Source: Chlorobiaceae bacterium
GTDB lineage: Bacteria; Bacteroidota; Chlorobiia; Chlorobiales; Chlorobiaceae
Assembly (NCBI GenBank): GCA_013334485.1
Contig: JAAXXL010000013.1
Span: 1 to 50,426, forward strand
DNA: 50,426 nt
Reading direction: 5' to 3'
This document shows, one piece after another, positions 1 through 50,426 of the stretch (position 1 is its first letter; each line of letters starts with the position of its first letter). Made by a program: the position numbers and the translations under genes. The notes beneath the pieces are model-generated. The model was not told the origin of the DNA. It made no database searches and saw nothing but the letters and a program-made list of their open reading frames with translations.

Positions 1-3000
1 CCTTTACCTCACCACTCAAGGTACTGCCTATCCTTAGCCCGGTGATGCCCTGAATAGCATATGCGCTTCCTGTTCCGGCACTCACTGCCACTTTCGATCC
101 TTCCGAGATATCTCCCGTGATAGTGATCGCTGAACCCGAATAGATGCCATAAGCGCTCGATGTCCCCGCTGTTGCAAGCAGCTCTCCTTCGATTGACCCG
201 CGAATTGACAGATCTCCACTATTGGCACTGAGCGCATAGGCTCGTGTCGTTCCAGTTGTTGCTGTAATGGATGATAAGGCAGTAATATCACCATTGAGAT
301 CAAGCGTGGTGGTCGAGTAGATACCATATGCTCCCAACTCTCCTGCTGTGGCTCGTATGCTGCTGGTACGGTTGATCCCTCCATAAATCGATACCTTATT
401 CCCGCTGATTCCATAAGCATCCTCCTTGCCAGCAGTGGCAACTATTTCCCCTCCGACTCCTGTTACGCCACCACTCTGACCTATCGTCACACTGCCGGCC
501 GAATAGATGCCATAGGCCATCGATCCACTTATACTTTCTGCCGTTATGCTTCCGCTTTCAGCGATTCCACCAGCAATAGTGAGACTCTCCTCAACACTAC
601 TGCCCCCGTACAATCCGTAAACCCGCCCACCGCTTGTTGTTGTTTTCGCTATTACCTCACCACTGAGTGCACCGCCAATCCTTAGCCCGGTAATGCCCTG
701 AATAGCATATGCGCTTCCTGTTCCAGCACTCACTGCCACTTTCGATCCTTCTGAGAGATCTCCGACAATGCTTACCGACTGACCTGAATAGATCCCGTAT
801 GCTCCAGAGCTGCCTGCCGTAGCCTGAACAAGGCCCATCACCGAGCCGCTGAGTGTCAGATCTCCACCGTCAGCACAGAGAGCATAGGCATTTGTTGTGC
901 CTGTTGATGCAGCAATAGATGATGAGGTAGCAATGTCACCATCTATTTTCATGGCTATGCCCGAATACAAGGCATATCCTTTACTTCCCGATTTGGCTGT
1001 TGAACTGATATTTCCGATAACATCACCATTGAGATCAAGTGTGGTAGCCGAGTATATTCCAAACGCTCCTGATTCTCCGGCAGTTGAACTGATACTTCCG
1101 ATACCGCTTAACCCTCCATAAATTGAGACTGTGTTCCCGCTGATTCCATAGGCATCATCCTTGCCCGCTGATGTTGTGATGGCTCCTCTGATTCCTATCA
1201 CTCCTCTACTCTCACCTATCGTCACACTTCCTGCTGAATAGATACCATATGCCGTTGATCCGCTGACACCTTCGGCTGTAATGCTCCCTGTGTCACCAAT
1301 ACCTCCCGTTATACTCAGACTGTTCTCCGCTACACTACCTCCATACAACCCGTAGACCCTGCCTCCGCTTGTTGTCGTTTTGGCTATTACCTCGCCACTT
1401 AAGGCACCGTCAATCGTCAGCCCTGTGACACCATGAATTGCATAGGCACTTCCTGTTCCGGCACTCGCTTTCACTCTCGCACCCTCCGATATATCTCCCG
1501 TGATATTCACCATCTTACCGGAATAGATCCCATAAGCGCTCGATGTGCCTGCTGTCGCGAGAAGCTCTCCTCCGATTGAACCGCTGATCGTCAGATCTCC
1601 ACCGTCAGCACAAAGCCCGTAGGCTCTTGTTGTGCCTGTTGATGCGGCAATAGATGATGATGCAGCAATATCTCCGGTCATATCAAACGTTGTAGCCGAG
1701 TAAATCCCATAGGCTCCCGACTCTTCTGCCGTTGCGCTGATACTTCCTGTAGCGCTTAACCCTCCATGAATTGATACTGTGTTCCCGCTAATTCCATAGG
1801 CATCATCCAACCCTGCATTGGCAACTATCGCTCCGCTGATTCCTGTCGTGCCTCCACTCCGTCCTATCGTCACGTTGCCTGCTGAATAAATACCATAAGC
1901 CGTCGATCCACTAAAACCCTCCGCCCTGATGGTGCCGCTTTCTGTGATTCCTCCCGTAATGGTGAGACTTTCCTCAGCACTACTGCCCCCGTACAATCCA
2001 TAAACCCGGCCACCGCTTGTTGTGGTTTTCGCCTTTACCTCACCACCGATACATCCACTGACAGTCAATCCAGAGAAAGCATGAATAGCGTGAGCTATTC
2101 CGGTTCCTGCTTCGGCACTGATCAACGAACCTTCTGTTATATCTCCCGTTATGTTGAGCGAAGCTCCCGAATAAATTCCATACGCACTTGTCGTACCTGT
2201 TGCAGCATGCAGAGTTCCCCTCACTGATCCGTTTATGACAAGTGAACCATCCTCTGCAAAGATCGCATACGCTTGCGAGCTACCGGCTGAGGCCGTAATT
2301 GATGATGATGCAGCAATATCTCCGGTAATGGTAAGCGAGGTACCGGCATTAAGGGCATAAGCCGTTCCCCCGGTCGTGGCAGTTGCTCCGATAGTTCCAC
2401 GAATATCACCGGTGATAGCAAGCTCTGTTGTCGCATCAAAAGCGAACGCATTATTCCGGCCCGCAGTTGCTGTGACACTGCCGGTTTCACCTATTCCGCC
2501 ATACACCGTAACCGTATTGCCACGAAGAGCATAAGCCGTATCATATCCTGCAGTTGCCGATACCCTGCCACTGATACCCGTTGTCTGACCGCTTTGGCCG
2601 ATAATCACATCGCCGCCGGAATAGATACCATAAACCGTACTGTCCGAATTATTGACGGGGTTGACTGCTGTAGCTGAAACAATGGCTGTTGAAGCGATTC
2701 CTCCTGCGAGTCGCAGTGTCGTTGTTTTCGTCATCCCGCTTCTGATCCCGTAGGCGGTTCCTCCAGTTGTGGCATTTGCCGAAATATTACCGCACAGTTT
2801 GTCGGATACTGAAATATTCTTAGCTGAATAGAGCCCGTACACACTACCGAGAGCAGTTGAAGAGATAGTTGCTTCTTCGGCAATCGTTCCTGATATAGAG
2901 AGTGATCCTATAGCATATATTCCGTAAGCCGAACTGTTTGTTGAAGTGTTGAGCAAATTGCTTCCAAGATTATCTGTTAGCGTGAGATTTTCCGAAGAGT

Positions 3001-3394
3001 AGAGTGTTGCACTTCCTGCATTGCTGCTCTGCATACTGAGCGTGAGCAGGTTATCTGACAAAGAGAGTCCGATGTTGGACGACAGCTTCACTATTCTCGC
3101 ATTTGATGCCGAAGTCACGTTTTTTACCGTTAATGCCCTCCCGCCGTTATTGATAACCATAGAAACCGGCTTTTTGATAAATTCCGGAGTTGAAGAGAGG
3201 GTAATTTCAGGATTAGCGGACGTAAATTTTATCATGTGAGGTCCCTCATCAGCACGGTTCAGATCCAGAATCGCCTGGTTCATGGTTCCAACACCGCTGT
3301 CGCCGGAATTGATGACAGTAAAAACCGCGCCCTCAGCTCTGCAATCAGAGATTACAGCAAGAAGGAGTAGTATCGATAATTTTCGTTTGTTCAT
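1..3394 (-). CDS. Giant secreted repeat protein (adhesin/autotransporter-like), N-terminal part
   Basis: An open frame runs from an ATG at 3394 to the left edge without a stop, giving at least 1,131 residues; the C-terminus lies outside the window. Residues 1-20 look like a signal peptide (basic MNKRK start, then a leucine-rich core). Next comes a segment around VINSGDSGVGTMNQAILDLN, resembling the start of many surface β-helix proteins. The rest is Gly/Ser/Thr/Ala-rich β-type repeats built on the motif [A/V]-Y-[G/A]-[I/L]-Y-[S/G], seen about 30 times at roughly 25-31 residue spacing, and grouped into near-identical units of about 217 residues. Such proteins are usually exported and surface-exposed. 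No β-barrel or anchor domain is visible here, so the secretion route is unknown. It is transcribed divergently from the NADH dehydrogenase gene across about 245 bp. Confidence 0.85.
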   Translation of the reverse strand, partial: MNKRKLSILLLLAVISDCRAEGAVFTVINSGDSGVGTMNQAILDLNRADEGPHMIKFTSANPEITLSSTPEFIKKPVSMVINNGGRALTVKNVTSASNARIVKLSSNIGLSLSDNLLTLSMQSSNAGSATLYSSENLTLTDNLGSNLLNTSTNSSAYGIYAIGSLSISGTIAEEATISSTALGSVYGLYSAKNISVSDKLCGNISANATTGGTAYGIRSGMTKTTTLRLAGGIASTAIVSATAVNPVNNSDSTVYGIYSGGDVIIGQSGQTTGISGRVSATAGYDTAYALRGNTVTVYGGIGETGSVTATAGRNNAFAFDATTELAITGDIRGTIGATATTGGTAYALNAGTSLTITGDIAASSSITASAGSSQAYAIFAEDGSLVINGSVRGTLHAATGTTSAYGIYSGASLNITGDITEGSLISAEAGTGIAHAIHAFSGLTVSGCIGGEVKAKTTTSGGRVYGLYGGSSAEESLTITGGITESGTIRAEGFSGSTAYGIYSAGNVTIGRSGGTTGISGAIVANAGLDDAYGISGNTVSIHGGLSATGSISATAEESGAYGIYSATTFDMTGDIAASSSIAASTGTTRAYGLCADGGDLTISGSIGGELLATAGTSSAYGIYSGKMVNITGDISEGARVKASAGTGSAYAIHGVTGLTIDGALSGEVIAKTTTSGGRVYGLYGGSVAENSLSITGGIGDTGSITAEGVSGSTAYGIYSAGSVTIGESRGVIGIRGAITTSAGKDDAYGISGNTVSIYGGLSGIGSISSTAGESGAFGIYSATTLDLNGDVIGNISSTAKSGSKGYALYSGIAMKIDGDIATSSSIAASTGTTNAYALCADGGDLTLSGSVMGLVQATAGSSGAYGIYSGQSVSIVGDLSEGSKVAVSAGTGSAYAIQGITGLRIGGALSGEVIAKTTTSGGRVYGLYGGSSVEESLTIAGGIAESGSITAESISGSMAYGIYSAGSVTIGQSGGVTGVGGEIVATAGKEDAYGISGNKVSIYGGINRTSSIRATAGELGAYGIYSTTTLDLNGDITALSSITATTGTTRAYALSANSGDLSIRGSIEGELLATAGTSSAYGIYSGSAITITGDISEGSKVAVSAGTGSAYAIQGITGLRIGSTLSGEVK
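2..2032 (-). repeat. Three tandem long units (about 650, 733 and 648 bp) inside the giant repeat gene
   Basis: The same segment, with minor substitutions, begins at about 2, 652, 1385 and 2033 on the plus strand (a 'cctcaccact' or similar block followed by a 'cctgaatagcatatgcgctt'-like block). This defines three consecutive units of about 650, 733 and 648 bp. The middle unit is longer by about 84 bp, which equals one 28-residue mini-repeat. Beyond 2033 the repeats continue but are more diverged. All lengths are multiples of three within the accuracy of reading, so the frame is preserved. Confidence 0.85.
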
Positions 3395-3639
3395 GGTAGT
3401 GCCGGAGTGCCGGATTACCGAAACAGTTTGCACCCTGAACAACAGGCGCGAAAAATGATACTCCTTTTTTACTTAAAATATTACACTTTTATAACAAAAA
3501 CCCAAATACAAGCGAACGGTTAGCTCAACCAATCAATCCCGCTTTCATCAGCAGACTGCGGAGTTTTATCTCTTTTTTATTACTTTCAAACGGGTTACAG
3601 AATGGAGAGAATGGATACTAAAAGAAGAGAGCGGATTTC

Positions 3640-4935
3640 ATGAAAAAGCATGTTGTCATAGTAGGCGGTGGATTTGCGGGAATCAATGCGGCCAAGGTGC
3701 TTGGTAACAAGCCTGACATCGAGATCACCATCATTGACCGGAAAAACTACCACCTCTTCCAGCCGCTCCTTTACCAGGTGGCCATGGCAGCACTTGGAGA
3801 GGGAGATATCGCGGCACCGCTCCGGAACATGCTGGCGAACTACAGGAACATTACAGTATTCAAGGGGATCGTCAAAAGTGTCGATATAGAGAAAAAAACC
3901 ATCGTCACTGACTTCAGGGAGATCACCTACGACTACCTTATTCTTGCCTGTGGCGTGCAACATCACTATTTCGGCAACAACCAGTGGGAGGAGTATGCTC
4001 CGGGACTGAAAACCCTTGCCCAGGCAAAAGAGATCCGGCGGCGAGTGATGGAGGCCTATGAGCGGGCTGAACGGACAACCGATTTCGTTGAACGCAAAAA
4101 ACTGCTCACCTTTGTCATTGTTGGCGGAGGACCGACAGGCGTAGAGCTTGCAGGTTCAATAGGAGAGATGAGCCGCTACACCCTCTCAAAATTCTATCAC
4201 AACATCGACCCGAAACTCACCCGGATTTTTATTGTTGAAGCTGCGCCGCGCATTCTTGGATCATTTTCCCCTGATCTGGCCAGCAAGGCAACCCGCTCAC
4301 TTGAGAAACTCGGCGTGCAGGTATGGACAAGCAGCATGGTAAGCAATGTTGATGAAAACGGTGTAGAGATCGGTAATGAACGGATTGAAGCGGCTACCGT
4401 ACTCTGGGCCGCCGGCGTGACTGCTACCGGCATCGGCAAAACCATGGATGTTGACACCGACCGTATCGGACGGATTGTTGTTGACGAAGATCTCAGTATT
4501 CCCGGGCATCCGGAAATATTTGTCGGCGGTGACCTTGCCAATTTTCAGCTTGAGGACGGCAAAACACTGCCGGGACTCGCACCCGTTGCTTTGCAGCAGG
4601 GACGTGCCATCGGCAAAAACATTATGCTGGACCTGAAAGGTAAAGCAAGAAAGCTCTTCCGGTACCGTGACAAAGGTCAGATGGCCACCATTGGCAAAAA
4701 CAAGGCTATCGTGGAATTCGGCAGTCTGAAATTCGACGGAATTCTCGCATGGTTCACCTGGCTTCTGGTCCACATCTACTTTCTCACCAGCTTCCGTCAC
4801 CGGGTCTTTGTACTCATGCAGTGGGGATGGTCATACTTCACCTTCAGCTATGGAGCCCGCCTGATTGTCAACAAAGAGTGGCGCTTCTATCCGGAAACCT
4901 GTTCAAGCAACTCAGCAAAAGATGATGAGGGATGA
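3640..4935 (+). CDS. ndh: Type II NADH:quinone oxidoreductase (NDH-2)
   Basis: This 431-residue flavoprotein should oxidise NADH and reduce membrane quinone without pumping protons. The N-terminal VGGGFAG (residues 8-14) is the FAD-binding Rossmann motif. A second dinucleotide motif, VGGGPTGVELAG near residues 161-172, should bind NADH. The FVGGDLANF segment near 290 is the conserved FAD contact. The last quarter has hydrophobic aromatic stretches (LAWFTWLLVHIYFLTSF, about 370-386), the usual membrane-association region. Length and motif order fit NDH-2 well. The ATG at 3640 is preceded by an AAGAAGAGAG purine tract. The stop overlaps the next small gene by 4 nt, suggesting translational coupling. 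Sulfide:quinone reductase is a distant relative, but its cysteine pattern is not seen. Confidence 0.92.
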   Translation: MKKHVVIVGGGFAGINAAKVLGNKPDIEITIIDRKNYHLFQPLLYQVAMAALGEGDIAAPLRNMLANYRNITVFKGIVKSVDIEKKTIVTDFREITYDYLILACGVQHHYFGNNQWEEYAPGLKTLAQAKEIRRRVMEAYERAERTTDFVERKKLLTFVIVGGGPTGVELAGSIGEMSRYTLSKFYHNIDPKLTRIFIVEAAPRILGSFSPDLASKATRSLEKLGVQVWTSSMVSNVDENGVEIGNERIEAATVLWAAGVTATGIGKTMDVDTDRIGRIVVDEDLSIPGHPEIFVGGDLANFQLEDGKTLPGLAPVALQQGRAIGKNIMLDLKGKARKLFRYRDKGQMATIGKNKAIVEFGSLKFDGILAWFTWLLVHIYFLTSFRHRVFVLMQWGWSYFTFSYGARLIVNKEWRFYPETCSSNSAKDDEG

Positions 4936-5144
4936 TCAGGCATATCTCACTGACCATGATCGTCGGCATAGTGCTGGCGATCACCTTTATTAGCATTGCT
5001 TCCTGGCTGCTCTTCTTTGCGGACAGCATCTCCGTTGCATCCAGGGATGATCTCCGCCTCTATGCGCTCCTGACCGGTGCTTATGGGGTATGGCGCCTTG
5101 TAAGGGTCTGGCTGGCATGGAAGGAAGCAAAAAAAAATGTTTGA
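4932..5144 (+). CDS. Small two-helix membrane protein
   Basis: A 70-residue protein whose ATG overlaps the ndh stop in an ATGA arrangement, so it is probably co-translated with ndh. Residues 7-29 (MTMIVGIVLAITF-like stretch) form one membrane helix. A second, shorter hydrophobic segment lies near residues 42-60 and is followed by a basic tail (KEAKKNV). I do not recognise the family. Its coupling to ndh suggests a role near the quinone-reducing enzyme in the membrane, but that is inference from position only. There is no other gene before argD at 5214. Confidence 0.6.
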   Translation: MIRHISLTMIVGIVLAITFISIASWLLFFADSISVASRDDLRLYALLTGAYGVWRLVRVWLAWKEAKKNV

Positions 5145-5213
5145 ATGCATCGGATATGATCATTATAATCAACCAATTGCAGGTGAACTGAAATACCATC
5201 TACTGAGAATAGC

Positions 5214-6416
5214 ATGAAACAACTGCCCATAACACGGGAAACCGAAGAGCAACTTTTTTTTCATAACTATGCCCGGCTGCCGATAGCCGTATCGCATGGC
5301 GAAGGGGTGTGGCTGGTCGGTGATGACGGCACCCGCTATCTTGATATGCTGTCAGGCATAGGTGTCAATGCGCTCGGCTATGGAGACAAACGGCTTCTGG
5401 CTGCAATAAGCGATCAGGCCGCTAAACTGATCCATGCATCAAACCTCTTTATGATGCAGCCCCAGTTCGAACTGGCAGCTAAGCTGCTTGAACTATCCGG
5501 TCTCTCGAAGGTCTTTTTTGCCAACAGCGGCACGGAAGCAATCGAGGCAGCTATCAAAATGGCAAGGAAGTGGGCCGCTCAGTCGGGCGATCAGCATAAA
5601 AAAGAGGTGCTTTCACTGAGCAACTGTTTTCACGGCAGAACCTACGGAGCCCTGTCGCTGACGGCAAAAGCCAAATACAGTGACGGTTTTGAGCCGCTCC
5701 TGCCCGAAACAGGAATGATCACCTTCAACGACATTACAGATCTCGAAGCAAAGGTTTCCGCAAAAACCGCTGCGGTTTTCATTGAAGTAGTACAGGGTGA
5801 AGGTGGCATTCACCGGATATCACAGCCTTTTATTGAACGGCTGAAAGAGCTAAGGCAGCAGTACAACTTTCTGATTGTTGCCGATGAAATTCAGGCGGGA
5901 TGCGGCAGGACCGGAACGTTTTTCAGCTATACGCCGCTCAATGCCGACCCCGATCTGGTCTGCCTGGCCAAGCCTCTCGGCGGCGGATTGCCGTTGTCGG
6001 CTGTAATCGGCAGTGAAAAGGTAGCTGACGTACTCTCCTACGGCAATCACGGCACAACCTTCGGAGGTAATCCGGTGGCCTGTGCAGCGGGCATTGCCAT
6101 GATCAATGCCATTGATGAAGACCGGCTCATGGAACGGGCAGCAGCAACCGGCAGCTATATTCACGACAAACTGAAGCAACTGGCAGCGAAATACCCGCAA
6201 ATCCTTGAAATACGGCAGTACGGCCTGATGATCGGCATGACAGTTGACAAGGAGGCCAAATATTATGTTGAAAAAGCTCTGCTGAAAAGAGTTATTGTCA
6301 ACGCCACAAGCGTAAACATCATAAGACTTCTTCCCCCTCTCAACATCACGACAGAAGAGGCTCAACTCTGTATAGACACACTTGATGAAATCTTCAGCGA
6401 AGAAACAGCAGGGTAA
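5214..6416 (+). CDS. argD: Acetylornithine aminotransferase (class III PLP aminotransferase)
   Basis: This 400-residue protein has all hallmarks of class III aminotransferases: the [20 protein letters not shown] block near residue 100, the [13 protein letters not shown] block near 222 with the PLP-contacting aspartate, and the Schiff-base lysine in [11 protein letters not shown] near 252. ArgD transfers an amino group between glutamate and N-acetylglutamate semialdehyde in arginine synthesis, and often also serves N-succinyl-diaminopimelate. Close family members such as ornithine or 4-aminobutyrate aminotransferase cannot be fully excluded, but the length and start ([15 protein letters not shown]) fit ArgD. 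The 3' end overlaps the start of the next small gene. Confidence 0.88.
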
Positions 6417-6642
6417 ACCCACTGTAGTAAAAAAAACAGCAATGCCCCTGCAGAGAGTCAACTATATCCTGATTGCTCTCGGGACTCTGGTAATTGCCGC
6501 CAGTTTCGGCATCATGTTTCTTGAAAAAGATGTGGATGGAGTTTTCGCGCTCTTTGTAAGCCCCGTAACCCTGACGGCGGCCTATGCGGGAATTGCCTTT
6601 GCCATACTCTACCGGCCGAAACCGAAAAAAAGCGCCTCCTGA
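6385..6642 (+). CDS. DUF3098-like small membrane protein
   Basis: An 85-residue protein with a very basic N-terminus ([16 protein letters not shown]), two membrane helices (about 25-45 and 58-77) and a basic tail (RPKPKKSAS). The pattern [12 protein letters not shown]...[13 protein letters not shown]...AILYRPK resembles DUF3098 proteins of Bacteroidetes and Chlorobi, whose function is unknown. The reading frame overlaps the end of argD by about 30 nt. The likely start is the ATG at 6385, although a TTG lies just before it at 6382 and another ATG lies at 6442 directly before the first helix. It converges with tonB, leaving 29 nt between the stops. Confidence 0.7.
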
Positions 6643-6671
6643 TGATTGGTCACAACTATTAATTTGTTACA

Positions 6672-7478
6672 TCAGTCGAGCTGGAACCGGATCGGCACCG
6701 TAAACCACACCTTTATCGGGCTACCGTTCTGCATTGCCGGATAGTATTTCGACTCCATCACAGACTTAATGGAAACGGCATCAAAAAGTGTACAGTCAGC
6801 CGGAATTCGCTTCATAACCTTTGCCTTTACAGGCCTGCCATCTTCAGCGATCAGAACGCTCACAAAAATCTTTCCCGTTATTCCTGCGATTTTTGCCATT
6901 TCGGGATAGATCGGTTTTTTCTGATCGAGAAATCCCGGCATTTTCTCACAGGGAATAAACATCGGAACCTCATCACCAGATCCGGTTCCGGAACCGGAAC
7001 CTGCCCCGGTCGTCTGTATTGCCTGTTTGAGCTCCTTTTGGGTAGCAACTGTCTGCTGCAGAGGCACTTCCGCCTGGCTTACCTGTTTTATTTTACCCAC
7101 ATTCGGAGGCGCTGGAACTGCCGCTGAAGGAGTCACCGCAACAGGCTCCGGAGCATTGAGGGGAGGAGGTGGAGGTAACTGCGTCACGCTGGTAACAACC
7201 TCATAGCACTCTACCATCGGCGCGTCATCATTATCAAACCACCCGGTCAGCGAAGAGATGGTTTTCCAGTTTGCCGTAACAAGCCAGAAGAGCGAAAGAA
7301 GCAGTACTGCGGTAATGACTCCGTGACTCAAAAAAAGATGCGCCTGCCGGCGAAGGACAAGATTGCCATAATTCAGCTTGCGTAAACTTTCTGTATCAAG
7401 AAACTCATCGCCGAAAGACCATGAGAGGGCTTTGCGTTGATAGGTTTCCTGATGGACTTTTTTTAACTTTGAAGGCAC
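6672..7478 (-). CDS. tonB: TonB-like energy transducer
   Basis: This 268-residue protein has a cytoplasmic N-terminal region, one membrane helix (about residues 47-70), a periplasmic proline-rich linker (PPPPP followed by many APxP and PPN stretches) and a C-terminal TonB domain (about 180-268, with YPEMAKIAGITGKIFVSVLI and a final IPIRFQL-type strand). It should carry proton-motive energy from the ExbB/ExbD motor to outer-membrane receptors. It is the last gene of the exbB-exbD-exbD-tonB operon. The cytoplasmic stretch before the helix (about 46 residues) is longer than in classical E. coli TonB, as is common in Chlorobi and Bacteroidetes. A glycine-rich GSGSGTGSG insertion sits before the C-terminal domain. 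Confidence 0.88.
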   Translation of the reverse strand: MPSKLKKVHQETYQRKALSWSFGDEFLDTESLRKLNYGNLVLRRQAHLFLSHGVITAVLLLSLFWLVTANWKTISSLTGWFDNDDAPMVECYEVVTSVTQLPPPPPLNAPEPVAVTPSAAVPAPPNVGKIKQVSQAEVPLQQTVATQKELKQAIQTTGAGSGSGTGSGDEVPMFIPCEKMPGFLDQKKPIYPEMAKIAGITGKIFVSVLIAEDGRPVKAKVMKRIPADCTLFDAVSIKSVMESKYYPAMQNGSPIKVWFTVPIRFQLD

Positions 7479-7507
7479 CTGAACGAACTCCTTTGCTGAT
7501 TAAGCGC

Positions 7508-8032
7508 TTAAACAGCTCTTTTGATTTCCAGCGCATCCTGCTCGGTAAAGTCATCAAGACTGAACCGGTCAATTTTCATAAGGTTCAACTCATCGATAAT
7601 ATCAACAAGCTGTTTGTATCTGGCCTTATCGCTGATTTTAACGACAATGACCGTTTTCTCATTGGCTTTTGCCTGCTGTTTGATCAGTTGACGCAACTCG
7701 GTACTCAGTACAAGCTGATGGCTGTCCTGCATATCGTAAAGAGGAATGCGTCTCGGAGCCTCATTGCCAAGAGAGCAGTATACAAGCCTATCATCAGCAA
7801 TTCTGAGTGTCATGACATTATTTTCGGCAACCTTGACCTCCGTCATTTCCGGAGGAAGATTGATCTCCATGGTATTGGATTTCGAAAATGTTGTGGTCAG
7901 CATAAAAAAGGTCAAAAGAAGAAACGCCACGTCCACCATCGGCGTCATATCGAGATGAAACCCTATTCTTTTTGAATGCCGTTTCTTTTTATCGGGACCC
8001 CGGCGACCGTTTGGAGAATCAACAACACCCAT
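7508..8032 (-). CDS. exbD: ExbD/TolR biopolymer transport protein, second copy
   Basis: A 174-residue protein with an Arg/Lys-rich cytoplasmic N-terminus, one membrane helix containing [20 protein letters not shown] (the aspartate in MVDVAF is the proton-carrying residue of the ExbD/TolR family), and a periplasmic domain. It forms the motor with ExbB. The frame starts 2 nt after the previous exbD stop (8035), so the two are almost certainly co-translated. Its membrane segment is nearly identical at DNA level to that of the upstream exbD, pointing to a duplication or gene conversion, whereas the periplasmic domains have diverged. Confidence 0.88.
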
Positions 8033-8034
8033 TG

Positions 8035-8568
8035 TCAGCGGCCCTCCTTTTCAAATACGGTAACCAGATTGAAGGTCAGAAGATTTGCCTTTTTATAGAC
8101 CTTGATAACATGGTTTACCGCATCAAAACTCGCATCCGAATCCGCCCGTACAACCGGACGAAGTTTCTGGTCGGCAAATCGTGCCATAACGACAAACCGG
8201 TCAAGTTCATCGCGCTGGACAGGAAAGCTGTCGGCAAGCTTGAACTGCTTCAGTGAATCCTGTACAGCCGCCGGTGAAAACTTCGCAGCTATCAGTTTCT
8301 GTTTTACAACGGAGTGGAAAATTTTCTCCCTCGACTGCTGGGAAGAGACACCCATAAAAAATGTATTATCTCCACTCACCGTCACCGTCAGCACATCCGA
8401 CTCAGGAAGCTTCAGATCCGAATGAGAAGAGGGAAGGTCAATCCGGACAACTTCAGGAGGACGGAATTTGGTTGTCAGCATGAAAAACGTCAAGAGGAGA
8501 AACGCAACGTCCACCATCGGCGTCATATCAAGTCGAAAACCAACCCTTTTAGCCTTGATTCTCGACAT
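8035..8568 (-). CDS. exbD: ExbD/TolR biopolymer transport protein, first copy
   Basis: A 177-residue protein with the same architecture: basic N-terminus ([12 protein letters not shown]), a membrane helix with [20 protein letters not shown] including the essential aspartate, then a periplasmic domain. Its start codon shares one base with the exbB stop (TGATG), a sign of translational coupling. Two ExbD paralogs behind one ExbB are common in Bacteroidetes and Chlorobi and probably form a mixed ExbD pair in the motor. The periplasmic part (about residues 45-177) differs strongly from that of the second copy. Confidence 0.88.
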
Positions 8569-9317
8569 CAGTTATCTGATTTTCCTGTTCCGAGAGTATG
8601 AATAATATAAAATGCAGCTTCATCAATCGAGTAACTGAAACGATCTACCCTGCTGGTAAAGATGTTGTAGGCAACAATTCCCATGATACCGCCGAGAATG
8701 CCAAGCGCAGTATTGAAAAGGGCCTCGGAAATACCAAGCGAGAGTTGAACGGCATCAGGAGCTCCGCTGGTAGCCATGGCAGCAAAGGCTCGAATCATGC
8801 CGAGCGTTGTACCAAGAAGTCCAACCATGGTTGAAATAGAGGCAATAGTGGAGATTGCTACAAGATTTCTCTCCAGAAGAGGCATCTCCATAATCGTGGC
8901 CTCCTCAACTGCCTTTTCCATCTCGCTGATCTTTTTTTCGCGATCAGTCACATTGAACTGAGCAAGTTTTTTATAGCGTTCAAGCACTGAACGAAGCACT
9001 GCTGCAAGTGAACTTTGATGATCGTCACATTTCAGAATTGCCTGATCAATCTCTCCGTTATCAATATCCTGTTTGAGCCGATGGACAAAATCAGGAATAT
9101 TACCTTTTCCGGATGCCTTGTTGAGCGCAATAATCCGTTCAACCGTATAGGCAATAACCATAAGAATCAACGCCATAAGTACCGAAACAATCGGCCCGCC
9201 TTTCCAGACAGCATGGAACATCGACTCAGGAGGGTTAGTGCCCATCCAGGCATAGAACCCTAAAGAAACCAAGTAGGTTACGACAATCAGTAAACCCGTA
9301 AATAAACCCTGTTTCAT
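8568..9317 (-). CDS. exbB: ExbB/TolQ/MotA-family proton channel
   Basis: A 249-residue membrane protein with helices near residues 5-25 and 43-62 and a pair of conserved helices around 155-230. The C-terminal region contains LVAISTIASISTMVGLLGTT, followed by GISEALFNTALGILGGIMGI, the signature of the MotA/TolQ/ExbB channel family. It provides the stationary part of the proton-driven motor that powers TonB. It is first in a four-gene operon on the minus strand and is divergent from dnaG across about 208 bp. TolQ is the alternative, but the tonB gene at the end of the operon favours ExbB. Confidence 0.88.
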   Translation of the reverse strand: MKQGLFTGLLIVVTYLVSLGFYAWMGTNPPESMFHAVWKGGPIVSVLMALILMVIAYTVERIIALNKASGKGNIPDFVHRLKQDIDNGEIDQAILKCDDHQSSLAAVLRSVLERYKKLAQFNVTDREKKISEMEKAVEEATIMEMPLLERNLVAISTIASISTMVGLLGTTLGMIRAFAAMATSGAPDAVQLSLGISEALFNTALGILGGIMGIVAYNIFTSRVDRFSYSIDEAAFYIIHTLGTGKSDN

Positions 9318-9355
9318 AGACTGTTTGTTTTGTCTGTCCGGGAAATGACTCCGGC

Positions 9356-9385
9356 TTGATAAAGCTCTCTGTAATTTGCTATACT
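9356..9385 (+). promoter_or_regulatory. Possible σ70-type promoter for dnaG
   Basis: TTGATA at 9356-9361 and TATACT at 9380-9385, separated by 18 bp, match the σ70 consensus well and point toward dnaG, whose start is about 140 nt downstream. This is read from sequence only; the consensus may not fully apply in this organism. Confidence 0.4.
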
Positions 9386-9525
9386 GTAGGGAAAACTCAT
9401 GCCATAGAAAGCTACTACAGTAGAGCTGAATTTAGCAAATTAGCTTTTCATTTTTCAACACCAATAAATCAGCGGCAGAGAAACAGACGTATTACCGCTA
9501 TAATTATTCAAAAGAACACTGAGAG

Positions 9526-11418
9526 ATGATCCCTCATACAGCCATTGATGATGTCCGTCAGGCTGCCGACATTGTCGATATTATCTCCGATTACCTGACC
9601 CTTAACCCTTCGGGACGAAACTACAAGGCCCTCTCCCCCTTCACAAGGGAGAAAACCCCCTCTTTTGTTGTTTCACCCGAAAAACAGATCTACAAGTGTT
9701 TTTCAACCGGAAAAGGCGGTAATGTCTTCTCCTTCATCATGGAGATGGAAAAAGTCTCATTTCCCGAAGCGGTGGAACTGGTTGCCAAACGTTCAGGTAT
9801 TGACATAAGCCGCTTTACCGAAAAAAAAGAACAGCTTCCGGTTGCTGAAGAGAGCCAGACAGAAACCCTGCGCTGGGCGGCAAAACACTTTCACAAAACA
9901 CTGCAAGGCAGTGAGGGACAAATCGGCCTTACCTATCTCAAAACAGAACGTGCGCTTTCGGAAAAAACAATCAGAAGCTTCGGGCTCGGCTATGCGCCTG
10001 AATCATGGGAGCATCTGTTCAGCACCGCAAAACGCGAAGGCATACAACAGGAGCATCTCGTTGAACTCGGACTCATTACCCACAACAAGCAGAGAAACTC
10101 CTGGTATGACACCTTTCGGAACAGGGTCATTTTTCCGGTTTTTTCAATCGCCGGGCAGGTTGTCGGCTTCGGAGGACGCACTCTCGGAAATGACCCGCAA
10201 GCACCAAAATACCTTAACTCTCCGGAGAGCGCGCTGTTTGAAAAATCCAAACTGCTCTACGGTCTTCATACAGCAAAAAATGAGATTCGCAGAACGGAGA
10301 GCGCTATCCTTGTAGAAGGCTATATGGATGTCCTCGCGCTTCACCAGGCAGGCATCACCAATGCCGTTGCATCATGCGGTACCTCACTGACACGCTATCA
10401 GGCTAAAATTCTGCAACGCTATACCAAACGGGTACTCTTTATTTATGACGCTGACCCTGCCGGCCAGAAATCGATGCTGACCGGTATCGAAACGCTGCTG
10501 ACTGAAGGAATCACCCCCTTTGTGCTCATGCTTCCCCCGGGTGACGACCCCGACAGTTTTGTGAGGCGTGAAGGGCGCGAAACGTTCATACAGTTTACCG
10601 AAGAGAACAAGCTTCAGTTTCTGGAGTTCCAAATCCGCTTTTTCACAGACGCAGGCGATTTCGAACAACCGGAAGAAAAATCCAGGGCTATAGGCGCTAT
10701 GGTGCATGCCATTGCCCTGATTCCTGATCGCATTCAGCAGGAACTCTATCTTCAGGAGTTGGCAGAAAAGCTCTCCATCAGTCACTCTGCACTTCTTGAA
10801 CTGCTCGGCAGGCAACTTGAAGCAGAGACAAAAAAAAACGTTTCCGGGGAACGACGCACTGAGGCCAAAATACCGCGTCAACCCGCAAAGCTCAACGTGC
10901 TTGAAAAAACATTTATAAAAGCACTGCTTGAAAGTACGGGGTATGGCAATGCGGTTCTGGAATTTGCCGCTTCGCATGAAGAGATGCTGGAGCTTTCGCA
11001 TCCGGCGGCGCAGCAGATTTTTACCCATATGATTCGCCGTTACCACGACATTTCCGGCAAGCCCGACGAGAGGATTGATATTGCCTCCGAAATCTGTCAG
11101 TTCAGCAACCCCGAATCGAGGGATCTGGCATCCGGGCTGCTGATGGACCAGCCTGTAAGCAATAAATGGCTCGAACTCTCCGATGTACAGGCTGAAAGCG
11201 CAAAACGTTGCCTCACCATGTTCCTTGATGCCTTCAAAAACCTCATACTTGAACCGTTAATTCGTCAAAAAGAGATGATCCAGGAAAAAATTCGGGTTGA
11301 AACCATAGATAATCTCGAGATAGCGCTCTCAAAGGAAAAGATCCTGATTGACAGGAAAATCAAAAAAACATCTGATGATCTCAATGCAATGATTGACAAC
11401 ATTGTAAAAAAACTCTGA
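9526..11418 (+). CDS. dnaG: DNA primase DnaG with degenerate zinc-binding domain
   Basis: This 630-residue primase makes RNA primers at the replication fork and acts with the DnaB helicase. The N-terminal CHC2-type domain (1-95) keeps the fold motif EKTPSF and YKCF, but three of the four expected zinc ligands are replaced: S37, T40 and T61, with only C58 left. The TOPRIM catalytic core follows, with LVEGYMDVLALHQAG near residue 264 (the catalytic Glu) and FIYDADPAGQKS near 305 (the DxD-type metal site). The C-terminal third is the helicase-interaction region. Length and order are normal for DnaG. The ATG at 9526 is used because MIPHTAIDDVRQAADIVDII matches the usual beginning of the family. 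Confidence 0.93.
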   Translation: MIPHTAIDDVRQAADIVDIISDYLTLNPSGRNYKALSPFTREKTPSFVVSPEKQIYKCFSTGKGGNVFSFIMEMEKVSFPEAVELVAKRSGIDISRFTEKKEQLPVAEESQTETLRWAAKHFHKTLQGSEGQIGLTYLKTERALSEKTIRSFGLGYAPESWEHLFSTAKREGIQQEHLVELGLITHNKQRNSWYDTFRNRVIFPVFSIAGQVVGFGGRTLGNDPQAPKYLNSPESALFEKSKLLYGLHTAKNEIRRTESAILVEGYMDVLALHQAGITNAVASCGTSLTRYQAKILQRYTKRVLFIYDADPAGQKSMLTGIETLLTEGITPFVLMLPPGDDPDSFVRREGRETFIQFTEENKLQFLEFQIRFFTDAGDFEQPEEKSRAIGAMVHAIALIPDRIQQELYLQELAEKLSISHSALLELLGRQLEAETKKNVSGERRTEAKIPRQPAKLNVLEKTFIKALLESTGYGNAVLEFAASHEEMLELSHPAAQQIFTHMIRRYHDISGKPDERIDIASEICQFSNPESRDLASGLLMDQPVSNKWLELSDVQAESAKRCLTMFLDAFKNLILEPLIRQKEMIQEKIRVETIDNLEIALSKEKILIDRKIKKTSDDLNAMIDNIVKKL

Positions 11419-11453
11419 CCTCCCCCCCCCACCACCTTTTTTGCGACAAAAAA

Positions 11454-11483
11454 AAAGCCCGTCACATGATCTTGACGGGCTTT
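11454..11483 (-). terminator. Rho-independent terminator of glyA
   Basis: Perfect 11-bp stem AAAGCCCGTCA / TGACGGGCTTT with an 8-nt loop. Read on the minus strand, the right stem is followed by a run of T residues (9 A on the plus strand at 11448-11456), and it lies 27 nt after the glyA stop. It may also stop dnaG transcripts from the other side, but no U-run follows in that direction. Confidence 0.85.
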
Positions 11484-11510
11484 AAAAAAACGAACCTGCT
11501 CAGGCGCGTG

Positions 11511-12824
11511 TTACACATATCCAACAAGCGGGTTACGCAGACAGAGTGCCTTGATCTCCTCCCTGACAGTGCGGCAGAGAGCTGTGACATCGGGTCTTTC
11601 AGCCGCAGAGATGACGCGGTCAATCAATTCGGCAATAGCAATACTGTCAGCTTCAACCATTCCTCTGGTTGTCATGGCTGGAGTACCGATACGGATTCCG
11701 CTGGTAACAAACGGTGACTTGTCATCGAAAGGAACCATGTTTTTGTTTACCGTAATACCGGCATCGTGCAGCAGGTTCTCGGCAACCTTGCCGGTAACAT
11801 TTTTATTGCGCAGGTCAAGCAGCATCAGATGATTTTTGGTGCCACCACTGACAATATTATAACCGAGTGAAGTGAATTTATCAGCCATCGCTGCAGCATT
11901 CTTTCTGACCTGAACGGCATACTCCCTGAACTCGGGTTTCAGTGCTTCACCGAAAGCCACAGCCTTGCCGGCAATAACATGCATGAGAGGGCCACCCTGT
12001 ATACCGGGCATCACCTCCGCATCCATAACCTCGGACATCATTTTCAGGCGTGAACCGGTCTTGGTCTTGATGGTGATTCCCATAGGATTTTCGAAATCGG
12101 AACCCATCATGATCATGCCACCCCTTGGACCCCGAAGGGTTTTGTGGGTTGTGGTGGTTACAAAATGACAGTGCGGCATTGGATCACCCAGAAGACCTGC
12201 GGCAATCAATCCTGCCGGATGCGCAATATCCGCCATCAGAAAAGCTCCGACCTTGTCGGCAATCGCACGGAACGCCTTGAGATCAAAACCCTGTGAATAG
12301 GCACTTGCACCTGCAATGATCAGTTTTGGACGAACCTGAAGGGCAAGCGCCTCAACCTTGTTCATATCAATACAGCCGGTCTCGCGATCCACACCATAAG
12401 AGTGCGCATCATACATCTGACCGGAAAAGTTGACCGAACTGCCGTGAGTCAGATGGCCGCCGTGTGAGAGGTCAAGACCCATGATGGTGTCGCCAGGCTT
12501 CAGTACCGAAAAAAGAACCGCCATGTTGGCACTCGAGCCCGAGTGCGGCTGCACATTAACATACTCACAGTTAAAGAGTTTTTTTGCCCGGTCGCGGGCA
12601 AGGTTCTCGGCAACATCAACATATTCGCAGCCACCATAGTAGCGCTTTCCGGGATAACCCTCGGCATACTTGTTGGTCATGAGGGACCCGCAGGCCTGCA
12701 TGACTGCCCGGCTGGTAAAGTTTTCAGAAGCAATAAGTTCAAGTGTTTCAGTCTGCCGGGTAGTCTCATTGGCTATAGCCTCAAAGACCTCTTTATCCTG
12801 CAGTTGAAGGATGTCGGTATCCAT
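11511..12824 (-). CDS. glyA: Serine hydroxymethyltransferase
   Basis: This 437-residue PLP enzyme converts serine and tetrahydrofolate to glycine and 5,10-methylene-tetrahydrofolate in the cytoplasm. The family blocks are all visible: [10 protein letters not shown] near residue 30, [15 protein letters not shown] near 51 and [14 protein letters not shown] near 90. The PLP lysine lies in [14 protein letters not shown] near 228, and [13 protein letters not shown] near 372. It lies downstream of ribBA on the same strand with a 69-nt gap and has its own strong terminator. The N-terminal start is supported by the expected distance to the first motif. Confidence 0.96.
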
Positions 12825-12893
12825 CGCGAGTCGTTCCTTTTCCCTATGGAAGTTTACTTGTTGTGGTTTTATTTTTTTTCTATATCTCTCTTC

Positions 12894-14135
12894 TCACCGG
12901 TTCGTGCGGCTCTCGGAACCGCATGAACAGCCGATCATATGGCCAAGCTTATCTCGTTTGGTATCCAGATAGCTTTGATTCATGGGATTCGGGGCTATTT
13001 CAAGCGGAATACGTTCAACAATTTCAAGCCCGTACCCCTCCAGACCAACCACTTTTTTGGGATTGTTGGTCATGAGCTTCATTTTTCTGACACCAAGATC
13101 CTTGAGAATCTGGGCTCCGATACCATAGTCCCGCAGATCCGCCTTGAAACCGAGTTTTTCATTAGCTTCAACCGTATCAAACCCCTCATCCTGCAGGTTA
13201 TAGGCTTTCAGTTTATTGATAAGGCCGATACCCCTGCCCTCCTGCATCAAATAGATCAGCACCCCGCGGCCCTCTTTTTCGATCTTGGTAAGGGCGGATG
13301 CAAGCTGGTTACCACAATCACAGCGAAGAGAGGCAAAGGTGTCACCGGTAGCACACTGCGAATGAACCCTTACCAGCACAGGCTCGTCACTGGTAACATC
13401 CCCTTTCACAAAAGCCATATGATTCTGCTGGTCGGCAAAGGTTTCATAGGCGATCAGCCTGAACTCTCCGTATGCCGTTGGCAGTCTTGATTCGACCGCC
13501 CGGCTGACCAGCTTGTTTCGCTGCATCTGATAGGCAACAAGCGCTTTGATCGTTATGAGTTTCAGCCCGAATTTTTTCTTCAGTTTAATCAGCTCGGGAA
13601 GACGGGCCATACTACCGTCTTCATGCAGAATCTCGCAAAGCAGGCCCACCGGGCTGCACCCGGCAAGACGGGCAAGATCAACTGCTGCTTCGGTATGGCC
13701 GACTCGACGAAGCACTCCGCCATCCATGGCACGGAGAGGAAAAATATGGCCGGGACGGGAGAAATCGTCAGCGGTAGATGATGGATCTCCAAGCATCTTG
13801 ATCGTCGTTGCCCGGTCAAAGACAGAAATTCCGGTAGTCACGCCTTCAGCAATGGCATCTACAGAAACCGTAAAATTGGTCTCATGCTGTGAGGTGTTTC
13901 TCTGTACCATCGGATCAAGCTGCAGCTCCTTTGCCTTCGCCATGGTTATCGCAACACAGAGCAGGCCACGGGCCTCCCTTGTGATAAAATTTACCATCTC
14001 TGTGGTCACAAGATCTGCTGCGGCAATAAAATCGCCTTCATCTTCACGATCCTCATCATCAATAACAATAACCAGCTTGCCCTGGCGGATATCCTCAAGG
14101 GCGGCTTCAATTGAATCAAAATTCTTCTTGTCCAT
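12894..14135 (-). CDS. ribBA: Bifunctional riboflavin protein RibBA
   Basis: A 413-residue fusion. The N-terminal half (about 1-205) is 3,4-dihydroxy-2-butanone 4-phosphate synthase, with [19 protein letters not shown] near 25 and [20 protein letters not shown] near 135. The C-terminal half is GTP cyclohydrolase II, with the zinc cysteines in [18 protein letters not shown] near 260 and the [17 protein letters not shown] block near 300. Together they start riboflavin synthesis from ribulose 5-phosphate and GTP. The frame ends in a cysteine-containing tail ([12 protein letters not shown]). The 229-nt divergent region toward carB shows no recognisable FMN riboswitch. Confidence 0.94.
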
Positions 14136-14364
14136 ACGATTTTGTTACCCTTTTTTTCGAACACAGATATTAGACGAAAACATTGTAATGTAAAAAAATT
14201 CCGGTTCCATTTTCAGGTGAGAGAAAAAGAAGCGATGGAAGCTCTAATGGGCGACTTTGAGAAGCATGGGCATTTTTGTATAATGCACCGGTTTTTATAT
14301 AAAGAGGTGAATTGTTACCTTTACACAGTTGATTTCTGAAGCTTTTTTAAACTATCGAGATTGC

Positions 14365-16221
14365 ATGACCACTCAAGCTTCCGACCTGCCGCAGGAGGTT
14401 ATAGAACTCTCCCGGAAATTCCCGAAAGAGCAGCTTCTGAAAGCAAAACAACACGGATTTTCCGATTTTCAACTTGCCAATATTTTCAATACTGCCGAAC
14501 CGGCTGTAAGGGCTCTCAGAAAGCATTACGGCGTAGAGTCCGTCTTCAAAACCGTTGACACCTGTGCGGCTGAATTCGATGCAAAAACACCCTACCACTA
14601 CTCCACCTACGAAGAGGAAAACGAATCAATCTCTTCAGAGCGGAAAAAAGTAATTATCCTTGGCGGCGGACCGAACAGAATCGGTCAGGGTATCGAATTT
14701 GACTACTGTTGTGTCCAGGCTGTCTTCGCTCTCAGAGAGGCCGGCTATGAGACCATCATGGTCAACTGCAATCCGGAAACCGTTTCAACAGACTACGATA
14801 TAGCCGACAAGCTCTACTTTGAGCCGCTAACCTTTGAAGATACCATCCGCATCATAGAGCATGAACAGCCTCTCGGAGTCATCGTCAGCTTCGGAGGTCA
14901 GACACCACTTAAACTCTCGACGAAGCTTCATGAAGCCGGTGTCACCATTCTTGGAACCTCATCAAAAGGGATAGACCTTGCAGAAGACCGAAAAAAGTTC
15001 GGAGCGCTTCTCCAGCAGCTTGAGATTCCCCATCCAGAATATGGAACTGCCATCAGCTTTGAGGAAGCCAAAGAGATTACCCGCAGAATAGGCTACCCTG
15101 CCCTTGTCCGGCCAAGTTATGTTCTCGGCGGACGGGCAATGAAAATCGTCTACGGCGACGACTCTCTCAAAGAGTATATCGATCAGGCTCTCTTTATTAC
15201 TGAAAAATACCCGCTCCTGATCGACCGTTTTCTGGAGACAGCGGTAGAGTTCGACATTGATGCCATTGCCGACAGCTCTGACTGTGTCATCAGCGGCATC
15301 ATGCAGCATGTTGAAGCAGCAGGCATCCACAGCGGCGACTCCACCTCCATTCTGCCCTATCATAACATCAGCCCAAGGGCAATAGCCACGATGAAGGCTT
15401 ACACCCGCACCCTGGCAGAAAACCTCAAGGTCGTAGGACTGATGAACATTCAATATGCAGTTCAGAATGAGAGTGTCTATGTCATTGAGGTCAATCCAAG
15501 AGCAAGCCGCACCGTTCCTTTTGTCGGCAAAGCCACGGCTATTCCAGTGGTGAAAATTGCCACCCGCGTTATGCTGGGCGAAAAGCTCAGCGATCTGCGA
15601 CATGAGTATGACCTGAAAGATTGCGATGAACTCGGAATGACCCACATCTCCATCAAGGAACCGGTCTTCCCGTTCTCAAAGTTTGCGAAATCAGGGGTCT
15701 ACCTTGGTCCTGAAATGCGTTCTACCGGTGAAGCCATGAGCCTTGCCGACAACTTCCCTGAAGCCTTTGCAAAGGCCTATCAGGCGGCAAACATGCACCT
15801 CCCCCTCTCCGGAGCGGTATTTATCAGCGTCAATGATCAGGACAAAAACCCGAGAATTATTGCCATTGCCAAAGCGCTCTACCGCATGGATTTCGATCTT
15901 GTGGCCACTGCCGGCACCTACAGCTTTTTGAGAGAGAACGGCATAGAGTGCAAGAAAGTCTTCAAGGTAGGAGAGGAGGGTCGCCCGAACATCTTTGACA
16001 TTATTAAACACGGCAAGATCAACTTTGTCATCAACACACCAAGAGGCGAAAAAGCCCTGCACGATGAGGAGGCAATAGGCGCCGCATCAGTGTTGAACAA
16101 TGTCCCCTTTGTCACCACCATCGAGGCTGCCGAAGCATCGGTACAGGCGATTGACTGTATCCGCCACCAGGAGTTCGGGGTCAAAAGCCTTCAGGAGTAC
16201 GCCTCCTACCGCCACAAATAA
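14365..16221 (+). CDS. carB: Carbamoyl-phosphate synthase large subunit, C-terminal half (split carB)
   Basis: This protein of about 618 residues begins in the oligomerisation domain (PQEVIELSRKFPKEQLLKAK) and continues through the second ATP-grasp half (GGGPNRIGQGIEFDYCCVQA near 108; VRPSYVLGGRAMKIVYG near 250) to the C-terminal MGS regulatory domain (NPRIIAIAKAL...VATAGTYSF near 490-520). The first ATP-grasp half, which makes carboxyphosphate, is absent, so it must be encoded elsewhere as a separate gene. This half phosphorylates carbamate to carbamoyl phosphate for pyrimidine and arginine synthesis. I choose the ATG at 14365 (MTTQASDL). The frame stays open upstream to a TTG at 14329, but those residues have no family counterpart. 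A terminator follows the stop. Confidence 0.9.
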   Translation: MTTQASDLPQEVIELSRKFPKEQLLKAKQHGFSDFQLANIFNTAEPAVRALRKHYGVESVFKTVDTCAAEFDAKTPYHYSTYEEENESISSERKKVIILGGGPNRIGQGIEFDYCCVQAVFALREAGYETIMVNCNPETVSTDYDIADKLYFEPLTFEDTIRIIEHEQPLGVIVSFGGQTPLKLSTKLHEAGVTILGTSSKGIDLAEDRKKFGALLQQLEIPHPEYGTAISFEEAKEITRRIGYPALVRPSYVLGGRAMKIVYGDDSLKEYIDQALFITEKYPLLIDRFLETAVEFDIDAIADSSDCVISGIMQHVEAAGIHSGDSTSILPYHNISPRAIATMKAYTRTLAENLKVVGLMNIQYAVQNESVYVIEVNPRASRTVPFVGKATAIPVVKIATRVMLGEKLSDLRHEYDLKDCDELGMTHISIKEPVFPFSKFAKSGVYLGPEMRSTGEAMSLADNFPEAFAKAYQAANMHLPLSGAVFISVNDQDKNPRIIAIAKALYRMDFDLVATAGTYSFLRENGIECKKVFKVGEEGRPNIFDIIKHGKINFVINTPRGEKALHDEEAIGAASVLNNVPFVTTIEAAEASVQAIDCIRHQEFGVKSLQEYASYRHK

Positions 16222-16231
16222 GATTGACCTT

Positions 16232-16256
16232 CAAGCCCGCTCACATCGCGGGCTTG
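16232..16256 (+). terminator. Hairpin terminator after carB
   Basis: A perfect 9-bp stem CAAGCCCGC / GCGGGCTTG with a 7-nt loop starts 11 nt after the carB stop and is followed by a weak T-containing stretch (TCTATTAAT). Likely a terminator, although the U-run is poor. Confidence 0.6.
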
Positions 16257-16283
16257 TCTATTAATATCACTCCCCAGGGAACT

Positions 16284-16299
16284 CCGAGCTCCAGCTCGG
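16284..16299. repeat. Short GC-rich palindrome
   Basis: CCGAGCT-CC-AGCTCGG forms a 7-bp inverted repeat in the 295-nt stretch between carB and the ferritin-like gene. Nothing else in this stretch was recognised apart from the terminator at its left end and AT-rich DNA upstream of the next gene. It could be a remnant of a dispersed repeat; the function is unknown. Confidence 0.35.
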
Positions 16300-16516
16300 C
16301 AATAAACAAACGCCTCCAATCAACTTCTGCATAAAATAATTGGCAGGCACCTGATGGCGTTCATCACTTAACCGTCAGCACCAAATATTTCCTTCATAAA
16401 CAAAAAAAATGACCTACAGGTAAGAATATCTCCGCTATATTTGAGATCAAGAGCTTGCTCCGATGAAAGAGCAGAGATTCGCCTGAAATGAATCGAAACC
16501 AAACATCTTTACAACC

Positions 16517-16987
16517 ATGCCAGCTACACTTCTGAAACACCTTGAAGAGTCAATAAAGCTTGAACTAAACCTTGCCCGGCTTTACACCCTTCTGCATGAC
16601 CAGCTCACCGAAGACGAGGATTTCTGGTGGCAGCTTGCAATGGAGGAACGGGGTCACGCATCGCTGCTCCAGCAAGAAAAAAAGCAGCCGCAACCGATGG
16701 AATTTTTCCCTGATAACCTGCTGGCCAAAGATCTGCAATCCATTGTTGACAACAATGAGCGTATCTCAGCCCTTATAACCGCCTATACAGCAACACCACC
16801 ATCCAGATCCGCAGCATTTCAGGCTGCACTTGATATTGAATTGGCAGCAGGTGAATCGCACTTTCAGCAGTTTCTCGACAGCCCTACACACTCATATTCA
16901 TCAAACATTTTCAAGCAGCTCAACCAGGAGGATCGCGATCATGCCGAAAGAATCCGGGGCTACATGAAAATAAATCATATCGGCTAA
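16517..16987 (+). CDS. Ferritin-like / rubrerythrin-type diiron protein without rubredoxin domain
   Basis: A 156-residue all-helical protein with four ligand-bearing helices typical of the ferritin/rubrerythrin superfamily: a glutamate on helix 1 (E16 in KLELNLARLY), ExxH on helix 2 (E44 and H47 in EERGHA), glutamates E108/E113 on helix 3 (IELAAGESHF), and D139/H142 on helix 4 (EDRDHAERI). No CxxC rubredoxin domain follows. A role in peroxide or iron handling in this anaerobic lineage is plausible but inferred. It stands alone, converging with the metallophosphoesterase gene 44 nt downstream. Confidence 0.72.
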   Translation: MPATLLKHLEESIKLELNLARLYTLLHDQLTEDEDFWWQLAMEERGHASLLQQEKKQPQPMEFFPDNLLAKDLQSIVDNNERISALITAYTATPPSRSAAFQAALDIELAAGESHFQQFLDSPTHSYSSNIFKQLNQEDRDHAERIRGYMKINHIG

Positions 16988-17031
16988 AAAGACAGGGAAA
17001 GTACAAATAACGAAAACCGGTGAAAATAACA

Positions 17032-17898
17032 TCAATCGAGCATAACGAACCGCTGCCGAAACTCGCCGTCGCCATTAATAACCAGTTCGCTGTACTCTCC
17101 GGGAGTGCACCGAAAACTTCCGCCATTGACAAAGGTCACATCTTTAACCTTATAGGACTGAAACCGGTGAAAATGGCCATGCAGCACCACTCTTGCATTA
17201 AGGATTGTCATCAGATCAAGAAACTCTTCCCGGTTTTTCAGCTCCATTGTCCAGTCAAAAGCCTGGTCAATAAGTGAATCGGTACCATAAACCTTGTATG
17301 CGTGATGGCAAAGTCCGATCACAAAACACTCCCTGAGAGTCGAAAGCAGACTCTCGCCGGTAAATGCCTGAAGCTGCTCTTGATCAACAACGCCTCTTGC
17401 CCCGAGTGGATTATCGGCCGGGTACCACGGATAAACGGAATTGAATGCGGTAAAGGCAATTTTAATTGATGGATAGTTGATAATCTTGACAAATGGAAAA
17501 AGCGGAGAAGCTCCATCTTCTCCGGTAATTAACTCCCTGAAATAGCGGCAAAAATTACCGATTTTGCGATTAAATGTCTTTTTTCTGAGCTGCGGCAGCG
17601 GATTCAGCGCATTATAAAAGCGCATCTCCTCTTCAAGATTGATCAAATCGTGATTACCGGCTATAACCGTTGTTTTTTCGAAATGATACAAGCCATGCTT
17701 CTCAAGTTTTTCTTTCACAATAGCCCAGTCACCGGAATTGGCTTTATCGCTAAGATCACCTGAAATAACAAGATGATCAGCCCCCGTCCTATTGATACAG
17801 TCAAACATACGATCAAGATCTTCAAGCTGCCGATGATCCTTCCTTCCGGAAATATGAAGATCCGATAAATGCGCTATTTTCACTTCTTCTGTATTCAA
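17032..17898 (-). CDS. Calcineurin-like metallophosphoesterase
   Basis: A 288-residue protein with the full set of metallophosphoesterase motifs in order: DLHIS near residue 13, GDLSDKAN near 46, GNHD near 81, GLCHHAYKVYG near 195 and GHFHRF near 240. It should bind two metal ions and hydrolyse phosphoester bonds; the substrate cannot be read from the sequence. The layout resembles 3',5'-cyclic-nucleotide phosphodiesterase/Icc-type and DNA-repair phosphoesterases, without a nuclease partner nearby. It is divergent from glgP with a 153-nt intergenic region. Confidence 0.82.
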   Translation of the reverse strand: MNTEEVKIAHLSDLHISGRKDHRQLEDLDRMFDCINRTGADHLVISGDLSDKANSGDWAIVKEKLEKHGLYHFEKTTVIAGNHDLINLEEEMRFYNALNPLPQLRKKTFNRKIGNFCRYFRELITGEDGASPLFPFVKIINYPSIKIAFTAFNSVYPWYPADNPLGARGVVDQEQLQAFTGESLLSTLRECFVIGLCHHAYKVYGTDSLIDQAFDWTMELKNREEFLDLMTILNARVVLHGHFHRFQSYKVKDVTFVNGGSFRCTPGEYSELVINGDGEFRQRFVMLD

Positions 17899-18051
17899 AT
17901 CGTTATGTTTGCGGTTTTTTATTCGAAAACAGTAAATTGAGCCATATTTTTATTCATCAGGGCAAAGGTCAAAAGCCACAAAAGTATTTGAAGGCTGCAA
18001 GATTCTGCCACTCATTCAACCTGCTACAACAAAGCATTTCATTACCTTATT

Positions 18052-20163
18052 ATGCAAAAAAAAATAGGCTCGCTTAAGGAACTCACAAGAAATCTCTGGT
18101 GGTCCTGGGATACAGATGCAAAACAAATTTTTGAAGAACTCTCTCCTCTGCTCTGGGAACGGAACAATCACAATCCAGTCGAACTGCTTCGGCATATCTC
18201 ACAAGATGAACTTGAGGCTCGAAGCTATGGCAAATACGGAAAAAAAATAGATGCCGTTCACGCCCGTTTTACTGAGTACATGAACGCAAAAGATACCTGG
18301 GCAGCAAAAAACGCACCGGAACTTGTTGAAAATCCTGTTGCCTATTTCAGCGCTGAGTTCGGTATTCATGAAAGCGTCAGAATATATTCAGGAGGACTCG
18401 GTGTACTTGCAGGCGATCACATTAAATCGGCCAGTGACCTCGGCATAAACTTTATCGGCATCACCCTTTTCTACAGGGAGGGCTACTTCCGCCAGTACCT
18501 CAATCACGACGGTTGGCAGATGGAAGACTACCCGCTTCAGCACCCCGAACATCTTCCCGTTGAAAAAGTAAAACGTCCGGACGGTAGTGATCTTATCATT
18601 TCGGTTAATATAGCACAAAGCGAAGTTTTTGCACAGGCATGGCGTTTAAAGGTAGGTCGGGCAACACTCTACCTGCTTGACACCAATATTGCAGAAAATG
18701 AGTCACACTACCGCGATATCTGCTGTCGTGTCTATGGTGGTGACCAGAATATGCGTATCAACCAGGAGATCCTTCTCGGAATCGGTGGCGTAAAACTGCT
18801 TGAAGAGCTCGGAGTAAAACCGGCAGTCTATCACATGAACGAAGGGCACTCCGCATTTCTTACCCTTGAACTGCTTGCAATGGAACTGGCAAAAGGAGTT
18901 TCAGAAAACCAGGCAAAAGAGAATGTCCGCGCACGCTGCGTCTTCACCACGCATACTCCTGTCCCTGCCGGCCATGACCGATTCTCGCGTGACATGATGC
19001 ACTACACCTTCGACAAGTATCTGAACGGAATAGGCATCAACTTTGATGACCTTATGCTGCTCGGATCTGAAGACCGTGATAACATCTACGGTCTGTTTAC
19101 CATGACGGTTCTGGCTCTCAACCTGTCACGTGCGGCAAACGGAGTATCAAAACTGCATGGAGAGGTTTCCCGCACCATGTGGCAGCACCTCTACAGTGGC
19201 AAAGAGGTTTCGGAAGTCCCGATCGGACATATCACCAACGGCGTTCACGCCAGCAGTTGGACATGCGGTTTGACCGACAACTTCTGGAAAAACCATGCTG
19301 AAAGCATTGACGAGATGACCCTTTCACGTGAAACTGCTGAAGCTGCTCTTGCAACAGTCTCCGATTATGAGATCTGGTCTCTGCGCTACAGTCTGAAGCG
19401 TAACCTGTTCGACTTTATCGACCGCTACCTTGCCAACCAGCTCTTTCACCAGCACTCCAACACCTTCTACAACGAGTACGATGTGATGCGCTCGCCGAAA
19501 AACACCTTCTCTCCTGATGTGCTGACCATAGGTTTTGCCCGCCGATTTGCCACTTACAAGCGCGCTCCGCTTATTTTCAGCGATCTTGAGCGTCTTGACA
19601 AAATCATAAATAATCCGGATACGCCTCTGCAGATCGTCTTTGCAGGAAAAGCCCATCCGCATGACGATGCAGGTAAAGACTATATCCGTCAGATTGTTCA
19701 GCACTCACGCAGACCGCAGTTTACAGGAAAGGTTATCTTCCTGGAAAACTATAATCTTGGTGTAGCAAAACGGATGGTTTCAGGCGTTGATATCTGGCTG
19801 AATACCCCGGTAAGACCAATGGAGGCAAGCGGAACATCAGGAGAAAAAACCGTACTGCATGGCGGACTGAATTTCAGTGTGCTTGATGGCTGGTGGCCTG
19901 AAGCCTACAACGGCGAAAACGGCTTTTCTATCGGAAATGGTGAATTCTTCGAAAATCATGAGGAACAGGACCGTTTCGATGCCGAAAAGATGTATTCCAC
20001 TCTGGAAAACCAGATTATCCCTGCATATTACAAGCGCAACGAAGAGAATATTCCGACCGAGTGGATCAAAAAGATTCGGAACGCTATTGCAACAATTGGA
20101 CCGGAATACAACACCCACAGAATGGTGAGAGATTATGCAACCCGTTACTATCTGAACAAGTAA
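18052..20163 (+). CDS. glgP: α-Glucan (glycogen) phosphorylase
   Basis: This 703-residue enzyme releases glucose 1-phosphate from stored glycogen. It belongs to the shorter bacterial α-glucan phosphorylase subfamily (LTRNLWWSWD at the N-terminus, AYFSAEFGIHESVRIYSGGL near 100, GIGGVKLLEELGVKPAVYHMNEGHSAF near 245). The PLP lysine is K599 within PMEASGTSGEKTVLHGG. Green sulfur bacteria store polyglucose, so this fits their dark metabolism. The start ATG at 18052 directly follows a TTAT stretch with no strong Shine-Dalgarno sequence. A 12-bp perfect hairpin lies 38 nt after the stop. Confidence 0.93.
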   Translation: MQKKIGSLKELTRNLWWSWDTDAKQIFEELSPLLWERNNHNPVELLRHISQDELEARSYGKYGKKIDAVHARFTEYMNAKDTWAAKNAPELVENPVAYFSAEFGIHESVRIYSGGLGVLAGDHIKSASDLGINFIGITLFYREGYFRQYLNHDGWQMEDYPLQHPEHLPVEKVKRPDGSDLIISVNIAQSEVFAQAWRLKVGRATLYLLDTNIAENESHYRDICCRVYGGDQNMRINQEILLGIGGVKLLEELGVKPAVYHMNEGHSAFLTLELLAMELAKGVSENQAKENVRARCVFTTHTPVPAGHDRFSRDMMHYTFDKYLNGIGINFDDLMLLGSEDRDNIYGLFTMTVLALNLSRAANGVSKLHGEVSRTMWQHLYSGKEVSEVPIGHITNGVHASSWTCGLTDNFWKNHAESIDEMTLSRETAEAALATVSDYEIWSLRYSLKRNLFDFIDRYLANQLFHQHSNTFYNEYDVMRSPKNTFSPDVLTIGFARRFATYKRAPLIFSDLERLDKIINNPDTPLQIVFAGKAHPHDDAGKDYIRQIVQHSRRPQFTGKVIFLENYNLGVAKRMVSGVDIWLNTPVRPMEASGTSGEKTVLHGGLNFSVLDGWWPEAYNGENGFSIGNGEFFENHEEQDRFDAEKMYSTLENQIIPAYYKRNEENIPTEWIKKIRNAIATIGPEYNTHRMVRDYATRYYLNK

Positions 20164-20201
20164 CGTGAACTGAACAAAACAACACGCATTCTCTACTTTC
20201 T

Positions 20202-20237
20202 GAACCAGACCGGGACCACCATATTCCGGTCTGGTTC
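20202..20237. other. Strong 12-bp hairpin between glgP and pyrD, without U-run
   Basis: GAACCAGACCGG / CCGGTCTGGTTC with a 12-nt loop forms a perfect stem. On the plus strand it is followed by AAAAAAG, not T residues, so it is not a classical rho-independent terminator. It may protect the glgP mRNA 3' end or act as an attenuating structure 30 nt before the pyrD start. Confidence 0.5.
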
Positions 20238-20267
20238 AAAAAAGTACCCCAACAAGCACCGAACATC

Positions 20268-21212
20268 ATGAGCCAAAACACTCCGTCAAGATCGGCCACA
20301 ATCGCATCGGTCTCCCTTGGCCGGGCCCTTGAACTGAAATCACCGGTACTCCTTGCTTCGGGCACCGTTTCCTATGGTGAAGAGCTAACTCAACTCTGTG
20401 ATCTCTCAACGATAGGCGGCATCGTTACCAAGGCAATCTCTCTTGAACCGAGGGCAGGAAACCGCCCCCGCCGCATTGCAGAAACCCCTTCAGGCATGAT
20501 CAACGCCATCGGACTGGCAAACGTCGGCATCGAGAGATTCATCTCTGAAAAAGTACCGTTTCTCACAAAGCTTGATACCGCAATTATTGTCAATATTGCC
20601 GGCCGTTCAATCGATGAATACTGTGAAGTTGTCTCCAGGCTTGACCAGGTGGAAGGACTCAGCGGATATGAAATAAACCTTTCATGCCCGAACGTCAAGG
20701 GTGAATGCATGATTATGGGAGTCAGCCGCGAGGCAACCTTTGAAATCGTCTCGGCACTGCGAAAAATCACCCCCCGTCACCTCATGATCAAGCTGACACC
20801 AAACGTCACTTCCATCAGTTCCATCGCACTTGCGGCAGAAGAGGCCGGAGCAGACTCTGTTTCACTCATCAATACGGTTGTCGGTATGGCGATAGACTAC
20901 AAAACCCGGAAGCCTTTGTTAAAGAACATCACCGGAGGACTCTCAGGACCGGCCATCAAACCTATTGCACTTGCAAAGGTATGGGAGGTCTATAATGCCG
21001 TAAAAATCCCGATCGTAGGAATGGGCGGCATTGCCAGCTTTGAAGACGCAATGGAATTTCTTCTTGCCGGAGCAAGAGCAGTACAGATAGGTACCATGAA
21101 CTTTGTCTATCCTGATATCGGAGAAAAGATAGCAGTGACGATTGAACAGCACTTCTCAGCACCGGGAGCAATACCAATCTCCGAGTACAGCGGAAGCCTG
21201 ATTACCGCTTAG
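20268..21212 (+). CDS. pyrD: Dihydroorotate dehydrogenase, class 1B catalytic subunit
   Basis: This 314-residue FMN enzyme oxidises dihydroorotate to orotate in pyrimidine synthesis. The catalytic cysteine sits in EINLSCPNVKG near residue 145 (cysteine marks class 1, serine class 2). The FMN/phosphate site is in VGMGGIASFEDAMEFLLAGA near 247. Short length and cytosolic character fit class 1B, which normally needs an iron-sulfur/FAD partner (PyrK); no pyrK is in this window. It converges with a DUF4407 gene, with a gap of only 10 nt. Confidence 0.93.
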   Translation: MSQNTPSRSATIASVSLGRALELKSPVLLASGTVSYGEELTQLCDLSTIGGIVTKAISLEPRAGNRPRRIAETPSGMINAIGLANVGIERFISEKVPFLTKLDTAIIVNIAGRSIDEYCEVVSRLDQVEGLSGYEINLSCPNVKGECMIMGVSREATFEIVSALRKITPRHLMIKLTPNVTSISSIALAAEEAGADSVSLINTVVGMAIDYKTRKPLLKNITGGLSGPAIKPIALAKVWEVYNAVKIPIVGMGGIASFEDAMEFLLAGARAVQIGTMNFVYPDIGEKIAVTIEQHFSAPGAIPISEYSGSLITA

Positions 21213-21222
21213 CAGCAGCTCT

Positions 21223-22368
21223 CTACCACCTCTTGTTTGACAGATATCGCTTTGCCCGCCCGCCGACTCTTTTCGAGCCCGGAGTGCGGTACTCACGGAC
21301 TATGCGATTGCGGGAAAGAAATGTAAAACTCGTCAACTGCGAAATTATTCTGGACTCTGCCTCCCTGATATCAACATCCGACGGCCCGATATCGGAGAGC
21401 AGCTTGACTATAAGTGGCGCACACTCAAAGGCAATAAAAAGAAGGGTAATAAACGTGACCGCATTGGCAGAGGAACGGCTGACATCGTCAGTTGATTGTG
21501 TCAACTCACCAAGCGCCCAGTTTCTGTCGGCAAAACCTGCAATTTCGATAGCCTGATCAAGCTCTTTGTCACTCTGTATCAACTGGCTGTTGATCCCCTC
21601 TGCCAATTTCTGGCGGTTCATATACTCCTGAAGTCCTGCAAGCCGGGCAGCAAGAAATTCAAGCCGGGCCTGTTTGGATTGCACAACAAGCTCCTTGTTC
21701 CTCGCATAGGTGCCATATCCCTCAACTCCGGACGTTGTTGCAGTACGGGAACCAAACACCTCCGCTTTCAGCTCCTCACGCAACCGGTTCACCTCGCTGC
21801 TCAGATTGTCATACTCTTTCTGGTAGGAGGCAATCTGACCAAGCTCCAAAGCATATTTCTCTTTGAAAGAGTTCTGAACATTTACTATCCGCGCCCTCTG
21901 ATCTGAAAGATAGCGCTCCCGAAGCTGCTCCCGGATCTCTTTGTCAAATATTTTCAATTCCAGGGGGCGGGCAATAACCATGGCAATCAATATGGCAAAT
22001 ATAAGTCGGGGGGATGCCTGATAGAACTGTTTCAGACCTTTTGAGCTTTTATTGATGCCTGAAACAATATATCGGTCAAGATTGAAGATCGCCAGCCCCC
22101 AGATAAGGCCGAAGAGGAGTGCCCATAACTCAGCAAAAGCAGAGCCTGCAAAAACAAAATAAAGAGCATATCCGCCGGAAAGAGCGGCAAAAAAAGCCGT
22201 AAAAAAAATGGTTGCGCCTATTCCGATATATTTGCTGTGCTCAGTCGGATATTTTTCAATCACTGAAACCGGAGTTCCGGAGCAAATCCAGAAAAAACGT
22301 TGTAATTGAGAAAAAGTCATATCAGTCCAATAAGTACTCACTTTGACCTCCCTGACACCTTTTGTCAA
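21223..22368 (-). CDS. DUF4407 membrane protein with coiled coil
   Basis: A 381-residue protein matching the DUF4407 layout. It has a FFWICSGTPVSVIEKYPTEHSKYIGIGATIFF-type N-terminus (conserved CP/T-E-x-x-K-Y pattern), three membrane helices between about 47 and 145, a long charged coiled coil (about 150-275, rich in E, K, Q, R and L), a further helix near 308-328, and a basic tail. Function is unknown; the shape suggests an inner-membrane protein with a long soluble stalk. Start at 22368; an internal methionine at M17 is an alternative. It is divergent from ispF across about 180 nt. Confidence 0.75.
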   Translation of the reverse strand: MTKGVREVKVSTYWTDMTFSQLQRFFWICSGTPVSVIEKYPTEHSKYIGIGATIFFTAFFAALSGGYALYFVFAGSAFAELWALLFGLIWGLAIFNLDRYIVSGINKSSKGLKQFYQASPRLIFAILIAMVIARPLELKIFDKEIREQLRERYLSDQRARIVNVQNSFKEKYALELGQIASYQKEYDNLSSEVNRLREELKAEVFGSRTATTSGVEGYGTYARNKELVVQSKQARLEFLAARLAGLQEYMNRQKLAEGINSQLIQSDKELDQAIEIAGFADRNWALGELTQSTDDVSRSSANAVTFITLLFIAFECAPLIVKLLSDIGPSDVDIREAESRIISQLTSFTFLSRNRIVREYRTPGSKRVGGRAKRYLSNKRW

Positions 22369-22547
22369 CGAAATTTCAGGAATATCTCACTCATTTCATA
22401 GAAGCGGATGCCGTAAAAGTGCAAATCATGTAAAATGATCTCTCTTTTCATGTGTTACTGACGGTCAAGAAGCCGCACTGTTCCATATATTCATGATTTA
22501 TTCTATCTTGGAAAGCTGCTGAAATAACCATTAAACTCTCTTTAACC

Positions 22548-23021
22548 ATGCGTATAGGAATCGGTATTGATGTACATCCCTTTGCTGAAGGACGGAAACT
22601 GGTGATCGGCGGTGTTGAACTTCCTGCAGAGAAGGGACTTGAAGGGCACAGCGATGCCGATGTGCTGCTCCATGCTGTAAGTGATGCACTGCTTGGCGCT
22701 GCGGCACTGGGTGATATCGGGCTGCACTTTCCCAATACAAGCATGGAATTCAAGGATATCGACAGCATGATTCTCCTGAAACATGTCGGCAAACTTCTTG
22801 AAAAAAACGGCTACCAGACGGTAAACGTTGATGCCATGCTGCTGCTTGAAGCACCGAAAATCGCTCCATATATCACTGATATGCGTAAAAATATTGCCCG
22901 ATGTCTCGGTATGGAGATTGGAACCATCTCGGTCAAGGCAACCACCAACGAAAAGCTCGGTTACATCGGCCGCGAAGAGGGTGCAGCCGCACATGCCGTC
23001 TGCATTATTCGCAAAATCTGA
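22548..23021 (+). CDS. ispF: 2-C-methyl-D-erythritol 2,4-cyclodiphosphate synthase
   Basis: This 157-residue enzyme makes the cyclic diphosphate of the non-mevalonate isoprenoid pathway, which supplies carotenoid, quinone and chlorophyll side chains. Metal ligands are visible in GIDVHPF (D8 and H10) and the H-S-D-A-D-V block ([19 protein letters not shown], near residue 33). The [19 protein letters not shown] and [16 protein letters not shown] (near 132) blocks are all present. Full length for the family, with no fusion to IspD. Confidence 0.96.
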
Positions 23022-23062
23022 GTACGCCGCTTTTGTTATCTTCGTATCTTGCAGTCAAACCC

Positions 23063-24337
23063 CTATGCCCCAACCTCACCCCTGAGAATACGAACCGGCT
23101 GATAGCGAGTAGCTTTTCGCGCAGGATTCATCGAAGAGAGAACCGCAATAAGAATACCGAAAACAATCACAATCAGGTGAGCATCAGGGGTTTCAACAAT
23201 GTTGATCCTGTCAGCTTTCAGTACACCTGCCGTACTCGCCTCAAAACGGATGGCAGAGACAAAATGGCAGATAACATGCCCTGCCGGGCTGCCGATCAAT
23301 ACGCCAAGGATACCGATCATCAGCCCTTCCAGCATAAATATTCTTGTGATGTTTCCCGCTGGCATTCCCATGGAACGCATGATGGCAATATCCTTGATCT
23401 TCTGCAATACGACGGTGGTCATGACCGAAGAGACACCGAGACCGGCAACAATAAAAACAAATCCGACAAGCACCAGAGTAATCAGGGCATTACGATTGTA
23501 AAACTCAATAACATTTCGGTTGGTTTCGTCCCAGCTCTCGCTTTTATAACCACTAAGCAGCTCTACCTCTCCGGCCGTCTTTCCTGCTCGCTCAACATGC
23601 GCAGTTCTTAAACCGATACCGGTCACCGAGTTCGAAGCAATCCCCTCCATTCTCTGGGCAAGGGCAAGATTGACATAGGCTTCCCGCTCATCCTTGGCAT
23701 TGAACCCGCTGCTGAAGCGGCCCACAACCGTTACCGGGAACTCTTCACTGTTTTTTGTCACCAGCACAATCCGTGAGTGGTATCCTGCATTAAGTTTTTT
23801 TGCAAGAAGATCTCCCACAAGAATACCGTTCGGAGTATAGGCAAGCTCCTCAAGAGCATTTTTTTCAATCAGATTTTTTTTAAGCCCGGCAATTTCGCCC
23901 TCAAGCTCAGGAACAACGCCGCGGGCAACGCAGGGAGTAAAGCGGGTTTTATTGCGGGCAAGCAGTTTGCTGAGAACAAATGGTGAAATACTCTGCAACT
24001 CTTTCAGTGAACTGATGCTCTGCACGACCCCTGCATAGTTCTTGATCACCTCCTGCCTGTCAGGTGTAACATTTTTTGTCACCATAGCAATACGCCGGGA
24101 ACGCTGACCGATGATATTGTCAGGGACGAGCGGAACAACTCTCTCGGCGGTGACCATCACATGCGGCATGGTATCAATAACCTTGTTAATGACATTCGAT
24201 GATGAACCACGCGCCACAGAGATCGTCGTTACCAGCATGGCTGAACCGACAGCAACACCAAGAGCGGTCAGAATGGTCTGGCGTTTTCTCTCCCTGAGAT
24301 GCACAAAAGCGATCCTCGCCTGATCCAGATAGTTCAT
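23063..24337 (-). CDS. FtsX/LolC-type ABC transporter permease
   Basis: A 424-residue permease with the MacB/LolC/FtsX arrangement. One helix lies near the N-terminus (after IAFVHLRERKRQTILTALGV), then a large periplasmic domain (about 45-285), then three C-terminal helices (about 290-315, 340-362 and 388-405). The characteristic cytoplasmic loop with KIKDIAIMRSMGMPAGNITR sits before the second of these. Members work with an ATPase to move lipoproteins, lipids or toxins across the inner membrane or to drive envelope processes. No ATPase gene is next to it, so the substrate is unknown. It converges with ispF (41-nt gap) and is divergent from pfkA. Confidence 0.82.
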   Translation of the reverse strand: MNYLDQARIAFVHLRERKRQTILTALGVAVGSAMLVTTISVARGSSSNVINKVIDTMPHVMVTAERVVPLVPDNIIGQRSRRIAMVTKNVTPDRQEVIKNYAGVVQSISSLKELQSISPFVLSKLLARNKTRFTPCVARGVVPELEGEIAGLKKNLIEKNALEELAYTPNGILVGDLLAKKLNAGYHSRIVLVTKNSEEFPVTVVGRFSSGFNAKDEREAYVNLALAQRMEGIASNSVTGIGLRTAHVERAGKTAGEVELLSGYKSESWDETNRNVIEFYNRNALITLVLVGFVFIVAGLGVSSVMTTVVLQKIKDIAIMRSMGMPAGNITRIFMLEGLMIGILGVLIGSPAGHVICHFVSAIRFEASTAGVLKADRINIVETPDAHLIVIVFGILIAVLSSMNPARKATRYQPVRILRGEVGA

Positions 24338-24521
24338 AAAAAAAAGAGAAGTTCAGGCGTTACGGAATGCCTCTGCATCTTTTTAAATTTTGTGGCTTTT
24401 CGTTGAAAAATCACACAAATAATCTATTTTGATTGCCATAAGCAGGAACCAGCAGTTCCTCAGATAAATAACTAAATTCGGCAGTTAAAAACTAACCTGA
24501 GCATTGAAGGAGAGCATTACA

Positions 24522-25727
24522 GTGAAAAAAATCGGCATTCTGACAAGCGGCGGAGATTGTGGCGGGCTCAATGCTGTGCTTAAAGGCGCGGCAATGATGG
24601 CCCTCTCGAAAAACCTTGAACTCTACATCATTCCCAACGGCTATGCCGGGCTCTACAACCTCATTGATCAACCAAGTATTGTCCATCTTAACCAGAATCG
24701 CCTTGACTTGTTTGATGCGAGTTTTGCAGGATCCGAAGCAGGGCACTCACGGGTTAAAATCAAGGCTATCAGCAATCCGGAAAAGTACAACCGCATCAAG
24801 GCGGGTATGAAAAAATTCGAGCTTGATGCTCTTGTCATAAGTGGTGGTGACGACTCCGGCAGCGTTATGGTTGATTTGAACCAGAATGGCATCCAGTGCA
24901 TCCACGCACCTAAAACAATGGATCTTGATTTGCAGACCTACTCTGTCGGTGGAGACTCAACTATCAACCGTATAGCGCAGTTTGTTCACGACCTTAAAAC
25001 CACAGGAAGAACACACAACCGGGTACTGGTAACTGAAGTGTTCGGTCGTTATGCCGGGCACACTGCTTTCCGCAGTGGCGTGGCCGCAGAAGCTGACTGT
25101 ATTCTCATACCTGAAATTCCGGCAGACTGGGATGTCGTTTACGAACACCTTAAGGAGCGCTTCACCCGAAGGATCAGGGAGAGCGATGTCAACAGCGGAA
25201 CCTATACCATTGTGGTTGCCGAAGGAATAAAGAATGCCGATGGCAGCGACATTGTTGATGAGTCAGCAGGTGTTGACGCATTTGGCCACAAAAAACTTGC
25301 CGGTGCAGGGAAATTCACCTGCCAGCAGATCCAGAAAAGAATGAAAACCGACCCGGATATGCCGATTTTCATGAAAGAGACCGGCATGTTCGTTGAAGGA
25401 ATCTACGAGATTCCCGAAGTTCGCGAAGTCCATCCCGGCCACCTTGTCCGTTCGGGCAGTTCATCTGCATATGATGTCAACTTCGGCTTTGAGGCTGGAG
25501 CTGCCGCAATACTCCTCCTTCTTGACGGTAAAACCGGAGTAACAATCTCCAAAGTCAGAGGGCGTAAAATTGAATATATCGAGTCCAGCAAGGCTATTGT
25601 ACAACGCCATGTCGACCTGGATCACGTTGCCATGTACGAAGCCCTCGGCATCTGCTTCGGACGCAAATCCGCCAGTTACGAGCCAATCCTTCGTGAAGTA
25701 GAAGGCGTTTACGAAAGGATCTACTGA
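24522..25727 (+). CDS. pfkA: 6-Phosphofructokinase with PPi-type active-site residues
   Basis: A PfkA-family protein of about 401 residues. The nucleotide/PPi pocket reads GGDDS (residues 108-112), where ATP-dependent enzymes have Gly at the second-last position, and PKTMDLD (130-136), where ATP enzymes have PGT. Asp and Lys there are the established markers of pyrophosphate-dependent enzymes. D134 and D136 keep the catalytic pair. PPi-PFK works reversibly and could serve both glycolysis and gluconeogenesis in an autotroph. The start is the GTG at 24522, because GAAGGAG at 24506-24512 is an ideally placed Shine-Dalgarno; an upstream TTG falls inside it. A terminator follows the stop. Confidence 0.88.
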   Translation: MKKIGILTSGGDCGGLNAVLKGAAMMALSKNLELYIIPNGYAGLYNLIDQPSIVHLNQNRLDLFDASFAGSEAGHSRVKIKAISNPEKYNRIKAGMKKFELDALVISGGDDSGSVMVDLNQNGIQCIHAPKTMDLDLQTYSVGGDSTINRIAQFVHDLKTTGRTHNRVLVTEVFGRYAGHTAFRSGVAAEADCILIPEIPADWDVVYEHLKERFTRRIRESDVNSGTYTIVVAEGIKNADGSDIVDESAGVDAFGHKKLAGAGKFTCQQIQKRMKTDPDMPIFMKETGMFVEGIYEIPEVREVHPGHLVRSGSSSAYDVNFGFEAGAAAILLLLDGKTGVTISKVRGRKIEYIESSKAIVQRHVDLDHVAMYEALGICFGRKSASYEPILREVEGVYERIY

Positions 25728-25746
25728 TCACGCTACATTTATCGGC

Positions 25747-25782
25747 AAAGCAGCCCCGCATCTCCCTGCGGGCCTGCTTTTT
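25747..25782 (+). terminator. Rho-independent terminator after pfkA
   Basis: AAAGCAGCCCCGC pairs with GCGGGCCTGCTTT with one mismatch, the loop is about 8 nt, and a run of five T residues (25778-25782) follows the stem. It lies about 20 nt after the pfkA stop. Confidence 0.85.
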
Positions 25783-25958
25783 GCTCTCATGGCGCACAAA
25801 CAATTACCCCACCTGTACTTCGAGGCTTTTCACCGCATCACAATAAGAGTAAACGCCCTTCCAGAGCAGAAAAACAGCTCTATGTACTTTTAAAAAACTC
25901 AAAACAATATATCTTTGAGTTTTAGAACGGTAACGATTTAACATCCAATACCTGCATC

Positions 25959-26870
25959 ATGAACAAGTCTGCTAAAATCTGGATGAACGGCGAACTGATT
26001 GACTGGAATGACGCCAAAATCCACATTATGTCCCATGTTGTCCACTATGGTTCATCCACTTTTGAAGGTATTCGCTGCTATGAGACCCTCAAAGGTTCTG
26101 CGGTTCTCTTTCTTGACGAGCATATCAAGCGCCTCAGGGACTCGTCGAAAATTTACCGTATTGAAATTCCCTATTCTGAAAAGGAGCTGAAAGATGCTGC
26201 CATCAGTACCATTCACGCCAACAGTCACAAATCCTGCTACATCCGTCCGCTGGTCTATCGCGGACAGGGAGCTTTCGGTGTAAACCCTCACCGTGCGTCC
26301 ATCGAAGTTGCCATTGCCACCTGGGAGTGGGGTACCTATCTTGGAGAGGATGTTCTTGAAACCGGTGTAGACGTTCGTGTCTCCTCCTGGACCCGTCCGG
26401 CTCCGAACACCCTTCCTTCATGGGCCAAAGCTGGAGGAAACTATCTGAACTCGCAGCTCATCAAAATGGAAGCCCTGATGGACGACTATGCCGAAGGTCT
26501 TGCGCTTGACGTCAACGGCTATGTTTCCGAAGGCAGCGGTGAGAATATTTTCGTCGTCCGCGATGGCGTGATTTATACTCCCATGTCAGGTCAGTCAATT
26601 CTGCCGGGATTTACCCGCTATGCGGTTATGCACATTGCAAAAGAGCTTGGCTATGAGGTTCGCGAAACACTCATTCCCCGTGAAGCACTCTATCTTGCCG
26701 ATGAGGTCTTTCTGACCGGCACGGCGGCAGAAATCACTCCGGTCAGAAGCATCGACAAATACCCGATCGGCAATGAACGGCGAGGCCCGATTACCGAAGC
26801 ACTTCAGCACCACTACCTGAAAATTGTTCAGACCGGTGACGATCCCTACAACTGGCTGACCTTTATCTGA
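25959..26870 (+). CDS. ilvE: Branched-chain amino acid aminotransferase
   Basis: This 303-residue class IV PLP aminotransferase exchanges amino groups between glutamate and the keto acids of valine, leucine and isoleucine. The start KIWMNGELIDWNDAKIHIMSH, the HYGSSTFEGIRCYE block near 30, the PLP lysine in SWAKAGGNYLNSQL (about 152) and the GSGENIFVVRDG block near 195 are diagnostic. D-amino acid aminotransferase and aminodeoxychorismate lyase are relatives, but length and motifs fit IlvE. holB starts 16 nt after its stop, so the two are probably co-transcribed. Confidence 0.94.
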   Translation: MNKSAKIWMNGELIDWNDAKIHIMSHVVHYGSSTFEGIRCYETLKGSAVLFLDEHIKRLRDSSKIYRIEIPYSEKELKDAAISTIHANSHKSCYIRPLVYRGQGAFGVNPHRASIEVAIATWEWGTYLGEDVLETGVDVRVSSWTRPAPNTLPSWAKAGGNYLNSQLIKMEALMDDYAEGLALDVNGYVSEGSGENIFVVRDGVIYTPMSGQSILPGFTRYAVMHIAKELGYEVRETLIPREALYLADEVFLTGTAAEITPVRSIDKYPIGNERRGPITEALQHHYLKIVQTGDDPYNWLTFI

Positions 26871-26886
26871 ACATGACAGAACGGGC

Positions 26887-28056
26887 ATGAGCTGGAAAAA
26901 TATTATCGGTCAGAAACAACAAGTCCGCGTTCTGCAGAAAGCTCTTGAAACAGATCGCTTCGCTCATGCCTACCTTTTTACCGGCCCGGAAGGGTCGGGA
27001 AAGGAGTCTGTTGCCTTTGAGATCGCCTCAATTCTCAACTGCCGCCCGGCTTCACTGCAAAGCGAAGCCGGTTCATGCGAAACCTGCGCTGACTGCAACC
27101 AGGTTCGATCTTTCATGCATCAGAATGTTGAGTATCTCTTTCCTGTGGAATCAGCCCTTCTTGAGCAGAGTGAAGGGGCAAAAAAAGAGAACAAAAAGTT
27201 TAGTGAGGCCAGGGAACGATACGAAGCGCTGCTTGAACAAAAAAAAGAGAATCCCTACTTCTCCCCCGCCATGGAACGCTCCATGGGTATTTTGACCGAA
27301 CAGATTATCGCTCTTCAGCATAAAGCCTCCTTTATGCCGAGAGAGGGAAGCAAAAAAATCTTCATTATTTCGCAGGCAGACCGTTTGCACCCTTCAGCAG
27401 CAAACAAGCTGCTGAAACTGCTTGAAGAACCACCGGCTCATGTTGTATTCATTCTGGTAACCTCGAGGCCGGATGCGCTCCTTCCAACCATCCGCTCCCG
27501 ATGCCAGAGCGTCCGGTTCTCCAAAGTAACCGCACAGGAACTGCGCCTTTGGCTCCAGGAAAACCGGCCTGAGATTGTGGAACCCGAACTGAGCTTTATC
27601 GTGAGCTTTTCAAGGGGGAACTTGCGACTTGCATGGGAGATCATCAACAACCGCGATGGCAATGGAAGTAAGTCACCCACCATTCTTCTGCGAAATCAGG
27701 CACTCGACTACCTGCGCAAGGTTCTGACGCCAAACCGTTTCCATGAAGCAATTATGGCCTCTGAAGAGAGTGCCCGAAACCTGTCGCGCAGTGAGCTTAC
27801 GCTCTTTCTTGCCGCCCTTTTGCTCTTCTTTCAGGATATCAACCACCGCAAAATTGTGCCTGACTTTGAGGGGCTCAATAACCCCGACATCACTGACTCA
27901 ATAGACCGATTTGCCCGAAACTTCCCCCATGCGGATTTCTTCACCATCTCAACCCTCACCGAAGAGGCTATCCGCACCATTGAGCGTAACGCCAGTCCAC
28001 TCCTCGTCATGGCCTCCTATACTGCCAATATCCGATGCCTGCTACAAAGGGCATAA
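26887..28056 (+). CDS. holB: DNA polymerase III δ' subunit
   Basis: A 389-residue AAA+ clamp-loader protein. The Walker A-like loop is TGPEGSGKES (32-41), a small cysteine cluster (CETCADC near 63-69) fits the zinc module, and IISQADRLHPSAANKLLKLLEEPP near 158-181 is the Walker B/sensor region. Between these is an unusually long charged insert (about 85-125: EGAKKENKKFSEARERYEAL and following). DnaX-type γ/τ subunits look similar but are longer; the divergent Walker A, length and C-terminal helical domain fit δ'. It follows ilvE closely. Downstream there is more than 600 nt without a clear gene. Confidence 0.85.
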   Translation: MSWKNIIGQKQQVRVLQKALETDRFAHAYLFTGPEGSGKESVAFEIASILNCRPASLQSEAGSCETCADCNQVRSFMHQNVEYLFPVESALLEQSEGAKKENKKFSEARERYEALLEQKKENPYFSPAMERSMGILTEQIIALQHKASFMPREGSKKIFIISQADRLHPSAANKLLKLLEEPPAHVVFILVTSRPDALLPTIRSRCQSVRFSKVTAQELRLWLQENRPEIVEPELSFIVSFSRGNLRLAWEIINNRDGNGSKSPTILLRNQALDYLRKVLTPNRFHEAIMASEESARNLSRSELTLFLAALLLFFQDINHRKIVPDFEGLNNPDITDSIDRFARNFPHADFFTISTLTEEAIRTIERNASPLLVMASYTANIRCLLQRA

Positions 28057-28685
28057 AAGAAATCTAAAACAATGCATATTCGAGTATAGATAACAAAATC
28101 GGCAAGTATCGTCACACAAAACGTTGCAAACGCCGCAAACACCAGCATCTCAGGTAATTTTTTTACCATTATTTGCACCTGACCTCTTCCCATTAACTTC
28201 CGCGAAATGCTAATTATTGAGACAAAGAAATATATACTCTATACTGGTATGAGGGTATGAGCTATATACGAACATCTCCGTTTTACACGTAAAGCAACGG
28301 GAATCTGGCGCGCTACAGCAAAACCAGCCAAGCCAAATGCATTCGCCCGAAGGTCGTATTCTCAATTGAAGAAGCGAGAACCCTGATTACCGGTCAGATC
28401 CGATACTATACAGTAAACAGCTTGTACAGCGAAATTGGTTATATTGCTACTTAGGGATAAATTGGAGGGTTGTGACAGACTGATTTTCACAAAAAGCTAT
28501 CCGAATCTTGAGGAAGGAAGAGTAACTTGCAAGCAATATAGACTGAAAATACGACGACATCCAAATTTTCAACACATTTCATCAACTGCAGCTAACTTTA
28601 ACTCGCTAACTCAAAAGGAGCATTTCTTCATTTCCAGTTGAAGCAAAGCACATGTAACTTTAGTGAGAAAATAAATTCACGTATT
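28057..28685. other. Gene-free AT-rich stretch before an accessory island
   Basis: About 630 nt between holB and the radical SAM gene with no convincing gene. A 49-codon minus-strand frame near 28168-28020 (VKKLPEMLVFAAFATF-like hydrophobic start) could encode a single-helix peptide, but it overlaps the end of holB and has no known relative. A plus-strand frame at 28435-28641 has no recognisable features. The central part (28285-28370) has codon-like composition without an intact frame and may be gene debris. No terminator hairpin after holB was found. Confidence 0.4.
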
Positions 28686-29765
28686 ATGAATAACAAATTA
28701 AATTATTTCCTATTAAGTATTAACGCAATCAAACGGCGAAGACATTGGTTTGGTGATCAATTTAATTTCAGAAAGTTGATTAATTATTTGATTTTGGGAG
28801 TAACATTTGTTTTAAAAAAACAGGTTGTCCATGCTTGGCCTGCAGCACTAAAAATAGATATTTCACCGATTTGTAATTTACATTGTCCTACTTGTATTCA
28901 TGCTGAACCAGGAGACAACCCTTTATTACAAAAGCAAGAATTTAAGGGCAAGTATATGACTATTGATCTGTATAAAAAAATAGTAAATGAAGCCAAAGGG
29001 AGAATACCTGTTTTTTCGTTATATTATTTGGGTGATCCCTTTATGCATCCTGATATTGATGAAATGTGCCGACTTGCGAAAGATGCCGGAATAAATGTGC
29101 ATCTAAGTACTAATTTCAGTTTAAAATTTTCAGACGAAAGAATAATAAGTATTATTAATAGTGGTGTCTGCCATTTATCCGTTTGCGTAGATGGTATTAC
29201 TCAGGAAGTTTATGAGAAAACCCGAAAAGGTGGCCGTATTGATTTTGTTTTGTCTAATTTAACGAGAGTGATCGAATTCAGAAATAAGTCAGGGAAAAAA
29301 TACCCTATAGTTGAGGTGCAGTATATCAAGTTTACGCATAATGCCTATCAGATACCTGATGCACTTGCTTTGTTTCAAAAGATAGGGGTTGATCATATTC
29401 AAATTGTTGATGGACATGTTACTAATTATTGTGATGTTGAAAGAAAGAGCAGCGATGTTTTTCAGCCACGCCCAAAAAAAACCAATCGTGGTTGTTTCTG
29501 GCCTTATTTTTTTATGGTTATTAAATATAACGGTGATGTTATTCCCTGCTGTGCATTTCGACTTGCCACTCAGTATTGTTCGGATGAGAATCCACGCGTA
29601 CTTGGCAATATTTATGACAACGATATTTTTTCCATATGGAATTCATCCGTTTACAGACAAATTAGATATTTGACCATAAATCCAAATGGTGTTGAATATG
29701 ACGAGAAATTAAAAAATACCTTTTGTTATGGATGTCGCAACTTATATACTCTTAAGAAGTTATAG
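28686..29765 (+). CDS. Radical SAM / SPASM-domain protein
   Basis: A protein of about 359 residues carrying the radical SAM cluster motif CNLHCPTC (C63, C67, C70 for [4Fe-4S] and S-adenosylmethionine) after a basic N-terminal extension. A C-terminal SPASM-like region follows, with cysteines in RGCFWPYFFMVIKYNGDVIPCCAF-type context and a final CYGC. SPASM proteins modify peptides, sugars or other small molecules; the target here is unknown and no precursor peptide gene was found nearby. The coding DNA is strikingly AT-rich compared with flanking core genes, suggesting horizontal acquisition. The ATG at 28686 is preferred; a TTG at 28638 would add 16 residues, and an AAAGGAG lies at 28614-28620, too far for either start. 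Confidence 0.8.
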   Translation: MNNKLNYFLLSINAIKRRRHWFGDQFNFRKLINYLILGVTFVLKKQVVHAWPAALKIDISPICNLHCPTCIHAEPGDNPLLQKQEFKGKYMTIDLYKKIVNEAKGRIPVFSLYYLGDPFMHPDIDEMCRLAKDAGINVHLSTNFSLKFSDERIISIINSGVCHLSVCVDGITQEVYEKTRKGGRIDFVLSNLTRVIEFRNKSGKKYPIVEVQYIKFTHNAYQIPDALALFQKIGVDHIQIVDGHVTNYCDVERKSSDVFQPRPKKTNRGCFWPYFFMVIKYNGDVIPCCAFRLATQYCSDENPRVLGNIYDNDIFSIWNSSVYRQIRYLTINPNGVEYDEKLKNTFCYGCRNLYTLKKL

Positions 29766-29822
29766 CGCCTCTTTATTTCAATTTCGTTATCAACTCTTCT
29801 ATAAGTCCCTGATTACGTCTAT

Positions 29823-30515
29823 ATGACTCCTGAATTATCCGAAACCCGACGTATTATAGCTGTCGGTGATATACATGGATGCTTGTTTTCTTTAAAAAAG
29901 ATAATAGAAATAGTCAAACCTGAACATGATGATCAATTGGTTTTTTTAGGTGATCTGATTAATCGAGGAGATCATTCTATCGCTGTGATTGAGTATCTTA
30001 TTGAGTTAGCATCTCGTTTTGCATGCCACTTTATAATGGGTAATCACGAACTGATGTACCTTCAGTATTGTGAAAAACAAAACGCTCGCAGATGGCCAAA
30101 AAACAGCTTACAAAAAATTCTACGATCTCTAAACCGATCGGAGAGCTTTAATCTGACTGAAAAGCATCTTGCCTTTTTGCGGACATTCAGATACTTTATT
30201 GAAACAAAAAACTATTTTTTTACCCATGGGGGGCTTGACCCGGAACTATCCGTCAAGGATAACCTGAGATACTATCAACAGGAAGAGTTCTGCTGGCAAC
30301 AGATACATATGCGCTCAATTTTTCGGGAAAGCCAAAACTACAGATGGGAAAAAACCGTTGTATGTGCACACACGACTGTATCAGTACCTGTTATGACCGA
30401 CAGGCTCATCGCAATTGATACCGGATGTGTTTACAAGAACAAGCCTGGTCTTGGCAAACTCACTGCTGTTATTCTTCCAGAGCGGCGACTTGTTCAAATT
30501 CAAAACTGTGATTAA
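29823..30515 (+). CDS. PPP-family metallophosphatase (serine/threonine phosphatase or ApaH-like)
   Basis: A 230-residue protein with GDIHG (near 16), GDLINRG (near 44), GNHE (near 74), a GGLD-type block (THGGLDPEL, about 136) and CAHTTVSVP near 182. This is the PPP metallophosphoesterase order. The family includes protein Ser/Thr phosphatases (PrpA/PrpE) and symmetrical diadenosine tetraphosphatases; the sequence does not decide between them. It sits 57 nt after the radical SAM gene on the same strand, in the same AT-rich patch, and converges with cutA with a gap of only 7 nt. Confidence 0.8.
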   Translation: MTPELSETRRIIAVGDIHGCLFSLKKIIEIVKPEHDDQLVFLGDLINRGDHSIAVIEYLIELASRFACHFIMGNHELMYLQYCEKQNARRWPKNSLQKILRSLNRSESFNLTEKHLAFLRTFRYFIETKNYFFTHGGLDPELSVKDNLRYYQQEEFCWQQIHMRSIFRESQNYRWEKTVVCAHTTVSVPVMTDRLIAIDTGCVYKNKPGLGKLTAVILPERRLVQIQNCD

Positions 30516-30522
30516 GAAAAGA

Positions 30523-30861
30523 CTATTCAAGCCCTTGCCTCTCATTGCCTATGGTTAAATCCAACCAGTTGAGATAACCGGGGAGACCTCCTGTTACGGG
30601 AAGCTTGATAATTTCCGGCACATCGTAGGGATGATGCTCCAGAATATAGACTTCAAGATCACTGTAGCGCTCGTCGGTGGTCTTGATCCAGAGAGCCACT
30701 TCATCCTCTTTCTGCAGCGCACCCTCCCAGAGAAAAAAACTCCGGATATCGGCCATCTGTACACAGGCTGCAAGACGATTCTCCAGTATACCTTCAGCAA
30801 GATGTTCAGCTTCATCCCTGTCAGGCACTGTTGTAATGACCATGCAATAACTGCTTTTCAT
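30523..30861 (-). CDS. cutA: CutA divalent-ion tolerance protein
   Basis: A 112-residue trimeric cytoplasmic protein of the CutA1 family. The VITTVPDRDEAEHLAEGILE start, RLAACVQM, the FLWEGALQKEDEVALWIKT block and HPYDVPEIIKLPV are clear family signatures. Its role in copper tolerance is debated, so function is known only at family level. It lies just downstream of the aminopeptidase gene on the same strand (23-nt gap), probably in one transcript. Confidence 0.94.
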   Translation of the reverse strand: MKSSYCMVITTVPDRDEAEHLAEGILENRLAACVQMADIRSFFLWEGALQKEDEVALWIKTTDERYSDLEVYILEHHPYDVPEIIKLPVTGGLPGYLNWLDLTIGNERQGLE

Positions 30862-30884
30862 TCTCTCTGTAGGGTCATAAAATT

Positions 30885-31967
30885 TCAGAGTTCGATAAGT
30901 TCTTTGCTCAGGCGTTGAAACGGTTCAGCTCCACCGGCTCCAAGTACCACCGTATCCTCAATGCGCACTCCGAATCTGCCTGGCAGGTAAATTCCCGGCT
31001 CAATGGTAAAGACCATGTTCTCCTGAAGCAGCAGTTCACCTTTCGGGCTGATTCTCGGCTCTTCGTGCACCTCAAAACCAACTCCGTGACCAAGACCATG
31101 GCCAAACTCATCCGAGTAACCATGTCCTGCAATATATCCACGCACTATTGCGTCAAGCTCTTTGCCAGTCATACCACACTTCGCTGAAGCTATACCGAGT
31201 TCCTGGGCACCCTGCACAATTCGATATATATTGCGCGCCTCCTCCGAAACCTTGCCAAGAGCTACGGTCCGGGTCTGGTCCGAGGCATACCCCTCATAGA
31301 CACAGCCCATATCAATCACGATCAGCTCTCCGGGCTTGAATCGGATGGACGATGGTTTTGCATGGGGCATTGCAGAACGGGGGCCGCCGGCAACAATAGG
31401 ATCAAAAGAGTCTTTTTCTGCTCCAAGTTTTTTATGCTGGTATGAGATTTCAGCAGCAATATCAAGCTCCGTAGTCAACGGAGAGATCAGGGGAAGAACC
31501 GTTTCAAGTACTGATTCACTGATCTCTGCAGCACGTCGCATCTTCATCAGTTCGGCCTCATGCTTGACCATCCTGAACTCATCAAAAAAAGCGTGAACAG
31601 GAATCACCCGCTGCCGTCCATGAAGCCGCTCAATCAGTCGTGTAGCTTCATGCCAGGTAATATTATCCGACTGCAGGGCAACACTCTGGCCGAGAACGTA
31701 TCGACCGGAACCAAGCTCAGCATCAAATCCTTCGGTAGAAATAACCGTTTCTGCAACCCTCACCTCACGAGATGCCTGCTCCTTATAACGAAAATCGGTA
31801 AATAGCCAGCTTTTTTCCCCGGTAACAATCAAACGAGCACTGGAACCACTGAATCCGGTAAGCCACCGGATAACAGAAAGATCGGTAATAATACAGGCAT
31901 CAAGAGACTGGGCCATCATTTTCCCGAGAACCATCTTCAGAGCAGCTTGCCTGTGTGTTGTATCCAT
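30885..31967 (-). CDS. pepP: Xaa-Pro aminopeptidase (M24 family)
   Basis: A 'pita-bread' metallopeptidase of about 360 residues that removes N-terminal residues before proline. The two metal-binding aspartates are in IDMGCVYEGYASDQTRTV, the histidine in FGHGLGHGVGFEVHE, and the glutamates in FTIEPGIYLPG and GVRIEDTVVL. The N-terminal creatinase-like domain includes IRWLTGFSGSSARLIV. I choose the ATG at 31967 (MDTTHRQ). The frame continues to an ATG at 32000, but that codon lies inside the terminal repeat of an inserted MITE-like element, so the extra residues are probably not native. PepP and PepQ cannot be told apart by eye. Confidence 0.86.
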   Translation of the reverse strand: MDTTHRQAALKMVLGKMMAQSLDACIITDLSVIRWLTGFSGSSARLIVTGEKSWLFTDFRYKEQASREVRVAETVISTEGFDAELGSGRYVLGQSVALQSDNITWHEATRLIERLHGRQRVIPVHAFFDEFRMVKHEAELMKMRRAAEISESVLETVLPLISPLTTELDIAAEISYQHKKLGAEKDSFDPIVAGGPRSAMPHAKPSSIRFKPGELIVIDMGCVYEGYASDQTRTVALGKVSEEARNIYRIVQGAQELGIASAKCGMTGKELDAIVRGYIAGHGYSDEFGHGLGHGVGFEVHEEPRISPKGELLLQENMVFTIEPGIYLPGRFGVRIEDTVVLGAGGAEPFQRLSKELIEL

Positions 31968-31992
31968 AACCTCTGAATCAGCCCTGATTATT

Positions 31993-32135
31993 GGGCACAT
32001 CTATTAATCTATTACGCGATTCGATTGCTTCATTGGGCGGTGCTCGAAATCCTCAAGTACTCCGTGTACATTCCGGTTTCTCTGGCTCCGTCCGCCTTGC
32101 ACTCAAATCGCTCACGACAATTAATAGAGGTGCCC
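31993..32135. mobile_element. 143-bp MITE-like element with terminal inverted repeats and TATT flanks
   Basis: The left end GGGCACATCTATTAAT (31993-32008) and the right end ATTAATAGAGGTGCCC (32120-32135) are inverted copies matching at 15 of 16 positions. The element is flanked on both sides by the same four bases TATT (31989-31992 and 32136-32139), as expected for a target-site duplication. The interior is partly self-complementary (GCGATTCGATTGC against GTGAGCGATTTGAG on the other side) and has no reading frame. It lies between pepP and trpD, which are divergent, and reaches into the alternative pepP start region. Confidence 0.65.
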
Positions 32136-32211
32136 TATTTAGATTTATATCAATTCTCATTATTATTTACATTTACGAATATTCGAACTCATTTGCCAAC
32201 CAATCTGTTTT

Positions 32212-33267
32212 ATGCCTCAAAAAAAGTTACTGCAAAAGCTGCTCACCGGAGAGAATTTTTCACAGGAGGAGATGACCTACTGCATGAACAGCATCATGGA
32301 TGGTACGTTTTCCGATGTCGTTATAGCAGCTCTGCTTGCCCTCCTTCAAAAAAAAGGGGTTACGGCTGCTGAAGCCGTCGGGGCACGCCACAGCCTGATG
32401 CAGAAAGCCAACACGTTGGTCCTTAGTGAAGATGCTGTTGATACCTGTGGTACCGGTGGTGACCATGCCGGAACGTTCAATATTTCTACAACCGCATCAA
32501 TTATTGCCAACAGTGCCGGAGTCCCCGTTGCAAAGCACGGAAACCGTTCTGTAACAAGCAGTTGCGGAAGTGCCGATGTGCTTGAAGCACTTGGATTTAC
32601 GATTGATCTGCCTCCCGAAGCAACAAAAGAGCTGTTTGATGCTACAGGATTTGCATTTCTCTTTGCACCGCTCTACCACCCTTCCATGAAACGTGTGGCC
32701 GCTATCCGCAGGGAGATTGGTATCAGAACCATCTTCAATATTCTCGGCCCCCTGATCAATCCTGCAAAGGCGAAACGTCAACTTGTTGGGGTATTCAATC
32801 AAGAGCTTATGGAGCTCTATACCGAGGTGCTTCTGCAAACCGGAGCCCGGCATGCCATGATTGTTCACTCAATGACTGAGGAGGGTATAGCACTTGATGA
32901 ACCGAGCCTTAACGGTCCAACCTATGTTATCGAGATTTGCAACCACTCCCTGCAACGCTATACACTCCATCCCGAAGATTTCGGCCTGACCCGCTCCGCG
33001 CTTTCGGAGATCAAGGGGGGCAGCAGGAATGAAAATGCAGTGATAATCCACAGCATCCTCGACGGCTCAGCACCGCAGCCTCATATTGATGCAAGCCTCT
33101 TCACAGCAGCTATGGCCTGTTTTGTTTCAGGAAAAACTTCAAGCATCAATCAAGGGTTGGTGATGGCCACAGATGCCCTGACAAGTGGCGGTACAGAGAA
33201 GAAATTCAATGAGATTCTGAAAATAAACGCTGAACTGAAAGAGAAATACAGCTATGGGGTAAACTAA
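32212..33267 (+). CDS. trpD: Anthranilate phosphoribosyltransferase
   Basis: This 351-residue enzyme attaches phosphoribose to anthranilate in tryptophan synthesis. The PRPP-binding CGTGGD lies near residue 80, followed by [28 protein letters not shown] near 90-116, with KHGNR characteristic of the family. [20 protein letters not shown] lies near 168. It is not fused to TrpG. It stands alone, followed 75 nt later by a bacteriochlorophyll synthase gene on the same strand. Confidence 0.95.
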
Positions 33268-33341
33268 ATTATTATCTTTATGGCAAAAAACTTGTATACT
33301 AATCCCCTTGTTTTTAAGCCGAAGCGAGAATCATTACACCC

Positions 33342-34334
33342 ATGAACGGAAGCGATACGCTAAATCCTGAGATGCAGCAAAGCATCAATGAAAAGCTTCG
33401 TCAGTCAGGAGTGAGCGACGACCGTCAGAAGATCATCCGGCAGGCACTTGAAAATGTCAACAAGCCCGGGTTCAGGATTGATCCTTCAGCCATCCTGCCA
33501 CTTATGAAGCCTGTCACCTGGTTCCCGCCAATGTGGGCCTTCGCTTGCGGCGTTGTTTCAACAGGAGAAGGAGTTGCTGAGAACTGGTGGATACTGCTGC
33601 GGGGCGTCCTTCTTGCCGGTCCGCTCATGTGCGCCATGTCGCAAACCATGAACGACTACTTCGATCGCGAAGTAGACGCCATCAACGAACCCGAAAGGCC
33701 CATCCCTGCAGGGAAAATATCAAAATCAGCAAGCTGGCTGATTACCTTTGCTCTTATCGTTACCGGCTTTCTTGTCGCTCTCTCCATTCACCCCTATGTC
33801 GTCGTCATCGCTTTTGTCGGGGTCCTGATGTCACACGCCTATTCCGGCCCGCCAATAAGGGCTAAACGAAACGGCTGGTTCGGCAATCTCATTGTCGGTC
33901 TTGCCTATGAAGGCGTTGCGTGGCTTACAGGCAGTTTTGCCATTACACAGGGCGTTCCATCTGCTGAAACCATTGCTCTTGCGATTATTTTTTCGCTTGG
34001 AGCACACGGCATCATGACGCTCAACGACTTTAAATCGGTTGTCGGTGACAATATTCGCAAGGTTGCCTCTATACCTGTTCAGCTCGGCGAAAAGAAGGCT
34101 GCTATTCTTGCGGCGATTCTCATGGATCTTGCCCAGCTTGCAGCCATTGCCATTCTTGTCGTCAAAGGCTCCATGACAACAACCGTGATTGCTCTTGTGC
34201 TTCTGGTCGCACAGTTGCCGATGCAAAAGATTCTGATTGCCAAACCCCTTGAAAAAGCGGTCTGGTATAATGCATTCGGTACGCTGCTCTACGTTTTATC
34301 GATGATGGTGTGCGCTGTTGGCATTCGGCCCTGA
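33342..34334 (+). CDS. bchG: (Bacterio)chlorophyll synthase, UbiA-type prenyltransferase
   Basis: A 330-residue membrane protein with about eight hydrophobic helices. It esterifies (bacterio)chlorophyllide with a long-chain alcohol. The first Asp-rich motif is NDYFDREVDAINEPERPIPAG (about 105-125); the second is LNDFKSVVGDNIRKVASIPV (about 228-247), both typical of chlorophyll synthases. Green sulfur bacteria carry three such paralogs: BchG (BChl a), ChlG (Chl a) and BchK (BChl c). The C-terminal WYNAFGTLLYVLSMMVCAVGIR resembles purple-bacterial BchG, so I call BchG, but ChlG remains possible. An N-terminal soluble extension of about 45 residues precedes the core. This gene is the clearest sign of phototrophy in the window. 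Confidence 0.8.
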   Translation: MNGSDTLNPEMQQSINEKLRQSGVSDDRQKIIRQALENVNKPGFRIDPSAILPLMKPVTWFPPMWAFACGVVSTGEGVAENWWILLRGVLLAGPLMCAMSQTMNDYFDREVDAINEPERPIPAGKISKSASWLITFALIVTGFLVALSIHPYVVVIAFVGVLMSHAYSGPPIRAKRNGWFGNLIVGLAYEGVAWLTGSFAITQGVPSAETIALAIIFSLGAHGIMTLNDFKSVVGDNIRKVASIPVQLGEKKAAILAAILMDLAQLAAIAILVVKGSMTTTVIALVLLVAQLPMQKILIAKPLEKAVWYNAFGTLLYVLSMMVCAVGIRP

Positions 34335-34335
34335 T

Positions 34336-34406
34336 GACACCTCTTTATACCCGAATCGCTCACGACGATTTACAGAACTGCCGGAAGGACAATAATTGCT
34401 TTCCGG
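34336..34406. repeat. Possible degenerate copy of the MITE-like element plus a small hairpin
   Basis: AATCGCTCACGAC at 34354-34366 is identical to 13 nt near the right end of the 143-bp element (32106-32118), and GACACCTCTTTAT just before it resembles that element's terminal repeat. A separate hairpin CCGGAA/TTCCGG spans 34381-34406, about 60 nt before rpmB. Taken together this may be an eroded, internally deleted copy; the match is short. Confidence 0.3.
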
Positions 34407-34463
34407 TTTATAAAACTATTAGTATATTCCACTTCGTTTTTTTAACACCCAATTGATTGCATC

Positions 34464-34679
34464 ATGCCAAAAGTTTGTCTTCTGACCGGTAAAAAACCTA
34501 TATATGGCAACACGGTATCACACGCGAACAACCATGTCCGCACCCGTTTTGAGCCAAACCTCCACACCAAAAAAGTCTGGATCGAAGAGGAAAAGCGCTT
34601 TGTCAAGGTGAAGCTTTCTGCCAAAGCAATGAGAATTATCGCAAAAACAGGCACCGCCGAACTTGCCAAACTGGTATAA
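34464..34679 (+). CDS. rpmB: Ribosomal protein L28
   Basis: A 71-residue basic protein of the large ribosomal subunit. [20 protein letters not shown] at the N-terminus and the [12 protein letters not shown] block are diagnostic. It has only one cysteine in the N-terminal motif, so it is the zinc-free (C-minus) form of L28. A terminator hairpin follows 33 nt after the stop. Confidence 0.96.
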
Positions 34680-34711
34680 GAGAATCCTGGTTCTTAAATT
34701 AAATCTCTCAT

Positions 34712-34745
34712 AAAGGCTCAATCATCAAAGGTTGAGCCTTTTTTT
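34712..34745 (+). terminator. Rho-independent terminator between rpmB and rnhA
   Basis: AAAGGCTCAA / TTGAGCCTTT forms a perfect 10-bp stem with a 10-nt loop, followed by a run of seven T residues (34739-34745). The T-run ends only 4 nt before the rnhA start codon at 34750. Confidence 0.9.
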
Positions 34746-34749
34746 GTCG

Positions 34750-35190
34750 ATGCAAAAAAAACTCACTATCTACACCGATGGAGCGTGCAGCGGAAATCCT
34801 GGTCCTGGCGGCTGGGGTGCGCTGTTGATGTACGGCACAACCACCCGTGAAATCTCGGGCTACTCACCGGCCACCACCAACAACCGTATGGAGCTTACTG
34901 CTGCCATAGAGGCCCTTGAAGCACTCAAGGAGCCCTGCAAGGTTGATCTCTACAGCGACTCAAGCTATCTGGTCAACGCCATCAATGAGGGATGGCTGAA
35001 ACGATGGGTTGTCAATAACTGGAAAACGGCAGCAAAAAAAAATGTCGAGAATCCTGATCTGTGGCAAAAAATCCTTAAGTTGATCAAATTACATAACGTT
35101 ACCTTTCACAAGGTGAAGGGCCACAGCGACAATCCCTACAACAATCGCTGCGATGTGCTTGCAAGGGAAGCCATCAAAAAACATCCTTAA
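34750..35190 (+). CDS. rnhA: Ribonuclease HI
   Basis: This 146-residue enzyme cuts RNA in RNA-DNA hybrids during replication and repair. The four catalytic acids are visible: D in YTDGACSGNPGPGGWGA, E in MELTAAIEAL, D in YSDSSYL and D in RCDVLAR. The ATG at 34750 gives the standard start MQKKLTIYTDGACSG; a TTG at 34732 would add six residues but lies inside the preceding terminator stem. No Shine-Dalgarno sequence is visible, because the terminator occupies that position. Confidence 0.95.
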   Translation: MQKKLTIYTDGACSGNPGPGGWGALLMYGTTTREISGYSPATTNNRMELTAAIEALEALKEPCKVDLYSDSSYLVNAINEGWLKRWVVNNWKTAAKKNVENPDLWQKILKLIKLHNVTFHKVKGHSDNPYNNRCDVLAREAIKKHP

Positions 35191-35201
35191 CCAGTTGCTG
35201 T

Positions 35202-36236
35202 ATGCCGAGCAAAGCCAAACCTGAAACAACACAGAATAAACGCACCTTCAGAAAAGGAGCCGGGCTCCTTCTTATGATCAGCGGTATCGGCATGCTCACT
35301 TTTCTCGGCATAGTACTCTGGATCAACTGGCCGAAAGCCCGCCTCCAGCCGGAACCCTTGAACGCAGAGCTTGAACAGCTCATCAGCCGGATACCCGGCA
35401 AATCCGATGCCCTTATATACGTTGGACTTAAAGATATCCGCGAAAGCCGTCTCTGGATGGAGATCATCCCTGATTCACTCAAAAAAACACCTCTCTTCCA
35501 GCCAAAAGGAGAGCTTGAGACAATCCTGAAAGCGGCAAAAATCAACCCGACCGAAGATATTGACACCCTGCTGATCAGTTTCAGGCGCAGGGGCTACAAA
35601 GAGCAGCACTTTATGGCAGTTGCCTGGGGTCCGTTTACCAAAAAGCTTCCGGAATCGTTTCTCAAAACAAACAGCACAATCTCGGAGAAAATTGGCGGGA
35701 AGCAATGTTACGCAATGGACTCTACCCTCTGGCTCTGCAAGCTCGATCCGAACCGGTTAGCTCTCACGAACAGCCGGAATATGATGCAGGAGTTCCTTGT
35801 TCCAACCGGAAGCTTTTATCAGCGGGACTCACTTACAACCGCCCTTATAAACAAAGCCATATACAAGTCGCACCTCTGGTTTGCCCTCCCCTCTGCATCA
35901 TGGACCTCAGGAGCACTGCAAAGCCTCACCTCAGCTAACCGCGACATGAAAAACCTCGGCAATCTGAACCGAATCCGGAGTATGGCTCTCTCTGTCAGAT
36001 TGAAAGACGGAATCGAGGGACAAAGCGAATGGGTCTATACAACCAGACGGGCGGCTTATTTTTCCTCAACCTTTCTCTGGGGAACAATTAAACTTTCGGA
36101 GCTATCCAGCACAAGAACATCAGAACAGGCAAAAAAACTGCTTGAAAAACTTGAGATTCAGCAAAACTTTGAGTCGGTAATCATTCATACAAACCTTCCC
36201 ATAGAACTTTTCCAGCAGTCCAAAGTGAAAAAGTAG
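35202..36236 (+). CDS. Hypothetical membrane-anchored protein
   Basis: A 344-residue protein with a basic N-terminus, one membrane helix (residues about 21-43, GLLLMISGIGMLTFLGIVLW) and a large region that would face the periplasm. I do not recognise the family. The soluble region alternates predicted strands and helices, has only two cysteines (about 168 and 178) and ends in a lysine-rich tail. It starts 11 nt after the rnhA stop and is probably co-transcribed with it. It converges with tilS, leaving 4 nt between the stops. The DNA composition matches neighbouring core genes, so it is probably a lineage-conserved gene. Confidence 0.6.
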   Translation: MPSKAKPETTQNKRTFRKGAGLLLMISGIGMLTFLGIVLWINWPKARLQPEPLNAELEQLISRIPGKSDALIYVGLKDIRESRLWMEIIPDSLKKTPLFQPKGELETILKAAKINPTEDIDTLLISFRRRGYKEQHFMAVAWGPFTKKLPESFLKTNSTISEKIGGKQCYAMDSTLWLCKLDPNRLALTNSRNMMQEFLVPTGSFYQRDSLTTALINKAIYKSHLWFALPSASWTSGALQSLTSANRDMKNLGNLNRIRSMALSVRLKDGIEGQSEWVYTTRRAAYFSSTFLWGTIKLSELSSTRTSEQAKKLLEKLEIQQNFESVIIHTNLPIELFQQSKVKK

Positions 36237-36240
36237 TCCG

Positions 36241-37254
36241 TTACCCTTCTGTAACACCCTGTTGTCCGGAAGAAGAGATCGTATCTCTCTGAAAACAGAG
36301 CATTTTCCCTTTCCAGAGCACCTGCAAGCCTCTTCCGGCCAAGACCACCTTTCCCGGTCTCGAACTCAAGAGATCAACCAGCTTCTGAAGAGCCTGTGCA
36401 TCTACCGGTGCATCCATATCTCGCAGTGCCCTTTTAAAAATCTCCTTCTGCTCGAAAACCGTCAATTGCCGAAGAGCATCTACCTCCAGTTTACCGTCAA
36501 TAAGCGAAAGACCCGGCTCACGCTCAGCAAGGTTTTCAAAATAGAGTTCAAGAAACTCCTCAAGCTCTCCGGCCTGTTCCGACACTCTCTGGAGCGATGG
36601 CATCAATTTATTGGCAAACCTCTCCTCAATGAGCGGGATGACGCGATTCCTGATAAAATTCCGGTCGAAATCGTCTGAACAGTTGCTGCTGTCAAGACGG
36701 CTTGCAATTCCCTTTCCCTCCAGGTAAGCGCCGATTTCATCCTTTCGGAGCAGCAGCATCGGACGGATAATCCTCTCATTACTGGCTCTGATTCCCTTAA
36801 GAGCGGGAAGAGAAGCTCCTCTGAAAAGGTTAAAGAGAATGGTTTCCGCATTATCGCTGACATGATGCGCGGTGGAGACCTTCGAGAATCCCCGCTCCTT
36901 AAGCACCCTGTCAAAAAAACCATAGCGGAGTATGCGTGCGCTCTCCTCAAGAGACTTTTTCATTTTCTTTGCCTGTTGCCGTGTATCGAACTGCTCCACA
37001 AAACACTCCAGACCGAGCAGAGAGGCTGTCTCACGCACAAAAGCCTCATCACCGTCACTCTCGCTCCCTCGAAGCTGAAAATTGCAGTGAGCCACAGCGA
37101 GCTTGATATGCAAGACCGGTCGCACTGCTTCGAAAAGGGAGAGCATAGCCATTGAATCCGACCCGCCGGAAACCGCAAGAAGTACCCTCTCCCCCTCTTC
37201 AACCAGCCCTCTTCTCTTTATCTGATCGAGAAACTTTTTTTCTACAGCATTCAC
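36241..37254 (-). CDS. tilS: tRNA(Ile)-lysidine synthase
   Basis: A 337-residue enzyme that modifies the wobble cytidine of the isoleucine CAU tRNA to lysidine. The PP-loop ATP motif SGGSDSMAM lies at residues 29-37. The THHVSDNAETILFNLFRG block near 128 and the HCNFQLRG block near 57 are family signatures. The C-terminal part (about 230-337) is the shorter TilS C-domain. It is divergent from psd across 218 nt. Confidence 0.93.
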   Translation of the reverse strand: MNAVEKKFLDQIKRRGLVEEGERVLLAVSGGSDSMAMLSLFEAVRPVLHIKLAVAHCNFQLRGSESDGDEAFVRETASLLGLECFVEQFDTRQQAKKMKKSLEESARILRYGFFDRVLKERGFSKVSTAHHVSDNAETILFNLFRGASLPALKGIRASNERIIRPMLLLRKDEIGAYLEGKGIASRLDSSNCSDDFDRNFIRNRVIPLIEERFANKLMPSLQRVSEQAGELEEFLELYFENLAEREPGLSLIDGKLEVDALRQLTVFEQKEIFKRALRDMDAPVDAQALQKLVDLLSSRPGKVVLAGRGLQVLWKGKMLCFQRDTISSSGQQGVTEG

Positions 37255-37472
37255 TTTTCCTCTCTCGTTATCATATTCCCCTTGAATGGCGATTCGCGCC
37301 TCGATATCTCAACAACAGCCTGAGACAATGCGTAGTCAGGCTTACTGAACATTAAGAGTGCAAATAGTTGCAAAACAAACCAAAAATCTTTACCCTGTTT
37401 TTTCAGGTACAAGATAAATAATTATCATGTTGGTACGCTTACACACAAATAACCGCCCCTCGAGAAAAAAAT

Positions 37473-38093
37473 ATGTTTACTCCCTACGGTTACAGCACCA
37501 TAACAAAAGTTTTACTTCTCTCTCTTTTATCTATTGGTGCCGCCCTGTTTTTCCCGATGGGAGTCAGAATAGCGTTTCTCATTGCCGTAGCCTTTTTTAT
37601 TCTCTTTACCCTCTATTTTTTCCGCGACCCTGAACGAAAAGCTCCAAATGAAGAGCGCATCATTCTTGCGCCGGCAGATGGCAAGATCCTGCTTGTTCAG
37701 AAGCAGGAAGAGAACACACTTGTCAGCATATTCATGTCACCTTTCAATGTTCATGTAAACCGGATACCAATCAGCGGTACCGTGACCAAAGTAAACTACA
37801 AGCCCGGTCAATTCCTGATGGCATTTGACAACCGGAGCATGAAGTGTAATGAAAAAATGGAGATCGGTATTCAGAATGGAGAGATCACCCTGCTCTTCAG
37901 CCAGGTATCAGGATTTCTTGCCCGAAGAATTGTCTGTCCGCTGCAGGCAGGCGAGCATGTCACAATCGGCAACCGTTTCGGAATGATAAAATTCGGTTCC
38001 AGAGTTGATCTCATCCTTCCTTCCAATGCCAACGTTGAGGTTCTGGTCGGCCAGAAGTCAGTCGCAGGCCGAACCGTCCTTGCTCGATATTGA
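37473..38093 (+). CDS. psd: Phosphatidylserine decarboxylase, short type
   Basis: This 206-residue pyruvoyl enzyme makes phosphatidylethanolamine. Two hydrophobic segments near the N-terminus (about 8-48) anchor it in the inner membrane. [36 protein letters not shown] and [11 protein letters not shown] (about 170) are family blocks; self-cleavage is expected between the Gly and Ser of FGSR, giving the pyruvoyl group. It is of the short archaeal-type length, unlike E. coli Psd (about 320 residues). tatA follows 79 nt later. No pssA gene is in the window. Confidence 0.93.
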
Positions 38094-38172
38094 AAAGAGT
38101 TGGTTTAGGAGAGTTGATTTCTTATATAATCGTATTACCTGTTTAAATTTTATCATCACTGAAGGAGTTGCA

Positions 38173-38373
38173 ATGTTTGGATTAGGTGGACAGGAACTCA
38201 TTCTTATACTGCTCATAATTCTGCTGTTGTTCGGGGCAAAAAAACTTCCTGAACTGGCTAAAGGTCTTGGAAAGGGTATGAGAGAGTTCAAGAAGGCACA
38301 GAATGAGATCGAAGAGGAGTTCAACAAAGCTGCCGATGAGCCCCCGAAAAAGGATAAATCCACTGTTGCTTGA
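38173..38373 (+). CDS. tatA: Sec-independent translocase protein TatA/TatE
   Basis: A 66-residue protein with one N-terminal membrane helix ([13 protein letters not shown]), the hinge [23 protein letters not shown], and an acidic/basic C-tail, the standard TatA structure. Oligomers of TatA form the pore that exports folded proteins with twin-arginine signals. The ATG at 38173 is preceded by GAAGGAG at 38161-38167, an ideal Shine-Dalgarno. TatB and TatC are not in the window. Confidence 0.93.
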
Positions 38374-38393
38374 TACGCATCAAAGCATCTCTT

Positions 38394-38419
38394 CAAAAAG
38401 CCCTCGAAAGGGCTTTTTG
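38394..38419 (+). terminator. Rho-independent terminator after tatA
   Basis: CAAAAAGCCCT / AGGGCTTTTTG is a perfect 11-bp stem with a CGAA tetraloop and an internal T5 run on the 3' side. It lies 20 nt after the tatA stop and could work in both directions. Confidence 0.88.
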
Positions 38420-38534
38420 AGCATCTATAGCAGTTACCTGAAAGAAGAGAAAGCGACAATTTGCGTAATCTTGTCGTTTTCCTTTTTTTAACGTTATCTT
38501 TCTCTCTAACTGCCCAGATTAAGAAACCCCGGCC

Positions 38535-40241
38535 ATGCTATTCAGCCTCTACATCAAAAATTTCGCTCTTATCCAAGAGCTTACCGTTGAGTTTGGAACT
38601 GGTCTAACCATTATAACCGGCGAAACAGGTGCAGGCAAATCCATTCTTATCGGCGCCCTGAACACTGTTCTCGGGGAACGGGCAAGCAGTGACCTCGTGC
38701 GCTCAGGCGCCAGCAAAGCTGTTATAGAAGCAATACTTAGAGATGTCAGGAGCAGCAAGATTGATGCCCTTCTGAATAGTTCGGAAATCGAGCCGGCCCC
38801 GGAACTTATTCTCCGCAGGGAACTCTCTGCAACCGGTCAATCGCGATGCTTCATCAATGACACCCCATGCACAGTATCACTCCTTAAACAAATTGGGGAG
38901 CTGCTGATTGATCTGCACGGCCAGCATGACCATCAGCTTCTTCTTCGTACTGAAACCCACGAAACACTTCTTGATGACTTTGCAGGAAGCCTGCCCGAAA
39001 TCACGACATACCGGCACACCCGTTTACTGCTTCGGAATTCTCAGCATGAGATAGAACGACTCAATAAAGAGGTGACTGAAATTCGCAATAAAAAAGAGCT
39101 GCTCGATTTTCAGCTTAATGAACTCGGTGCACTCGACCTCAAAAACGGTGAAGAAGAATCAGCAGAAACAGAAATCACGCTTCTTGAAAACGCAGAAACC
39201 CTTTTTACACTGAGCACGGCTTTGAGCGATTTGCTCTATGACAGTGAACATTCAGCTTACTCCGCCTTAAGCACCGCTATTCATACACTTGAAAAACTCT
39301 CAGGTATTGATAAACGCTTTGACATTCACCTTGAAGAGACTCGAACAGCCAAAAGCATTGTGGATGAGCTTGCCCGATTCAGCCGAAGTTATTCTGCTGA
39401 TATTGATTTCAATCCCGTAAGGCTGGAAACTCTTCGTGAACGACAGCTCCAGCTTCAGCGTATATGCAAAAAATATGGACGCTCCATCCCGGAGCTTATC
39501 GAACTGAGAGACGAACTCGACACACGAATAGCTTTGGAGATTAATCTTGAGGATGAGATTGCCCGCATCGAAAGTGAAATCACGAGGCTAAAAGCGGAAC
39601 TCTCAAAAAATGCAGAGAGCGTTTCAGTCAAACGGCAAAAGGGGGCTCGCCGTCTTGAACAGGTGATACAGGAGCAACTTGCGAATCTCGGTATACCGAA
39701 GGCCGCCTTCATCGTCAGCATAACGCATGAAGAGCAGGGAAACGGTGAGATTTCAATTGAAGGGAGAACATATGTAGCACTTGCTAACGGCTATGACCGT
39801 ATAGAGTTTCTGATTTCCACCAATCAAGGTGAAAAACCAAAACCACTCGTCAAAGTAGCCTCCGGAGGTGAGATATCAAGAATCATGCTCGCCCTGAAAA
39901 GCGCACTTGCAGAATCCGCTGAACTACCGATCCTTATTTTCGATGAGATCGATACCGGTATCAGCGGCCGTATTGCAGATGCAGTCGGTAAAAGCCTGAA
40001 ATCCCTCTCACGACTTCACCAGATCATCGCCATCACCCACCTGCCTCAGATAGCCGCAATGGCCGACCTGCACCTGTCAGTAGAGAAATCCATGCAGGAA
40101 GAGAGAACTGTAACCGAGGTAACTGTTCTGAGCCATGAATGCCGCCTGCAGGCTATAGCGTCTCTCATCAGTGGAAACAAGATATCACCATCATCACTCA
40201 ATCTGGCGGCAGAACTGGTCGCTGGAGCAGAAATGGTGTAA
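38535..40241 (+). CDS. recN: DNA repair protein RecN
   Basis: This 568-residue SMC-like ATPase acts in recombinational double-strand break repair. Walker A is GETGAGKSIL (about 31-40) in the ATPase head. A long coiled coil (about 170-370) with a turn follows, then the signature region VASGGEISRIMLALKSALA near 443 and Walker B LPILIFDEIDTGISG near 465, with HLPQIA near 510. Length and order match RecN. It converges with the aminotransferase gene with a single base between the stops (40241/40243), so transcripts must overlap. Confidence 0.95.
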   Translation: MLFSLYIKNFALIQELTVEFGTGLTIITGETGAGKSILIGALNTVLGERASSDLVRSGASKAVIEAILRDVRSSKIDALLNSSEIEPAPELILRRELSATGQSRCFINDTPCTVSLLKQIGELLIDLHGQHDHQLLLRTETHETLLDDFAGSLPEITTYRHTRLLLRNSQHEIERLNKEVTEIRNKKELLDFQLNELGALDLKNGEEESAETEITLLENAETLFTLSTALSDLLYDSEHSAYSALSTAIHTLEKLSGIDKRFDIHLEETRTAKSIVDELARFSRSYSADIDFNPVRLETLRERQLQLQRICKKYGRSIPELIELRDELDTRIALEINLEDEIARIESEITRLKAELSKNAESVSVKRQKGARRLEQVIQEQLANLGIPKAAFIVSITHEEQGNGEISIEGRTYVALANGYDRIEFLISTNQGEKPKPLVKVASGGEISRIMLALKSALAESAELPILIFDEIDTGISGRIADAVGKSLKSLSRLHQIIAITHLPQIAAMADLHLSVEKSMQEERTVTEVTVLSHECRLQAIASLISGNKISPSSLNLAAELVAGAEMV

Positions 40242-40242
40242 T

Positions 40243-41421
40243 TTATTTTGTAACACACATACTCATCACCTCACGCATTACAGTGCAAGTCCTATCTATA
40301 TCTTCCTGCCTAAGGGTTGGATGAACAAGAAACATAAGAGCTTGCTCGCCAAGCTCCCTGGCAACCGGCAACCGTTCTGCAGGACGCCAGCCAGTGTTAT
40401 CAAAAGCTTTTTCAAGGTAAATCTCCGGACACACTCCAGTGTAACAGGGAACTCCCCTTGCATTAATTTCATCCATAATCCTGTCTCTGTTCCAACCCTC
40501 TTTCAACATTGAGGGCTCAACAAATACATAGCACTTATAGGCGGCATGCTCAACCCATAAAGGAATAAAAGGAACCTTTAATCCTTTTATAGATGCGGCT
40601 GCATTCCAGATAGCTGATGCATTCTTCTGACGCTTTGCGGTCCAATCCGCCATTCGCGTCAACTGAATCCGACCAAGTACGGCCTGCATCTCCGTCATCC
40701 TGAAATTAGTACCGAACGAATCATGAAGCCAGCGAAATCCCGGCTGATGACTCCGGTTATATACCGCATCCCAGCTTTTACCGTGATCTTTATAGGCCCA
40801 CATTCTTGACCACAAGGCTTTATCACTGGTTGTCACCATGCCACCCTCTCCACCAGTCGTCATAATTTTATCCTGGCAAAAACTCCATGCACCAATATGG
40901 CCAATGGTACCAACCGACCTGCCCTTATATTTCGCACCGTGAGCTTGAGCACAATCCTCAACCACCTTGAGGCCATGTTGCTTCACAAGATACATAATTG
41001 GATCCATATCACAGGGATAACCAACAAGATGAACCGGTATGACAGCCTTGGTTTTTGATGTTATCCTGGCCGCAATACTCTCAGATGTCAGAGTCATAGA
41101 ATTGCTGTCAACATCGGCTATAACCGGAACCGCACCCCGCATTACCACAGCACTTGCTGATGCAAGGAAAGTATAACTCGGAACAATCACCTCATCCCCT
41201 ATCCCGATCTCAAGAGCCTCTAGCGCAAGTTCCAGCGCTGCCGTTCCATTCGTTAGAGCTATCGCATGCCGGCTCCCAGCCCATTCAGCAAACTCTTTCT
41301 CAAATTCACGACACTCCTGACCAGTCCAGTAATTAACCTTGTTGGACAAGAGAACCCGGGAAACAGCATCAGCTTCTTCCTGGGTAAATAAGGGCCAAGG
41401 GGGAAATGAGGTATTAAGCAT
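40243..41421 (-). CDS. DegT/DnrJ/EryC1-type sugar aminotransferase (PglE/VioA-like)
   Basis: A PLP aminotransferase of about 392 residues that typically aminates a 4-keto-6-deoxy NDP-sugar. The PLP lysine K185 is in GAWSFCQDKIMTTGGEGG, and D156 is in VVEDCAQAHGA. It is the last gene of the right-hand operon. I choose the ATG at 41421 (MLNTSFPPWP), 13 nt after the acpS stop. The frame is open upstream to an ATG at 41466 inside acpS, and a run of ten T residues on the coding strand (41425-41434) lies between. The product sugar is unknown; bacillosamine- or viosamine-like 4-amino sugars are typical. Confidence 0.82.
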   Translation of the reverse strand: MLNTSFPPWPLFTQEEADAVSRVLLSNKVNYWTGQECREFEKEFAEWAGSRHAIALTNGTAALELALEALEIGIGDEVIVPSYTFLASASAVVMRGAVPVIADVDSNSMTLTSESIAARITSKTKAVIPVHLVGYPCDMDPIMYLVKQHGLKVVEDCAQAHGAKYKGRSVGTIGHIGAWSFCQDKIMTTGGEGGMVTTSDKALWSRMWAYKDHGKSWDAVYNRSHQPGFRWLHDSFGTNFRMTEMQAVLGRIQLTRMADWTAKRQKNASAIWNAAASIKGLKVPFIPLWVEHAAYKCYVFVEPSMLKEGWNRDRIMDEINARGVPCYTGVCPEIYLEKAFDNTGWRPAERLPVARELGEQALMFLVHPTLRQEDIDRTCTVMREVMSMCVTK

Positions 41422-41434
41422 ATCAAAAAAAAAA

Positions 41435-41824
41435 TCAAATAATTGAATTCTGCGCATCAGGGCCAACAGCTACGACCACAATAGCCATAGCGGTTTTCTT
41501 GCTATGTGACAAGCTGACCCGAATAGCAAGATTCAATTTTGCTACTTGCGGATCTGAGATAACAAAAAAAGGTTTTCCTTCTTTGTCATTAGCAATTTCA
41601 ATCTGACGGAGATCTACTTTGCAAAAAGGATAAAGAGCTTTCAACAACGCCTCTTTAGCACACCAACGTGCAGCATAGTGAGCCTCGGGATTTTTGAACG
41701 ATTTACAATACAGGTGTTCTGCTTCAGTAAACAGTTTATGCTGAGCTCCCGATTCCAGTTTTGAGAGCATATTATGCCAGCGATCTATATCTTCACAATC
41801 AATTCCAACATTGAAATTTTCCAT
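41435..41824 (-). CDS. acpS: Holo-ACP synthase-like phosphopantetheinyl transferase
   Basis: A 129-residue AcpS-type enzyme that would attach phosphopantetheine to the serine of ACPs. VGIDCEDIDRW carries the metal-binding Asp, FTEAEHLYC and YAARWCAKEALLKAL carry the second acidic motif, and VSLSHSKKTAMAIVV ends the fold. Its place inside an operon with two ACPs suggests a dedicated enzyme, while a housekeeping AcpS probably exists elsewhere. The stop at 41435 lies 13 nt before the downstream aminotransferase start. Confidence 0.88.
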   Translation of the reverse strand: MENFNVGIDCEDIDRWHNMLSKLESGAQHKLFTEAEHLYCKSFKNPEAHYAARWCAKEALLKALYPFCKVDLRQIEIANDKEGKPFFVISDPQVAKLNLAIRVSLSHSKKTAMAIVVVAVGPDAQNSII

Positions 41825-41839
41825 GTTTAATATTGCTGA

Positions 41840-43984
41840 TTAAACATCTATTCCGCGAATAAATTCGCACACAGGCAATACTAAATCATTTATATGAAAA
41901 ACGAAACAATTTGACCTATCACCCGGTTGAAAACCAAGATCAAGAAACATATTTTGGACAAGACTGTTTTTTGCCGTATGAATATATTCACCAAATACCT
42001 CTGTGACGCCTTCCTTGACGGCCTCAATCAGCAATGTAGCCAGCATATATTTTTCCATATGACGTCCAAGCACGCGACAACTCATCAACCAGGTATCGAT
42101 ATGCCAGGAAGTACCACTCTTTTTAACAAGAATTACCCCAATCAAGCCATGATCCCCAAATTTATCTGTCAATCGGAACCATCTTGTCCACCAATCCGGA
42201 GATTCAGCCTTGCTTCGAATCTGCTCCTCACTGTATCGCCTGGAAGTCAGATTGAACTGGTTGGTTTTATTTATCAATTGGGTCGAACGAGTAAGGGTTA
42301 TAGAATCGATTGATCCGCTCTGTGCAACCATTTCAAGGCCAGAAAGGAACTCTTCCACTGTTGCTGCACTTGTCTCGAACTCCTGTCGAACAATATTTGA
42401 CTGGTAACTCTTATGTCGCTCAGCATCCTCTTCCGTCAGCACAATAGACTCAAAATACATGCCATGATCCAGGGCCTCGAGCATCTCCCAGGGTTTGCTG
42501 CCACACTCAGGAACAATTACATCGGGCAAACGGGAACGAACCCATGCCCGTTCAAGCGGATTATCATCCAAAAACACAAAACTATCAAGTCCTAAAGATA
42601 ATTTCGTTGCCATCTCCTGAATATTCGAAGCTTTATCCTGCCAGTTAGCAATAAACAGAACAAAATCATCCATTCGAAGAATCATGGAATCATGTTCCCT
42701 GAAAGGCAACTCCGCATCATCAAGGTTATTTTTCGAACAAACCGCAAGTAAAACACCCCGCCCCTTTAGCTCCTTCACATAATGCTGAAGATCAAGATGG
42801 CACTCTCCTTCCGGAGATGGGGGACCAATAACGATACCTGATAAACCATCTTCACCAATCACTCCGCCCCAGAGAGTATTGTCGAGATCAAGCACAAGCA
42901 CCTTGGCTGAATAACCAAAAGCAGCACGCAAATTGGCCGTAAGATGATCGGCCAGTAGTGGAAGTGCTTCCGGAGAAGGATAGAGTCTGCTGGAATACCA
43001 GTCAGCCTCCGAATGAAATTGATGACCAAGACGCAGAGCAACCTTGACCATAGAACAAAACGAGACACTGGGAGGCAGATTTTCGGCAAGCATTGCATTA
43101 ATGGTAGCAATCATGCGAACACGTCCGCCGGGCTGAGTCTCCTCCAATCCTCCCCATGAAGCATATAAAGGAAGATCAAAACCAACCTGAATCAGATGGC
43201 AAGGATTCCGCTTCAGGAGCACATCCCATAGAGTACGCAAATCTTCAGTGAATTTTTCCGCAGTTCCCTTCTGCGACAAAGGAGACAAGCCTATATCGCG
43301 ATGATTGAGCAGAAGGATTACCGCCTGGGGATTGAAAGCATAGAGGGTCGAAGTGGGGTCCAAAATATCTTGCCGGAAGTTAGAAAATCCTCCTTCATGC
43401 ATCACAACATGAATTCCATCCCTGAAACAGAGCGCCTGAATTACAGAAGCAAGAAACGAGGTTGTAGAACTGCCAAGCAAGGCAAGCCGGATTGTTTGAC
43501 GCGCCTGCCATTGATCAGAGTTAAGTATTTTTTTGAGTAACACCTCGCATCGGACCATAAATGAATAGGGGGGAGCCAACGACAAGGCAAGTTTCAAAGA
43601 ATAAGCTGCCCTGGAAAATTGCCTGGTACGTACCAATAACCTGACCAGATGCAACAAGAGAAAAGGATCCACTTTCGACATGGATTTTATAAGAGCATCG
43701 AAAAGCTGTATCGCATCCCTGTAGTTTCCCTGCCGTACAAGAAACCGTGCATACAAATAGCGAGGCAAACTTCGCTCATCAAGTGCAAGTGAATTGATCC
43801 AATCATGCAACGGCAGGGAAGATACCTCAATCCGGGCTTCCAGCACCATATCCAACGCTTCTGCTGCATCAAGCGAAAAAGAGCCCCCATTTTTCTGCAA
43901 TAAACCAGGAAGCAGTTCAACAAGCCCCTGGTCATCATGCTGACTGCATACATATTCAATCAACTCTCTCGTTAACATGGGCAT
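41840..43984 (-). CDS. FkbH-like HAD-superfamily protein with N-terminal extension
   Basis: A large protein of about 714 residues. The HAD domain starts at VLVLDLDNTLWGGVIGEDG (the first Asp is the nucleophile; about 362-380), with VCSKNN and FLDDNPLERAWVR downstream. FkbH homologs load a glyceryl unit from 1,3-bisphosphoglycerate onto an ACP. An N-terminal helical region (about 70-155) and an SGNH-like block (LLGSSTTSFLA near 170) precede the HAD; an acetyltransferase-like C-terminus (about 580-714) follows. I prefer the ATG at 43984, 7 nt after the ACP stop; a start at 44017 would overlap the ACP gene. The target ACP is probably the adjacent one. Confidence 0.82.
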   Translation of the reverse strand: MPMLTRELIEYVCSQHDDQGLVELLPGLLQKNGGSFSLDAAEALDMVLEARIEVSSLPLHDWINSLALDERSLPRYLYARFLVRQGNYRDAIQLFDALIKSMSKVDPFLLLHLVRLLVRTRQFSRAAYSLKLALSLAPPYSFMVRCEVLLKKILNSDQWQARQTIRLALLGSSTTSFLASVIQALCFRDGIHVVMHEGGFSNFRQDILDPTSTLYAFNPQAVILLLNHRDIGLSPLSQKGTAEKFTEDLRTLWDVLLKRNPCHLIQVGFDLPLYASWGGLEETQPGGRVRMIATINAMLAENLPPSVSFCSMVKVALRLGHQFHSEADWYSSRLYPSPEALPLLADHLTANLRAAFGYSAKVLVLDLDNTLWGGVIGEDGLSGIVIGPPSPEGECHLDLQHYVKELKGRGVLLAVCSKNNLDDAELPFREHDSMILRMDDFVLFIANWQDKASNIQEMATKLSLGLDSFVFLDDNPLERAWVRSRLPDVIVPECGSKPWEMLEALDHGMYFESIVLTEEDAERHKSYQSNIVRQEFETSAATVEEFLSGLEMVAQSGSIDSITLTRSTQLINKTNQFNLTSRRYSEEQIRSKAESPDWWTRWFRLTDKFGDHGLIGVILVKKSGTSWHIDTWLMSCRVLGRHMEKYMLATLLIEAVKEGVTEVFGEYIHTAKNSLVQNMFLDLGFQPGDRSNCFVFHINDLVLPVCEFIRGIDV

Positions 43985-43991
43985 CTGCTGA

Positions 43992-44246
43992 TTACCGATC
44001 GCAAAAATGGCGCTCAATTGCTTTCATAAAACCTGCAACAGATTTTACGGATGAAACCTCTTCGGTAGACATTCTGACTGCAAATTCTTCTTCTATTGCC
44101 AACACCAGCTTGATATGAGCAACTGAATCCCAATCCTCGATATCCTCTCGCATGGTTGATGGTGCAATATGCATGGTATCATCATCGAATATCTCTCTGA
44201 ATATGGTACGCAACTTAATTATTACATCACTGTTTAAAAGTGGCAT
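43992..44246 (-). CDS. Acyl carrier protein, first
   Basis: An 84-residue ACP with the phosphopantetheine-accepting serine S41 in EDWDSVAHIKLVLAIEEEF. Helical four-bundle layout and acidic character fit. It is 7 nt from the FkbH gene, so it is the likely carrier of the glyceryl group. Its C-terminal tail ERHFCDR is unusual in containing Cys and His. Confidence 0.88.
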   Translation of the reverse strand: MPLLNSDVIIKLRTIFREIFDDDTMHIAPSTMREDIEDWDSVAHIKLVLAIEEEFAVRMSTEEVSSVKSVAGFMKAIERHFCDR

Positions 44247-44264
44247 ATTTTAATAAATTTTGAA

Positions 44265-45689
44265 TTACTTAAGCTGACGGATAATGTCAAGCATAACAGG
44301 CACAGGATCCATGTTATCAACACGAACTATGCTTGCTGTCTGATCGGTATCGAGTCTTGGCAACCTTACAAACAGCACATCTGTCTCTTTTTCCGTCTTA
44401 TCCAGAAACTGACAAACTGATTCTCCGGCAGCCTTCGCTGCGGCATATTCACCCATATCCAAAGGTATTTCTGTAACAGCAACAGAAGATGGATAAAAAA
44501 CTTTTCGCGGTGCGACACCTCTTGCTTTAAGAGCTTGAAAGGTTGCCAGAAAACCTGTTACGTAATAATGGCAGAAAGTATCAAACAGTGCCGCAGAAAA
44601 TTTTCCGCGAGAGCCGTCAAAAATAAATGGTGTAGCAAAATAATATAGATGAGTCGGGTTCCAGTGATCTCCGATACGCGATGCGATATCCTCCTTTGGG
44701 GCAACTATATCCAGGGCCACGGCTTCTGCTGTTCCTCCACCTGACTTTATTTCATCTACCACCCTGTTAGCATCCTCTGCTCCCCGATGATAAGTGATGC
44801 GTACATCAGCACCTCCTAATGCGAGAAGTTTTGCCGTCACCTCACCAAGCCCGCGTGAACCACCAATGACAAGTGCTCGCTGTCCGGAAAGATCCGGACA
44901 GACAACTCGTTCTGAGAGTTCAACATAACTTGACTGAATTTTCTGAGCAGGTCGATAAAATACACTCAGTTTTCCGACTACGCCAGAGCCAGACACCTCA
45001 ACTATCATACGAGAAAAGCGATCGTCAAAATCCGAAACGCGAAACAACAGCTCCGGCAAAGTGAAGTGATTGAAAGAAAATTTCATCAATAAACCGGAAA
45101 AGACAGAGTTCATACCGGGGCACTTCATCCCCACAATACGGGTGGTTGCGAGCAACACTGCAAACTGTACAGGAGAAAGATATAAGGGTATAAAGGAAAA
45201 CAGCCGATCAACCGCTTCACCATCAAGATGCAAAGCAACCCTGCCGGACAAATCACCAAGAGCATTAACTGGAACTCGCTCACACTCCTCCCGTTGAGGA
45301 GTACTAAAAAGTAAATTTGCTTTAGCCGGATTCACGGCAGCAGCTCCGGAAACATATGTAGCATGTATCACCGCTACCCGTAATCCACCGACAGTCAGAC
45401 GGATCTTGACCCCTTCATCACAACAATCACTGAGAACATAACACTCTACAGTTTCCGATACAGCTACAGTAGCAGTGAAATCCGCCTTTAGATCACACAA
45501 CTCAACTGTTTCAGCCTTCCCCTGCAGCCAAACATCAAAGGCCCAAAGCAGGAGGTGAATACCATGCACCACCTGTCGACCAAACATGAGCCGTCTGGCA
45601 TATAAGGCGTCAAGATGCATTGGATTGTAATCACCAGAAAGCTTAGCAAAGAGCTCCTGATCCTGCTGTGTGAAGATTTTTTGTATCAT
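44265..45689 (-). CDS. MaoC-like dehydratase fused to a short-chain dehydrogenase
   Basis: A protein of about 474 residues with two enzyme parts. Residues 1-120 form a MaoC-type hotdog dehydratase: SGDYNPMHLD carries the catalytic Asp20 and His25, and GRQVVHGIHL follows. Residues about 150-250 look like a second hotdog half. Residues 270-474 are an SDR with GGSRGLGEVTAKLLA (nucleotide loop), a serine at 401/402 and Y415/K419 in GEYAAAKAAGE. Such a fusion could reduce a 3-ketoacyl-ACP and dehydrate the 3-hydroxy product, or do the two steps on different substrates. Start at 45689, because GTGAGG lies about 6 nt upstream; a start at 45710 is possible. Confidence 0.78.
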   Translation of the reverse strand: MIQKIFTQQDQELFAKLSGDYNPMHLDALYARRLMFGRQVVHGIHLLLWAFDVWLQGKAETVELCDLKADFTATVAVSETVECYVLSDCCDEGVKIRLTVGGLRVAVIHATYVSGAAAVNPAKANLLFSTPQREECERVPVNALGDLSGRVALHLDGEAVDRLFSFIPLYLSPVQFAVLLATTRIVGMKCPGMNSVFSGLLMKFSFNHFTLPELLFRVSDFDDRFSRMIVEVSGSGVVGKLSVFYRPAQKIQSSYVELSERVVCPDLSGQRALVIGGSRGLGEVTAKLLALGGADVRITYHRGAEDANRVVDEIKSGGGTAEAVALDIVAPKEDIASRIGDHWNPTHLYYFATPFIFDGSRGKFSAALFDTFCHYYVTGFLATFQALKARGVAPRKVFYPSSVAVTEIPLDMGEYAAAKAAGESVCQFLDKTEKETDVLFVRLPRLDTDQTASIVRVDNMDPVPVMLDIIRQLK

Positions 45690-45735
45690 TCGCGCCTCAC
45701 TATCCTGCACTTACTCCATATCTTTAGAACAACCA

Positions 45736-46479
45736 TTACCATGCTGATAAGCCACCATCTACAACCAGCGATGTTCCTGTAATCCATCGAGCATCAGATG
45801 AAACAAGAAAGGCAATCGCATCAGCAACTTCTTCAGGCTTACCGATCCCCAACAAATGATTTGCGGCAATCTCATCCTGTTGTTCCTGTGAAAGCAATTT
45901 CAGCCACCCTTCACTCATCGGCGTTTCAACAACACCGGCAACAACAACATTGACCCTAATTTTTTTCTTAACCAATTCGACAGCTGCTACTCGAGCAGCA
46001 GATACAAGAGCGCCTTTCGCACATGCATAGGAAGTAAAGCCTGCTGTTCCCCGATTAGCCGCAACCGAAGAAAGCCAGACAATACCGGCGCCATCAGGAC
46101 TGACGGCTTTCGACAAGGCTTTAGTGGTATTTACAGCACTAACTACATTGGCACTAAAACCGGCTAATAAATTTTCCGTTTTTAAAAGAGAAAACGGACG
46201 GATCTCATGCAAACCTGCACAGCAAACTCCGCCATCATATCCTCCCTGTTCCTTGCCATATTTTATAATCAGACTTAACTGCGATTCATCTGAAATATCA
46301 GCAACAATCGCATGATGTTCAGAACCTTCAAGGCTGTTCAACGCATGCTGCAGCCGCTCAGCATTTCTCCCGATACCAACAATACGGGCACCTTCACTCG
46401 CAAGACGCTGTGCAGTTGATAATCCGATTCCGGATGTCACACCGACAATAAGAACGAGTTTATTTTCAAATCGATTCAT
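45736..46479 (-). CDS. Short-chain dehydrogenase/reductase (FabG-like)
   Basis: A 247-residue SDR with the nucleotide loop GVTSGIG (13-19), S137/S138 and Y151/K155 (YACAK) as catalytic residues, and a C-terminal VVDGG tail. FabG enzymes reduce 3-ketoacyl-ACP; sugar-modifying SDRs are an alternative. The usual NAG motif reads CCAG here. The start codon shares one base with the KAS III stop (TAATG), so the two are translated together, which favours an acyl-ACP substrate. Confidence 0.85.
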   Translation of the reverse strand: MNRFENKLVLIVGVTSGIGLSTAQRLASEGARIVGIGRNAERLQHALNSLEGSEHHAIVADISDESQLSLIIKYGKEQGGYDGGVCCAGLHEIRPFSLLKTENLLAGFSANVVSAVNTTKALSKAVSPDGAGIVWLSSVAANRGTAGFTSYACAKGALVSAARVAAVELVKKKIRVNVVVAGVVETPMSEGWLKLLSQEQQDEIAANHLLGIGKPEEVADAIAFLVSSDARWITGTSLVVDGGLSAW

Positions 46480-47564
46480 TATTCTGCCTCATCAATTGAG
46501 GGAAACAGTACATCAACAACACCAGGAACAGCCGCATCGGCATCATCAGGCCACTTTACCACAACAACACCCCATGACAGTCCTCCACCGAATGCACATA
46601 AAAGCGTACGGCTTCCTGGTTTTATAACACCTTCACGCCATGCCTCTGCCAGCAGCGAAGGCAGAGAAGCTCCACTACTGTTGCCAACTTCTTCCATATA
46701 ATAAAATCTCTTCTCTGGCGGAACACTTAACGCCCGATAAATTAAATCAACCATGGTTTTATTAGCCTGATGAAGTAAAACCATATCAAAATCGTCAATG
46801 GTTCTTTGCTGCTTGATCAAGGCGTTTTTCAAAAGATCAGTTATCTTGTAGACAACAAAGTGAAATATAGCAGGGCCGTCCATATAGAGTTGCTCAAGAG
46901 TACGGATACATCCATCTTCATCCGTTTTCTCAATTTTAGTTTCCTGACTGCCTGGCATTCTTGCGCCGCCAGCAGGAACAAGTAACCGGTCAAACTTCGT
47001 TCCGTCTGTACCGATTTCAATGTACTCAATACCGCCACAACCTGATTCTGCTGCTTCTATAAGTGCCGCGGTTCCGGCATCGCCATGCAAGGTCACCAGA
47101 CCTCTGTCCATTGGGTGTATCAATGTTGATAGAGCATCTCCATTCAAAACAAGTGCTCTTTTAGCGGTTCCGGCAACAATCATCGAATGGGCCACTTGCA
47201 GAGCATGAATAAAGGAACTGCAAGCTTGATTTATATCAAATGTGCAACAATTCTCAGAAAGCCCAAGTCTTCCGTGCAAGACTGAACTGGTCGCAGGTAT
47301 TCGATAATCAGGTGTCTGGGATACAAAAATCAAAAGATCAACAGAGAATAAATCAATCTTGATATGCTCAAGAAGTCTCTTTGCTGCGGCAAAGGCAAGA
47401 TCAGAAGCGCACTGACCAGGAAATACTACCCGGCGTTCGCGAATGCCGGACATTTTGGTAATGGACTTTACAGCTTTTTCTCCAAAACGTTCCTCTAATT
47501 GACTCTGTGTTACGCAATTTGTTGGCAAAGCATGAGCAATTGCCGTAATTTTAGATGTCTTCAT
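46479..47564 (-). CDS. β-Ketoacyl-ACP synthase III-like condensing enzyme
   Basis: A 361-residue thiolase-fold enzyme with the catalytic triad intact: C115 in DINQACSSFIHAL, H265 in LLHQANKTMVDLI, N295 in VGNSSGASLPSL. KAS III enzymes join an acyl starter with malonyl-ACP; some secondary-metabolism relatives join two carriers or form esters. The C-terminal about 30 residues (after SWGVVVVKW) form an extra acidic tail. It lies between an ACP gene (16-nt gap) and the SDR (1-nt overlap). Confidence 0.9.
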   Translation of the reverse strand: MKTSKITAIAHALPTNCVTQSQLEERFGEKAVKSITKMSGIRERRVVFPGQCASDLAFAAAKRLLEHIKIDLFSVDLLIFVSQTPDYRIPATSSVLHGRLGLSENCCTFDINQACSSFIHALQVAHSMIVAGTAKRALVLNGDALSTLIHPMDRGLVTLHGDAGTAALIEAAESGCGGIEYIEIGTDGTKFDRLLVPAGGARMPGSQETKIEKTDEDGCIRTLEQLYMDGPAIFHFVVYKITDLLKNALIKQQRTIDDFDMVLLHQANKTMVDLIYRALSVPPEKRFYYMEEVGNSSGASLPSLLAEAWREGVIKPGSRTLLCAFGGGLSWGVVVVKWPDDADAAVPGVVDVLFPSIDEAE

Positions 47565-47580
47565 CTTTTTTTTTCAGCGT

Positions 47581-47811
47581 TTAACCCTGCTTTTTTGATA
47601 AAACAAGCTTTTCAACATCACCAAATGTTCTCAAACATTTCATTTCATTTGGTGATACCGGTGTACCTATTTCATCACTCAAAATAACCATGATCGTTAA
47701 TGCCATTACCGAATCCCAGGTATCGATATCAACAAGAACCTTATCTGGAGTCAACGTTTCAGGCTCTATTTCCAACTCTTCTGCTATGGCAGTTCTCAAC
47801 TCTTCATTCAT
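47581..47811 (-). CDS. Acyl carrier protein, second
   Basis: A 76-residue ACP with the modified serine S34 in TWDSVMALTIMV. It differs clearly from the first ACP of the operon, suggesting different acyl cargo. It lies 43 nt after the NeuD-like gene and 16 nt before the KAS III gene, so it probably supplies or receives the condensing-enzyme substrate. Confidence 0.85.
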   Translation of the reverse strand: MNEELRTAIAEELEIEPETLTPDKVLVDIDTWDSVMALTIMVILSDEIGTPVSPNEMKCLRTFGDVEKLVLSKKQG

Positions 47812-47854
47812 AATAAAACCTCCAATTAATTCACTTTAATGATAATGTTAAATC

Positions 47855-48505
47855 TTACTTGAGTATCATTGCCGGTACTCCATTAACCGTTTCGCCTGCT
47901 TTTACAGAACGAATTACCTGAGAATTAGCACCAACAATAGCTTGCGCGCCAATTTCCTTCCCCGGTAAAACAGATGCATTAGAACCAATCAAAGCTCCGC
48001 AGCATACTCTGCATGCGCCATTAATTTGAGCACCTGGACACAACTGACTATAGTCTTCAAGAACTGCATCATGACCAATTGTAACCCGAATATTGATTAT
48101 AACATGTTTTCCAACAAAAGCATTCGGACACAATATCGATCCCGCACCGATGTAACTGCCTTCACCAATAGATACATTTCTCGCAAATATGACTGATGGA
48201 TGAATCAAGCAAGCTGCTTTCCATCCAAATTTCTCTAGTCTTGTAACAACATTATTTCTTATCGTATTATTTCCAATTGCACAAAAAAACCATATTTCAC
48301 CTCCATCATACCGTTCGGAAATTTCCTCAGGAGTTCCAATGACACTATAACCATAGAACATCAGGTTTTTTTTTGATTTATTATCGTCTGCATAACCAAT
48401 AATATTCCACTGTTCGGATTCCGAACTCAAACGATTCATCTCTTCCAGTACCCATATCGCCTCTGTTCCAAAACCACCAGCCCCGACAATTACAATATTT
48501 TTCAA
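47855..48505 (-). CDS. NeuD/PglD-family sugar O/N-acyltransferase
   Basis: A 216-residue protein with an N-terminal Rossmann-like PglD_N domain (VGAGGFGTEAIWVLEEM) and a C-terminal left-handed β-helix made of hexapeptide repeats (about 103-205). The catalytic histidine is H145 in TIGHDAVL. Family members transfer acetyl from acetyl-CoA to the 4-amino group of UDP-sugars, as in bacillosamine synthesis. In this operon the acyl donor could instead be an acyl-ACP. The start codon overlaps the stop of the sugar transferase gene by 4 nt. Confidence 0.86.
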   Translation of the reverse strand: MKNIVIVGAGGFGTEAIWVLEEMNRLSSESEQWNIIGYADDNKSKKNLMFYGYSVIGTPEEISERYDGGEIWFFCAIGNNTIRNNVVTRLEKFGWKAACLIHPSVIFARNVSIGEGSYIGAGSILCPNAFVGKHVIINIRVTIGHDAVLEDYSQLCPGAQINGACRVCCGALIGSNASVLPGKEIGAQAIVGANSQVIRSVKAGETVNGVPAMILK

Positions 48506-49116
48506 TCTATAACTCCTGATGACGATCCTTTAAAAGCTTCCATTGTCGCCTGCCCTTCCTGGCTGATACCTGAACGTTTAAAAACTTTGATAAAGGTAAT
48601 CCCAAGAATTTTAATATCCAGCCACAAAGACCAATTATCCACATACCAGACATCAAGCCTGAACTTCTCCTCCCAGGTGATCGTATTGCGGCCATTAATC
48701 TGAGCCCATCCCGTAATACCCGGCTTGACTTCATGACGGCGATTCTGCTCTTCAGAATACAACGGGAGATATTCCATCAACAAAGGACGAGGACCGACAA
48801 GGCTCATTTCACCTTTAAGAACATTTAAAAGAGCTGGGAATTCGTCAAGACTTGTTGAACGCAGAATACTACCCAAGCGGGTTAATCGTTCATTATCCGG
48901 CAGTAAATTACCTGAAATATCTTTTAAATTAGCCATTGTTCTGAATTTGAAAATATTAAAAGGCTTTTTATTAATACCAGGCCTTTTGTTGTAAAATAAC
49001 ACCGGAGTACCATCAATCAATAAAATAAGAATTGATATTATAACATATACTGGCAGCAAGACGATTATACCAGGTAAAGTAAAGGTAATATCGAATATTC
49101 TTTTAATAATTTTCAC
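48502..49116 (-). CDS. PglC-like phosphoglycosyl transferase (undecaprenyl-phosphate sugar transferase)
   Basis: A 204-residue monotopic enzyme that starts glycan assembly by moving a sugar phosphate from a UDP-sugar to undecaprenyl phosphate. One N-terminal re-entrant hydrophobic segment (about 13-34), the KFRTM block, the catalytic D91-E92 pair in STSLDEFPALLN, and SLVGPRPLL are diagnostic. The short form matches PglC rather than the five-helix WbaP/WcaJ types. Upstream, about 205 nt of very AT-rich DNA separate it from the epimerase. Confidence 0.9.
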   Translation of the reverse strand: MKIIKRIFDITFTLPGIIVLLPVYVIISILILLIDGTPVLFYNKRPGINKKPFNIFKFRTMANLKDISGNLLPDNERLTRLGSILRSTSLDEFPALLNVLKGEMSLVGPRPLLMEYLPLYSEEQNRRHEVKPGITGWAQINGRNTITWEEKFRLDVWYVDNWSLWLDIKILGITFIKVFKRSGISQEGQATMEAFKGSSSGVID

Positions 49117-49321
49117 TAAATTTATATTTTAATATTATTCTGATTAATATATTCGTTATCAAATACTCTTTCAAGACCAGCTACAATACAACAAGTCCTA
49201 TCAACATCACTTATTAATAACATAATATCATAACAGTACCCATACAATCAATACATTAATAATATCACTTTAAGTAGCAATCATATTTTCATTCATTATT
49301 GGCACCTACAAAATCATTAAT

Positions 49322-50299
49322 TCATTCTGATTTATTTCTCTCACAATACCACTTCACAGTTTCCTGGACTCCATCATTCATCGAAAAAGGTAATTTATTG
49401 CAAATTAATTTCATTGGGTTTATATCGAAATCAGGTTCTGACAACACATTACGAAGCCTGAATGAATTAAATGGAAATCCTTTAAAACCAATAACATTCA
49501 AAATATCCCCAAACATGGCTATAGATTTAGCAATAATAACAGGAATAGTCTTTATATTGCCAGCATTAAAATTTCTTTGGAAGGCGTTTGCCCATTCCTG
49601 CAATACAATAGGCTCATAATCTGCCATATATAATACTTTTCGATGTATTGATTGACTGGGCGCCTTCAAAAGACAGCAATATTGATAAGCAGTATTACCA
49701 ACAAATCCATAATATTTTTTTAACGGTTGATACCCAATATGGTAATATTGGCTTTTATTAATCATTTTCAAGAATCTTTGATAATGATCACTCATCCCTG
49801 GCCCCCATATCGTTGTAGGCCTGACTATACACCATGTCACCCCCCCCCCATCAGTAGACCTTACTATTTTTTCACCTAACACTTTGCTCTCTCCATAAAG
49901 ATTAACAGGAGCAAAATCGGTATCATTTTTGGGTTTATATTTTACATGACATACTAATTGAGACGAAGTAAATATACATCTCTTTATTGATGGGTTTTCC
50001 TGAATAACAGAAATAAGATTGTTAACGCCACTTATATTTACATCATAACCATTTAAGTCATTGTTTTCAGTTAAATCTGCGCGAGCTGCAAGATGTATAA
50101 TTGATGATGGGTTAAATCTATTTATTATATTATTTAATTTATTCTTGTCCAGTAGATCGCATATTTCATGCTTTTGTGTTATATTCTCAGGTTTTTTTAT
50201 ATCTATACTAAGAACGTCATATCCACTTTTTATAAGTTCAACATAAACTTTACTACCAATAAAACCTGAACCCCCTGTAAGAATAACTTTATCATTCAT
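49322..50299 (-). CDS. NAD-dependent epimerase/dehydratase (extended SDR)
   Basis: A 325-residue nucleotide-sugar enzyme. TGGSGFIGS (8-16) is the NAD loop, TSS lies near 111-113, and Y135/K139 (YGESK) are the catalytic pair. RPTTIWGPG is the usual block near 160. The C-terminal part (LKKYYGFVGNTA, then an LNVIGFKGFPFNSFRL-type segment) resembles GDP/UDP-sugar 4-reductases or epimerases such as WbpV/Gne types; the exact reaction cannot be read. Codon use is strongly AT-rich. A run of ten G residues lies inside the gene (coding Asp150-Val154). It lies 8 nt after the preceding glycosyltransferase stop. Confidence 0.85.
   Translation of the reverse strand: MNDKVILTGGSGFIGSKVYVELIKSGYDVLSIDIKKPENITQKHEICDLLDKNKLNNIINRFNPSSIIHLAARADLTENNDLNGYDVNISGVNNLISVIQENPSIKRCIFTSSQLVCHVKYKPKNDTDFAPVNLYGESKVLGEKIVRSTDGGGVTWCIVRPTTIWGPGMSDHYQRFLKMINKSQYYHIGYQPLKKYYGFVGNTAYQYCCLLKAPSQSIHRKVLYMADYEPIVLQEWANAFQRNFNAGNIKTIPVIIAKSIAMFGDILNVIGFKGFPFNSFRLRNVLSEPDFDINPMKLICNKLPFSMNDGVQETVKWYCERNKSE
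49840..49849 (-). repeat. Poly-G tract (10 G on the coding strand) inside the epimerase gene
   Basis: Ten consecutive C residues on the plus strand (49840-49849) read as GGG GGG GGG G on the coding strand, encoding Gly151-153 and the first base of Val154. Homopolymeric G runs of this length in surface-glycan genes are known sites of slipped-strand frameshifting in other bacteria; a single-base change would disrupt the last half of the protein. Confidence 0.85.
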
Positions 50300-50307
50300 A
50301 ACGTGAT

Positions 50308-50426
50308 TTATTTTTTAATAAGCATTTCACGAAATACTGGCACCATCAGACGTGCAGCTCCTTCCCAATTATATTTTTCTTTTATAAATTTATGTGCAAT
50401 TATCCCTTTATTAATAAATACGTCAA
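50308..50426 (-). CDS. Glycosyltransferase, C-terminal end only
   Basis: The last 38 codons before a TAA at 50308-50310; the rest lies outside the window. The tail reads HKFIKEKYNWEGAARLMVPV, which resembles the C-terminal helix of family 4 (GT-B) glycosyltransferases (xxFxxxxYxWExxAxxxxxxY). It is read on the minus strand and ends 8 nt before the epimerase start, so it belongs to the same operon. Confidence 0.6.
   Translation of the reverse strand, partial: DVFINKGIIAHKFIKEKYNWEGAARLMVPVFREMLIKK

Follow-up and report, generated by a model that had tools for sequence, protein, structure and literature searches.

A ten-guanine tract in a Chlorobiaceae sugar epimerase gene, probably a coding by-product of a conserved glycine turn

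The run of ten guanines that lies midway along a sugar epimerase gene of a Chlorobiaceae bacterium is probably a by-product of protein coding, situated within a conserved tri-glycine turn, and not a switch of gene expression. This reading is favoured by the intact reading frame, by glycines that are conserved where the homopolymer is not, by the lack of any genome-wide excess of such runs and by comparable tracts in housekeeping genes. The window, by which is meant the whole stretch of 50,426 nucleotides that was analysed (contig JAAXXL010000013.1), had been proposed in a preliminary description to contain a phase-variable surface-glycan gene, a proposal that finds no support given that the glycines are conserved without a homopolymer, that G runs are not in excess and that housekeeping runs of ten are frequent. 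As matters stand the tract is an ordinary coincidence of coding, and what it teaches is that an in-frame run of ten guanines is, in this genus, no predictor of phase variation.

The epimerase gene and the outcome of slippage

The tract is carried by a gene on the minus strand (49322-50299) for a 325-residue NAD-dependent sugar epimerase/dehydratase of the extended SDR type. The class of NDP-sugar epimerase first given to it is borne out by the Pfam Epimerase family (PF01370), which matches with an E-value of 8.9e-28 and 97.7 bits against a curated cut-off of 20.9. The signature motifs TGxxGxxG (TGGSGFIG, residues 8-15) and YxxxK (YGESK, residues 135-139) are both conserved in the alignment. 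The AlphaFold model, made from an input of 21 sequences, has a mean pLDDT of 93.6 and, when compared with the PDB, matches UDP-glucose 4-epimerases and WbmH of Bordetella across the whole fold with TM values of about 0.7-0.77. The protein therefore shares with extended SDR sugar epimerases/dehydratases (PF01370; PDB 4zrm and 2q1w, the latter WbmH) the Rossmann motif, the YxxxK motif and the full fold, but it differs from them in belonging to a divergent subfamily whose turn reads GGG[VK][ST]WC. Among the NCBIfam equivalog models, none scores above its cut-off for this protein. The GC content around the gene is about 31%, against 46% for the window.

Downstream of the epimerase, on the same strand, are a sugar-phosphate transferase of the undecaprenyl-phosphate glycosylphosphotransferase type (48502-49116; Bac_transf, PF02397, E 2.8e-63), for which the best NCBIfam model, EPS_sugtrans, falls below its cut-off, and a NeuD/PglD-type sugar acetyltransferase (47855-48505; TIGR03570, 194 bits with a cut-off of 161). 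From these two neighbours, which agree with the glycan setting initially described, we may fairly infer a surface-glycan role for the epimerase locus.

Direct reading of the forward strand places ten cytosines at 49840-49849, within catgtcaCCCCCCCCCCatcagtag. On the minus strand the sequence across the tract is ACT GAT GGG GGG GGG GTG ACA TGG, encoding T-D-G-G-G-V-T-W, such that the ten guanines occupy nucleotides 451-460 of the open reading frame (codons 151-154) and comprise the GGG codons of Gly151, Gly152 and Gly153 together with the first base of Val154 (GTG), with Asp150 preceding them. In the AlphaFold model the tri-glycine forms a tight turn (residues 150-153) between the helix that carries YxxxK (134-148) and the following strand (155-161). 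With coordinates computed from codon numbers, the YGESK catalytic motif lies 5' of the tract (49883-49897, minus strand) and the TWCIVRPTTIWGPG segment, a strand with a substrate-side motif (residues 155-168; 49796-49837, minus strand), lies directly 3' of it.

The consequences of a change in tract length can be computed. Loss of one base gives a protein of 153 residues that stops right after the glycines, gain of one gives 170 residues, gain of two 154 and loss of two 169, while a change of three bases in either direction keeps the frame. As the YGESK motif is upstream of the tract it is kept in the truncated proteins, and both the minus-one and the plus-one products retain the nucleotide-binding half along with it; the TWCIVRPTTIWGPG segment is lost with either change, and with it the RPTTIWGP strand and the entire C-terminal substrate half. 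The presence of the tract in the middle of the coding strand, its reading frame and truncation near residue 154 upon a change of a single base were thus correctly described at the outset.

Could such a tract act as a switch? Under translational phase variation, slipped-strand mispairing would take G10 to G9 or G11, yielding proteins of 153 or 170 residues, with the reversible loss of a surface-glycan sugar. We regard this as unlikely here, even though several features of the locus would suit it. The length, base and position of the tract match those of known contingency tracts (PMC6321876, PMC3025981), the off-frames soon meet a stop, and the gene sits in a glycan locus. G/C homopolymers of at least 7-8 within a coding region or promoter mark such loci, the cut-off of 7 or more being taken from PMC6321876, and at this tract of ten one base more or less destroys a product of 325 residues. 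Likewise, 9-10 is the usual length of real Campylobacter poly-G switches (PMC6321876), which, like the placing of the only mid-gene G10 of the window in a locus of surface-glycan type, speaks against the by-product reading. With the poly-G loci of Campylobacter jejuni and Helicobacter (PMC6321876, PMC3025981, PMC2823697) the tract shares a coding-strand G10, a gene of surface-glycan type and truncation by plus or minus one base. It differs from them in that its codons match glycines that are conserved in homopolymer-free homologs, that it is known here from one assembled sequence, and that its genome has neither an excess of runs nor a second recognisable glycan gene with a tract.

Conserved glycines, unconserved homopolymer

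Whether selection acts on the homopolymer or on the residues that it encodes is largely answered by the five nearest homologs, in which the residues rather than the homopolymer are kept. When these are aligned with the window epimerase (STDGGGVTWCIVRPT), four show Gly-Gly-Gly in exactly the same place, and in none of the five is there a homopolymer. L063 (47% identity; DKDGGGVSWCIVRPT) uses GGT GGA GGG, the Anaerolineales MAG sequence L070 (48%; KHNGGGKSWCIVRPT) GGT GGT GGC, L354 (42%; EEKGGGVTWCLTRPT) GGT GGC GGG and L356 (41%; EEDGGGVTWCITRPT) GGC GGC GGC; the fifth, L355 (41%; EERGGDVTWCLTRPT), has Gly-Gly-Asp, with glycine codons GGA GGG. It had been suggested beforehand that conservation of the three glycines in all homologs would argue for a fixed coding feature. 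That expectation holds for four of the five closest relatives, all with non-homopolymeric codons, and does not extend to the more distant ones, where other residues occupy the turn and G runs in the region never exceed six. The tri-glycine is thus a property of the epimerase subfamily, and the homopolymer is confined to the window gene. Since the glycines are conserved in near homologs, seven of the ten guanines are fixed by the protein (Gly-Gly-Gly-Val), leaving just three silent third positions to be explained, and this conservation in the absence of a homopolymer weighs directly against a switch.

A search of 61 family genomes turned up no ortholog of the epimerase, an absence that fits acquisition of the gene from outside. 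Single-sequence searches of genome contigs and viral contigs found no epimerase homolog, a profile search of contigs did retrieve homologs, and collections of phages and plasmids held distant homologs only, the best at 37%.

The by-product reading can be laid out as follows. The subfamily carries, after its YxxxK helix and before the beta strand that follows, a turn of three conserved glycines; in the window gene alone, all three happen to be written GGG and are followed by GTG, producing G10. With the frame intact, the epimerase is expected at full length. The tract is probably a slippage-prone mutational hotspot, and occasional frameshift mutants might be expected from it with no selected switch. 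We infer both the lack of selection for switching and any rate of slippage.

Chance expectation in the gene, the genome and the genus

How surprising the tract is depends upon the scale at which it is viewed. In the epimerase gene 5 of the 19 other glycine codons are GGG, giving a chance of about 0.018 for three in a row, and synonymous-codon permutation of this gene alone produces a run of ten or more in 3.5% of cases. The window as a whole uses GGG for 11% of its glycines, which reduces the chance to 0.0015, and permutation of its 40 coding sequences predicts 0.04 runs of ten or more where one is observed, both values counting against the by-product reading. The number of G8 runs in the window was equalled in 1 of 100 dinucleotide shuffles. 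Across the genome, by comparison with expectation from composition, 18 runs are at least eight long (34 expected), 5 at least nine (7.9 expected) and 2 at least ten (1.8 expected). The tract is thus locally striking and genomically ordinary, and such runs are no commoner in the genome than chance would provide. Phase-variable Campylobacter shows the reverse of what is seen here: poly-G tracts exceed chance there, and the median C. jejuni genome has about 20 (PMC6321876). None of the other 17 runs of eight or more falls in a recognisable glycan gene, as judged by open frames and sequence rather than by a database search for each run; they lie between genes, at the edges of genes or within genes of other kinds. 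That the tract is the sole one in a recognisable glycan gene of a genome with no excess of runs is a further argument against switching. The longest run of the genome, a G11 (L194, G000:C35:51481-51491), either opens an MltG-like gene or directly precedes it, and could affect its translation start.

The survey of the genus points in the same direction. About 148 tracts of ten or more are present in 65 genomes, from 0 to 8 per genome, where about 110-230 would be expected from composition, according to the G content. Of these tracts, 144 were classified with their flanks. The sorting of tracts into coding and non-coding by codon usage missed the window's own low-GC epimerase gene, and low-GC glycan genes are therefore probably under-counted. 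In-frame G10 or G11 runs, listed with four drafts (G333, G285, G303 and G311) left out, are found in genes for NDH-2, DAHP synthase, RecG, TonB, a nucleotidyltransferase, TauE, a methyltransferase, Omp85/BamA, an AAA ATPase, ETF, a LysM lytic transglycosylase, HtrA, SppA and CheB/CheR. NDH-2 offers an exact parallel, its motif VIVGGGPTG being written with a G10 in one relative (L197) and with GGC GGA GGA in the window's own copy. Runs of this sort arise where a protein has two or three glycines, in genes for which switching is not expected, and their frequency in housekeeping genes lowers the case for a switch in the epimerase. Such runs resemble the window tract in having GGG glycine codons next to a neighbouring G and an intact frame; they differ in lying in housekeeping genes, while the window's lies in a glycan gene.

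In the four drafts set aside, many G10 runs put ordinary genes out of frame, a pattern that suggests homopolymer read errors and calls for care with the gene calls there. Might the window tract be an artefact of the same kind, its true length not ten or its run interrupted? Homopolymers are prone to error, the end of the contig is 577 bases away from the tract and the genome is a draft of 130 contigs. Yet exactly ten bases keep the frame and give the Gly3-Val seen in homologs, and the remaining long G runs of the genome, unlike those of the four drafts, leave ordinary genes unbroken. Because a length of ten restores the sequence seen in homologs, an error of assembly or base calling is very improbable.

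Longer tracts in related genomes and other features of the window

Seemingly genuine poly-G contingency candidates do exist in other genomes of the genus, which favours a switch and counts against the by-product reading. Most of these candidate tracts are longer than the G10 of the window. Two acyltransferase-3 genes have in-frame tracts, of G15 (L200/L324, G044:C19) and of G14 (L283, G053:C72), the latter beside a UDP-GlcNAc 2-epimerase-like gene; a third (L253/L338, G060:C206) has an in-frame G10 in the corresponding position, and in an ortholog 86% identical to the first (L325, G311:C30) the tract site reads G8 and then an A. AT3 acyltransferases elsewhere are known phase-variable modifiers of glycans (PMC9558356), and these acyltransferase-3 tracts are promising candidates for phase-variable glycan acylation by way of poly-G. 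Three methyltransferase genes are split out of frame at their tracts, of G12 (L185, G007:C6), G15 (L186, G025:C2) and G11 (L191, G037:C1), as is a glycosyltransferase gene (L288, G353:C114) by a G13 in an 81%-complete draft; these split genes resemble the OFF state of a contingency locus. Methyltransferases have glycine-rich motifs, and part of their tracts may also be coincidence. A length of 11-15 combined with a broken frame gives the look of a contingency locus, and the frame breaks cannot be attributed to conserved glycines. The G11-G15 runs in acyltransferase-3 and methyltransferase genes of the genus look far more switch-like than the window's G10. They are consequently the better place in which to seek switching.

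Open full texts yielded no on-topic paper on phase variation, either for Chlorobium or for green sulfur bacteria. If switching did occur, a mechanism best known from host-adapted pathogens would extend to the green sulfur bacteria, where switching of surface glycans could bear on resistance to phages and on the aggregation of cells. The fullest form of the idea would make the G10 a working surface-glycan slippage switch in an anaerobic, free-living phototroph, one instance of a broader and as yet undescribed reliance of the genus on poly-G contingency loci, to which the longer acyltransferase-3 and methyltransferase tracts of its relatives would also belong, with phages perhaps as the driving force; this we consider unlikely.

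Several other features of the window were noted. Neither tandem repeats nor RNA families were found in it. A (bacterio)chlorophyll synthase is encoded, scoring above its cut-off, and taken together with the remaining genes it points to a green sulfur bacterium of the Chlorobium type. The second long run of the window is a C9 on the forward strand (11422-11430), in the intergenic space separating the end of a DnaG-like primase gene from a GlyA-like gene. Beside the glycan genes, the region 40243-47564 encodes a PseC-like aminotransferase, an AcpS-like protein, an FkbH-domain protein, a MaoC/SDR-like fusion, an SDR and a FabH-type ketosynthase, an unusual cluster that suggests the assembly of an acyl group on a carrier protein and its attachment to an amino sugar. 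Finally, at 2-3442, running off the contig end, is a highly repetitive, secreted-looking protein rich in Ser, Gly and Ala, with repeats like SGSITAEGVSGSTAYGIYSAG, which looks like an adhesin or an autotransporter passenger.
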